Shown in pieces: positions 1 to 45,331 of a stretch of DNA of 45,331 bases. The position numbers and the translations under genes are program-made. Source of the DNA: Bryobacterales bacterium (GTDB lineage Bacteria > Acidobacteriota > Terriglobia > Bryobacterales > Bryobacteraceae); assembly GCA_025350625.1 (NCBI GenBank), contig JANXXL010000155.1, positions 1 through 45,331 on the forward strand, in the 5' to 3' direction. Below the pieces are notes generated by a model. It was given only the letters and a program-made list of their open reading frames with translations, was not told the origin of the DNA and did not search any database. Each line of letters begins with the position of its first letter. Positions within the stretch are counted from its first letter, which is position 1.

Positions 1-1
1 C

Positions 2-1105
2 AAACGGTTGCGACGCCCGCCGGACACGATCGCCACAGAACCCGCCCCCTTAGTGGTTGCATCTCCGGCGGTTGCGCCGCCGGCAATGGATCGGGCGATG
101 CATGAACCTTCGGCTGATACAGCGCACGATGCGGGCACCCCGAGCATGCAGTTTCGCGGCTTTTCCGATATCGATTACCGCGTCAGCGATCACGATCTGC
201 CGAGTACGTTTTCGCTCGGTCAATTTACCCTATTTATCACCAACCGTATCTCGGATCAATTCAGCGTCCTGGGAGAAGTGGTGATTGAGGCCGACGGCAC
301 TAACGCAGTGGGAGTGGATTTGGAGCGCCTGTTGTTCCGCTATACTCCCAACGACTATTTCAATTTGAGCGTCGGCCGCTATCATACCGGCATCGGCTAC
401 TACAGTACGGCTTTCCATCATTCCGCCTGGATGCAAACCACTATGGGCCGTCCGCTGCTCTTTGAGTTCGAGGACGGCGGCGGCATTTTGCCGATTCACA
501 ACGTGGGGCTGTCCGCCACCGGGCGTATACCCTCGGGCGCGCTGGGCCTGCACTATATCGCGGAAATCGGCAACGGGCGTACCTCTCGGTCTCCGTTACT
601 GGTAACCGTACAGAACAAGCAGGATGAAAACAACGGTAAGTCGGTAAATGTCGGGGTGTTGTCGCGTCCCAAGGCAATGCCGGGCTTTGAGGCCGGCGTT
701 TCGATCTATCATGACCGTCTCTACCCCGACAGCGGGCTCAATATCGTGCAGAACATCTTTTCCGCACACGCGATCTACGAGGGTCCCCGCTTCGAGTTTC
801 TGAATGAGGTGGTGGTTCTGCGCCACACGGTGGATTCCCTGCGTCGGGACTTCACGATTCCCGCCTTCTATTCCCAGATCTCCAAACCCTTCGGTAAGGT
901 GCGGCCGTACCTGCGCTATGAATACATAAACGTGCCGCGCGACGCGCCGTTTTTTGCCGACGTGGGCCTGCGCCACGGACCCATTGCCGGAATTCGCTAC
1001 GATTTCAGCGAATTCGCCGCGTATAAAATCGAGTATTTCCGCATTCTTCAACGGGAACTGCCGGCGATAAACGGGTTCCGGACTCAGGTGTCGTTTACTT
1101 TCTGA
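2..1105 (+). CDS. Outer-membrane beta-barrel (porin-like) protein, 5' partial
   Basis: The frame is open to the left edge, so the true start and the expected signal peptide lie outside the window; the first in-frame start-like codon is a TTG at 8. About 40 Pro/Ala-rich residues precede a domain of alternating hydrophobic and polar stretches rich in aromatic residues and Gly. It ends in Phe-Thr-Phe, a terminal aromatic typical of outer-membrane barrels. No enzyme motif was seen. Its stop overlaps the start of the downstream hybrid kinase by one base (TGATG), so the two are probably translated together. By inference it is a porin or surface barrel co-expressed with a sensor kinase. The exact family and substrate are unknown. 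Confidence 0.6.
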
Positions 1106-3507
1106 TGACCATCCGGCGACGACTCACGGTCTCCTACTTCGCCATCCTGATTTTGCTCGGAGGCAATCTCGCCATCTATTTCTGGGGAGACTGGAAACGC
1201 AGCGCGAGCTTTGAGGAGCTGCGCCGGGCCATCTCCCGGCAGCTCCTGATCAGCTCCATTCATCAGGAACTCAACGACGATCAAAAGCAGGTCACCCTGC
1301 TCAGCCAGATTACCGCGGACAGCGGAACCAGCGGCGTGTCGGCGGAAGAGATCGCACACTTCGAGAGCCGCCTCGACGCTCTCGGCGGCCAGATCCAGCG
1401 CATGATCTCGCTTTCCGATCGCCGTGGCAAGACCAAGATGGAAGCGTTCCAGAACTCGTTCACGCAATTGAGCGCGTCCTGGCGCATTTTCTATGAAAAC
1501 TTTGGACGAAACCAGTCGCGGGCCATCACCGAAGTGGCGGTCCGCGCCGAGCCTTTAAGCCAGAAAGTCATACAGGAGTTGCTGCCCCAGTTGCAGCAGG
1601 ACGAAAAGGACCGGGTCGAAACCGCCAGCGCCCAGTTCTACGAAGTGGCGCGCGTTACCGACCGCATCACGGTCCTTATATTCGGTATCTCCGGTCTCAT
1701 CGCCGGGATTCTGGCGCTGGTGGTATCGCGGCACTTCACGCGGGGCCTAGTGGCTCTGAAGGCCGGCGCCGATGCAGTGGGTGCAGGCAATCTGGAATAT
1801 CGCATCCCCGCTCTTCCGAGCGACGAACTGGGCGATCTGGCGATCACTTTTAATCACATGGCCGGGAGTCTCGATTCGGCTCGCGTCGAGCTCACCCGCG
1901 CCAATGCCGAGCTGGGCGAGCGTCAACGGGAATTGCAAACGCTAATGGAGACCGCGGAATCCGCCAATAATGCCAAGAGCCAGTTCCTCGCCAACATGAG
2001 TCATGAGTTGCGGACGCCCATGAACGCCATCATCGGTTACAGCGAGATGCTGGCCGAAGACGCCGAGGATCGCGGATTGGAGGTGTTCGTTCGCGACCTC
2101 GGAAAGATCAATACCGCCGGCAAGCAACTGCTCGCTTTGATCAACGATATTTTAGACCTCTCGAAGATCGAGGCCGGCCGGATGGACCTGTACCTCGAAA
2201 CCTTCGACATCCAGGAAATGCTGCAAGATATTTCCACCACCATGCAGCCGCTCATCGACAAGAATCTGAATCGGCTGGATGTAGAGGCGCCCGCCGCGAT
2301 CGGGCTCATGCACGCCGATCTCACCAAGGTACGGCAGGTGCTCTTCAACCTGCTCGGCAACGCCTCCAAGTTCACGCAATCCGGCGTGATTCGCCTGCTG
2401 GTTTCGCGCACGCCTGCGGACGATGGCGCGGAATGGCTCGAATTCAAGGTCGAGGATTCGGGTATCGGACTCAACCCCGAGCAAGCCGCCAAAGTGTTCG
2501 ATTCCTTTACCCAGGCGGACGCCTCCACTACCCGCAAATACGGCGGCACGGGACTGGGGCTCACCATCACCAAGAAGTTCTGCGAAATGATGGGTGGCGA
2601 CATCGGTGTCGCGAGCGAACCGGGCCGGGGAGCGACATTCACGGTTCGCCTGCCGGCCACAGTTGCCGATCAGCAGCCGGCTCCGGCTTCGCTCGACAAT
2701 CTGGCGACTGCGGTTGCCGATGTGCCCGTGCGCGAATCGAACGCCGCGGGAGGCCGCGCGGGCACTGTGCTAGTGATCGATGACGACCCGATCATCCAGG
2801 ATCTAATGGCGGCGTTTTTGCACAAAGAAGGCTATCAAGTAATGGTTGCCGGGGGCGGGGAAGAGGGACTGCGCCGAGCCCGCGAAGTGAAGCCCGACGT
2901 CATCACGCTCGACGTGGCCATGCCCAGCATGGACGGCTGGAGCGTTCTTTCGTCGCTCAAAGCGGACCCGCAGCTCGGCGGTATTCCCGTGATCATGCTG
3001 ACGATGGTCGACAACAAGACTATGGGTTACGCGTTAGGCGCTGCCGATTACATGACCAAACCTATCAACCGCGAGCGCCTGATCGCCGTGATTCGCAAAT
3101 ACAGCCGCCTGCGCACTGGACATAGTGTGTTGATCGTCGAAGACGACCCGGACACGCGCGATATCATCAAAACTACTCTCGAAAAGGACGGCTGGCAGGT
3201 GGAAACTGCCGAGAACGGCCGGGTCGCGCTGGAGCGAATCGCTGCCGCGATGCCGGGCCTGGTGCTCCTCGATCTCATGATGCCCGAGATGGACGGCTTG
3301 ACGTTCCTCGATGAATTCCGCCGTATACCCGCTGCTTGTGCAGTTCCGGTCGTCGTCCTCACCGCGAAGGACCTGACTTCGGACGAACGCCGCCATTTGA
3401 GCGGTTACGTCGAGCAGGTGGTGGGTAAGGGTGCGAGGACGGACTCGCTGCTGAAAGAAGTTCGGGAGCTGGTGGCGCAGCGGATGAAGCCCTCGCATCG
3501 TCAATAA
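1105..3507 (+). CDS. Hybrid sensor histidine kinase with HAMP and two receiver domains
   Basis: Membrane-bound sensor kinase of 800 residues. It has a TM helix at about 8-28, a helical periplasmic sensor of about 160 residues, a second TM at about 190-208, and HAMP at about 208-262. A short coiled coil leads to HisKA, with phospho-acceptor His300 in the SHELRTP motif. The HATPase domain shows the N box ([11 protein letters not shown]), the G1 motif DSGIG and the G2 motif GGTGLGL. Two C-terminal receivers follow, with phospho-acceptors Asp603 and Asp723, both with intact acidic pockets and the motif MPxMDG. This suits a multistep phosphorelay that needs a separate HPt; the HPt encoded near 8.8 kb is a candidate partner. 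The start overlaps the stop of the upstream barrel gene. The sensed signal is unknown. Confidence 0.93.
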
Positions 3508-3813
3508 TTCCTCGCTGCTGATTCAGAAAACGCAACAATGGCAGATTGCCAGAAGCCCGAGTCTCGGAAGCCTCCTCCGATCCACCCGTCATTTCTCCCG
3601 CGGCGTAACCATCGACTATGACGTGGCCTTTCAATCGTAGTTGACTGTATCTTACTCGGCTAAATTGGACGATACGGATTGCGAGGATGATCGGCGCATC
3701 ACCGAATCGGCCCGGATCGTTCTCAGACGGCCGTTGATTTTCCGCGGCCCCATGCAAGTTCAGTTGAAAAGCGGGTCGCCGCCAGTGTGAAATGAAGGGA
3801 AGTCGCGTTAGCC
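3508..3813. other. Intergenic stretch before the CHASE3 kinase
   Basis: About 306 bases without a convincing gene. The reverse-strand open frame across it starts inside the next kinase and ends inside the previous one, and looks like a shadow. A TTGACT at 3641-3646 resembles a -35 box, but the nearest AT-rich -10-like hexamer (TAAATT) is only 14 bases away, so I do not call a promoter. A purine-rich AAGGGA at 3795-3800 precedes the downstream TTG start by about 13 bases. Confidence 0.4.
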
Positions 3814-6228
3814 TTGAATCGTTGGATTCCACTCGCGTATGGGTCTGTGGCCCTGATTTTATTAATCGCAGGTGTGGGCGGCTATCAAGCGATGGTCGTG
3901 TCCAATCAAAGCGAACGATGGGTGTCGCACACGCACGAGGTGCTTGAACACCTCGGAGATTTGCAGCGCGAACTAGAGAGTATCCGGTCGGGCTACCACG
4001 GGTTTGCGCTAACCGGACAGGAATCCTTTCTCAAGTCCCACGACGCCAGCATATTAGAGATCGAACTCACTGAAGCAACCATCCGTAATTTGACAATCGA
4101 TAATCCCCGGCAACAGCCTCGGCTTCGAGCAATCGAAACGCTTGCAGGTCAGCAGATCCATTTCGGGGATCGAGTGGTTGGCCTGCGCCGCGCCCAGGGT
4201 TTGGAGGCGGCCGCGGATGCGATTCGCAAGGGAGAAGGGCGGCGGGTTCAGGAAGATCTAGCAAGGGTGGTCGGCGAAACCCGGGGCGAGGAACTGCGAT
4301 TGCTCGTGCTGCGCAATTCGGATGCGAAACGGCGCTTGAGACAGGCCAAGTTGGTGATGATCCTCGGAGTCGTCGTGGCCTTGTTTATGGCTGCTGCTTA
4401 TGTTTGGAGCGTAAAGCGCGAGATCCATGCACGCAGGTTTGCCGAGAACGAGCTACGGGAAGGTGAAGAGCGTTTCCGCACTTTGGCGAATAATATTTCC
4501 CAGTTGGCGTGGATGGCCGATGAAAAGGGCTGGATCTTCTGGTACAACGAGCGATGGTTCGACTATACCGGCACCACGTTGGAAGAGATGGCCGGCTGGG
4601 GGTGGGAAAAGGTGCATCACCCGGACCACCGGCAGCGGGTGGTGGACAAAATCTCACATTGTTTCCGCACGGGAGAGATCTGGGAAGACACGTTTCCCCT
4701 GCGCAGCCGCGATGGCGCCTACCGCTGGTTCCTCTCACGGGCCGTTCCGATCCGGGATCCGAACGGGAGTATCCTGCGCTGGTTTGGCACGAATACCGAC
4801 ATTACCGAGCGCAGGGAAGCAGAAAAGGAAGCTCTTCGCGTTGCCCTGGAACGCAAGGTCATGGAAGAGGAGCTATTCCTTCAGAAGGAACGCCTTGAGG
4901 CGGAACGCAAACTGCGCGAGAGCCAGGCCAGTTTTCGGTCCCTCGCCGATGCCATGCCTCAAATAGTCTTCACATCCAAGCCCGATGGCAGCCTGGATTA
5001 CTACAATGTCCGCTGGTACAACTACACGGGAATGACCTTCGAGCAGACTAAGGATTGGGGTTGGCGTCTGGTGATGCATCCGGATGACTTGCCAAACACC
5101 ATGAAGGCTTGGACCGGCGCCTTAAAGTCTGGCGAGCCCTTCGCGGTCGAATATCGTTTCAAAAGGGCTAGCGACGGTGTTTATCGGTGGCATTTGGGAC
5201 AAGGGAGTCCCATTCGAAACTCGCAAGGAGCTGTGGAGCGATGGTTCGGCACGTGCACTGACATTGAGGATTACAAGGCAGCTGAGAACAAAATTAGAAC
5301 TATGAATGACGAGCTCGAGGAACGCGTTCGCGATCGTACCGCAGACCTCGACCAAAGCCTCCAGCAACTGGCCGCGGTGAATGTGAAACTGAAGGACTCC
5401 TCCTCCATGCTGGAGCGTAGCAATCGCGAGTTACAGGACTTCGCGTCTGTGGCTTCTCACGACCTACAGGAACCCTTGCGGAAAGTTCAGGCCTTCGGAG
5501 ACCGGCTGAAAACTATGTGCGACGGGGCGTTGAACGTGGAAGCCAGCGACAATCTGGATCGAATGTTGAATGCCACCAGGCGGATGCAGTCCTTAATTCA
5601 AGATCTGTTGAAATTCGCCCGGGTCACTAGCCAGGCGAGTCCCTTCCTGCCGGTGGATCTGGCGCAGGTAACGCGAGACGTGCTGTCTGATCTTGAAGTG
5701 CGAATTGCTGAAACCAACGCTCAGGTGGAGGTAGGTAATCTGCCGACGATTGAGGCGGATGCCGTCCAGATTCGCCAACTCTTGCAGAATCTCATTGGAA
5801 ACGCACTGAAGTTTCACCAAAAGGGAAAGCGGCCGGAAGTTCGGGTGTCCGCTAATCAGGCCGGTTCCGAGCACACGAAGGGTGGCATCTTGCAACTGGT
5901 CGTCGCAGACAACGGCATCGGTTTTGACGAGAAATACCTGGACCGGATCTTCACAATGTTCCAAAGGTTGCACAGCCGGGCCGAATACGAAGGGACGGGA
6001 ATGGGCCTAGCTATCTGCCGCAAGATCGCCCAACGACATGGGGGAGAAATTAGCGCCACAAGTACCCTTGGGCAAGGAACCTCGTTTCTTGTCACCCTTC
6101 CGGTTCGACACATTGTCGAAAACACAGTTCAAATTCTTGACGGCAAAGCCGATAGAAGCATCGAGATGCTGAATGCTGCGGTCAACGCGAATCCACGCGC
6201 GATCTCCATTCGCGGAAAGCTTTTGTGA
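3814..6228 (+). CDS. CHASE3-PAS-PAS sensor histidine kinase
   Basis: Membrane sensor kinase of 804 residues. TM1 (about 4-26) is followed by a helical extracytoplasmic domain of CHASE3 type (about 30-170, including the typical GYHGFALTGQE segment) and TM2 (about 178-198). PAS domain 1 (about 218-335) and PAS domain 2 (about 370-490) both contain the WFGTxTDI segment of PAS_3-type folds and are joined by a charged coiled coil. A second coiled coil leads to a phytochrome-type HisKA domain with His549 in ASHDLQEPLRK, then HATPase with DNGIGF and GTGMGLAIC. There is no receiver; the partner is probably the small response regulator whose GTG start overlaps this stop (GTGA). The start must be TTG at 3814 because a stop (3793-3795) lies just upstream in frame. 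Confidence 0.92.
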   Translation: MNRWIPLAYGSVALILLIAGVGGYQAMVVSNQSERWVSHTHEVLEHLGDLQRELESIRSGYHGFALTGQESFLKSHDASILEIELTEATIRNLTIDNPRQQPRLRAIETLAGQQIHFGDRVVGLRRAQGLEAAADAIRKGEGRRVQEDLARVVGETRGEELRLLVLRNSDAKRRLRQAKLVMILGVVVALFMAAAYVWSVKREIHARRFAENELREGEERFRTLANNISQLAWMADEKGWIFWYNERWFDYTGTTLEEMAGWGWEKVHHPDHRQRVVDKISHCFRTGEIWEDTFPLRSRDGAYRWFLSRAVPIRDPNGSILRWFGTNTDITERREAEKEALRVALERKVMEEELFLQKERLEAERKLRESQASFRSLADAMPQIVFTSKPDGSLDYYNVRWYNYTGMTFEQTKDWGWRLVMHPDDLPNTMKAWTGALKSGEPFAVEYRFKRASDGVYRWHLGQGSPIRNSQGAVERWFGTCTDIEDYKAAENKIRTMNDELEERVRDRTADLDQSLQQLAAVNVKLKDSSSMLERSNRELQDFASVASHDLQEPLRKVQAFGDRLKTMCDGALNVEASDNLDRMLNATRRMQSLIQDLLKFARVTSQASPFLPVDLAQVTRDVLSDLEVRIAETNAQVEVGNLPTIEADAVQIRQLLQNLIGNALKFHQKGKRPEVRVSANQAGSEHTKGGILQLVVADNGIGFDEKYLDRIFTMFQRLHSRAEYEGTGMGLAICRKIAQRHGGEISATSTLGQGTSFLVTLPVRHIVENTVQILDGKADRSIEMLNAAVNANPRAISIRGKLL

Positions 6229-6686
6229 AAACGAACAGCCGCCCGATGGTTATCCTGATGGCCGACGACGACGAAGACGATCGCCTGTTGGCGGCCGACG
6301 CTTTGCTGGGTTCCAAACTGGCAAACAAGTTGATCACGGTCAACGACGGCGAAGAATTGATGGATTACTTGCATCACAGGGGAAAATACGCGCCTCCGGC
6401 GATCTCACCCCGGCCCGGTCTGGTGTTACTAGATCTAAACATGCCTAGAAAGGACGGTCGTGAGGCGATGCGGGAAATAAAGTCCGATCCCAAACTGCGT
6501 TCCATTCCAGTGGTTATTCTGACTACTTCGAAGGAAGAAGAGGACATCGAACGCGGTTATGACCTGGGCGCGAATTCATTCATCACGAAACCGGTGACTT
6601 TCGATGGGCTCCTGGAGTCCTTAAGGGTGGCCACTGAGTATTGGTTCCAAGTTGTCCAGCTTCCCCACGGAAATAAAGAGCCCTAG
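6225..6686 (+). CDS. Rcp1-type single-domain response regulator
   Basis: A 153-residue stand-alone receiver of the Rcp1 subfamily, which typically serves phytochrome-type kinases. The acidic pocket is MADDDEDDR, the phospho-acceptor is Asp70 in LLDLNMPRKDG, the switch Thr lies in VVILTTSKEEEDI, and the conserved Lys-Pro is in FITKPV. There is no output domain, so it must act by protein contact or pass phosphate on. The GTG start overlaps the upstream kinase stop by 4 bases, strong evidence of a cognate pair and translational coupling. The next gene begins one base after its stop. Confidence 0.93.
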   Translation: MKTNSRPMVILMADDDEDDRLLAADALLGSKLANKLITVNDGEELMDYLHHRGKYAPPAISPRPGLVLLDLNMPRKDGREAMREIKSDPKLRSIPVVILTTSKEEEDIERGYDLGANSFITKPVTFDGLLESLRVATEYWFQVVQLPHGNKEP

Positions 6687-6687
6687 C

Positions 6688-8739
6688 ATGGAAGAAGCGA
6701 CGGCAGTTCGCGTGCTGCTGGTGGATGACGACGAAGACGAATACGTCATCGTCGGCGGTCTGCTCCAGGTTACTGGCTCGGATCGCTTCCGTTTGAGCTG
6801 GGCATCGACATACGAGCAGGGTCTCGAATCGATCCAGTCGGAGTTGTGCGATGTCTGCTTGGTGGACTACCGTCTGGGGGGCCGGACGGGGCTGGATCTG
6901 TTGCAGGAAATAACCGCCCGCCCTAACCATCCTCAAGTCATCCTGTTAACCGGCGAAGGAGATCGCAGCGTAGACGTTACCGCGACGAAAGCGGGCGCGG
7001 CGGATTACCTGGTCAAGGGCGGGCTGACGTCCGCGGCCCTCGAACGGTCGATCCGGTACGCCGTCGAACGTGGACACATCCTGAAGGCATTGCGGGACGC
7101 GAGTGAATTGGCGCAGTCTATGAATCTTGCCAAGAGTGCTTTCTTGGCTACCATCAGTCATGAGATACGGACCCCGATGCACGCCATTCTTGGAATGGCC
7201 GACATGTTGTGGGAATCGCCTCTGGATGCCGATCAAAGGCAGTATGTGGAGGTGTTCCGGCGAGCGGGTTCCGGATTGCTGAAGCTGATCAACGATATTC
7301 TCGACCTGTCGAAGATCGAGGCAGGTCACCTCGAATTGGAGCGGGTGGAGTTCGACTTGGAAGAGACGGTGGATCAGGTGATCGAATTGGCCGCTGTGAA
7401 GGCGCGCGCCAAAGGTCTGGTCCTGATGTCCCATTTGTTGCCGGGCGTCGCGACCTCCCTGATCGGCGATCCTACGCGCCTCACACAGGTGCTGACCAAT
7501 TTGCTCGGGAACGCCCTAAAGTTTACCGCTTCGGGCGAAATCATCCTTACCGCCAGGAACCAGGCGGCCGGTAAATCCGGCGAAATCGAGTTTTCTGTTT
7601 CAGACACGGGCATTGGAATTCCGGCGGATAAGCTCGACAAGATCTTTGAGGATTTTACGCAAGCGGAAGCCGCTACCGCCCGCAGGTATGGAGGAACGGG
7701 CCTGGGCCTTGGAATCAGCCGCCGGCTGGTAGAGGCCATGGGGGGAAGCCTGACGGCATCCAGCCGCGACGGCATCGGGAGTACTTTCCGCTTCATCGCC
7801 AAGTTCGAAGTGACGCAAACCAAATCCCGCGAGGCCCCTGATGCCTACGCCGACGTGGGCGGCAAACGGGTGCTCCTGATCGACGCCACCACCACAAGCA
7901 GGCTAATCCTATCGGAAACGTTCGAGGCCTGGGGGCTAAGCTGTGACGCGTTTCAGTCGACGAGCGAGGCGCTGTCCCATCTTCGCGAATCGATGGCCGG
8001 TGAACATCCTCATTCGCTGGTCGTGATGGAAAACGAAGTTCCCAGCATAGACGGCTTCGATGTACCTGCTGAAATCAGCCGGATCGCGGGAAGCGTCCCG
8101 GTATTGGTGCTCGGGTCGGATGCCCGCCCAGCGAAGTCGGGGTTGGCGCGATATGCTATGAAACCAGTATCGCGTGCGCGGTTGCTGCGCATGGTACGTG
8201 AGGCTTTGAGAACAGGAGAGGCGCAGGAATGCCAGCCCACCACCGCCCCAGCGGGGCACCGTGAACAGCGGGCGGTGCACCCGGCGAGAATCCTTATTGC
8301 CGACGATTCGCCCGACAACCAATTGCTGATTCAGGCGTATTTGAGGAACCGGCCGTATCAGCTAACTTTTGCGGAGGATGGCCAAGCGGCGTTGGATCGG
8401 TTTGCACGTTCCAGATTCGATTTGATCTTAATGGATGTGCAAATGCCAGGAATGGACGGTCTGACCGCCACCCGCGCTATCCGCGCGATGGAGCAGGAGC
8501 GGCGAGTGTCGCGCACTCCTATTCTTGCGATGACAGCGAACGGCAGCTTGGAGGACGTGAAAAGAAGCCTCAATGCTGGCTGCGATGCTCACCTGTCCAA
8601 GCCCACCTCAAAACTGGAACTCCTCCATGCCATAGAAATGTACCGGCAGCCGGGACAAATTTTTAATAAAGAGTCTCCTTGTGAACCGATACCAATCGAG
8701 GCACCGCCAGGCTTGAGGACATCGTCCCGGGCTATCTAG
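6688..8739 (+). CDS. Soluble hybrid kinase: REC-HisKA-HATPase-pseudoREC-REC
   Basis: Cytoplasmic hybrid kinase of 683 residues with no TM helix. Domains in order: N-terminal receiver (Asp60 in LVDYRLGG), HisKA (His158 in ISHEIRTPMHAILG), HATPase (LTNLLGNALKF, DTGIGIP, GGTGLGLGI), a degenerate receiver (about 390-500) in which the phospho-acceptor is Glu448 and the second pocket acid is missing, and a canonical receiver (Asp583 in LMDVQMPGMDG, followed by MTAN and KPTS). ATG at 6688 is preferred over an upstream TTG (6652) because AAAGAG sits 7 bases before it and it avoids a 35-base overlap. After the final receiver the frame runs a few residues into a linker and stops, while an HPt domain continues in the -1 frame. 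The intact ancestor was probably REC-HK-REC-REC-HPt. Confidence 0.9.
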   Translation: MEEATAVRVLLVDDDEDEYVIVGGLLQVTGSDRFRLSWASTYEQGLESIQSELCDVCLVDYRLGGRTGLDLLQEITARPNHPQVILLTGEGDRSVDVTATKAGAADYLVKGGLTSAALERSIRYAVERGHILKALRDASELAQSMNLAKSAFLATISHEIRTPMHAILGMADMLWESPLDADQRQYVEVFRRAGSGLLKLINDILDLSKIEAGHLELERVEFDLEETVDQVIELAAVKARAKGLVLMSHLLPGVATSLIGDPTRLTQVLTNLLGNALKFTASGEIILTARNQAAGKSGEIEFSVSDTGIGIPADKLDKIFEDFTQAEAATARRYGGTGLGLGISRRLVEAMGGSLTASSRDGIGSTFRFIAKFEVTQTKSREAPDAYADVGGKRVLLIDATTTSRLILSETFEAWGLSCDAFQSTSEALSHLRESMAGEHPHSLVVMENEVPSIDGFDVPAEISRIAGSVPVLVLGSDARPAKSGLARYAMKPVSRARLLRMVREALRTGEAQECQPTTAPAGHREQRAVHPARILIADDSPDNQLLIQAYLRNRPYQLTFAEDGQAALDRFARSRFDLILMDVQMPGMDGLTATRAIRAMEQERRVSRTPILAMTANGSLEDVKRSLNAGCDAHLSKPTSKLELLHAIEMYRQPGQIFNKESPCEPIPIEAPPGLRTSSRAI

Positions 8740-8765
8740 CGAATTGCACAAAGGATGTTCCGGAA

Positions 8766-8975
8766 ATGTTCAATCTCCTGGCCGCATCCGACTTTTCGCG
8801 CGTGGCGGTGTTATCCCATCAACTGAAAAGGACCGGCGAAGGATATGGCTTTGCGGAAATCAGCCGGCTTGGCGCGGCGTTGGAACAGTTCGCGCGCGAA
8901 AAGGATAGCGTAGCCCTGCGTTCCCACATGACTGAGCTTGGAGACTATCTCAACAAGGTGCGGTTGGTCGCGTGA
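8766..8975 (+). CDS. Frame-displaced histidine phosphotransfer (HPt) domain
   Basis: Codes for the core of an HPt domain. His18 in LSHQLKRTGEGYGF matches the HPt phospho-histidine helix, and the helix after it (LGAALEQFAREKD) fits the four-helix bundle. As a free ORF from ATG 8766 it has only 69 residues and lacks the N-terminal helices. The same frame stays open back to 8685 and encodes a fitting helix (LEDIVPGYLANCTKDVPEM), but that part has no start codon and overlaps the end of the hybrid kinase in another frame. The most economical reading is that the domain was fused to the upstream kinase and is now separated by a -1 shift around 8700-8712, through mutation, assembly error or recoding. 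See findings. Confidence 0.7.
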   Translation: MFNLLAASDFSRVAVLSHQLKRTGEGYGFAEISRLGAALEQFAREKDSVALRSHMTELGDYLNKVRLVA

Positions 8976-9252
8976 ACCCCATAATCCACATTCTTTCAAT
9001 CTGGTCGAAAACCAAGAACACACCTACAAAAGGTGACGTGGTTCTTGCCACGGGTGGCTTGGAACGGCCAAAATGAACGAGTGCTGACCGGCGTTGATGA
9101 GCTGAAGTGGATGGGTCATCGCATAGGGTTCGTTTACAAGACCGGGGCGAGTTTCCCGGCACCTTCTTCGCGCGGCTCGGTAAGCCGCCCTAACCGGCAT
9201 CTGCGAAACGATGGACGCTGAGCGCGGAGATCGAAAATAAATAAGACAAAAT
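8976..9252. other. Intergenic stretch downstream of tmRNA
   Basis: About 277 bases between the HPt fragment and the tmRNA 3' end. The short open frames here cross the tmRNA or have no recognisable content. No clear hairpin plus T-run terminator was found on either strand. Confidence 0.35.
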
Positions 9253-9608
9253 TGGTGGAGGCGGCGGGAGTTGAACCCGCGTCCGAGAAAGTCAATCGCA
9301 AAAAGACTACGTGCGTTTCCGGTTCGGTATTTTTCGTCCACCCCATGCGGAACCGGCAAGAGGGGGATGGCTTAGCCTGATTGATCTCGGCTTTCAGCTC
9401 CAGACGGAAGCCTTAGGCCTATCCTGCAAGATGACGCTCTTAGGACCGGTGCAGGCCCACGACCCCAGAGCGGCAGCCTAATTAATTAAGCTGCGTATGC
9501 GAACTGCTGATTATTGGCAGTTGTTGTTTTCCGATCGTTTTACGGGAGCTCGGAACCCGGCACGACTTCCCACGACGGATGCAATCCCGTCGAATCCGTT
9601 GCGCCCCC
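9253..9608 (-). ncRNA. ssrA: Transfer-messenger RNA (tmRNA)
   Basis: On the minus strand the RNA starts GGGGGCGCAACGGATTCGAC, the conserved tmRNA 5' end, and finishes with a T-arm containing GGTTCAACTCCC, then CGCCTCC and an encoded CCA. The 5' GGGGGCG pairs with 3' CGCCTCC over seven bases with a G-U at the third pair, as in the tmRNA acceptor stem. An internal reading frame at 9518-9486 reads GCC then N-N-Q-Q-F-A-Y-A-A and TAA, giving the tag (A)ANNQQFAYAA. It ends in the small, apolar residues that ClpXP-type proteases recognise. Length is 356 nt, normal for a one-piece tmRNA. It rescues stalled ribosomes and tags the nascent protein for degradation. A clpS-like gene starts 27 bp away on the other strand. 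Confidence 0.96.
9486..9518 (-). other. tmRNA proteolysis-tag reading frame
   Basis: Eleven codons including TAA on the minus strand: A-N-N-Q-Q-F-A-Y-A-A. The resume codon appears to be GCC after ACAACAACT. It is assigned by working back from the TAA and from the A-A ending typical of tags; the exact resume position is inferred. Confidence 0.75.
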
Positions 9609-9618
9609 TTTCCATTTC

Positions 9619-9624
9619 ATTCTA
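9619..9624 (-). promoter_or_regulatory. Possible -10 box of the tmRNA promoter
   Basis: TAGAAT on the minus strand (one mismatch to TATAAT), ending 10 bases before the mature 5' end of tmRNA. No convincing -35 hexamer stands at 16-18 bases. The mature end is made by RNase P, so the transcript may begin slightly upstream. Weak call. Confidence 0.3.
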
Positions 9625-9635
9625 CCATTTGAACG

Positions 9636-9968
9636 TTGGCATCCCCTACCATCACCCCTCAAACCGGGACCTCGGAAAGCGAACGTCTCCTTCCGCTCTA
9701 CCACGTCGTTCTGCTCGATGACGACGAACATACCTATGACTATGTGGTTGAAATGCTGGGGGCGCTGTTTTTCCTGCCGCTCGAAACCGCCTATCAACAT
9801 GCGGTCGAGGTGGATACCCGGGGCCGGACCATCGTAATCACCTGCGAGCTGCCGCAAGCCGAATTCGCGCGCGATCAAATTCACGGCTATGGCGCCGATC
9901 CACGCATGGCCACGTCGAAAGGGTCGATGAAAGCCGTTATCCAGCCGGTTCAGCCAGGCTCCGGTTAA
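9636..9968 (+). CDS. clpS: ClpS-like adaptor of the Clp protease (divergent)
   Basis: A 110-residue protein. After about 20 residues of flexible N-terminus comes the ClpS core: LYHVVLLDDDEHTYDYVVEML (21-41), a middle helix, and VDTRGRTIVI followed by the AE-type helix AEFARDQIHGYG. ClpS binds N-end-rule substrates, hands them to ClpA/ClpC, and lowers degradation of ssrA-tagged proteins. Classical ClpS has Asn-Asp-Asp in the pocket loop and a His in VHxxG that contacts the substrate amino group; here these positions read Asp-Asp-Asp (28-30) and Asp60. The start is TTG at 9636. Its stop overlaps the convergent VWFA gene by three bases. Family assignment is good; pocket function is uncertain. 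Confidence 0.85.
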   Translation: MASPTITPQTGTSESERLLPLYHVVLLDDDEHTYDYVVEMLGALFFLPLETAYQHAVEVDTRGRTIVITCELPQAEFARDQIHGYGADPRMATSKGSMKAVIQPVQPGSG

Positions 9969-11044
9969 GGCTTCGGCGCGCTCTCGACTTTACTCCCCGC
10001 CCAGTAATACCCATCGCGGGCGCGGATGTTCAGATTCGGTTTGACTACCTGCACCACAATGTTGTGATATCCGGCTTCATCCTGGTTGCTGGGGATATAG
10101 GTCAGCAGGTACTGGCTGTGTAATTCCTCGCCCAACTCGGAAACGGCGCGCTCCAAATCCTTTTGGGTCTTGAAACTATATTCTCGGCCGCCGGTGTACT
10201 TGGTATAGACTTCTAGCGGGTTCGCGACAATAAGCCCTTTGGCCGCTAGAAAAATATCCTTCACTAAAGGCATCCAGTTGCCCACAGCCTGTTGCGATTG
10301 AGTTGTCGGCGTCTCGACAGCCCCTGCCGGCATGTGGACAGCTCCCGGAGGCCGGTTATCCAACACGGTTCGGTTGAATGGCGGAGGCGCCGTTACCGAC
10401 GCGACCAAATGCGAAATATCGATCGAGTAAATGACGATATTCGCGAATTCGGCCGCACTTAAAACTTCGCGCGATTTCAGTTCGCTGCCGTTATCCCGCG
10501 ATTCACTGATCAGCAGTACCACTTTGCGGCGGCTGTTGGGACGCTTGCGCAGCAGGTTGATCCCTTCGATCGTAGCGTCGTTTAACCGGCTGGTCGAGCT
10601 GCCCGGCCGCAATTTTTTCAGAGCCATCGAAAGTTTGTCCGGATCGGATGTGAAATCGCTCAAATTCTGAATACGATGATCGAATTCCAACACTGCCGCT
10701 TCGCCGTCGTCACCCAAAATCTGTGACTGAATAGCCGATGCTACTTTTTGGATCGCCGGCAGCATCTTCTCCACTTCCGCATTAGCTTGCACCACGATTA
10801 CCATCGAGATCGGATGAACGGCGATGTCCTCGGTGATCTTCTGCGGCTTTCCGTTGTCGAGCAAACGGAAGTCTGTGGGTGACAAGCCATTGATGACAAC
10901 ACCGCCGCGGTCGGTCACCGTCACAGGGGTCATGACGATTCGGATGTCCTGTGTAAAGGTCGCCTTATCATCCTGGGCCCACAGCCGCGACGCCAGCAGC
11001 GCCCCCAGGAAAAATGCCGTCAAAGCTTTTCGGTCACGCACCAT
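9965..11044 (-). CDS. Secreted VWFA-related acidobacterial-domain protein
   Basis: About 360 residues with a basic N-terminus, a hydrophobic stretch and a likely signal-peptidase site at LWAQ, so exported. The beta-rich segment MTPVTVTDRGG followed by INGLSPTDFRLLDNGKPQKI is characteristic of the acidobacterial VWFA-related family (TIGR03436-type), abundant in this phylum. A von Willebrand A-like fold follows (ISMVIVVQANAEV in place of a perfect DxSxS MIDAS), then RRKVVLLISE. The function of the family is unknown; extracellular adhesion or scaffold roles are inferred. ATG 11044 is preferred to 11059 because GGACGGAG lies just before it. It overlaps the 3' end of the mogA-like gene by 11 bases and is the last gene of the cofactor run. 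Confidence 0.85.
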   Translation of the reverse strand: MVRDRKALTAFFLGALLASRLWAQDDKATFTQDIRIVMTPVTVTDRGGVVINGLSPTDFRLLDNGKPQKITEDIAVHPISMVIVVQANAEVEKMLPAIQKVASAIQSQILGDDGEAAVLEFDHRIQNLSDFTSDPDKLSMALKKLRPGSSTSRLNDATIEGINLLRKRPNSRRKVVLLISESRDNGSELKSREVLSAAEFANIVIYSIDISHLVASVTAPPPFNRTVLDNRPPGAVHMPAGAVETPTTQSQQAVGNWMPLVKDIFLAAKGLIVANPLEVYTKYTGGREYSFKTQKDLERAVSELGEELHSQYLLTYIPSNQDEAGYHNIVVQVVKPNLNIRARDGYYWAGSKVESAPKP

Positions 11045-11510
11045 GCTCCGTCCTTCCATGTAGCAAGTCGACCACGTGCGGGATCAATTCCGCAACCGCC
11101 TCCAATGACTCTACCGCACCGCGGGGGGAACCCGGAAGATTTAGGATCAGCACTTCGCCGCGCGTGAAAGCTCCACCACGCGATAGGTACGCGAACCGGG
11201 TCTTCTCCGAGCCTTTCAGTCTCATCAGCTCTCCAAAACCGTCGATTTTGCGGTCACTCACCGCGGCCGTCGCCTCTGGTGTGACGTCTCTTAAGGCTAT
11301 GCCGGTTCCCCCAGTGGTCACAATCACATCCAGTCCGGTGAACTGGGTTAGCAACGCCGTTATACGTTCCCGATCGTCACTGACCACCCTTGTGTCAGCA
11401 ACTGCCCAGCCAAAATCAGCCACCTTTTCCTTCAAGACCGCACCAGAACGATCCTCCCGCGTCCCGGCCGCCACAGAGTCGCTTATCGTCACGATCGCCA
11501 CCCTAATCAT
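11034..11510 (-). CDS. mogA: Molybdopterin adenylyltransferase, MogA/MoaB family
   Basis: A 158-residue MoCF-biosynthesis-fold protein. It carries the pterin-binding motifs VTTGGTG and LNLPGSPRGAVE, and starts with VAIVTISDS, all typical of MogA/MoaB. It adenylylates molybdopterin before molybdenum insertion by MoeA in the cytoplasm. Its ATG overlaps the moaC stop (ATGA), and its own end overlaps the start of the secreted VWFA gene. MogA and MoaB cannot be separated reliably by eye, so the symbol is tentative. Confidence 0.9.
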   Translation of the reverse strand: MIRVAIVTISDSVAAGTREDRSGAVLKEKVADFGWAVADTRVVSDDRERITALLTQFTGLDVIVTTGGTGIALRDVTPEATAAVSDRKIDGFGELMRLKGSEKTRFAYLSRGGAFTRGEVLILNLPGSPRGAVESLEAVAELIPHVVDLLHGRTEHGA

Positions 11511-11992
11511 TGCTTGTGCAACTTCCTGCCGGCCCGCTTGAAGTCTCCCGACTTACCCCCCGTTTTAGAAAGGAGATAGAGGTCCTGGATTTCAATGCCT
11601 TTATCCAGCGCTTTGGTCATATCATAAACCGTCAATGCGGCGACCGCAGCCGCAGTGAGCGCTTCCATCTCAACTCCGGTTGGTCCGAGGATACTGGCGG
11701 TTGAGGTTATCCGTACACCTTTACTTTCAATATTGCACATAACATCAACGTGTGAAAGCATTAATGGATGACACATCGGCACTAATTCCGACGTCTTCTT
11801 GGCCGCCGTGATACCCGCAAATCGCGCCACTTCTAAAGGATTCCCTTTTGGATTGGCGGGCAACTTCTTCAGCACGCTCTTCTTTATGCGGACGAAAGCG
11901 TGCGCACTCGCGGTTCGCTTGGTCTCCGGTTTGGCCGAAACGTCCACCATGCTCGCGCGGCCTTTCTTGTCGTAATGAGATAGTTTTTTCAT
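11507..11992 (-). CDS. moaC: Cyclic pyranopterin monophosphate synthase MoaC
   Basis: A 161-residue MoaC. Visible family motifs are GRASMVDVSAKPET near the N-terminus, KKTSELVPMCHPLMLSHVDV in the active-site region, TGVEMEALTAAAVAALTVYDM, and the basic KTGGKSGDF near the end. With MoaA it converts GTP to cyclic pyranopterin monophosphate; moaA is not in this window. The gene lies 10 bases after moeA and overlaps mogA by 4 bases. Confidence 0.96.
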   Translation of the reverse strand: MKKLSHYDKKGRASMVDVSAKPETKRTASAHAFVRIKKSVLKKLPANPKGNPLEVARFAGITAAKKTSELVPMCHPLMLSHVDVMCNIESKGVRITSTASILGPTGVEMEALTAAAVAALTVYDMTKALDKGIEIQDLYLLSKTGGKSGDFKRAGRKLHKQ

Positions 11993-12002
11993 TGTGATTT
12001 CG

Positions 12003-13184
12003 TCATTTAAGCAGCACTCGAATTTCGTCGCCGGACGCCCATTCGGTCCGATCCGGATCCGTGACCAGATAGGCGTTACAGCGCGCCATGGCGCCTACGT
12101 CCCCGGAACCGTGGGAAACTTGCGGCTCAATAGTTGCGCCATCCGAGCTAAGCCGTGCCGGCAGGAAGCGCGTGAGTCCAGCTTTTTGGTGGAATGGGCG
12201 GGCGAGCCTGGCATGCAGAAGGTTTAACGCGGGTTCGCGCAATCCCTGGATCTTTTCGATGGCGGCGCGCGCAATGGTTTCGAAGGTAATCATGGTGGAC
12301 CCAGGGTTGCCCGGCAGTCCAAAGAAGTACTTATCGCGTGCTTTGCCGAAAACCAATGGCTGTCCGGGCTGAATCTTTACGCGGTCGAAGAAGAACTCAG
12401 CTCCCAACGCAGCGAGGGCCTTTTCGACCAAGTCATACTTGCCCGCCGAGACGCCGCCCGAGAGCAATAACATATCGGTCCTCAAACCGTCTTCAATGCA
12501 AGCTCTGGTGGATTCGTACTCGTCCCGTGCGGTGGGCAAGATCACTGGCGTCCCGCCCGCCCGGCTTACCTGGACTGCGAGCGAGGCCGCGTTGGAATTG
12601 CGAATTTGGTGCCTCCCAGGTTGCTCGCTCGGTTCTACGATTTCGTCCCCGGTGGCAACAATCGCGACCCGCGGCCGGCGGTAAACCAAAACCCGGGTAT
12701 GTCCTACTGTCGCCAGCATCGCGACTTCCGCGTAACCGATGTGGACTCCCACAAAGAGTACCGCGTCGCCGCCGCGCGCCTCGAGACCGCGCGCATTGAA
12801 ATTGTCGCCCGGTTGCGCCGAGCGGTTGATTCGCACCCGGTCGCCATTGCGGACCGTGTGTTCCACCATCACGACGGCGTCGGCGCCATCCGGCACCGGC
12901 GCCCCGGTCATGATCTCGACTGCTTGGCCCGCCGCGACAGAGCCCGGGAACATTTCTCCAGCCCGCACCTCGCCGTTGACGAGCAGTTCCCCCGGCAAGT
13001 CCGCCGCGCGCACCGCAAATCCATCCCGCGCGGAACGGGGAAATGGTGGATAGTCGCGGTCCGCCTTTATTTCCTCCGCCAGCACGCGTCCCGCGGCCTC
13101 GGCGAGCGAAATCGTCTCCGTTCCCATCGAGACGCCAACTTCGCGCAGGACGCACGTCCGTGCTTCGTCAAAGGTCAGTGCCAC
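12003..13184 (-). CDS. moeA: Molybdopterin molybdenumtransferase MoeA
   Basis: About 393 residues with the full MoeA layout: N-terminal domain with RDYPPFPRSARDGFAV, MTGAPVPDGADAVV, the MoCF-like domain with VAIVATGDEI and LLLSGGVSAGKYD, FGLPGNPGSTM, and a C-terminal beta domain. It inserts molybdate into adenylylated molybdopterin. The frame can begin at TTG 13187 or at the adjacent GTG 13184; I chose GTG, and the protein is essentially the same. It is followed after 18 bases by moaC and preceded by the ymdB-like gene, all on the minus strand, so one operon is likely. Confidence 0.95.
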   Translation of the reverse strand: MALTFDEARTCVLREVGVSMGTETISLAEAAGRVLAEEIKADRDYPPFPRSARDGFAVRAADLPGELLVNGEVRAGEMFPGSVAAGQAVEIMTGAPVPDGADAVVMVEHTVRNGDRVRINRSAQPGDNFNARGLEARGGDAVLFVGVHIGYAEVAMLATVGHTRVLVYRRPRVAIVATGDEIVEPSEQPGRHQIRNSNAASLAVQVSRAGGTPVILPTARDEYESTRACIEDGLRTDMLLLSGGVSAGKYDLVEKALAALGAEFFFDRVKIQPGQPLVFGKARDKYFFGLPGNPGSTMITFETIARAAIEKIQGLREPALNLLHARLARPFHQKAGLTRFLPARLSSDGATIEPQVSHGSGDVGAMARCNAYLVTDPDRTEWASGDEIRVLLK

Positions 13185-13202
13185 CAAACTTAGGTTACCT
13201 GA

Positions 13203-13982
13203 TCAGGTCAATGCAATACGGCGTACGGCCGCGGCCCGCCCGGTGGTATCGTCCACTTCGACCACCACGCCATGCAACTCCGCCCCATGCCGCGCCGCTT
13301 CCATACGCACCGGCATCTGGGTGAGGAACCGCTCGAGGATAATCCGCTTATCCACCCCGATCACGCCGTTATAGGGCCCTGTCATGCCGGCGTCGGTCTG
13401 GTAGGCCGTGCCTTCAGGCAGAATGCGCGTATCCGCAGTCGGAACGTGCGTGTGCGTTCCCACCATGGCGGAAACCCGGCCATCGAGGTACCAGCCCATG
13501 GCGACTTTCTCACTCGAAACCTCGGCGTGAAAATCGACAAACCGCACTTTGACGTGCACCGGCAATTCCGTTAAAAGTTTATCCGCCTTCCGGAATGGGC
13601 AATCCGTGTGGGGCATATACACCCGTCCCTGCAGATTGATTACCGCGCAGTCCACTCCGTTGTGCGCCTGCACCACCACCACGCCCGCGCCCGCCAGCCC
13701 CTCCGGATAGTTCGCGGGCCGCAGCAGCCGCGGATGGTTGGTGAAGTAATCGTAAATCTCTCGCTTATCCCAAACGTGATTGCCCGTAGTCAGCACATCC
13801 AACCCCAAGTCGAACATTTCGTCCGCCAACTGGGGAGTGACGCCGAACCCGCCGGCAGCATTCTCGACATTGGCGATAGAAAGGTGAATGTTCTCCGCCG
13901 CAATAATGTCTTTCAGGTGCCGTGCAACCATGCCGCGGCCGGGCGAGGCAAATACGTCGCCTATGAACAATAGATTCGTCAA
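13203..13982 (-). CDS. YmdB-family metallophosphoesterase
   Basis: A 259-residue member of the YmdB (TIGR00282-type) calcineurin-like phosphoesterases. Metal-binding motifs in order are FIGDVFASPGR, NVENAAGG, TTGNHVWDKRE, VRFVDFHAEVSSEK and VGTHTHVPTAD. Bacillus YmdB hydrolyses 2',3'-cyclic nucleotides and influences biofilm decisions; here only the phosphodiesterase fold is supported. The start appears to be TTG at 13982, with no strong ribosome-binding site. Its stop is only 18 bases before moeA, so it may head the molybdenum-cofactor transcript. Confidence 0.9.
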   Translation of the reverse strand: MTNLLFIGDVFASPGRGMVARHLKDIIAAENIHLSIANVENAAGGFGVTPQLADEMFDLGLDVLTTGNHVWDKREIYDYFTNHPRLLRPANYPEGLAGAGVVVVQAHNGVDCAVINLQGRVYMPHTDCPFRKADKLLTELPVHVKVRFVDFHAEVSSEKVAMGWYLDGRVSAMVGTHTHVPTADTRILPEGTAYQTDAGMTGPYNGVIGVDKRIILERFLTQMPVRMEAARHGAELHGVVVEVDDTTGRAAAVRRIALT

Positions 13983-14304
13983 ATCTGTCGGGACAGCTTT
14001 CTAAGCGCTTGCGCGCGGTGTGAAAACTAGAGGGAGCGCACCACGCGGCCGTTTCAACCACCGTCATTTGACCCCGAACTAAAGGGGGGAACCCTCCGCG
14101 CGCCATTAGGCGTCTCCATGGCAGCGCCCTGTGGGGTCCCCTGCCGGAGCTTGCTCACCGGCGCGTTAACGAGACAGGTTCCATGACATTGAGCATTGGA
14201 TCAATTTTTGGTGGCCAAAACCAACCTAGCAGGAACGCTCCTGATTGAATGATACCAGAGAGGGTTGCGGATGCCGCTTAGAAACGTGGGACGGCCGTCC
14301 ACGG
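13983..14304. other. Intergenic stretch upstream of the ymdB-like gene
   Basis: About 322 bases with no supported gene; the open frames crossing it are fragments antisense to or out of frame with neighbours. Apart from the hairpin at 14285-14303 I see no repeat, RNA gene or clear promoter. Confidence 0.4.
14285..14303 (-). terminator. Hairpin after the O-methyltransferase gene
   Basis: CGTGGGAC and GTCCACG flank GGCC, a GC-rich stem of about seven pairs with one bulge and a 4-base loop, one base past the methyltransferase stop. On the minus strand it is followed by TTTCT only, so it is a weak rho-independent terminator candidate. Confidence 0.35.
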
Positions 14305-15315
14305 CTACCCTTGGGCTGGCTTTGCTTCCACCACACTGACCATCGATGTTGTCGGCGTGATAGACGTGAGTTCGAAGCCCGACGCCTTCAGGAGCGAACG
14401 GAACTGGGCTTCGGTGCGTTCCTGGCCGCCGGGGAACGTGAGCATGGTGATGTCCATGTCTTTGGACAACGACGGTGCGTTGCCGGTGGGAACCACGCAG
14501 TCCACGATCAGTAGCTTGCCATGGGCAGGAATCACTTTGCGGCAGTGGCCGAGGATCTGGATGGACTGTTCGTCGGTCCAATCGTGGATGATGTGTCGGA
14601 AGAGATAGGCGTCGGCCCCGGCCGGGATGGTTTCGAAAAAACTGCCTTCGATGACGCGGCAGCGGCCGGCAAGGCCTGCGGTCTTCACATTTTCTTTCGC
14701 CCGCCCCACGACATGACCGAGGTCAAACAACATCCCCGTCATATTGGGATAGCGCGACAGCACAGCCGATATCAGTGAGCCATTTCCTCCACCGATATCG
14801 GCCAGCACCCGTATGCCGGTGAAATCGTAGGCCTCCAGCATGGCAGACGTTTCGTAAAAATTCATTGAGGTCATGCCGGCGTCAAACACCGGACCCAATT
14901 CAGGGTGGGTCGGAATATATTCGAAAATCGGCGCACCGAAAACTTTGTTGAAGCCGGGCTCGCCGGTTTGAATCGAGTGATGCAGCCCGTCCCAAGCGGC
15001 AGATATGTGGAAAAACATCTGCGCGGCCGCGCGGTAGGAGCCTGGCGCGTCACTGCGCAAAGCGGCAGAAAGCGGCGTGTGGTCGAATTGGCGATTCTCG
15101 GTTTCCTGAAAAAGTCCGTGACCGGCCATGAAGCGGAGAATTCTATAGAGCGACGGTTCATGCGTCTTGGTGGCGCTGGCAAGATGTTCGACCGGCTGCG
15201 GCTGGCCCGCTTGAATGAGATCGGCAACCCCGAGCTCGGCGATGGAGGTGACCGCGCGGCTGAGAGCCGCGCCGATCAGAATGCGGGTGAGCTGTTCGGT
15301 TTCCTGCTGTGCCAT
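14305..15315 (-). CDS. SAM-dependent O-methyltransferase (Methyltransf_2 type)
   Basis: A 336-residue two-domain enzyme. The N-terminal winged-helix dimerisation domain contains AVTSIAELGVADLI and SLYRILRFMAGHGLF. The catalytic domain has the SAM-binding glycine motif LADIGGGNGSL, the segment FRHIIHDWTDEQSIQIL with a His in the position of the catalytic base of plant-type and polyketide O-methyltransferases, and the late motif FELTSITPTTSMVSVVEA. It probably methylates a hydroxyl on a small aromatic or polyketide-like molecule. No biosynthetic cluster surrounds it, so the substrate cannot be predicted. ATG at 15315 follows GGAAAC. Confidence 0.88.
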   Translation of the reverse strand: MAQQETEQLTRILIGAALSRAVTSIAELGVADLIQAGQPQPVEHLASATKTHEPSLYRILRFMAGHGLFQETENRQFDHTPLSAALRSDAPGSYRAAAQMFFHISAAWDGLHHSIQTGEPGFNKVFGAPIFEYIPTHPELGPVFDAGMTSMNFYETSAMLEAYDFTGIRVLADIGGGNGSLISAVLSRYPNMTGMLFDLGHVVGRAKENVKTAGLAGRCRVIEGSFFETIPAGADAYLFRHIIHDWTDEQSIQILGHCRKVIPAHGKLLIVDCVVPTGNAPSLSKDMDITMLTFPGGQERTEAQFRSLLKASGFELTSITPTTSMVSVVEAKPAQG

Positions 15316-15377
15316 GTTTCCGTTAGAATACCAGGATCAAAGATCCCCACACAGCGAATGACGGATGGCCGAACGAG

Positions 15378-15653
15378 TTACTTTCTGTACACCTTGGCCA
15401 GGCTGGTTGCGGCCTCGCTATCCTCGATGACAGGCGTTATTTGCAATTCCAGCAGGTCCCCCCACACTGCCTCAAGCTCCGCCACCCCCGCCGCATCTCC
15501 TTCAACGACGTGCCATCCGGAAGAGGACCCAGGAGCGTGCCACCGTCCAATGGTCTTCACCCCAGTGGGGTTTGGCGCGCCTGTATTCAGGAATCTTTCG
15601 ACTGCGGCTTTGTAACAACCGGGCGGAATCTTCCAGGCAACCATGAACTTCAT
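15378..15653 (-). CDS. DUF3303-type small protein
   Basis: A 91-residue protein beginning MKFMVAWKIPPGCYKAAVE, with RWHAPGSSSGWHVVEGD and DLLELQITPVIEDSEAA, the layout of DUF3303 ferredoxin-like (dimeric alpha-beta barrel-like) proteins. An upstream extension to 15710 exists, but AAGGAG at 7 bases before ATG 15653 fixes the start. The function of the family is unknown. It is the first gene of a minus-strand pair with the O-methyltransferase, 62 bases apart. Confidence 0.8.
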   Translation of the reverse strand: MKFMVAWKIPPGCYKAAVERFLNTGAPNPTGVKTIGRWHAPGSSSGWHVVEGDAAGVAELEAVWGDLLELQITPVIEDSEAATSLAKVYRK

Positions 15654-15865
15654 CTTGTTCTCCTTTTCACCGCGATAGATCTTGAATTCTATATCAAAAT
15701 TCCAGAGCATGCCGCGGTTGGATTATAAACGTCGAATCGAAATACGAATTGCGGCCTCGCGTGAGAATCTCAGTTGAGGCTGCTATCAAGATTGAAGCGC
15801 CTCGACGACAGCATGTAACCACACGAAATTTCGGAAGAATTCAGTTTCTATGCTTTAATCGAATA

Positions 15866-17176
15866 ATGAAAGATCCGCCTGAGACACGTAAATCGGTTCC
15901 GGCGCGTCAGATTGCCGCCGTCGTGGTCGGCAACGCACTCGAGTTCTACGATTTCCTGACCTACTCCTTTTTCGCGGTCTATATCGGCAGAACCTTCTTT
16001 CCTTCGAGCGATCCATCGGCCAGCTTGCTGGCATCTCTCGCGACCTTCGGCGCTGGTTTCGTGATGCGGCCGATCGGCGCTCTGGTCATCGGCAGGATGG
16101 GCGACCGGTTGGGGCGCAAACCGGCGATGATTCTCTCCTTCTGGCTTATGGGCGTAGCTATCTCAGGCCTTGCGCTGACGCCCTCTCGCGCGATGATTGG
16201 CGTTGCAGCGCCTTTGCTCGCGGTCTTCTTTCGGATGCTGCAGGGTTTCGCGCTGGGAGGCGAGGTGGGGCCGACAACCGCGTTCCTACTGGAGGTGGCG
16301 CCGCCGGAACGGCGAGGATTCTATACGGCATTCCAATTCTGGAGCCAGAATTTATCCATCCTCATCTCCGGGCTGGTCGGTTTTGGACTCGCGAACACGC
16401 TCACTGCCCAGCAATTGCAGGATTTCGGATGGCGCATCGCATTTCTGGCCGGCGCGGTGATTGTGCCCTTCGGATTGACCATGCGGCGGAGTCTCCCCGA
16501 GACGTTTCACTTGACTGTCGCCGTCAAGCGCCAACATATTTCCTTGCGCCCCTACTTGCCTCTTGCAGCGATCGGCTTGTTGCTGCTCGCGAGCGGAACC
16601 ATCGGCAACTACATTCTTGCCTACATGACCACCTACGCGATCGCGACGCTGCACATGCCGGGGAGTGTGGGTTTCGCGGCAACTATCGTGGTCGGCCTGT
16701 GCGGCGTTCTACTGGATCTACCAAGCGGCATGCTGTCAGACCGCTTCGGCCGTAAACCGACGATGCTCATACCGAGCGTTCTGCTCCTGGGGTGCATCCT
16801 GCCGGCTTTTTACGTGATTTCTCACTATAGAACCATGATCACGTTGCTGGCGGCGACCGCGGTTTTGTCTAGTTTGTTGTCGCTGAGCGCGGGACCGACG
16901 GTCATTTGGATTACCGAATCGCTTCCGGCGGCGATCCGTTCCGGCAGTGTTGCAGTTATATACGCCGTATCCATTTCAACCTTCGGCGGCACCACCCAAT
17001 ACGTCATTACATGGCTTATGAAGGCGACCGGAAATCCCCTGGCCCCCGCATGGTATTGGACCGCGGCCTTAATCATTGGAATTGCCGCCATGTGCGCCGT
17101 TCGCGAATCGGCACCGCGCAAGATCTCAATCGCACCGGTAGTGTTGCCGCTGGTTGTCGAGGGGGATGTGGCGTGA
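15866..17176 (+). CDS. MFS transporter, metabolite:H+ symporter type
   Basis: About 436 residues with some twelve hydrophobic helices. It starts with the MHS-family signature VVGNALEFYDFLTYSFFAVYIG and carries the MFS loop motif GRMGDRLGRKP between helices 2 and 3, repeated as SDRFGRKP between helices 8 and 9. RMLQGFALGGEVG and VAPPERRGFYTAFQFWSQ are also typical of MHS carriers for dicarboxylates, citrate, proline/betaine and similar solutes. The substrate cannot be set from sequence. ATG 15866 is chosen because homologues start shortly before this signature; the longer frame to 15749 adds an unlikely basic leader. There is no good ribosome-binding site. Convergent with tsaC, 7 bases between stops. 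Confidence 0.9.
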   Translation: MKDPPETRKSVPARQIAAVVVGNALEFYDFLTYSFFAVYIGRTFFPSSDPSASLLASLATFGAGFVMRPIGALVIGRMGDRLGRKPAMILSFWLMGVAISGLALTPSRAMIGVAAPLLAVFFRMLQGFALGGEVGPTTAFLLEVAPPERRGFYTAFQFWSQNLSILISGLVGFGLANTLTAQQLQDFGWRIAFLAGAVIVPFGLTMRRSLPETFHLTVAVKRQHISLRPYLPLAAIGLLLLASGTIGNYILAYMTTYAIATLHMPGSVGFAATIVVGLCGVLLDLPSGMLSDRFGRKPTMLIPSVLLLGCILPAFYVISHYRTMITLLAATAVLSSLLSLSAGPTVIWITESLPAAIRSGSVAVIYAVSISTFGGTTQYVITWLMKATGNPLAPAWYWTAALIIGIAAMCAVRESAPRKISIAPVVLPLVVEGDVA

Positions 17177-17183
17177 CATCCCG

Positions 17184-17852
17184 CTAAGTCCCCTTCAGAA
17201 CTTCCGCGATTTCCTTCTCCGCAATCGCGCCTTCCTTGATTACTTTCCAGTAAACTTCCGTGACATCGATGGTGGTGGCACCTGCGCCGGCGACGGTTCC
17301 GGCGTCGAGCACCAAATCGACGGCCCCATCCATCACGCCGAAAACTTCGATGCCGCTCGTGCACGTGGGCTGTCCGGAAAGATTCGCGCTGGTCGCGATC
17401 AGCGGCTGCGCCAACCGTTCGAGCAAAGCATTCGCCACCTTTGACTGCGATTGCCGCAGCGCCAAACGCCCGGTGTTTCCGGTCACTTTAAGTGGCACGC
17501 GCGAAGAAGCTGGAGCAATAATAGTTAACGGTCCCGGCCAGAACCGCCGCGCCAAAAGATAGAATCGTGCGGATACTTCCGACGCCAACTCCTCGGCCAT
17601 CACCAGGTCGCTGACCAGCAAGGGCAGGGAACGGATGCTTTCCCGTCCCTTCGCCGCAAACACCCGGCCCACGGCGTGCAAGTTCAGAGGGTCCGCCACC
17701 AGCGTATACAGAGCATCGGTGGGAATGGCCACCACTTCGCCCCGCCGCACGGCCGCAGCCGCGCGCTCGATCGCCCGCATACTAGGACGTTCCGGGTCGA
17801 TCTCAATCAGATCTGTGGCCACTTTATGAATAGTGTAACCGACCGGGTACAA
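17184..17852 (-). CDS. tsaC: L-threonylcarbamoyladenylate synthase (TsaC/Sua5/YrdC family)
   Basis: About 222 residues. Family motifs: RGEVVAIPTDALYTLVADPLN at the start of the fold, KGRESIRSLPLLVSD, FWPGPLTII, GRLALRQSQS and LIATSANLSGQPTCTS. The enzyme makes threonylcarbamoyl-AMP for the t6A37 modification of tRNAs. In the KRPxxxP-type motif, R-S-L-P stands in place of K-R-P, a modest deviation that leaves open a YciO-like paralogue. The start is uncertain: TTG 17852 gives the full frame, but GTG 17822 would leave room for the divergent metH promoter. Confidence 0.87.
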   Translation of the reverse strand: MYPVGYTIHKVATDLIEIDPERPSMRAIERAAAAVRRGEVVAIPTDALYTLVADPLNLHAVGRVFAAKGRESIRSLPLLVSDLVMAEELASEVSARFYLLARRFWPGPLTIIAPASSRVPLKVTGNTGRLALRQSQSKVANALLERLAQPLIATSANLSGQPTCTSGIEVFGVMDGAVDLVLDAGTVAGAGATTIDVTEVYWKVIKEGAIAEKEIAEVLKGT

Positions 17853-17853
17853 T
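17848..17853 (+). promoter_or_regulatory. Possible -10 box upstream of metH
   Basis: TACAAT, one mismatch to the consensus, ends 25 bases before the metH ATG. No good -35 box is visible, and it overlaps the outermost possible tsaC start, so it also argues for the shorter tsaC. Weak call. Confidence 0.3.
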
Positions 17854-17878
17854 AAGGGTACTAGTTCCGTCTCGCCCG

Positions 17879-20800
17879 ATGAATCCTAATAAACGCCAGC
17901 AATTAGAGGAGGCGCTGAGCCAGCGCATCCTGATTATCGACGGCGCCATGGGCACCATGCTCCAGGCGCATAACCCCACTGCGGCCGATTTCGGGGGCGC
18001 GGCGCTCGAAAACTGTAACGAAAACCTCAGCCTGACGCGCCCGGATTGGATTCGCGATATCCACTGCAAATATCTCGAAGCGGGCGCCGACATTATCGAA
18101 ACCAATAGCTTCCAAGGGTCGCCTATCGTGTTAGCCGAGTTCGGGTTGGCCGGGCAAACTCGCGAGCTGAACGTGGCGTCGGCGCGACTGGCACGCCAAG
18201 CGGCCGACGAATTTTCGACCCCGCAGAAGCCCCGTTTTGTAGCCGGCTCCATCGGACCCACCACCAAATCGCTTACTCTGCGGGGCGATGTGAGTTTCCA
18301 GCAGTTGCGGGACAGCTACTACGAGCAGGCCAAGGCGCTAGTCGAAGGTGGCGTGGATTTTCTGCTGTTTGAAACCGGATTTGACACCCGAAACATTAAA
18401 TCCGGCGTGGTGGCCACCCAGCAATTGGAGCACGAGCTTGGCCACCGCATACCCATCATGATCTCCGGCACGATCGAGCGCTGGGGAGCCATGCTGGCAG
18501 GCCAGCCGGTCGACGCCTTCTATGCCTCGGTAGCCCACGCCGACCTGCTCGCCATCGGACTCAACTGCGCCACCGGCCCCGACCTGATGACGGACCATAT
18601 TCGCACGCTGGCGCAGATGGCCTCGACGCGTATTTCCTGCTATCCCAACGCCGGATTGCCCAACGAGGATGATCAGTATCTGGAAACCCCCGAATCGCTG
18701 GCCCACCAGCTCTCGAAGTTCGTCGAGCATGGCTGGCTGAACATCGTGGGCGGCTGCTGCGGGACAACACCCGCTCACATTCGCGCCATGGCTCAAATGG
18801 CGGAGGGCCGCCGTCCCCACGCCGTCAACCCGCCGTCGCATCGCTCCTATTATTCGGGAGTCGATCTGGTCGAGGCTGAATACAGCAATCGTCCCTTGAT
18901 CGTTGGCGAGCGCACCAACGTCATCGGGTCACGCCTGTTTAAGAAAATGATCGCCGAGGAGAAGTGGGAGGAAGCCAGCGAAATCGCGCGCTGGCAAGTC
19001 AAGAACGGCGCTCATATCATCGATGTCTGCCTGCAGACCTCAGACCGCGAAGAGCTGAACGACATCGACCCGTTCTATGCAAAGCTGATGCCTAAGATCA
19101 AGGCTCCGGTAATGGTTGATACCACCGACCCCAAGGCCATCGAGCGAGCGCTCGTGTGGTGCCAGGGCAAGAGCATCATCAATTCCATCAATCTCGAAGA
19201 CGGCGAAGAAAAGTTCGAGCTTGTGTGCCCGTTGGCGCGAGCTTATGGCGCGGCGCTGATCGTCGGCACCATCGACGAAGATAAACTGCAAGCCCAAGCC
19301 TTCACCAGAGAGCGTAAGCTGGCCGTGGCCCAGCGCTCCGTACAGCTTCTAACCGACAAATACGGCATCGCGCCCGAGGACATTATCATCGACACCCTGG
19401 TCTTTCCCTGCGCCACTGGTGACGAAAACTACATCGGGGGAGCAGTAGAGACCATCCACGCGATCCGGATGGTGAAGGAAGAAATCCCCTTCGTTAAAAC
19501 CGTGTTGGGTGTCTCCAACATCTCTTTCGGCCTCCCCGCGGCGGCCCGCGAAGTGGTGAATTCAGTGTTTCTTTACCACGCGACGAAAGCCGGGTTAGAC
19601 CTGGCGATCGTCAATGCCGAACGCCTGGAAAGGTTCGCGTCGCTGCCTGACGAAGAGCGGCGGTTGGCCGAGGATTTGCTGTTTAACACGCCGCCTTCGC
19701 ATATTCCCGCTCCAGAGGACTGGCGCGAGCAGACTCGCGAACAGAAAATCGCCATCAATCAATTCCACATCGCAGCGATCAGTGAATATTTCCGTCGCAC
19801 GGGCCATAAACCACGGCAAACCATCGCGGAATTGCCGCTGGATGAGCGCCTCGCCCGCTACATCATCGAAGGCACCAAGGACGGCTTGATCCCGGACCTC
19901 GAGCTAAAGCGGCAAGAGGGCGCAAAGCCCCTTGATATTATTAACGGCCCATTGATGGACGGTATGACCGAAGTCGGCCGCCTGTTCAACCTGAATGAGC
20001 TGATCGTGGCGGAGGTGCTGCAGTCGGCCGAGGCCATGAAGGCTGCGGTCACTCACCTCGAACAATTCATGGAGAAAGCCGACACCGCGTCGCGCGGCAA
20101 GATCGTGCTCGCGACAGTCAAGGGCGACGTGCATGACATCGGCAAGAATCTGGTCGAGATCATCCTCGCCAACAACGGCTATCGCGTGATCAACCTGGGC
20201 ATTAAAGTCGCCCCCGATGTTCTGATCGAAGCCTGGCGCGAACACCAGCCCGACGCCATCGGCCTCTCCGGATTGCTGGTTAAGAGCGCGCATCAAATGG
20301 TGACCACCGCCTCCGATTTTCGTGAAAACGGCGTGGATGTTCCATTGCTAGTGGGCGGAGCCGCGCTCTCCGAGCGGTTCGCGAATACCCGCATCGGCCC
20401 GGCCTACGGCGGCCCCACGTTCTACGCTAAGGACGCCATGACCGGCCTCCAGATGATGAACGAGCTGATGGACCCCGCAAGCCGCGATGCCGCGCTGGCC
20501 GGTCACATCTATCTGGCACTGGAGCCGGTAGTGGAAGTCGATCCCGCGACAACCATCGAGCCCGGTACCGCCCGCACTTCCAGAGTACGCACAGATATCC
20601 CGATTCCCACCGTGCCCAGCCTGGAGCGGCACGTCCGCGATGTCCCCAACCTCCAGGAGCTGTGGAGTTACATGAACCCCTACATGCTCTACGGGCGTCA
20701 TCTGGGATTCAAAGGCAACTTCGAAAAACTGCTGCAGGCGCGCGATCCCAAGGCACTCGAACTCTACCAGGACGTCGAGGCCGTCAAGGAGAAAGCCGCG

Positions 20801-21403
20801 CAGTTTCTGCGGCCGCGCGCCGTGTGGCAGTTCTTTGAAGCGGAACGCCACGGCAACTCGGTGCAGCTCTACGCACCCGGCTGCTCCAACGCGCTTTATA
20901 CGTTTCACTTCCCGCGGCAGGCCAAATCGAATGGCTTGTGTCTGAGCGATTATGTGCTCGATGCGCAATCCGGCCGCCGCGATCATCTGGCGGTGTTCGT
21001 GGTCACGGCGGGCCAAGGTGTCCGGCAGCGTTCCGAAGACGCCAAACACGCCGGCGAATTTTTCCTGGCTCATGGTCTCCAGGCCTTGGCGATCGAAACC
21101 GCCGAAGCCTGCGCCGAGTGGCTGCACCGCCGCATTCGCGAAGACTGGGGTTTCGCCGATCCACCCGAGATGACCATGCAGGAGCGCTTCACCTCGCGCT
21201 ACCGCGGCAAGCGCTACAGCCCAGGCTACCCGGCATGCCCGAACCTCGAAGACCAGCAGGGCATCTTTACACTTCTGCGTCCCTACGAAATCGGCGTCGA
21301 GCTGACCGAAGGCTTTATGATGGACCCCGAAGCCAGCGTCAGCGCGCTGGTGTTCCATCACCCCGATTGCGCCTACTTCAACGCCGCCGAATCGCGGGAG
21401 TGA
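17879..21403 (+). CDS. metH: Cobalamin-dependent methionine synthase
   Basis: Full-length MetH of 1174 residues. The homocysteine domain (about 1-310) has zinc cysteines in NCATG and at Cys293/Cys294 of GGCCGTTPAH. The pterin domain (about 335-620) starts VGERTNVIGS. The B12 cap and Rossmann domains (about 640-880) carry the cobalt ligand His752 in GDVHDIGKN, followed by INLGIKV and SGLLVKS. The SAM-binding activation domain (about 920-1174) includes RYSPGYPACPNLEDQ. It transfers the methyl group of 5-methyltetrahydrofolate to homocysteine. No ribosome-binding site is evident. Only 26 bases separate it from the largest tsaC frame, so a cobalamin riboswitch cannot fit. The 3' end overlaps the convergent barrel gene by 26 bases. 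Confidence 0.97.
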   Translation: MNPNKRQQLEEALSQRILIIDGAMGTMLQAHNPTAADFGGAALENCNENLSLTRPDWIRDIHCKYLEAGADIIETNSFQGSPIVLAEFGLAGQTRELNVASARLARQAADEFSTPQKPRFVAGSIGPTTKSLTLRGDVSFQQLRDSYYEQAKALVEGGVDFLLFETGFDTRNIKSGVVATQQLEHELGHRIPIMISGTIERWGAMLAGQPVDAFYASVAHADLLAIGLNCATGPDLMTDHIRTLAQMASTRISCYPNAGLPNEDDQYLETPESLAHQLSKFVEHGWLNIVGGCCGTTPAHIRAMAQMAEGRRPHAVNPPSHRSYYSGVDLVEAEYSNRPLIVGERTNVIGSRLFKKMIAEEKWEEASEIARWQVKNGAHIIDVCLQTSDREELNDIDPFYAKLMPKIKAPVMVDTTDPKAIERALVWCQGKSIINSINLEDGEEKFELVCPLARAYGAALIVGTIDEDKLQAQAFTRERKLAVAQRSVQLLTDKYGIAPEDIIIDTLVFPCATGDENYIGGAVETIHAIRMVKEEIPFVKTVLGVSNISFGLPAAAREVVNSVFLYHATKAGLDLAIVNAERLERFASLPDEERRLAEDLLFNTPPSHIPAPEDWREQTREQKIAINQFHIAAISEYFRRTGHKPRQTIAELPLDERLARYIIEGTKDGLIPDLELKRQEGAKPLDIINGPLMDGMTEVGRLFNLNELIVAEVLQSAEAMKAAVTHLEQFMEKADTASRGKIVLATVKGDVHDIGKNLVEIILANNGYRVINLGIKVAPDVLIEAWREHQPDAIGLSGLLVKSAHQMVTTASDFRENGVDVPLLVGGAALSERFANTRIGPAYGGPTFYAKDAMTGLQMMNELMDPASRDAALAGHIYLALEPVVEVDPATTIEPGTARTSRVRTDIPIPTVPSLERHVRDVPNLQELWSYMNPYMLYGRHLGFKGNFEKLLQARDPKALELYQDVEAVKEKAAQFLRPRAVWQFFEAERHGNSVQLYAPGCSNALYTFHFPRQAKSNGLCLSDYVLDAQSGRRDHLAVFVVTAGQGVRQRSEDAKHAGEFFLAHGLQALAIETAEACAEWLHRRIREDWGFADPPEMTMQERFTSRYRGKRYSPGYPACPNLEDQQGIFTLLRPYEIGVELTEGFMMDPEASVSALVFHHPDCAYFNAAESRE

Positions 21404-22259
21404 CCGGATCTTCCGGCTCAATGAAATCGCTGCTGTGCCGTTTCGGACCGATCAGAAATTGAAAACCCAACTCGGCAATCCAACTGGGCTGGCGATTAGA
21501 CGGAGTGATCTTTAGAAATGTCCGGCCTGCCATTCCCATGAGCCGGATCGATTCATTCTTGACCAGCGGAATGCGCGTCCCGATGCCGAGTGTAGTTTCA
21601 CGCGTCTTTGGTTCCCCAGCGATGGCCTTTACGTCCTGCTGATCGTAGAATTCGCCGAAGAGTTCGACCTTATTTCCGAACTCGTGACCCACGATGAAAC
21701 CCCGTATCCACGAGTCCGGAACCCGGTTATTGCCAAACCAGCGCCCCACTTCTCCACTGACACGAATCGGCCCTAGTTTCGCGTTCCCTTCGAGAGGAAG
21801 GAGAAATTGCGGACCCGCCTCCACAATTTCGCGCGCCACCGAGCGAGTCGGGTTATTCAGTAGGAATTGCGGGTAGACCGACAGACCGAAAATCGATTCC
21901 CGTTCACCTCTTAGACCCTTCTGTGATCTGGGATGATGCGCATAAAAGCGATATTTAACGCCTAGCAGCGAGTTTCCCAGCCCCGCTGCAACATGCTGCG
22001 GATCCCCCCGGTCTTCGGCAACGCTCAATGGCACTTCGTATTTCAGTTGAATACGATGTCCCAAACCATAATTCAAGTCGATGTTAGGAACCTCATATGC
22101 GCCTGCGAAACGATTGCGCTCCCCGGTAGCAACCACGTTTATTTCCCAATGATTGTTACCCGGGGTGTCGGGATCGTCGGAGCGAAAGGGCGGTCCTCCC
22201 TGAGCACAGGCTATCGGGGAGAAGAGTGCGGCAATCACCGCCAGGCCCAGGAACCACAT
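21378..22259 (-). CDS. Exported beta-barrel-like protein (Phenol_MetA_deg-like)
   Basis: About 293 residues with a cleavable signal peptide ending near IACAQ. The mature N-terminus GGPPFRSDDPDTPGNNHWEIN followed by PNIDLNYGLGHRIQLKYEVP resembles PF13557-type outer-membrane proteins, and the rest alternates strand-like segments. Probably a small outer-membrane channel or surface barrel; its substrate is unknown. ATG 22259 has AAAGGTGG 9 bases upstream; a GTG at 22271 is an alternative. It lies 14 bases after the MetF-fusion gene on the same strand and may share its transcript. Its 3' end is antisense to the last 26 bases of metH. Confidence 0.72.
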   Translation of the reverse strand: MWFLGLAVIAALFSPIACAQGGPPFRSDDPDTPGNNHWEINVVATGERNRFAGAYEVPNIDLNYGLGHRIQLKYEVPLSVAEDRGDPQHVAAGLGNSLLGVKYRFYAHHPRSQKGLRGERESIFGLSVYPQFLLNNPTRSVAREIVEAGPQFLLPLEGNAKLGPIRVSGEVGRWFGNNRVPDSWIRGFIVGHEFGNKVELFGEFYDQQDVKAIAGEPKTRETTLGIGTRIPLVKNESIRLMGMAGRTFLKITPSNRQPSWIAELGFQFLIGPKRHSSDFIEPEDPVTPAIRRR

Positions 22260-22273
22260 CGCCGCAGCCACCT

Positions 22274-24139
22274 TTAAGTGATCGCCTGCGCCACTTCGAT
22301 AGCCATCTCGTACCGCCCGAAGGGGGCGCTCAACTGCACGCCCGCGGTCAATGGACGGACTCTCTGCACCATCTCCCGGGCAATAGCGACACCGGCAGCG
22401 CGTGCGGTCTCTGCGTTTTCGGCTGTGCGCATGCGGTCCATGTATTCCTGGGGCACGGGTACACGGAGTTCGTTCACCATAAATTCAGCGTTGCGAAAAC
22501 TGGTGAGCGGCCAGACGCCGGCGATTACTGGAATCCCATACTGCTCCGTCCTTCGGAGAAACACTTCGAGCAGCCGCAGATCGAATACCGGCTGAGTCAC
22601 AAAGTATTCCGCGCCCGCTTCCACCTTCTTCTCAATGCGCCGCAGTTCTTCGTCCAGATGAAGCGAGCCGGGGTTAGCGCCGGCACCCACCAGCAGGGAG
22701 GTCTGCGAGCCCATGGCGTTCCCGCCTAAATCTAGTCCCCGATTTAAATTGCTGGCGATGCGGACCAGACCGATGGCGTCCACATCGAAAACCGCGGTCG
22801 CGTCGGGATAGGTTCCCATGCGCGGCGGATCGCCGGTGATGCAGATCAAATTCCGCACTCCGGCGGCATGCGATCCCAATAGCTCGCTTTGGATACTCAA
22901 AATGTTGCGGTCGCGGCAGCAGACGTGCAGCACTGTTTCGATACCGGCATGCTGCTGGATTAATTGGCAGGTGACCTGGGCGCTCAGGCGGGCGCTGGCG
23001 CGCGGGCCGTCGGGCACGTTGATGCAGTCAATCCCGGCATCTTTGCACAATTTGGCGCCGGCAATTTCGCTGGCTGGGTCAACGCCTTTGGGAGGCAGGA
23101 TCTCCACAAACGTAACGAAGCGGCCGGCGGCGAGTTTTGCGCCCAAGCCACTGCGATCCACCAGCGGGATGGCCGGTTGCGCGTGCGGCGCCACGGGCGG
23201 TTCTTCAACCTGTGCCCGGAGTGACCGCCCGCCAGGCTGGAAACTGCGCGCCTCGTTGCGAATGTCTTTGATATGCGCAGGCGTTGTGCCGCAGCATCCG
23301 CCTACGATCTTCACGCCGGCCTGCAAGAACCGGCGCGCATACTGCGCCATATATTCCGGCGAGCATAAATACAGGTTACGGCCCTCCACAGTGACCGGTT
23401 GGCCCGCGTTGGGCATCACGCTGAGCGGCTTATTGGTCAGCGGCACCATAGCCTCGATTCCTTCGAGCAACACGCGGGGACCCGACGAACAATTAAGGCC
23501 GATCACATCCACCGGCCATTGCGTCAGCGCCAGCGCGATGGTTGCCGCTGAAGTCCCATCTTCCAACTTTCCATCGTCTTCGATGGCCACTTGGGCGATC
23601 AAAGGCATTTGACGCCCCGCTGCCTCGCGCACCGCCAGCACCGCTTCACGCAATTCGTCCAGGTCGCGGAAGGTCTCGAGAATGATCAGATCCGCTCCCG
23701 CTTCGGCGAGCGCGGCCGCTTGTTCCCGGAACAGTTCGCGCGCCTCCGCGAAACTCACCGGACCCAATGGCTCCAGGCGGACTCCCAAGGGACCCATCGC
23801 TCCCGCGACGAACGCCTGATCCCGCGCCACTTCCCGCGCGATGCGCACGCCTGCCTGGTTAATCTGGCCCAGTTTCTCGGCAAACCCGAACCCGGCCAGG
23901 CGCTTGCGATTGGCGCCATAGGTGTTGGTTTCTATGATTTCGGCGCCCGCGCGCACATATTCTTGATGGATGTCCCGGATCAATGCGGGCAACGAAAGGT
24001 TCAGTTCGTCATAACAGCGGTTGAGGAAAATTCCCTTGCCATAAAGAGCCGTGCCCATGGCTCCGTCGGCCACCAGTATGCGATGGAGAAGCGCCTCTTT
24101 GAATTCCGCACTGCGGTTTTGGATTACAGAAACTCCCAT
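22274..24139 (-). CDS. Homocysteine S-methyltransferase / 5,10-methylenetetrahydrofolate reductase fusion
   Basis: A 621-residue two-domain enzyme like Bacillus YitJ. Residues about 1-300 form a homocysteine methyltransferase barrel with DGAMGTALY, TNTYGANR and the zinc cysteines Cys217 (NCSSGP) and Cys282/Cys283 (GGCCGTTPAH). Residues about 335-621 form a MetF-type flavin reductase, with EILPPKGVDP, LICITGDPP, VGAGANPG and FVTQPVFD. It would make 5-methyltetrahydrofolate and methylate homocysteine without B12 or supply the cofactor to MetH. ATG 24139 is chosen for the AAGAGG just upstream; the open frame extends to 24298 but would run into the next gene. Together with metH it gives two homocysteine methyltransferase modules in one locus. 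Confidence 0.93.
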   Translation of the reverse strand: MGVSVIQNRSAEFKEALLHRILVADGAMGTALYGKGIFLNRCYDELNLSLPALIRDIHQEYVRAGAEIIETNTYGANRKRLAGFGFAEKLGQINQAGVRIAREVARDQAFVAGAMGPLGVRLEPLGPVSFAEARELFREQAAALAEAGADLIILETFRDLDELREAVLAVREAAGRQMPLIAQVAIEDDGKLEDGTSAATIALALTQWPVDVIGLNCSSGPRVLLEGIEAMVPLTNKPLSVMPNAGQPVTVEGRNLYLCSPEYMAQYARRFLQAGVKIVGGCCGTTPAHIKDIRNEARSFQPGGRSLRAQVEEPPVAPHAQPAIPLVDRSGLGAKLAAGRFVTFVEILPPKGVDPASEIAGAKLCKDAGIDCINVPDGPRASARLSAQVTCQLIQQHAGIETVLHVCCRDRNILSIQSELLGSHAAGVRNLICITGDPPRMGTYPDATAVFDVDAIGLVRIASNLNRGLDLGGNAMGSQTSLLVGAGANPGSLHLDEELRRIEKKVEAGAEYFVTQPVFDLRLLEVFLRRTEQYGIPVIAGVWPLTSFRNAEFMVNELRVPVPQEYMDRMRTAENAETARAAGVAIAREMVQRVRPLTAGVQLSAPFGRYEMAIEVAQAIT

Positions 24140-24182
24140 GGGCCTCTTTAAGGTAGAGCTATATCTAACAATACCGCGACCG

Positions 24183-25016
24183 TCAATGCCAATCGGGAAA
24201 CAGCGGCGTGCGCCCGTGACGGCAAGCTTCGAGCAGATCCACCACTTGTTTCCGGCGGCGAAGTAACTGCTCGCACAATTGGCTGAGCGCCGCTTCATCC
24301 TCCGCTACCCACGCCGGGGGGATTTGCTTCAACGCCTGATCTATCACGGCCTCCGGAAAATGGACAATGCGATCGAGCCACGGCTGGAAATCGTCCAGGC
24401 CGCGCACGCCATGATAAACCAGTGGCCGGAAGTATAGCCCCTGGAGCGGGGAACTGCCAAAACGCCAATGCGGTCCATCGAAGACGAATCCTTGATCCAC
24501 CATCTGCGCCACAAATCCCAGGCGCTGCGGATGGGCCTCGAAAGCCGGAAGCCATTCGCGCAGGCGCGCACGAAAAAAAATCGCTTGGCGAGAGTCTGCG
24601 TTTCCCATCCACTGATCGAAGGCCAGCATTCCTAGAAAATCCTGGCGATTTTCTACCTGTCCCAGCAAGGTATCGGGCAGAAAATCGTAAACTACCAGAC
24701 GCGCCGGGTCGCCTGGAAACCGTGAGCCGAAGTGCCAGCCCAGCTCGACAGGTTGCCGCCGGGAACCCAGTTCCAGATATACTCCCGGGTTTTCATCGAG
24801 GAAGGTTTGCGTGACCTGGATCACCGCCGCCGCAGGCGTCGAGATACCCAGGTAGCGCAGGAACACCGATCCGATCCATTCATTGATCAGAATGCGGCGG
24901 TGCTGCGGATTGTTGAGAAACTTGACCACATAGCAATGGCCGTCGGCCGCTTCGATCAAATGTGCCTGGGCCCCTCCCCGCATCTTGCGGATCAGGCGGC
25001 GTGCGTCGACCGGCAT
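24183..25016 (-). CDS. HipA-like kinase-fold protein (HipA_2 type)
   Basis: A 277-residue protein. The N-terminus RKMRGGAQAHLIEAADGHCYVVKF resembles a nucleotide-binding loop with the ATP-contacting Lys. ILINEWIGSVFLRYLGI follows, then FDQWMGNADSRQAIF in the place of the HipA catalytic loop, and MVDQGFVF as the metal-binding Asp segment. This matches the compact HipA-like kinases without the N-terminal HipA domain. No HipB-like antitoxin is adjacent, so a toxin role is not supported. The target is unknown. ATG 25016 has no ribosome-binding site. It is followed after 43 bases by the homocysteine methyltransferase/MetF gene. Confidence 0.75.
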   Translation of the reverse strand: MPVDARRLIRKMRGGAQAHLIEAADGHCYVVKFLNNPQHRRILINEWIGSVFLRYLGISTPAAAVIQVTQTFLDENPGVYLELGSRRQPVELGWHFGSRFPGDPARLVVYDFLPDTLLGQVENRQDFLGMLAFDQWMGNADSRQAIFFRARLREWLPAFEAHPQRLGFVAQMVDQGFVFDGPHWRFGSSPLQGLYFRPLVYHGVRGLDDFQPWLDRIVHFPEAVIDQALKQIPPAWVAEDEAALSQLCEQLLRRRKQVVDLLEACRHGRTPLFPDWH

Positions 25017-25078
25017 TAAGGAGGGGATGATCTATCCGGCACGGGCGTTGGCCTAAATGCAGTACTCTAAATAATTAT

Positions 25079-25300
25079 ATGACGGACGATAAAGACATCA
25101 CGCCACGACCCGCCCCCGGCGGTGGATCGAGCAAAGAAGAAGTAGCCCTGGAGCTGATGAAGTTCATCGCCGGCACCACGGGCTACGGTAAGGCTTCCGG
25201 AGGCGCTGGTTTTGGCGGGAAAGCTCCCAAAACACCCGACGAACAAGTGGATGCTCTGCTTCACCTGTACGAACGTTGCCGCTCGGTTGTTGCGAAGTAG
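25079..25300 (+). CDS. Small hypothetical protein, 73 residues
   Basis: Not recognised. The protein is hydrophilic, with a Gly/Pro-rich start, a helix (EEVALELMKFIAGTTGYGK), a glycine-rich linker (GGAGFGGKAP), and a second helix (DEQVDALLHLYERCRSVVAK). The ordered layout and clean ATG suggest a real gene. No ribosome-binding site precedes the ATG, only AT-rich sequence (TAAATAATTAT), so it may be leaderless. It is divergent from the HipA-like gene and convergent with the histone-like gene, 9 bases away. Confidence 0.6.
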   Translation: MTDDKDITPRPAPGGGSSKEEVALELMKFIAGTTGYGKASGGAGFGGKAPKTPDEQVDALLHLYERCRSVVAK

Positions 25301-25309
25301 GCGCTGCCG

Positions 25310-25864
25310 CTAGCGCTTCCTGCCGCCCTTTTTCTTCGCCGCTTTCTTGGGTGAGGACTTCTTCTTGGGAGCGGCCTTCTTCTTGGGTGCAGCCTTCTTC
25401 TTGGGGGCCGCCTTCTTGGCAGCTTTCTTGGGAACGGTCCGCTTCACGGCCTTCTTGACTGCCTTTTTCGCGGCCTTTTTGGGGGCAGCCTTCTTCTTCG
25501 CAACTACCTTTTTGGCGGCCTTCTTCACTGCTTTTTTCGCCGGAGCACTCTTGGCGGCTACTTTTTTGGGCGCAGCTTTCTTTGCGGGCGCAGCTTTCGT
25601 CGCAGGTGCATTGGCCTTTTTAACCGGCTTGCGCGCCGGTGGCGCATTTTCTTGCGCAACCAGCACTGGTACTTCCTCTATTTCGACTATCGTGGATTCA
25701 ATGATCGCCGCGGGTGCAGATGGCCGCGGCGTAAACCCTGGGACGGCCAGCTCCTCATCGTCATCGTCGAGACCATAGTCTCCCATATCGTCGTCTAAGC
25801 TGAGTTCGGCGCCCTCATCAAAATCGTCGTCATCCTCTTGGGGCGAAAGCCGGTACTCTATCAT
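25310..25864 (-). CDS. Histone H1-like Lys/Ala-rich protein with acidic N-terminus
   Basis: A 184-residue bipolar protein. Residues 1-45 are very acidic (many Asp/Glu), 46-75 form a Pro/Val linker, and about 77-184 are a Lys-Ala-Pro tail with repeats of the AAPKKK and KKAAKKAV type, like bacterial H1-like nucleoid proteins. The tail would bind DNA or RNA without sequence specificity; the acidic head may mask it or recruit partners. The tail is written in near-identical 18-base repeats (about 25360-25420), prone to slippage. ATG 25864 has AGGAGA about 9 bases upstream. The reverse strand of this low-complexity tract gives a Phe/Ala-rich frame that is a shadow. Confidence 0.82.
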   Translation of the reverse strand: MIEYRLSPQEDDDDFDEGAELSLDDDMGDYGLDDDDEELAVPGFTPRPSAPAAIIESTIVEIEEVPVLVAQENAPPARKPVKKANAPATKAAPAKKAAPKKVAAKSAPAKKAVKKAAKKVVAKKKAAPKKAAKKAVKKAVKRTVPKKAAKKAAPKKKAAPKKKAAPKKKSSPKKAAKKKGGRKR

Positions 25865-25930
25865 GGCCAGGATCTCCTCTGCGGCGGATTCAGAAACCAG
25901 AATATCGCTTTTTCAAGCGAAGGCAAGTGA

Positions 25931-25961
25931 AAAGTGCTCTGCGATGGGACACCTCAGAGCA
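25931..25961 (-). terminator. Rho-independent terminator candidate after mltD
   Basis: Minus-strand TGCTCTG and CAGAGCA form a 7-bp stem around a 13-base loop, followed by CTTTTCAC, about 15 bases past the transglycosylase stop. The T-run is short, so it is moderate at best. Confidence 0.5.
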
Positions 25962-25975
25962 TCGTGGCGGCGTCT

Positions 25976-27652
25976 CTAGCCGCGCCCAGTAGAACGCTTC
26001 GCTGCAGAAGCCTTGGTGGGAATCTTCGCCGGAGGCGCGGCAGCACGGGTCCGGGGCTTATTGTAGGATGCACTCGCCACCGCTTTTTTCGCGGGCGGAC
26101 GATATCTCGCGGCAACTTTAGGCGTCGAGCGCAGTGGAGTACGATCTCCGGGATAGGCAGCCGGTATCACCACCAGCGAGCCCGCTTCCGGCAGCACATC
26201 ATGGTTAGCCGAACTTACCAGATCGGTTCCTAGGCTGTAGCGCTTCGCAAGCGTTGCAAAGCTATCTTCCCCGTTTACCCTGTGAACTCTCCAGGCGTCC
26301 CTGCGATTCGCCGGGACCGCGCTAAACGCAGCCGCTACCCCCGGCAACATGCCCTTGGGCACGTGCAGAGTCGTCCCGGCCGGCGCAATCGACCGCAATA
26401 CCGCCGGGTTCAGCTCTTTTAGTTCCGTCAGCGGACGGTCGATGGCATCGGCGATCAACGTCATGTGGGTGGGCGACGCGAGCTCGATGGTGTCGTATTC
26501 GAGGGGCTGTTCCATTTCCAAATCGTCGAGTCCGTAATCCTTGGCATTCTTGCCGATGATGGTCATTGCCAGGATCGCCGGAACGTAGTTCGCGGTTTCC
26601 TTGGGCAGTACGTTCATGCGGCGCAGTTGCCAGAAGTCCGCATACCCGGTGCGCTGGATGGCGTGGTCGACGCAACCCGGGCCGCAATTGTATGCCGCCA
26701 TGGATAAATACCAGTCTCCGAAATGGTTGTAGAGATCATGGAGGTGCCGTGCCGCGGCGCGCGTGGCCAGTTCCGGATCCATCCGGTCATCGGTAGATGG
26801 AGTCTGGTTCAAACCGTATTCCTTGCCCCGGAAAGTCGCGAATTGCCACACTCCCACGCACAGCGCGCGCGACATCGCACGCGGAACAAAGCCGGATTCC
26901 GCTTGTGCCAGGAAAATAAGTTCTTCCGGCACGCCTTCTTCTCGCAGGATCTTCATGATCATGGGCTTGTACCGCCCGGAGCGCCGCAGCCCGTAAGCCA
27001 GAATCTTCTTGCCTCGCGGGGAAGAGAAGAAATTGATGTAACTCACCACCGCGTCGTTCTGTTCGAGCGGAAGCTGCGATGCCGTCACCCGAATCTGTTC
27101 CTGCACCTTATGGCGCAAGCTGGGATCGATGGGAAACGTCATCTGCAGAATCTCATCGAGTGGGGACTTCTCAAACCGCACTTCCTGATCGCCCTGCGAG
27201 TCGCTCGATTGATCTACGTCGTAGCGGTAGATCTGCTCGATCAGTTCGTCCGTATGCCGCTCCAGACGCGCGCGGTCGGGCAGGTTTTCCGGGGCCGTCA
27301 GCAGCACCTCGAGCACCCGGTCGAATTGCTTGCGGCCGTCTTCGATACGCCCTTCCTGGAAAGCCCGTTTCCCGGCAGCGAACCGGTCGTCGGCTTTCTT
27401 GATCAGAAAATCCACATCGGATGGCCGAGCTATTACCTGAAGGGCAGGGGAGAGATTGGGGGTTTCATTCGCGTACCAGGCCAGAGTCACATTCGGAGGG
27501 TCGATCAGCACTGGGTTCGCCAGCGGTTTACCGGGCGGCGCTGGGGGAACGAAAAAAGTTCGAAATTGCTTGGGAGGCGCCGTCGTGGCACAACTGCAGA
27601 GGGCAATTGCCGCCGCAGTGAGAATGCATCCTGCGGCGATCCCGCCCCTCAT
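25976..27652 (-). CDS. mltD: MltD-type lytic transglycosylase lipoprotein
   Basis: 558 residues. A signal peptide ends in a lipobox (LCSC), so it is anchored to a membrane facing the periplasm. A helical region with coiled-coil-like repeats is followed by an SLT domain: catalytic Glu252 in FLAQAESGF, then VGVWQFATFRGKEYGL, MAAYNCGPG and ANYVPAILA. One or two LysM-like modules follow (for example TLIADAIDRPLTELKELNP and FATLAKRYSLGTDLVSSAN), then a basic Ala/Pro-rich tail of about 60 residues. It cleaves peptidoglycan to 1,6-anhydro products. The basic tail is longer than in the E. coli enzyme. ATG 27652 follows GGAGCGAACGG. Confidence 0.9.
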   Translation of the reverse strand: MRGGIAAGCILTAAAIALCSCATTAPPKQFRTFFVPPAPPGKPLANPVLIDPPNVTLAWYANETPNLSPALQVIARPSDVDFLIKKADDRFAAGKRAFQEGRIEDGRKQFDRVLEVLLTAPENLPDRARLERHTDELIEQIYRYDVDQSSDSQGDQEVRFEKSPLDEILQMTFPIDPSLRHKVQEQIRVTASQLPLEQNDAVVSYINFFSSPRGKKILAYGLRRSGRYKPMIMKILREEGVPEELIFLAQAESGFVPRAMSRALCVGVWQFATFRGKEYGLNQTPSTDDRMDPELATRAAARHLHDLYNHFGDWYLSMAAYNCGPGCVDHAIQRTGYADFWQLRRMNVLPKETANYVPAILAMTIIGKNAKDYGLDDLEMEQPLEYDTIELASPTHMTLIADAIDRPLTELKELNPAVLRSIAPAGTTLHVPKGMLPGVAAAFSAVPANRRDAWRVHRVNGEDSFATLAKRYSLGTDLVSSANHDVLPEAGSLVVIPAAYPGDRTPLRSTPKVAARYRPPAKKAVASASYNKPRTRAAAPPAKIPTKASAAKRSTGRG

Positions 27653-27774
27653 CCGTTCGCTCCGGTTTTAGGCATATTCGCTGAGTGTAACAAATCTCGT
27701 GCGGCTAAGCGGCATTCGGCTGCCCCTTGGGGGCTATCGGGAGTTTTTAGCTCCTCCTGTACCCTGAAGTTACC

Positions 27775-28194
27775 ATGAATAGCTTTCGCAAGGAGTTATG
27801 GTTTGAAGTGCCTACGCGGCGGGCATTCTTAAACATCACAACCGCGGTCGCGGACTGCCTCCGGGAAAGCCAGATCCGGGAGGGCTTGGTCCTGGTAAAC
27901 GCCATGCATATAACCGCCTCGGTCTTCATCAATGACGACGAAGGCGGGCTCCATCAGGACTATGACAAGTGGCTGGAAACCCTGGCGCCGCACGCGCCGG
28001 TATCCCAATATCTTCACAACCGCACTGGCGAGGATAATGCCGACGCCCACATGAAACGCCAGATCATGGGCCGGGAGGTAGTGGTGGCGGTAACCCAAGG
28101 CAAGCTCGATTTCGGCCCTTGGGAACAGATCTTCTATGGAGAATTCGACGGCCGCCGGACAAAGCGGGTTTTGGTGAAGATTATTGGGGAGTGA
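27775..28194 (+). CDS. YjbQ/UPF0047 family protein
   Basis: A 139-residue protein with the YjbQ layout: [12 protein letters not shown], the conserved [56 protein letters not shown] and [18 protein letters not shown]. Members have been linked to weak thiamine-phosphate-synthase-like activity; the physiological role is unsettled. It is transcribed divergently from mltD across a 122-base spacer that holds a GCCCC-TTG-GGGGC hairpin and a GGAG/CTCC hairpin of unknown meaning. Convergent with the metallo-beta-lactamase gene. Confidence 0.9.
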
Positions 28195-28200
28195 GCGCTG

Positions 28201-29052
28201 CTACTTCGCCTTGCGTTCGTCGGCCAACTGATCGCGATATAGCTTTTCGAGGCGTTCCACCGACTCGTGGAAGCCCTTCGGATCGACAAAGCGATCGGGA
28301 TTGTAGGGATCGCCCGGTTTGTATTTCTCGTGCAACTTGAACTGCCCGGCATGGGAGGCGAGCCAGACGTCGATCTTCATTTCCTTCTGGTCATGGAACG
28401 TGCGTGCGTAGTCCTGGGTAATGCCCGGGTATTTTGGCATCCCGGCCACCTTTACGCCGGGATTGATGGACCCTGAATTGATAATCCCCACGCGGTAGGT
28501 TTTCCCAGCCTCGCGGACGTCCAGCGTGAAGCTGGTCGCCCCTTTGGTGTGTCCTGGATGATGATGAGCCGTCAACACCGTACCGCCCAACGAAATCGTA
28601 TCACCGTCCTTCAATCTCCGGTCGACTTTGACCGCCGTAAACTGGGACTCGGTGGCCTCGCCGAAACGGAAATCCGTTTTCCCGCCGCTTTCGAGCAATT
28701 CGGCATCCTGCTCTGACATGAAAACCTTCGCGCCGGTCATCTTCTGGAGTTCCGCGAGCCCGGCAACGTGGTCCCAATGCCCGTGTGTAGCGACCAGGAT
28801 CTTGGTGTCGGAAAGCTTGAACCCCAGTTTCTCGACCCCTGCTTTGATCTCCGGCACGGTTTCAGGCAGTCCGCTATTGATAAGGATGTTCCCCTCGGGG
28901 GTCGTGATCAAGTAAGTCGATAAATCGTAGGTGCCCACCCAATAAATGTTGCCCAGAATCTTAAAGGGCGGAAATGGCTGGGTCCATTCGGGACTTCCTT
29001 GCGCGAACGCCGAAGCTGCTAGCGCGTTAAATACAATGAATCGACTCAGCAT
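28201..29052 (-). CDS. Subclass B3-type metallo-beta-lactamase fold hydrolase
   Basis: 283 residues with a signal peptide (cleavage near AFAQG), so periplasmic. Zinc motif HxHxDH at His90, His92, Asp94, His95; further ligand His168 in HPGHTKGATS; His234 in LASHAGQFKLHEKYKPG. This pattern and the long C-terminal helix match subclass B3 enzymes of environmental bacteria. It may hydrolyse beta-lactams, but related folds have other substrates, so resistance is not proven. It is 16 bases downstream of a dihaem cytochrome c gene on the same strand and probably co-transcribed. No regulator or mobile element is adjacent. Confidence 0.88.
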   Translation of the reverse strand: MLSRFIVFNALAASAFAQGSPEWTQPFPPFKILGNIYWVGTYDLSTYLITTPEGNILINSGLPETVPEIKAGVEKLGFKLSDTKILVATHGHWDHVAGLAELQKMTGAKVFMSEQDAELLESGGKTDFRFGEATESQFTAVKVDRRLKDGDTISLGGTVLTAHHHPGHTKGATSFTLDVREAGKTYRVGIINSGSINPGVKVAGMPKYPGITQDYARTFHDQKEMKIDVWLASHAGQFKLHEKYKPGDPYNPDRFVDPKGFHESVERLEKLYRDQLADERKAK

Positions 29053-29068
29053 AGGGGCAACCGTCCGT

Positions 29069-30031
29069 TCACTGCGGTGGAAGCGTTCCCAGGTAGGCTG
29101 AAATCGCGATGATGTCGTCTTCGGAAAGGTTCGCCACTGCTTTCTTCATGAGGGCCGCGTTAGTGCCGGCGCTCGATCCATTTTGCAAACAAATCAGTTG
29201 CCGGGCGATATAAACCGGTTGCAGTCCGGCAATTCGGGGCACTTCCCCAAGGCCCTGCAACTGGTCCCCGTGACAGAGCGCGCATTGAACGGTCTTGCCC
29301 TTACCGCCGGTCGTCACTAATTCCTCACCCTTGGCGACACTCCCCGGTGGAACATAGGCGATAAAAGCCGAGTGTGGATCGCGAGCGTCGGTTCGTTTCG
29401 GGTCGGCAGGGGTTTCGATGATGCGGTGGCCAATGGGTTCGGTCCCACCTTCTGGAGACACCACGCGGTGGCGTCCGCCGGTGGCGACGTAGGTCTTGGG
29501 CGGGGTGCTGGTTTCGACCACTTTCACCCAAGTTGCCGGCTTCAGCGCGGCGAAATATTCCGCGGATTTCCGGATATCTTCGTCTGAGGTCTCCTTCGCG
29601 ATCGGACCCATTCGCCCATCGTCTTTGCGGACGCCCGACTTGAAATAATTCATCTGCCGCACCAGGTACTCGGCAGGAAGACCTGCCAGGTCGGCCGACT
29701 CCGGATGCCCTTGCCCAGACATCAGATGGCAGGACCCGCACGCCATCTTGGTGGCCCCTCCTTCGCCGGTCACGATCCGGGGCGCCGGACCGTGTTCCTC
29801 GGGAAACCAATCGGGCGGTGTCGCGTTCCCCGCGATCTTGGCAGGGTCATACTCTTTCTTGCTTCCCGGCACTCGCAAAGGATTCGGCGTAGGCGCACTG
29901 GGAGGCTGTACTTTGTCGGGAAGATTGTACGCCCACGCCGGCAGACCGTTAGGTACCGACGTTGGTGTTTGAGCCGCCGCCATCGAGCACAGAAGCGGAG
30001 TGAACAGCAGAACTCTAGGCCAATTAGTCAT
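29069..30031 (-). CDS. Exported dihaem cytochrome c
   Basis: 320 residues with a signal peptide (TM-like start, cleavage near MAAAQ). Two haem-binding motifs, CGSCH at 98-102 and CALCH at 250-254, each followed by a c-type cytochrome fold (for example YLVRQMNYFKSGVRKD and YIARQLICLQNGSSAG), resembling a cytochrome c4/c5-type tandem with a long insert between domains. A Pro-rich stretch follows the signal. It probably carries electrons in the periplasm for an oxidase or dehydrogenase encoded elsewhere. GGGAG 8 bases before ATG 30031 favours this start over an in-frame one at 30046. It heads a pair with the metallo-beta-lactamase gene. Confidence 0.9.
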   Translation of the reverse strand: MTNWPRVLLFTPLLCSMAAAQTPTSVPNGLPAWAYNLPDKVQPPSAPTPNPLRVPGSKKEYDPAKIAGNATPPDWFPEEHGPAPRIVTGEGGATKMACGSCHLMSGQGHPESADLAGLPAEYLVRQMNYFKSGVRKDDGRMGPIAKETSDEDIRKSAEYFAALKPATWVKVVETSTPPKTYVATGGRHRVVSPEGGTEPIGHRIIETPADPKRTDARDPHSAFIAYVPPGSVAKGEELVTTGGKGKTVQCALCHGDQLQGLGEVPRIAGLQPVYIARQLICLQNGSSAGTNAALMKKAVANLSEDDIIAISAYLGTLPPQ

Positions 30032-30114
30032 AAGTGTTGCTCCCAAATACCGGCAAAATCAATACCAGCGAGTATACATCAGTGGCAAACTCCAGAATAT
30101 GACAGAGTGGAGAC

Positions 30115-30912
30115 ATGATGGCCGCCGAAAAAGGCCGGGACATTGCGCTGATTACGGGCGCCTCCGGGGGCATCGGCGAGGAACTTGCCCGCCAGTGTGC
30201 CGCACACGGGTACGATCTGGTTCTGGTTGCCCGCAATGAAGAGCGACTGCGTAAGCTGGCCGGCGATTTGGAGGGCAAGCATGGAATTCGCGCCGTAGTT
30301 CTGCGGGCTGATCTCGCCGATCCGGACGCTCCCCACCGGCTTTTTGAGGAACTGACCGCGAGGGGAATCGCAGTGGACGTGCTGATCAATAACGCGGGTT
30401 TCGGCATGCAAGGTCCCTTCGCTGAAATGGACGTGGAGGCGATAACGGGGATGCTGCAAGTCAACATGGCCGCGCTTACGCTCCTCACGCGGATTCTTCT
30501 TCCCCCGATGATTCGCAAGGGTCGTGGAAGGGTGCTCAATGTGGCCTCGACCGCAGCCTTCGTGCCGGGGCCATTCATGGCCGAGTATTATGCCTCTAAA
30601 GCTTACGTTCTATCGCTGACGGAAGCTCTCGCTAATGAGTTAAAAGGTACGGGGGTTACGGCAACAGCATTGTGTCCGGGCCCCACCAGCACGGGCTTCG
30701 CGGAGCGCGCTGGTATGGTTCACGCCAGCTTGTTCCAAAACAAAGTAATGGCTGTCGAGCAGGTCGCACGCGACGGATTTGAAGGCATGTTGCGGGGCCG
30801 GGCCGTGGTTCTCCCCGGAGCCAGGAACCGCTGGCTCGCCCGGCTGTCCGGAATAGTGCCGCGCAGCCTGTTGGCGAAAGCCGCGCGCAACTTGAACTCA
30901 ATAGCGAAATAA
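30115..30912 (+). CDS. Short-chain dehydrogenase/reductase
   Basis: 265 residues, classical SDR. The cofactor motif is TGASGGIG near the N-terminus, then RADLADPDAP, INNAGFGMQG (NNAG motif), catalytic Ser in NVASTAAF, Tyr-x3-Lys in YYASKAY, and CPGPTSTGF. The Arg after the first strand (LVLVARNEERL) suggests NADP(H) preference. The C-terminal extension of about 60 residues is amphipathic. Substrate unknown. ATG 30115 follows GTGGAGAC; a second ATG is directly next to it. Convergent with the ModA-like gene, 11 bases apart. Confidence 0.92.
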   Translation: MMAAEKGRDIALITGASGGIGEELARQCAAHGYDLVLVARNEERLRKLAGDLEGKHGIRAVVLRADLADPDAPHRLFEELTARGIAVDVLINNAGFGMQGPFAEMDVEAITGMLQVNMAALTLLTRILLPPMIRKGRGRVLNVASTAAFVPGPFMAEYYASKAYVLSLTEALANELKGTGVTATALCPGPTSTGFAERAGMVHASLFQNKVMAVEQVARDGFEGMLRGRAVVLPGARNRWLARLSGIVPRSLLAKAARNLNSIAK

Positions 30913-30923
30913 GCCTGCTCGCG

Positions 30924-31685
30924 TTAGCGAGATTCCATCCCCTTTGACTTGAAAACTGGCGCCGCGGCAGCACTGGTCAGCGCCTGGATGAGCTTGTTCG
31001 CCGATTCTATATTCTTCGAACCCACGGCTACTCCAGCCGAAAAATTCATGTACTTCTGCACCTCGGACGGCAGCGGACCTACCAGTTGCACGCCAGGGAT
31101 GCTGGTGACTTCGGGAATCAACGTCAAGATCATCTCAGCCTTCCCGTCGGCTACGTCCTTTTGCGAACGCTCGGACTCTGCTTCGAGAATGATCTTGGAT
31201 TTCATTTGCTCGGCGATGCCCAATTGCGCAAATATTTTATCGGTATAGGCTGACGACGCCCCGTTGGGATTGAAAGTGAGCGACTTTGTCTGAAGCAAAG
31301 TTCGCTTGAGAGCCTCCAGAGTGCTAATGTCAGGCTTGGCCGCGCCGGCTCGAACCACCAGGCCTATGCCGATGCGAGTCACAGGGACGCGCGAGCCGGC
31401 CACGATCTTCCCTTGTTTGACGAGGTCGTCGATCACGTCGGAGGTAAGGATGGCGACATCGAACGGCTCCCCGCCGACAATCTTATCTCTCAACACCGTC
31501 GAAGCATTGTATTGCGTCACAGCGCGGCATTTGAGCGATGCCTCGGCAACCGGCAGCAGTTCGTTGGTGGCGCCCTTTACGCCATTGGAAATCAAAACAT
31601 GCAGATCCGCACTTTCGGCCACGGCAAATGACGACAAACAGGCGATCGAGGCAAGCAGAACTAAGTTGCGCATGAGGTTTGGCAT
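30924..31685 (-). CDS. ModA-like periplasmic substrate-binding protein
   Basis: 253 residues with a signal peptide (cleavage near AVAES). The mature part begins DLHVLISNGVKGATNELLPV and continues with FDVAILTSDVIDDLVKQGKI and SLTFNPNGASSAYTDKIFAQLGI, a molybdate/tungstate-binding-like (ModA, SBP_bac_11) fold. No permease or ATPase gene lies beside it, so it is either an orphan receptor or a binding protein for another small molecule. AAGGAG 6 bases before ATG 31685 supports the start. The molybdenum-cofactor genes at 11-13 kb make a molybdate ligand plausible but not shown. Confidence 0.82.
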   Translation of the reverse strand: MPNLMRNLVLLASIACLSSFAVAESADLHVLISNGVKGATNELLPVAEASLKCRAVTQYNASTVLRDKIVGGEPFDVAILTSDVIDDLVKQGKIVAGSRVPVTRIGIGLVVRAGAAKPDISTLEALKRTLLQTKSLTFNPNGASSAYTDKIFAQLGIAEQMKSKIILEAESERSQKDVADGKAEMILTLIPEVTSIPGVQLVGPLPSEVQKYMNFSAGVAVGSKNIESANKLIQALTSAAAAPVFKSKGMESR

Positions 31686-31747
31686 GGTGCTCCTTTTCAG
31701 TCCTTCAGTCTACCTTGCCCGCACTGCGCCGCCGGGGATGTGACACA

Positions 31748-31987
31748 ATGAGACACATGGAACGAGCCAGCGTCCGCGACCTCCATCTCAAAACCAGCGC
31801 GCTAATCAAAAACGTCGCCCAAGGGCAGACCTATGTGATCGAATCGCGCGGCGTGCCGGTAGCCGAATTGCGCCCAATTAGCGCCCGGCGCGCCACCACC
31901 AAGCTGCCCGATCGCGAGGCATTCATCCGCAAGCTGCCAAGGTCGAAAACCGACACCGGGCGCATTCTGGAGGAAGACCGGGTTTGA
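31748..31987 (+). CDS. vapB: Phd/YefM-type antitoxin
   Basis: 79 residues. The start ERASVRDLHLKTSALIKNVAQG and the strand TYVIESRGVPVAELRPI match the Phd/YefM fold that binds operator DNA and neutralises its partner. The C-terminal half is charged and probably wraps the toxin. An ATG at 31748 with GGGGA upstream is used; a second ATG (31757) is possible. Its stop overlaps the toxin TTG start by 4 bases (TTGA). The pair is probably autoregulated. Confidence 0.85.
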   Translation: MRHMERASVRDLHLKTSALIKNVAQGQTYVIESRGVPVAELRPISARRATTKLPDREAFIRKLPRSKTDTGRILEEDRV

Positions 31988-32424
31988 ATGGTCATTACTT
32001 CGACGCAGCTTACGTAGCGAAATGTTATCTTCAAGAACCGGACGCCGCTGCCGTGCGCGAACTGGCGCGATCGTCTCCTTCTCTACACACTTCTGCCCTG
32101 TCGATCGCCGAAGTTGCCTGTGTATTTCACCGCCACGTGAGGGAAGGAACGCTAAAGGGAAAGGCAGCTAACCAGGTGCGCGATGCATTTCTGGAGGATG
32201 TCGGAAACGAAGCCTGGGTTCTGGTGCCGGTGACGAATCTTATTCTCCGCCGGGTGGAGATACTGACGCGCACCCTGCCCGGCAGCACGTTTCTTCGCGC
32301 CGGGGACGCGATCCACATTCTATCTGCCATTGAGGCCGGGTTCCACGAGATTTGGAGCAACGACCGCCGTCTCCTCGCCGCCACCGCGCAGTTCGGCTTG
32401 CACGGTCGAAGCGTTAAGCCTTAG
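31984..32424 (+). CDS. vapC: PIN-domain ribonuclease toxin (VapC type)
   Basis: 146 residues with the PIN fold. Acidic residues are in YFDAAYVAKCYL (first Asp), SIAEVACVF (Glu), RAGDAIHI (Asp) and IWSNDRRLL (last Asp), the four-acid metal site of VapC RNases. It cleaves RNA when free of its antitoxin. The TTG start overlaps the antitoxin stop, typical of coupled toxin-antitoxin genes. All catalytic residues are present, so the toxin looks intact. Confidence 0.88.
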   Translation: MNGHYFDAAYVAKCYLQEPDAAAVRELARSSPSLHTSALSIAEVACVFHRHVREGTLKGKAANQVRDAFLEDVGNEAWVLVPVTNLILRRVEILTRTLPGSTFLRAGDAIHILSAIEAGFHEIWSNDRRLLAATAQFGLHGRSVKP

Positions 32425-32701
32425 CGCTAATCGAAAATTCGGCTCGAGAGCAGATCGATTCCAAGTTCTGGTATTTCCAGCCAGGCAACCTCCATCAGGC
32501 TCTGGTCGCACATATACGGCATGCAAATACTGTTCGAGCGAGATGGCAGTCTCGGCGCATAAGGCCAGCCCGGACCGCGTGGTCGAACAGGCCTTGCCCA
32601 GTTGCACCATGTGGGTGGATGGGTTCAACGGTGTGGCGAACCATCCTCGTCAGACTATGAACTTCGCGATCATCGCTGCGCTGGAATTCGGAGGCTGAGG
32701 A
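32425..32701. other. Stretch with no supported gene after vapC
   Basis: About 277 bases. A 51-residue ATG frame at 32543-32698 ends 3 bases before the next small frame, but it shows no family trait and lacks a good ribosome-binding site, so I do not call it. It may be remnant DNA. Confidence 0.3.
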
Positions 32702-32902
32702 GTGGACCCGGGAACGCTCCTGGAATGCTTTGCGACTCGGACAGCGCGGGAAAGGAATGGCCGGGTAAATCGCTTCTACTCCACCTGGGCGCAAATGACG
32801 GACGCACTAAAAATCCACGGGATCAATCTTATCGTCTATGGCTCGATTCGGAGTGCCGGGGTGATTCGGATTCAAGTTGAAATACGAGGCGCGTCTTGTT
32901 AA
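32702..32902 (+). CDS. Possible small hypothetical protein, 66 residues
   Basis: Starts with GTG after GGAGGCTGAGGA. The product reads as an ordinary small basic protein, with a helix around TLLECFATRTARERNGRVN, a central RFYSTWAQMTDALKIHGI and a C-terminal strand-like VIRIQVEIRG. Not recognised. Its stop overlaps the convergent response-regulator stop by 4 bases, the same kind of packing seen between other genuine genes here. Evidence is thin. Confidence 0.35.
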   Translation: MDPGTLLECFATRTARERNGRVNRFYSTWAQMTDALKIHGINLIVYGSIRSAGVIRIQVEIRGASC

Positions 32903-33321
32903 GCCGCTGTTTTGGAAGAAGCCTTGCACAGGACCAGCACTTCCGCAGCAAGTTTGACAAGGTCATCCAGCGATGAGGTTTTTCGCCGATAGAGAGCGCC
33001 CATATCCTCGATTTCCCGTTGTTGCCGCGGGCTCGCCATTCCGGTTAACACCACCACGCGAATATGTTCCAGGGCGGGGGCTTTGCGGATGGCGCGCAGG
33101 ATCGCCAGGCCATCAAAGAGGGGTAAATACAGGTCCAGGAGGATGACACAAGGAATGGGCTCGCGGGTGCCCGTCCGGTGCTCAGAAACAAACTGAAGCG
33201 CCGCCTCCCCATTGTTCAGAATCTCTAACTCATAATCCTCTTTCTGTTGGTCCAGCGCGTGGCGAAAGAGAGTTACGTCGACCTCGTTATCGTCGATGAG
33301 AACAATTCTTGCAGGATGCAT
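32899..33321 (-). CDS. Orphan single-domain response regulator (Rcp1-like)
   Basis: 140-residue receiver with acidic pocket LIDDNEVD, phospho-acceptor Asp63 in LLDLYLPLFDG, switch Thr in VVVLTGMAS and Lys in RRKTSS (Thr replaces the usual Pro after it). No output domain and no kinase next to it. The frame is open to 33420, but ATG 33321 begins directly at the receiver and leaves an 88-base spacer for divergent promoters. Confidence 0.88.
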   Translation of the reverse strand: MHPARIVLIDDNEVDVTLFRHALDQQKEDYELEILNNGEAALQFVSEHRTGTREPIPCVILLDLYLPLFDGLAILRAIRKAPALEHIRVVVLTGMASPRQQREIEDMGALYRRKTSSLDDLVKLAAEVLVLCKASSKTAA

Positions 33322-33409
33322 TGTTTTCACATTGTATCGCGAGTCTCCGGAAGGAAGGGGTGCAAAAATTTCCTTTGTAACCTTTTCGGCTGAGCCAGAT
33401 CTCACGAAC

Positions 33410-33835
33410 GTGAAGCGCATTCATATTGCCATTGCCGAGGACGATCCGGCCGACCGTATGTGGCTGACGACGGTACTCGATAACCTTGGATTAAATTATC
33501 GGCTCACCATTGCCGTCGATGGGGAGGAGGCTAGAGAGTTCATCCTTAAACTCAGCCAATATACAAACGTTCCTCCGGCCCAGCTTATCTTTCTCGACAT
33601 GAATATGCCGAAACTGACGGGCTTGGAAGTTCTCCGCGAAATCCCGGGCTCGGCACAACTGCCGGTGTGTGTACTAACCAGCTCTCAACGCGAGCGGCAA
33701 TTGGTAGAGCGGCATTTTGCTCCTAAAAAGGTGAGTTATCTTAGGAAACCTGTGGACGCACAACAACTGCTCGATTGTATGCGGTGTCACGATCACCTGC
33801 GACCGGTAGCCGAGCAGCTCGTAAAACATCGTTAG
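33410..33835 (+). CDS. Orphan single-domain response regulator (Rcp1-like)
   Basis: 142-residue receiver with pocket IAEDDPADR, Asp63 in IFLDMNMPKLTG, switch Thr in CVLTSSQRER and Lys-Pro in YLRKPVD. It has no output domain. It starts at GTG 33410 because the receiver fold begins there, although the frame runs back to 33296 over the divergent regulator's start. It faces the other orphan regulator head-to-head; the pair probably arose by duplication and answers one or two kinases elsewhere. Confidence 0.87.
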   Translation: MKRIHIAIAEDDPADRMWLTTVLDNLGLNYRLTIAVDGEEAREFILKLSQYTNVPPAQLIFLDMNMPKLTGLEVLREIPGSAQLPVCVLTSSQRERQLVERHFAPKKVSYLRKPVDAQQLLDCMRCHDHLRPVAEQLVKHR

Positions 33836-33871
33836 GTACTCTCATTTTGTGAGCGGAAGGATACGTGCTCT

Positions 33872-34996
33872 TTACACCAGCACCGTAAACACATTCTCAG
33901 ATTCCTTGCGCTCTACCGGATGGTACAGCGTATCGCGTTCGAGCGGCTCGCGGCCGGCCTCGCGGATCAAGCGCAGCAGTTCGCTACGGCGCAGGCTGCC
34001 GCTGGTGGCCCCTCCGGCATCGCGATAGATCTTCTCTTCAACCACGGTGCCATCCAGATCGTCCGCGCCAAAACGCAGCGCAATCTGCGCGATCTGCGGA
34101 GTCATCATCACCCAGTAAGCCTTGATGTGCGGGATGTTATCGAGCATCAGCCGGGAAACCGCAATTTCACGGATGTCATTAAAGCCGGTGGTCTTCCCCA
34201 CATGCGACATCGCGGTATTGTCCGGATGGAACGCCAACGGAATGAAGGTCTGGAACCCGTGGGTCTCGTCCTGCAACCCACGCAGCTTCAGGAGGTGGTC
34301 CATGCGGTCCTCTTCCGTTTCAATGTGGCCGTAAAGCATGGTGCAGTTGGAATGGATCCCCAGCTTATGGGCGGTGCGCGCGCACTCAATCCACTGATCG
34401 CCTGAAAGTTTGTGATCGCAGATAATGCGGCGCACGCGCTCGGCGAAGATTTCGGCGCCCCCGCCGGGCATCGAATCCATGCCCGCGTCCCGCAGCCGCT
34501 CCAGCACTTCGCGATGGCTGATCTTGGTGCGTTGGGCGAAGTAACCGATCTCGACCATAGTGAAGGCCTTGAGATGCACCTCCGGGTAGCGCTGCTTCAA
34601 CCCGCGCAGCATGTCGCAGTACCATTCGAGCGAAAGTTCGGGATGCAGGCCGCCCACGATGTGAAATTCGGTAACGCCTTCGGCGTGGCCGCGTCCGGCT
34701 CGCTCCCAGATTTCCTCGAGCGAAAACGCGTAGGCGGTGGGGTCCTTGGCCTTCTTGCCGAAAGCGCATAGCTTGCAGCTGGCCACGCACACGTCGGTAG
34801 GATTGATGTGGCGATTGACGTTGAAAAAAGTCTTATTGCCGTGAAGGCGCTCGCGCACCTGGTTGGCCATCCAGCCGACGCTGAGGAGGTCCGGGGTTCG
34901 ATAGAGTGTTAGCCCGTCGTCCCCATTCAGGCGCTCGCCAGCCTCGACCTTGTTGCGGATGGGGAGCAGGCGTGGATCGTCAAATACGGGTGTCAT
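33872..34996 (-). CDS. mqnE: Aminofutalosine synthase (radical SAM)
   Basis: 374 residues. Radical-SAM cluster motif Cys-x3-Cys-x2-Cys in CVASCKLCAFG, preceded by NVNRHINPTDVC, then HIVGGLHPELS, KAFTMVEI, PGGGAEIF and TMLYGHIET, all typical of MqnE. It joins SAM and 3-[(1-carboxyvinyl)oxy]benzoate to give aminodeoxyfutalosine in the futalosine route to menaquinone. The gene is 9 bases downstream of a UbiA-type prenyltransferase on the same strand. Confidence 0.93.
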   Translation of the reverse strand: MTPVFDDPRLLPIRNKVEAGERLNGDDGLTLYRTPDLLSVGWMANQVRERLHGNKTFFNVNRHINPTDVCVASCKLCAFGKKAKDPTAYAFSLEEIWERAGRGHAEGVTEFHIVGGLHPELSLEWYCDMLRGLKQRYPEVHLKAFTMVEIGYFAQRTKISHREVLERLRDAGMDSMPGGGAEIFAERVRRIICDHKLSGDQWIECARTAHKLGIHSNCTMLYGHIETEEDRMDHLLKLRGLQDETHGFQTFIPLAFHPDNTAMSHVGKTTGFNDIREIAVSRLMLDNIPHIKAYWVMMTPQIAQIALRFGADDLDGTVVEEKIYRDAGGATSGSLRRSELLRLIREAGREPLERDTLYHPVERKESENVFTVLV

Positions 34997-35005
34997 CGGG
35001 AACCG

Positions 35006-35884
35006 TCACTTCCAGAAAATATCGCTCGCCCAGAATACAAAGAATATCACGCTGACGTAGCCGTTCATGGTGAAGAACGCGGCGTCGACGCGTGTCAGAT
35101 CGTGGGGCCACACCAGGCGATGCTCCCACAGCAGCAGGCCCGCCACCGCCGCGATCCCAGCCCACGCTAATCCGCCCAGCCGGAAGGCCTCAACCAGCAT
35201 GATCAGGCAAAGCAGCATCCCCACATGCAGCAGGCGCGAAATCCACAAAGCTCCGGGGATGCCGAAGCGGCGCGGGATGCTGAACAAGCCGGCTTCGACG
35301 TCGAACTCATAATCCTGGCATGAATAGATGATGTCGAAGCCCGCGGTCCAGAGCGTGACGGCGGCCGTTAGCCATAAGATGCGCGGATCGAGCGAACCGC
35401 GCATAGCGATCCAGGCCCCAGCCGGAGCCATCCCCAACGAAAACCCCAGCACAGCGTGCGAGAGCGACGTAAAGCGCTTGGTGTAGGAATAAAACATCAG
35501 CACCGCGAGCGCGAGCGGCGCCAGCTTGAAGCACAGCGGATTCAACTCCCGCGCGGCGAACAGGAACACCACGCTCCAGAACGCGATAAAACCCCACGCA
35601 AAGCCGCGCGACAGGATGCCGGCCGGCAAGTGCCGCATCCTGGTGCGGGGATTTCTGCGGTCGATCTCGGCATCCAGCACCCGGTTGAATGCCATGGCTG
35701 TCGAGCGCGCGGCCACCATGCATACTACGATCCAGACCAGCTTGAACCCCAAGCCCCGGCGATCAAAGCCCCCATCGCGCCAGGCCAGCAAGGCACCCGT
35801 CAGCGCGAAGGGCAGGGCAAACACGGAGTGCTCGAACTTAATCATCTCGAGCGTCAGCCGCACGCGCTTCAGAAAGGATGGCAA
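35006..35884 (-). CDS. mqnP: UbiA-family prenyltransferase, probably MqnP
   Basis: 292 residues with about eight or nine hydrophobic helices. Prenyl-diphosphate Mg2+ sites: NRVLDAEID in the first loop and DYEFDVEAG in the second. The start MIKFEHSVFALPFALTGALLAW is typical of the MqnP/UbiA subgroup. Located directly before mqnE, so it most likely prenylates the naphthoate intermediate of the futalosine pathway at the cytoplasmic membrane; a 4-hydroxybenzoate substrate cannot be excluded. The start is TTG at 35884 by frame; a later ATG at 35845 is possible. Confidence 0.87.
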   Translation of the reverse strand: MPSFLKRVRLTLEMIKFEHSVFALPFALTGALLAWRDGGFDRRGLGFKLVWIVVCMVAARSTAMAFNRVLDAEIDRRNPRTRMRHLPAGILSRGFAWGFIAFWSVVFLFAARELNPLCFKLAPLALAVLMFYSYTKRFTSLSHAVLGFSLGMAPAGAWIAMRGSLDPRILWLTAAVTLWTAGFDIIYSCQDYEFDVEAGLFSIPRRFGIPGALWISRLLHVGMLLCLIMLVEAFRLGGLAWAGIAAVAGLLLWEHRLVWPHDLTRVDAAFFTMNGYVSVIFFVFWASDIFWK

Positions 35885-35901
35885 GCTACTATTCTAAAGG
35901 A

Positions 35902-36354
35902 ATGCGAATTCCGCCCGCGCTGATCGTCGCCACACTTTTATTTAACGCGTGCGGATCAACCCCCGGTGTCACCGATGAAATCGGGCTCACGCAGATAACC
36001 TTCCCCAATGGCGTCCGGATCAACGCCGAGACCATGCGCGACGACATCGAGCTACTGAAAGGCATGATGTTCCGCGAGTCATTGCCGCAAACTCGCGGCA
36101 TGCTTTTCATCCACCCGGAAGAAGCCATCTTCCACTACTGGATGTACCGCACCAAAATTCCGCTGGACATTATCTGGATGGACCACGATCGCCAAATCGT
36201 CGAGATGTCGCTCGACACGCCGCCGTGCCAATCGGCGAGCGCCAAGGATTGCACGAATTATGGAGGCCAGTTCAAATCGAAATATGTGCTCGAAGTGAAT
36301 GCGGGTGTCGCCAGAAAGAACGGGCTCAAGGCCGGGGACACGCTGAACTTTTAG
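35902..36354 (+). CDS. DUF192 lipoprotein
   Basis: About 150 residues. A short signal peptide ends in a lipobox (LFNAC), so it is a lipoprotein. The mature domain matches DUF192: the segment GMMFRESLPQTRGMLFIHPEE, YWMYRTKIPLDIIWMDHDRQIVEM, and a C-terminal beta-barrel turn with KSKYVLEVNAGVARKNGLKAGD. Biochemical role unknown; homologues are often exported. ATG 35902 is close behind AAAGG; an ATG 24 bases earlier is an alternative. Divergent from the prenyltransferase, with overlapping 5' regions. Confidence 0.85.
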   Translation: MRIPPALIVATLLFNACGSTPGVTDEIGLTQITFPNGVRINAETMRDDIELLKGMMFRESLPQTRGMLFIHPEEAIFHYWMYRTKIPLDIIWMDHDRQIVEMSLDTPPCQSASAKDCTNYGGQFKSKYVLEVNAGVARKNGLKAGDTLNF

Positions 36355-37262
36355 GCCGAAGGCGACACTTCGCGGTGCATTGCCGCTCCCACCTTGCGGT
36401 TGCGGGCCAGCATGTAGAGACCGATGGCTTGATCCAAAGACGGCATCGGGGCGATTCCCAGCGCTTCCATCTTGACGTTCGATAGCGCCGAAAACTTCGG
36501 CCGTCGCGCGGCGGTTCTGAACTCACGTTCGTTCGTAGGTTTCAACGGAGGCTGGACGCCGGCTGCCGCAAAAATCTTCACCGCCCAGTCGAACCAAGAA
36601 ATGGGCGCGCCACCGCCGATGTGGAACAGTCCCTGAGCCCCGCGTTCCACCAGGTCGGCTGTCCGCGAAGCCAGCGCCGGAGCAAATGTAGGCGATGCCA
36701 CGTGGTCTTCCACGACTTTAATGGGTTGCCCATTCGCGGCCAAACGCAGCATGAGTTCGACGAAGTTGCCGCGCGCGGTGTCGAGCCCCGCGGGACCGTA
36801 CACACCCGACGTCCGGATGATAAGCGCGTGGTCCAGATAAGCGCGGGCGTAGTATTCGCCGGCCAGCTTAGATACTGCATACGCACCCAGCGGACGCGGC
36901 GTGTCCTGTTCGGTGTAGACCCGTCCCGCCATGCCATCGAACACGTAATCCGTCGAAAAATGTACCAGCCTGGCATCCGCCTGCCGGCAGGCCACGGCCA
37001 GATTGCGCACGGCCAGCGCATTCACCATAAAAGCGGCGGTGGGTTCTTTCTCCGCGACGTCCACCTGATTGTAGGCGGCCGAGTTCAGCACAATCGTGGG
37101 ATCGCAGTCAGCCAGGCACCGCTCGACGTGTGCCGCATTGGTGATGTCGACGTCGGCCCGCTCGAATGCGGTGACCGCGTATCCGCGCTTGCCGAACTCG
37201 ATTTTCAGTTCGACGCCGAGTTGCCCGCCACTCCCGAATATTGCGACGCGATCGGTTTGCAC
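36351..37262 (-). CDS. rfbD: dTDP-4-dehydrorhamnose reductase-like (RmlD)
   Basis: About 303 residues, extended SDR. The NAD(P) motif is FGSGGQLGVEL; catalytic Ser-Thr is in HFSTDYVFDG, Tyr-x3-Lys in YAVSKLAGE, and C-terminal motifs are GLFHIGGG and PTNEREFRTAARRPKFSALSN, as in RmlD. It would finish dTDP-L-rhamnose synthesis for cell-surface glycans, but no rmlA, rmlB or rmlC genes are near, so its substrate is only likely. The frame extends into the neighbouring gene; GTG 37262 (V-Q-T-D-R-V-A-I-F) is chosen as the start. Its 3' end overlaps the DUF192 stop by 4 bases. Confidence 0.87.
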   Translation of the reverse strand: MQTDRVAIFGSGGQLGVELKIEFGKRGYAVTAFERADVDITNAAHVERCLADCDPTIVLNSAAYNQVDVAEKEPTAAFMVNALAVRNLAVACRQADARLVHFSTDYVFDGMAGRVYTEQDTPRPLGAYAVSKLAGEYYARAYLDHALIIRTSGVYGPAGLDTARGNFVELMLRLAANGQPIKVVEDHVASPTFAPALASRTADLVERGAQGLFHIGGGAPISWFDWAVKIFAAAGVQPPLKPTNEREFRTAARRPKFSALSNVKMEALGIAPMPSLDQAIGLYMLARNRKVGAAMHREVSPSA

Positions 37263-37279
37263 TTGGGGGCGCGCCAGGA

Positions 37280-37660
37280 TTATTTGAAGGTAAACGCGGC
37301 CCAAACAATTACTGCCACCGCGGTCGGCAGCGTAATCTCCAGCCAATTCCTGCGCAGGAAACCCCCGAATTGTGCGGCGTTGCTGGCGGCGAGGGTGACC
37401 CGCGGCTCCTCGGCGGGACGCGGCGCCAGAGAATTCGCCAAGCGGCTCCGCAAATTTGAAGGGAGTCCGTTTAACGCCTTCACGATTTCCTCCCGCCCGC
37501 GCCGGTCGGCGATCAGGATGGTTGCGGAATTGAAGCTATTGGTGGATTGCTCCAGCTCCTTGCGCAATCGGGCGGGAATCTCGCCCACCGAACGGTACAC
37601 TTGCGTGCGCCCGGTTTTAGCGATGAAGATGGTGGACGTTTTTACGGTAACTCGGTGCAT
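37280..37660 (-). CDS. Hypothetical protein with C-terminal membrane anchor
   Basis: 126 residues, not recognised. A soluble N-terminal half (STIFIAKTGRTQVYRSVGEIP, then LNGLPSNLRSRLANSL) is followed by an Ala-rich linker and a single TM helix (LEITLPTAVAVIVWAAFTF) ending in Lys, a tail-anchor arrangement. GAGGGG 6 bases before ATG 37660 is a strong start signal. It lies 9 bases after the LysR gene and 17 before rmlD, so the three may be one transcript. Confidence 0.65.
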   Translation of the reverse strand: MHRVTVKTSTIFIAKTGRTQVYRSVGEIPARLRKELEQSTNSFNSATILIADRRGREEIVKALNGLPSNLRSRLANSLAPRPAEEPRVTLAASNAAQFGGFLRRNWLEITLPTAVAVIVWAAFTFK

Positions 37661-37669
37661 CTTGGCCCC

Positions 37670-38626
37670 TCAGCTTTCAATCGGCGCAGCCTTTGCGGCG
37701 CCCCGTTCCATCGTTCCCATCCTCTTCGGGATTGCGCCCGCGTCAGTGACCGCATGGCTCATGGTTACTTCGATGAATCCCAGCGCCGCCTTCGAGAGAG
37801 CTTTATCCTTCCTATAGATTAGCCCAATCTGCCGCACCATTGGCTCGGGTCCGAGCGAGCGCGCCGCCAAGCGGCCGGCGGCAACTTCCTCGCGGCAATG
37901 CGAGCCCGCGAGAAAGGCCACGCCTAGCTCCGCCATCGCGAAACGCTTCAGCATTTCGGTCGAATCGAGCTCCATCGATATCGTTACCTGGTCCTCCACC
38001 GGCTCGAGCCACGCGTTCAGACGATTGCGTGTTTGACCCGCCTTCGGCATCAACAGCGGAAGCCCCGCGAGATCCTGCGGAAGAATTCCCTCTTTGTTGG
38101 CGAGATGATGGCCTGGAGGAAACAGCGCTTTGATTTCGTCGGAGTGAATTTTGGCCACCTGGAGCCGCTTCTCCGTCACCGGCAATTGGGTGATGCCGAA
38201 GTCCGCCTGGTTATCGACCACCGCCTCCACTACGCGGGTTCCATAGGCGCGATCGACAAGTATCTGCACATTGGGGAAGCGTTTCTTATATTCCGAGAAA
38301 ACCCGCGGCAGCACGTAAATGCAGGTGGCCTCATTTGCGGCAATCACCAGTTCTCCGCGCGGAACTCGTTCCAGTTCATTGATCGAATCCTGAGCGCGGC
38401 GCCGCAGATCCAGAATTTGCTCGGAATACTGCGCAAAGATTTCCCCCGCCGGAGTCAGCGCGATCTTGGTCCCCAGCCGGGCAAACAGAGGCGCGTTCAT
38501 TTCCTGCTCAAGCTGGCGCACCTGGGCGCTTACCGCCGGCTGCGTGCGGTAACAGGATTGCGCCGCCTTCGAAAAACTCTTCAGGCGGACAATTTCGAGA
38601 AACGTATGGAGTTGATCCAGATCCAT
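37670..38626 (-). CDS. LysR-family transcriptional regulator
   Basis: 318 residues. The N-terminal winged helix-turn-helix MDLDQLHTFLEIVRLKSFSKAAQ ... TQPAVSAQVRQLEQEMNAPLF is a classic LysR DNA-binding domain, followed by the two-lobed periplasmic-binding-like effector domain (GELVIAANEA, FGITQLPV, LGVAFLAGSH). Effector and targets are unknown. The adjacent same-strand tail-anchored gene and rmlD may be regulated by it or simply lie downstream. Confidence 0.92.
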   Translation of the reverse strand: MDLDQLHTFLEIVRLKSFSKAAQSCYRTQPAVSAQVRQLEQEMNAPLFARLGTKIALTPAGEIFAQYSEQILDLRRRAQDSINELERVPRGELVIAANEATCIYVLPRVFSEYKKRFPNVQILVDRAYGTRVVEAVVDNQADFGITQLPVTEKRLQVAKIHSDEIKALFPPGHHLANKEGILPQDLAGLPLLMPKAGQTRNRLNAWLEPVEDQVTISMELDSTEMLKRFAMAELGVAFLAGSHCREEVAAGRLAARSLGPEPMVRQIGLIYRKDKALSKAALGFIEVTMSHAVTDAGAIPKRMGTMERGAAKAAPIES

Positions 38627-38793
38627 TAAAGGGCCATCGAATGCTGGTAACCGTACTCTAGTATCTCACGCGTACCTCAGGACTAGGTTGAGCTGCAGAG
38701 TACCCAGAATTCGGCCCGCGCCCGTTTGTCAAAACGCGTAAAAGCGGCAGAGACCACGAAAAAAACAAACTTCCGCGCATCCCAAAGAATCGT
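38627..38793. other. Intergenic stretch between the LysR and VOC genes
   Basis: 167 bases. A run CGAAAAAAACAAAC (about 38757-38771) would read as a T-run for the upstream minus-strand VOC transcript, but no hairpin precedes it. Nothing else visible. Confidence 0.3.
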
Positions 38794-39162
38794 TTATTTC
38801 GCGTTGGGATCGTTCTGCATCATACCGAAAATGTGGCCTTCGGTGTCCTTACAATACGCCAGCCAGCCGACTCCGGGGACTGGCATCTTCGGGAGCGCCA
38901 TGCTGCCGCCATTTCCCAGAACCGACTCGATCGACTTATCGAGATTTTCGACTCCAATGGTGTTGGCGCAGGGCTGATTGGGATAATGGCGCGGCATGAT
39001 GCCACCGTCAATGCCGGGTTCCGGCGACTTGCCGGTGGTAATCATCCAGTACTCCATCGGCCCATCCCATTTCTTGATGGTCCAACCGAAAACTTTGGTA
39101 TAAAAATCAATAGCGCGCTGGGGGTTCTCAGCGGGAATTTCAAAATGAACTGGCCGTGGCAT
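38794..39162 (-). CDS. VOC-superfamily (glyoxalase-like) protein
   Basis: 122 residues. Two beta-alpha-beta-beta-beta modules: PVHFEIPAENPQRAIDFYTKVFGW (the opening His is a metal-ligand candidate) and ANTIGVENLDKSIESVLGNGGSM, ending GWLAYCKDTEGHIFGMMQND. It may be a dioxygenase-like or lyase-like metal enzyme or a binding protein; function is not deducible. GGAGGAG precedes ATG 39162 with good spacing. Confidence 0.88.
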   Translation of the reverse strand: MPRPVHFEIPAENPQRAIDFYTKVFGWTIKKWDGPMEYWMITTGKSPEPGIDGGIMPRHYPNQPCANTIGVENLDKSIESVLGNGGSMALPKMPVPGVGWLAYCKDTEGHIFGMMQNDPNAK

Positions 39163-39199
39163 GAATTCTCCTCCCCGTTATGATAGTGCTTAGCAGACA

Positions 39200-39229
39200 A
39201 TGACGCCAAACCCCGCACCTTGATATACT
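39200..39229 (+). promoter_or_regulatory. Promoter candidate for yceD-rpmF-plsX-dsbD
   Basis: ATGACG (39200-39205) and TATACT (39224-39229) are separated by 18 bases, a good sigma-70-like fit. A start near 39236 would give a leader of about 54 bases before the yceD GTG. It lies in the divergent spacer to the VOC gene. Confidence 0.5.
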
Positions 39230-39289
39230 TGTAATTTGTCCGGTCCGCCCCGGTGTGCCGGAGTGTGTGCCGTGGGGCAGGAGTACGCC

Positions 39290-39829
39290 GTGTTCTTTCA
39301 TCTTCGGGACCTGGATGTCCGCGCCGGCCGGTTTGATGTCGAAATCGCGCCAGGCGACATTGATTTTCAACTAGGGGCGAAGGACAAAGATACCAATCTG
39401 CACCAGGCTGGGCCGCTGCGCGCGCAAGGCAAAGCGGAGCTGGTCATGGGATCGGACGCGGAAATTCGCGTATCCGGCCACTTGACGGTGGAGATGGAAG
39501 CGGATTGCGACCGGTGCCTGGAACCGGCGCGGTTCGCGATCGATTCCGATTTTGCGTTATATTATCGGCCGGTAGCCGAAGGGTATGGCGATGAAAAAGA
39601 GATCGACAGCGGCGAGGCCGAAATGGGTTTCTACGAAGGCGATGGAGTGGAACTGAATGACGTGCTTCGTGAGTTTATTTTGTTGACGCTGCCCATGCAG
39701 CGGGTTTGCAGGGAGTCCTGCAAAGGGATCTGTCCGCTGTGCGGGCAGAACCGGAATCAAGAAGAGTGTCAATGCCAGGCGGAAACCAGTGACGACCGCT
39801 GGGCGGCGCTCAAGAGTTTGAAATCTTAG
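39290..39829 (+). CDS. yceD: YceD-family (DUF177) protein
   Basis: 179 residues. Cysteine pairs CDRCLEP and, near the C-terminus, CRESCKGICPLCG plus CQC are typical of DUF177/YceD, a zinc-site protein conserved just upstream of rpmF. YceD affects 23S rRNA levels in E. coli. CAGGAG 6 bases before GTG 39290 supports this start over the longer frame from 39236. Followed after 15 bases by rpmF. Confidence 0.88.
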   Translation: MFFHLRDLDVRAGRFDVEIAPGDIDFQLGAKDKDTNLHQAGPLRAQGKAELVMGSDAEIRVSGHLTVEMEADCDRCLEPARFAIDSDFALYYRPVAEGYGDEKEIDSGEAEMGFYEGDGVELNDVLREFILLTLPMQRVCRESCKGICPLCGQNRNQEECQCQAETSDDRWAALKSLKS

Positions 39830-39844
39830 ATAAGGTAAAAGAAC

Positions 39845-40027
39845 GTGCCCAATCCAAAACGACGTCATTCCAAGCGCCGCACTTCGACCCGCCGCGCTCA
39901 CGATTCGCTGACCCGCGCGGTCCTCTCCGAGTGCCCCAGTTGCCACGAACCCAAGCTCCCGCACCGCGTGTGTCCGCGTTGCGGAAAATATAAAGGGCGC
40001 GAAGTCGTCGAAGTTGTCGAAGAATAG
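39845..40027 (+). CDS. rpmF: Ribosomal protein bL32
   Basis: 60 residues, complete. MPNPKRRHSKRRTSTRRAHD is the universal bL32 start; zinc cysteines CPSCHEP and CPRCGKYKG mean the zinc-containing form. Starts with GTG after AAGGTAAAAGAAC. Part of the large ribosomal subunit; sits in the usual yceD-rpmF-plsX order. Confidence 0.97.
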   Translation: MPNPKRRHSKRRTSTRRAHDSLTRAVLSECPSCHEPKLPHRVCPRCGKYKGREVVEVVEE

Positions 40028-40042
40028 ACTGCGCGCGTTCCC

Positions 40043-41065
40043 ATGCTGACAATTGCGGTAGACGCAATGGGCGGCGACCACGCTCCAAAGGCGGAGGTCG
40101 AAGGAGCTATTCGCGCGGTATCCGAGTTGGGCCTCCGCGTCATCCTGGTCGGTCAGGAAGAAGTGATCCGCCGGGAATTGGCAAACCATACCGGCGCCAA
40201 TTCTCTGCCCATTGAAGTCCGCCATGCGGCCGAGATCATCACCATGGAGGATTCGGCCGCGAAGGTGGTTCGCACCAAGAAGAATTCTTCGATCCACGTG
40301 GCTGCGCGCCTGGTGCGCGATGGCGGAGCGCAAGGCTTCGTATCCGCAGGCAACACCGGAGCCGTAATGGCCATCGCCAAGATGGTGCAAGGCATGATTC
40401 GGGGAGTGCAGCGTCCCACGCTGGCATCGGCTTTCCCAACGCTCAAGGGAACGCCCGTAGTGGTAGTGGACGTGGGGGCGAATGTCGATTCCACCCCGGC
40501 CATGCTCGCGCAGTTCGCCGTGATGGGTGAAATCTACTCGCGCTACATTTTCAAAATCCGCTCCCCGCGCGTGGGGCTGCTCTCGATCGGCGAAGAAGAG
40601 CACAAGGGGAACGATCTCACCCGCGCGGCGACGCCGCTGCTTAAGGCCCTCCCGCTGCGTTTCATCGGCAATGTGGAAGGCCGCGACATTTATTCCGGCC
40701 TCGCCGACGTTGTGGTGTGTGACGGTTTCATCGGCAACGTCGCGCTCAAGGTGAGCGAAGGTTTGGTTGAGATGATGCAAAGCATGCTGCGCGAATCGCT
40801 CGAAGCGACGGCCACGCGCAAACTGGGCTATGTACTTTCGCGCGAAGCATACAAGGACTTCCGCAAGCGCGTGGATTATTCCGAGTACGGCGGGGCGCCG
40901 CTGCTCGGCGTAAAGGGCGTTAGCATAATTTGCCATGGCCGGTCCAACGCCAATGCCGTCAAGAATGCGATCCGGGTGGCGTCGGAGTTTGCGCATAGCC
41001 GGATTAATGAGAAAATAGAAGCGGAACTGGACCGCACTGCAGCCAGCAAAGTCCTAGCGCAATGA
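40043..41065 (+). CDS. plsX: Phosphate acyltransferase PlsX
   Basis: 340 residues, complete. Family motifs: [12 protein letters not shown] at the start, [66 protein letters not shown] and [13 protein letters not shown]. It makes acyl-phosphate from acyl-ACP for the first step of phospholipid synthesis. Follows rpmF by 15 bases; its stop overlaps the dsbD start by 4 bases (ATGA), in place of the fab genes that often come next. Confidence 0.97.
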
Positions 41066-42960
41066 AACGCGCACTGAGTCTCGCTTTCTGCCTGATGGCA
41101 GCCCTTGCCGGCGCCTCCGGCCAGAGACTCGATCCGATTCAGTGGACGCTCACTTCAGATGTCTCTAAAGCCCCACCCGGCTCGTCAGTGCTGCTGCATT
41201 TGAGGGCCAAGTTCCAGGAGGGCTGGCATCTTTACTCGCTCACTACACCAAAAGGCGGCCCCATTCCGACCACCGCCGAGCTGGCGGAGAACCCTTCGCT
41301 GAAGGGTTCGAAACTGTATCAACCCCCGCCGATTCGCCAGTTCGACAAGAATTTTAATCTCGATACGGAAACATTTGAGAAAGAAGTTGATTTGCCAGTC
41401 ACGGCGATTCTGGGGCAGAATGCCAAAGGCTCTGTTGAACTGATCGCCAACGTGCGGTATCAAGCTTGTAACGACCGGCAGTGTTTGCCACCCCGCAAGA
41501 AGACTGCGTCGTTCACTGTAGTAGTAGACACTGCGGCGGCAGCTCCTTCAGCTTACGTGGTCCCGGCCGGATACACCGAGATCAAGCCCGGGGCGGTGGC
41601 GATTAAGGTCATCCCAGCGGCGCCGGGTTCGGTTTCGTCGAGTTCGGCGGCTACGCCTGCGAGCGGTGGCGGGCTTCCCACATTTCTGATCACCGCCTTC
41701 GGCCTTGGCTTGGCCGCGATTTTTACGCCGTGCGTGTTTCCCATGATCCCGATCACGGTTTCGTTTTTCTTGAACCAGCGCGGCGGGATACTGCAGGCCG
41801 TCGTGTTCTCGGCTGGCATTGTGGTCCTCTTCTGCGCTCTCGGGTTGGGCGTAACCGCCGCAGTGGGGCCGTTTGGAGTAAATCAACTAGGTGCTAACCC
41901 CTGGGTCAACGGGTTCATTACGTTGGTCTTCGGCGCGTTTGCTCTTAGCCTCCTGGGAGCTTTTGAAATCACTCTGCCATCGAGTATGCTTACCAAACTC
42001 GATTCGGCCTCCCGGCGTGGTGGCTACCTTGGAACGCTGCTCATGGGACTCACCTTCGCGCTGACTTCGTTCGCGTGCATTGGTCCGTTCATGGGGAGTT
42101 TGTTGGTGGCCTCGGTCCAGTCGAAGGGTTTGCAGCCCGTGTTGGGAATGGTGAGCTTCGCGGGCGGCTTGGCTTCCCCCTTCTTTTTCCTGGCGGCGTT
42201 TCCGTCCTACTTGAAAAAACTGCCGAAGAGCGGCGGGTGGCTCGCCCGCGTAAAGGTCGTCATGGGATTCGTGCTTCTCGCGGCAATGCTCAAATACGCT
42301 TCGAATATCGACCAGGTTCTTCAGCTTGGATGGCTCACCCGGGAGCGTTTCCTGGCTGGCTGGTTCGTGCTTTTCGCACTGGCGGGGCTGTATCTGCTAG
42401 GGCTGCTCAAGCTCGAAGGAAATGAGGATGGCGATCACCTGGGCATTGGCCGTCTGCTGGTTGCCAGCGTTTTGTTGATCTTTGCGTTTAGTTTGCTGCC
42501 GGGCATGTTTGGCGCTCCGCTGGGCGAACTGGACGCCTACGTTCCGGCGCCCTCCGCGTCCGTGGCGCTGAACGGGCGCGCGGCACCTGGAGCGTCCCAG
42601 GTCTGGATGAAGAATCAGTATAAAGAGGCGCTCGATCAGGCTCGATCCGAAAACAAGCTGGTGCTGGTGACTTTCACCGGTTACGCCTGTACCAATTGCC
42701 ATTGGATGAAGGCAAATATGTTCCCGCGGCCGGAGATCGCCGAAGCAGCCAGGAAGTTGGTGCTGGTGGAACTCTACACCGATGGCACCGACAAGGAATC
42801 GGAAGAAAATCAAAAACTGCAGGACGAGAAATTCTCGACCGTCGCCATTCCGTATTACGCGATTCTCGATCCGGACGGCAAAGTGGTCGCCAGCTTCGCC
42901 AAGGGCATGACCAAGGACGCCCAGGAGTTCCTGGCGTTCCTCACCGCCCGGCCGGCGTAG
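41062..42960 (+). CDS. dsbD: Thiol:disulfide interchange protein DsbD
   Basis: 632 residues with the three-part DsbD layout. A signal peptide is followed by the periplasmic N-domain with redox cysteines Cys136/Cys141 ([12 protein letters not shown]). The membrane domain of about eight helices has Cys224 (FTPCVFP) and Cys339 (SFACIGPF). The C-terminal thioredoxin domain has Cys543-x-x-Cys546 (YACTNCHWM). It passes electrons from cytoplasmic thioredoxin to the periplasm, for example for cytochrome c maturation, for which the window has an exported client (29069-30031). Translationally coupled to plsX. Confidence 0.93.
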
Positions 42961-42961
42961 A

Positions 42962-44599
42962 TTACTCCGCTAAAACCTTGTGCACAAATTGAACTGCCAT
43001 CGAACCTTCGCCGACAGCGGAGGCGACTCGTTTCACGCTGCCGGCGCGGATGTCGCCCACCGCGAAAACTCCGGGAAGACTGGATTCGAGCATATGCGGA
43101 GCGCGGCGCAAGGGCCAGCCGTGTTCCACGTCACTCCCGGTCTTGATAAAACCTTGAGTATCGAGTTCGACCTGTTTTTGTAACCACTCGGTGTTAGGGC
43201 ACGCGCCGGTCATCACGAACAGGTGCTGCACTTCATGAATGCCGCGAGCATCTGTCTTAGTATTGTGCCAGTAGATCCGCTCCAGGTGCGAATGGCCTTC
43301 GAGCGCCTCGATCTCGGTCCAGGTCGTGGTGGTGATTTTGGGGCTGGCTTCGATGCGGGAAATCAAATACTGCGACATGGTCTTTGAAAGGCTGGGCCCG
43401 CGGACGAGCAGATGAACATGCTTAGCCATTTGTGAAAGAAACATGGCGGCCTGCCCGGCCGAATTTCCGCCGCCGACCACGGCGATCTCCTGGTTGCCGC
43501 AGACTTCCGCCTCGATGCGAGTAGCGCCGTAATAAACCCCCACGCCCTCGAACTGCGTCAGATTCGGCAGGTCGAGTTTGCGATAGCGGCTGCCGGCGGC
43601 CATGATGATGGTTCGGCCGCGCACCGATCCTCCGTCATCGAGCTCGATAGTGTAGGCGGGTCGAGCGGTCTTTAGCGCAGTGGCGGAACGAGCGATTGCG
43701 ATGCGCGCCCCAAACTTCTCCGCCTGCAGAAAGGCGCGGTTGGAGAGTTCCTGCCCGGTAATGCCTAAGGGGAAGCCCAGATAGTTCTCGATCCTCGAAC
43801 TGGCGCCTGCCTGGCCCCCGGGCGCACTCCTCTCAAGGACCAGAACGCTTAGCCCCTCGGAAGCCCCGTACACTGCCGCAGCCAGCCCGCTGGGCCCGGC
43901 CCCGACGATTATAAGGTCGGAAACTTCACCCTGATCGATTTCGTCGTTCAATCCGAAGCAGGCCGCGGCTTCGGAATTGGTGGGATTGCGAAGAGCGAGT
44001 TCGCCGCGGCAGATGAGAACTGGAATATCGGCGACCGCAATTCCGAAATGGTCCAGAAGGGTCTGCACGGAGGAATCGGACTCAACATCCAGATAAGTGT
44101 GAGGATGCCCGTTGCGCGTGAGAAACGCGCGGAGCCGCAAGGTATCGCTCGAATGGCGGGACCCAACCAATACGGCATCGCCTACCGAGTGAGCAATCAG
44201 ATACACGCGGCGCAGGACGAATGCATTGAGGAAAATCTCGCCCAAGGCGACATCGGTCTGCATAATATGGCGCAGATTGCCGCGGTCGATTTCAAGCAGA
44301 GTGCTGGCCTCGCGGGCGCGCCCTCGCACGAGACTCCGGCGGCCCGAGAGCATGTTTACTTCGCCGGTGAATTTCCCGCGATCGAGAACTCGCAGGACCG
44401 ATTCACTCCCGGAGGCTACGCTGACAATCTCGACGCTGCCTTTCAGAATCACAAAGACGCCATGCTGCGCATCCCCCTGTTCCATGAAGACCTCACCGGC
44501 CGCGGCGTCCAGTTGCCGGCCGAAGGGCAGCAGGCGCTGGATTTGCGCGTCGTCGAGCCGCGGGAACATGGGGTCGGGGGTTTCGGGGATATCAGGCAT
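42962..44599 (-). CDS. cNMP-binding/glutaredoxin-like/TrxR-like flavoprotein lacking the CxxC
   Basis: 545 residues. Residues about 12-135 form a cyclic-nucleotide-binding-like barrel (FVILKGSVEIV, GEVNMLSGRRSL). About 145-215 form a glutaredoxin-like domain (RLRAFLTRNGHPHTYLDVE, IPVLICRGE) without a redox Cys pair. About 228-545 form a low-molecular-weight thioredoxin-reductase fold with FAD site VGAGPSGLAAA (232-242), NAD(P) site VVGGGNSAGQ (374-383) and late FAD site GVFAVGDIR. Where TrxR has CATC this protein reads YYGAT (356-360), so dithiol reduction is not expected. By inference a cyclic-nucleotide-responsive NAD(P)H oxidoreductase. Its stop faces dsbD with one base between. Confidence 0.87.
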   Translation of the reverse strand: MPDIPETPDPMFPRLDDAQIQRLLPFGRQLDAAAGEVFMEQGDAQHGVFVILKGSVEIVSVASGSESVLRVLDRGKFTGEVNMLSGRRSLVRGRAREASTLLEIDRGNLRHIMQTDVALGEIFLNAFVLRRVYLIAHSVGDAVLVGSRHSSDTLRLRAFLTRNGHPHTYLDVESDSSVQTLLDHFGIAVADIPVLICRGELALRNPTNSEAAACFGLNDEIDQGEVSDLIIVGAGPSGLAAAVYGASEGLSVLVLERSAPGGQAGASSRIENYLGFPLGITGQELSNRAFLQAEKFGARIAIARSATALKTARPAYTIELDDGGSVRGRTIIMAAGSRYRKLDLPNLTQFEGVGVYYGATRIEAEVCGNQEIAVVGGGNSAGQAAMFLSQMAKHVHLLVRGPSLSKTMSQYLISRIEASPKITTTTWTEIEALEGHSHLERIYWHNTKTDARGIHEVQHLFVMTGACPNTEWLQKQVELDTQGFIKTGSDVEHGWPLRRAPHMLESSLPGVFAVGDIRAGSVKRVASAVGEGSMAVQFVHKVLAE

Positions 44600-44638
44600 T
44601 GCCGGTCTTCATAGGATGACACGGTGTCGCGCTGCGAT

Positions 44639-45064
44639 TCAGACGTTTTGGGCGAGCCTGCGGACGAAATCCACATCGCCCTCGAGGAAGTCATAGCCTG
44701 GCAGTTGCTTGGGGTGCGCCCAGGCAATCTGTGCGAAGTCCAGATTTTCAGGCTCGCCCGAGAACTGGGTTACGCGAAAGAACACCAGGCGAGTGAGATG
44801 TCCGGCTTGATAACTGAAGTCATAGCGCTCGATTTCTTCACCGATCTGCGCTTCAATTCCAAGTTCTTCGCGAAGCTCGCGCACCAAAGCCCCGCGCAGG
44901 TTTTCGCCGGGCTCGACTTTGCCGCCCGGAAACTCCCATTTGAGGCCATGGCGCCCGCGCGGTTTGCGCTGTCCGATGAGAATGTTGCCGTCACGCTCAA
45001 TCACCGCCGCCACCACGTCCACGATTACCCGCGTCTCCCGGTCCATTAGGGATAATTGAAGCAC
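44639..45064 (-). CDS. mutT: Nudix hydrolase, MutT-like
   Basis: About 135-141 residues. Nudix box GGKVEPGENLRGALVRELREELGI has every catalytic Glu; the opening VVAAVIERDGNILIGQRKP and WEFPGGK match MutT/NudG-type enzymes that hydrolyse oxidised or modified (d)NTPs. The start is GTG 45064 or ATG 45046. The divergent IscU-like gene begins at 45067, so promoters must overlap coding DNA. It is 39 bases upstream of the TrxR-like gene on the same strand. Confidence 0.9.
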   Translation of the reverse strand: MLQLSLMDRETRVIVDVVAAVIERDGNILIGQRKPRGRHGLKWEFPGGKVEPGENLRGALVRELREELGIEAQIGEEIERYDFSYQAGHLTRLVFFRVTQFSGEPENLDFAQIAWAHPKQLPGYDFLEGDVDFVRRLAQNV

Positions 45065-45066
45065 GA

Positions 45067-45331
45067 ATGCCTAGCGAGTGTCTGCTCGACCATTTCCAGA
45101 ATCCGCGTAACGCCGGCGAACTTTCGCCCCCCGCAGTGGTGGTTGACGTCACGAATCCAGCCTGCGGCGACATGCTGCGGCTTTCGGCGCGCTTTGCGAA
45201 CGGGCGTGTGGCCGAAGCCCGCTTCCTGACGCGCGGCTGTACGGCAGCCATTGCCGCCGGGTCGGCGCTTACCGAATGGATGGCGGGAAAATCCTGCCCA
45301 GAGCTGGTCCAGGTTGCGGCCGCCGACATCG
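45067..45331 (+). CDS. IscU/NifU N-terminal-like Fe-S scaffold, 3' partial
   Basis: 88 codons, cut by the right edge. LLDHFQNPRNAGEL at the start, then NPACGDMLRLSARF (first cluster Cys) and FLTRGCTAAIAAGSALTEWMAGK (second Cys in GCxAAxAxxS) are typical of IscU/SufU/NifU scaffolds that build Fe-S clusters. The third Cys would lie beyond the edge, so full function cannot be checked. Read directly from ATG 45067. Confidence 0.82.
   Translation, partial: MPSECLLDHFQNPRNAGELSPPAVVVDVTNPACGDMLRLSARFANGRVAEARFLTRGCTAAIAAGSALTEWMAGKSCPELVQVAAADI

Follow-up and report, generated by a model that had tools for sequence, protein, structure and literature searches.

The window analysed here, 45,331 nucleotides long, takes in the full length of contig C258, one of 417 in a Bryobacterales draft genome of 5.09 Mb that is 89% complete and 5.5% contaminated. 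Its forward strand encodes a CHASE3-PAS-PAS histidine kinase (3814..6228), recognised by Pfam and as a conserved neighbour, and a single-domain response regulator (6225..6686; Pfam Response_reg), both lying upstream of, and probably in the same operon as, a hybrid histidine kinase (6688..8739). Pfam matches and a check of the phospho-sites resolve the latter into the order REC-HisKA-HATPase-pseudo-REC-REC, behind which an HPt domain with four predicted helices (8712..8975; Pfam Hpt, homologues and AlphaFold model) is encoded on the same strand in the -1 frame relative to the kinase. A tmRNA gene on the minus strand (9253-9608; tag peptide ANNQQFAYAA) is situated just downstream of the HPt, and a clpS-like gene (9636-9968) comes after it.

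The mechanically defined ORF of the hybrid kinase opens at TTG 6652, with ATG 6688 being the more plausible start, and ends at TAG 8737-8739. Within this frame the HisKA and HATPase motifs are intact by both Pfam and motif inspection; the HisKA phospho-His codon lies at 7159-7161 and the phospho-acceptor Asp of the first receiver at 6865-6867. The last receiver (8290..8640; Pfam Response_reg), which stands before the HPt, likewise retains its acceptor Asp (8434-8436). In the middle receiver, Glu (8029-8031) replaces the phospho-acceptor Asp; the corresponding residue is Asn in the related kinase of genome G241 and a retained Asp in that of G202, a variation that marks this receiver as degenerate in part of the family. 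The order HisKA-HATPase-REC-(REC)-HPt is that of tripartite kinases of the ArcB and BarA/GacS type, and it recurs in the relatives and, allowing for the frame change, in the window. Unlike those systems, the window kinase has its HPt in another reading frame, an N-terminal REC in place of the sensor and a middle receiver devoid of the acceptor Asp. Its N-terminal REC is closest to the syntenic gene of G082 (57%), whereas its core and tail are closest to the non-syntenic G241 protein (60%), and these differing affinities suggest that the kinase at 6688-8739 is a chimera.

The HPt frame is open from 8685 to 8975 and contains a phosphorylatable His codon (CAT, 8817-8819) that aligns with His in 65 of 69 other HPts. 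The whole -1 frame reaches 25.2 bits with Pfam Hpt (PF01627), for which the curated threshold is 24.6; it shares 58% identity with the HPt of G241 across 86 residues (E about 1e-26); and a family HMM built without the window sequence gives it 108.5 bits, rank 13 of 70. Taken together, these scores indicate that the HPt is not a chance ORF. An AlphaFold model of the domain alone has four helices at moderate confidence (mean pLDDT 69); the nearest solved folds are HPt proteins, with weak Foldseek E-values, and the nearest solved HPt by sequence is RcsD/YojN (1sr2). Helix 1 of the model spans residues 10-33 (8712-8783), and the only ATG, GTG or TTG that precedes the His in this frame, ATG 8766, falls inside it. 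The sole ORF with a usual start (8766..8975) consequently encodes 69 aa without most of helix 1 and, at 21.5 bits, scores under the Pfam cut-off of 24.6. With ATG 8766 as the first usual start, the start and ribosome site ahead of helix 1 that would characterise a stand-alone HPt gene are absent. An earlier, sequence-only reading of this DNA had located the kinase stop, the open -1 frame and the His codon exactly where we find them, and had correctly remarked that the first helix lacks a start codon.

Local alignments with three relatives place the switch of homology out of the kinase frame and into the -1 frame at 8712..8715 (forward strand). Matching in the kinase frame ends with Leu 8713-8715 (kinase residue 688), and in the HPt frame it begins with Leu 8712-8714 (HPt residue 10); both residues fall on a single homologue position (1030 in G241, 1181 in G202 and 1507 in G231). 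In all three, local and multiple alignments alike give a zero-gap junction, with no residue missing or added. Since both Leu codons fall on the same homologue residue, the ancestor was one continuous protein, now interrupted by one -1 shift at about 8712-8715. The single shift proposed by the sequence-only reading is thus upheld, and its position, previously put at 8700-8712, is moved by homology to the very end of that interval. Past Leu 8713-8715, the kinase frame runs into an out-of-frame tail, RTSSRAI, and its stop (8716..8739), which has no homology to the relatives. Rather than sharing an ORF with the kinase, as in a hybrid REC-HK-REC-REC-HPt protein with a covalent HPt, the HPt lies in the -1 frame, outside the kinase ORF that stops at 8737-8739. 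Completeness of the phosphorelay in cis hinges on this break, as had been anticipated.

Relatives were sought in 237 genomes of the same family. The comparison with orthologues that had been proposed as a check did reveal in-frame fusions: the closest relatives, in G241 (1118 aa; 53% and 58% identical), G202, G231 and G076, each form one uninterrupted reading frame that holds receivers and HPt together, as do further relatives. Among 70 distinct HPt domains gathered from all loci, the window's included, 61 follow a receiver in the same frame, six are short ORFs without a receiver immediately upstream, and three have the receiver in another ORF, namely the window, G080 (L178) and G145 (L190). 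The latter two were rejected as comparable breaks because their upstream receivers are separate response-regulator genes, and no relative among the 70 HPts collected displays a comparable receiver/HPt frame offset. A near-identical copy of the locus was found neither in the same genome nor, at the protein level, in the 237 same-family genomes (best HPt 58%).

The neighborhood of regulator, CHASE3-PAS kinase and REC-HK gene is kept in G007, G048, G147 and G213 and partly in G082 and G081, with copies of the regulator (59-64% identical to that at 6225-6686) beside REC-HK genes in G007, G048, G147, G213 and G082. The third gene of this syntenic set varies at its C-terminus: it has an in-frame HPt in G082, ends after a receiver in G147 (where the stop is seen), and in G007, G213 and G048 has no domain beyond the kinase core. 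Such natural variation counts in favor of HPt loss, as does a 1033-aa kinase from the same genus (G009:C314, L171), whose in-frame HPt carries Arg at the site of the phosphorylatable His (RNMKG).

Beyond the frame break, the window HPt departs from its relatives at the H+4 position, where the codon AGG (8829..8831) specifies Arg instead of the small residue found elsewhere (Gly in 67 and Ser in two of the 69 relatives); this Arg is unique among the 70 HPts. A published survey of some 10,000 HPts counted Arg at H+4 three times (PMC6341664). Replacement of the H+4 residue of yeast Ypd1, G68, by Val, Leu or Glu lowered phospho-acceptance to <3%, and Gln allowed 40% acceptance with almost no relay onward (PMC6341664). 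The window shares with this series a large residue at the same structural position, although Ypd1 is a yeast protein and Arg was not among the substitutions assayed. By this analogy, the H+4 Arg would constitute a second, independent lesion, predicted to abolish phospho-acceptance, and a second lesion at this site favors real loss over a pure assembly error. We also considered general decay of the HPt and rejected it: a relative-rate comparison of window-only with G241-only changes did not set the HPt apart from the kinase (Fisher p 0.49 to 1), the domain has a typical HMM score (rank 13 of 70), and only the H+4 lesion stands out. With the HPt otherwise undecayed, the loss, if real, is recent. 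This lack of decay weighs against loss, as does the fact that only one substitution is involved at H+4; departures at one of the four best-conserved columns are also seen in 6 of the 69 other HPts.

We consider it probable that the in-frame REC-HK-REC-REC-HPt ancestor recently lost its HPt through one frame break at about 8712-8715, and that what survives is a seemingly intact kinase beside a dead HPt remnant. The kinase would still autophosphorylate and most likely hands its phosphate on, either to the last of its own receivers or to the neighbouring single-domain regulator (6225-6686). There would be little or no translation of the remnant, which would also be a poor phosphate acceptor; it most likely does nothing, because its only usual start lies inside helix 1 and its H+4 residue is Arg. 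An HPt step, if needed, might be served in trans by another HPt of the genome, in which we detected six other Hpt matches. The picture is more that of commonplace gene erosion than of a novel mode of translation. Its consequences concern chiefly this single gene, whose annotation as a complete phosphorelay would be wrong, and it offers a small example of hybrid kinases losing a terminal relay domain.

The break, or even both lesions, could also be consensus errors. On an assembly-error reading, the organism would have an intact in-frame kinase-HPt and the contig would be wrong at one place. We regard an assembly error as rather unlikely, yet as an explanation to be taken seriously, given the draft state, incompleteness and contamination of the genome, the in-frame arrangement of all close relatives and the good conservation of the HPt outside H+4. 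There is also a precedent in a relative: in G081:C187 (L227 12181-12182), a run of two N splits a co-architectural kinase into two apparent ORFs, a split that we rejected as an assembly artefact. On the other hand, no long homopolymer occurs at the break, no second frame-broken gene was recognised among the roughly two dozen window genes scanned with Pfam, and the damaging H+4 Arg would require a second error or a coincidence.

That the HPt is instead made as a small protein of its own, from ATG 8766 or from an unusual start, appears improbable to us. A published parallel exists in Yersinia pestis, where the frameshifted rcsD gives rise to a separate, working small HPt protein from an AUU start, with about 1% readthrough (PMC10191623); there, as in the window, a frame break parts a C-terminal HPt from a kinase-type protein. 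The Yersinia case shows a split of this kind to be workable. Yet what enables it there, a start and ribosome site placed before the domain of an active HPt, is absent from the window, where the start lies inside helix 1 and H+4 is Arg. An AAGGA about 10 bases before ATG 8766 and the existence of stand-alone HPt genes in relatives would suit a working split; however, the product from ATG 8766 is without most of helix 1 and under the Pfam cut-off, inspection by eye finds no suitably spaced ribosome site for ATC 8721, a candidate rare start, and the H+4 Arg predicts lost phospho-acceptance. The cut-down HPt from ATG 8766 contemplated in the sequence-only reading is for these reasons unlikely to work. 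A variant with a real functional break, in which kinase and small HPt with the H+4 Arg persist as two proteins, the HPt acts as a binding decoy or serves a different partner, and the phosphorelay is rewired as in frameshifted rcsD, we hold to be very improbable.

The remaining proposal, true -1 programmed frameshifting that yields a minor full-length kinase-HPt, draws on the overlap of the two frames for about 50 bases (8685-8739) and on the low-level readthrough measured for the rcsD frameshift (PMC10191623), but is extremely improbable, and we rejected it because phase, RNA structure and conservation all speak against it: of two nearby XXXYYYZ heptamers (8657 and 8726), neither is in phase and the first precedes the opening of the HPt frame, no in-phase X XXY YYZ slippery heptamer lies within the overlap, the RNA downstream of the site shows no unusual stimulatory structure (fold against shuffled sequences, z -0.78), and the frame offset is kept in no relative. 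No report of programmed frameshifting in a hybrid kinase turned up in a search of the literature. Accordingly, of the readings first put forward, the in-frame ancestral fusion and its single break hold, whereas recoding does not; it is the relatives, together with the second lesion at a catalytic position, that tell a recent frame break from programmed recoding. Elsewhere in the same genome, a further hybrid kinase on the minus strand (G000:C325, L202; about 322-1377) contains an in-frame TAA between its HATPase and its receiver, and the receiver continues in the same frame past this TAA.
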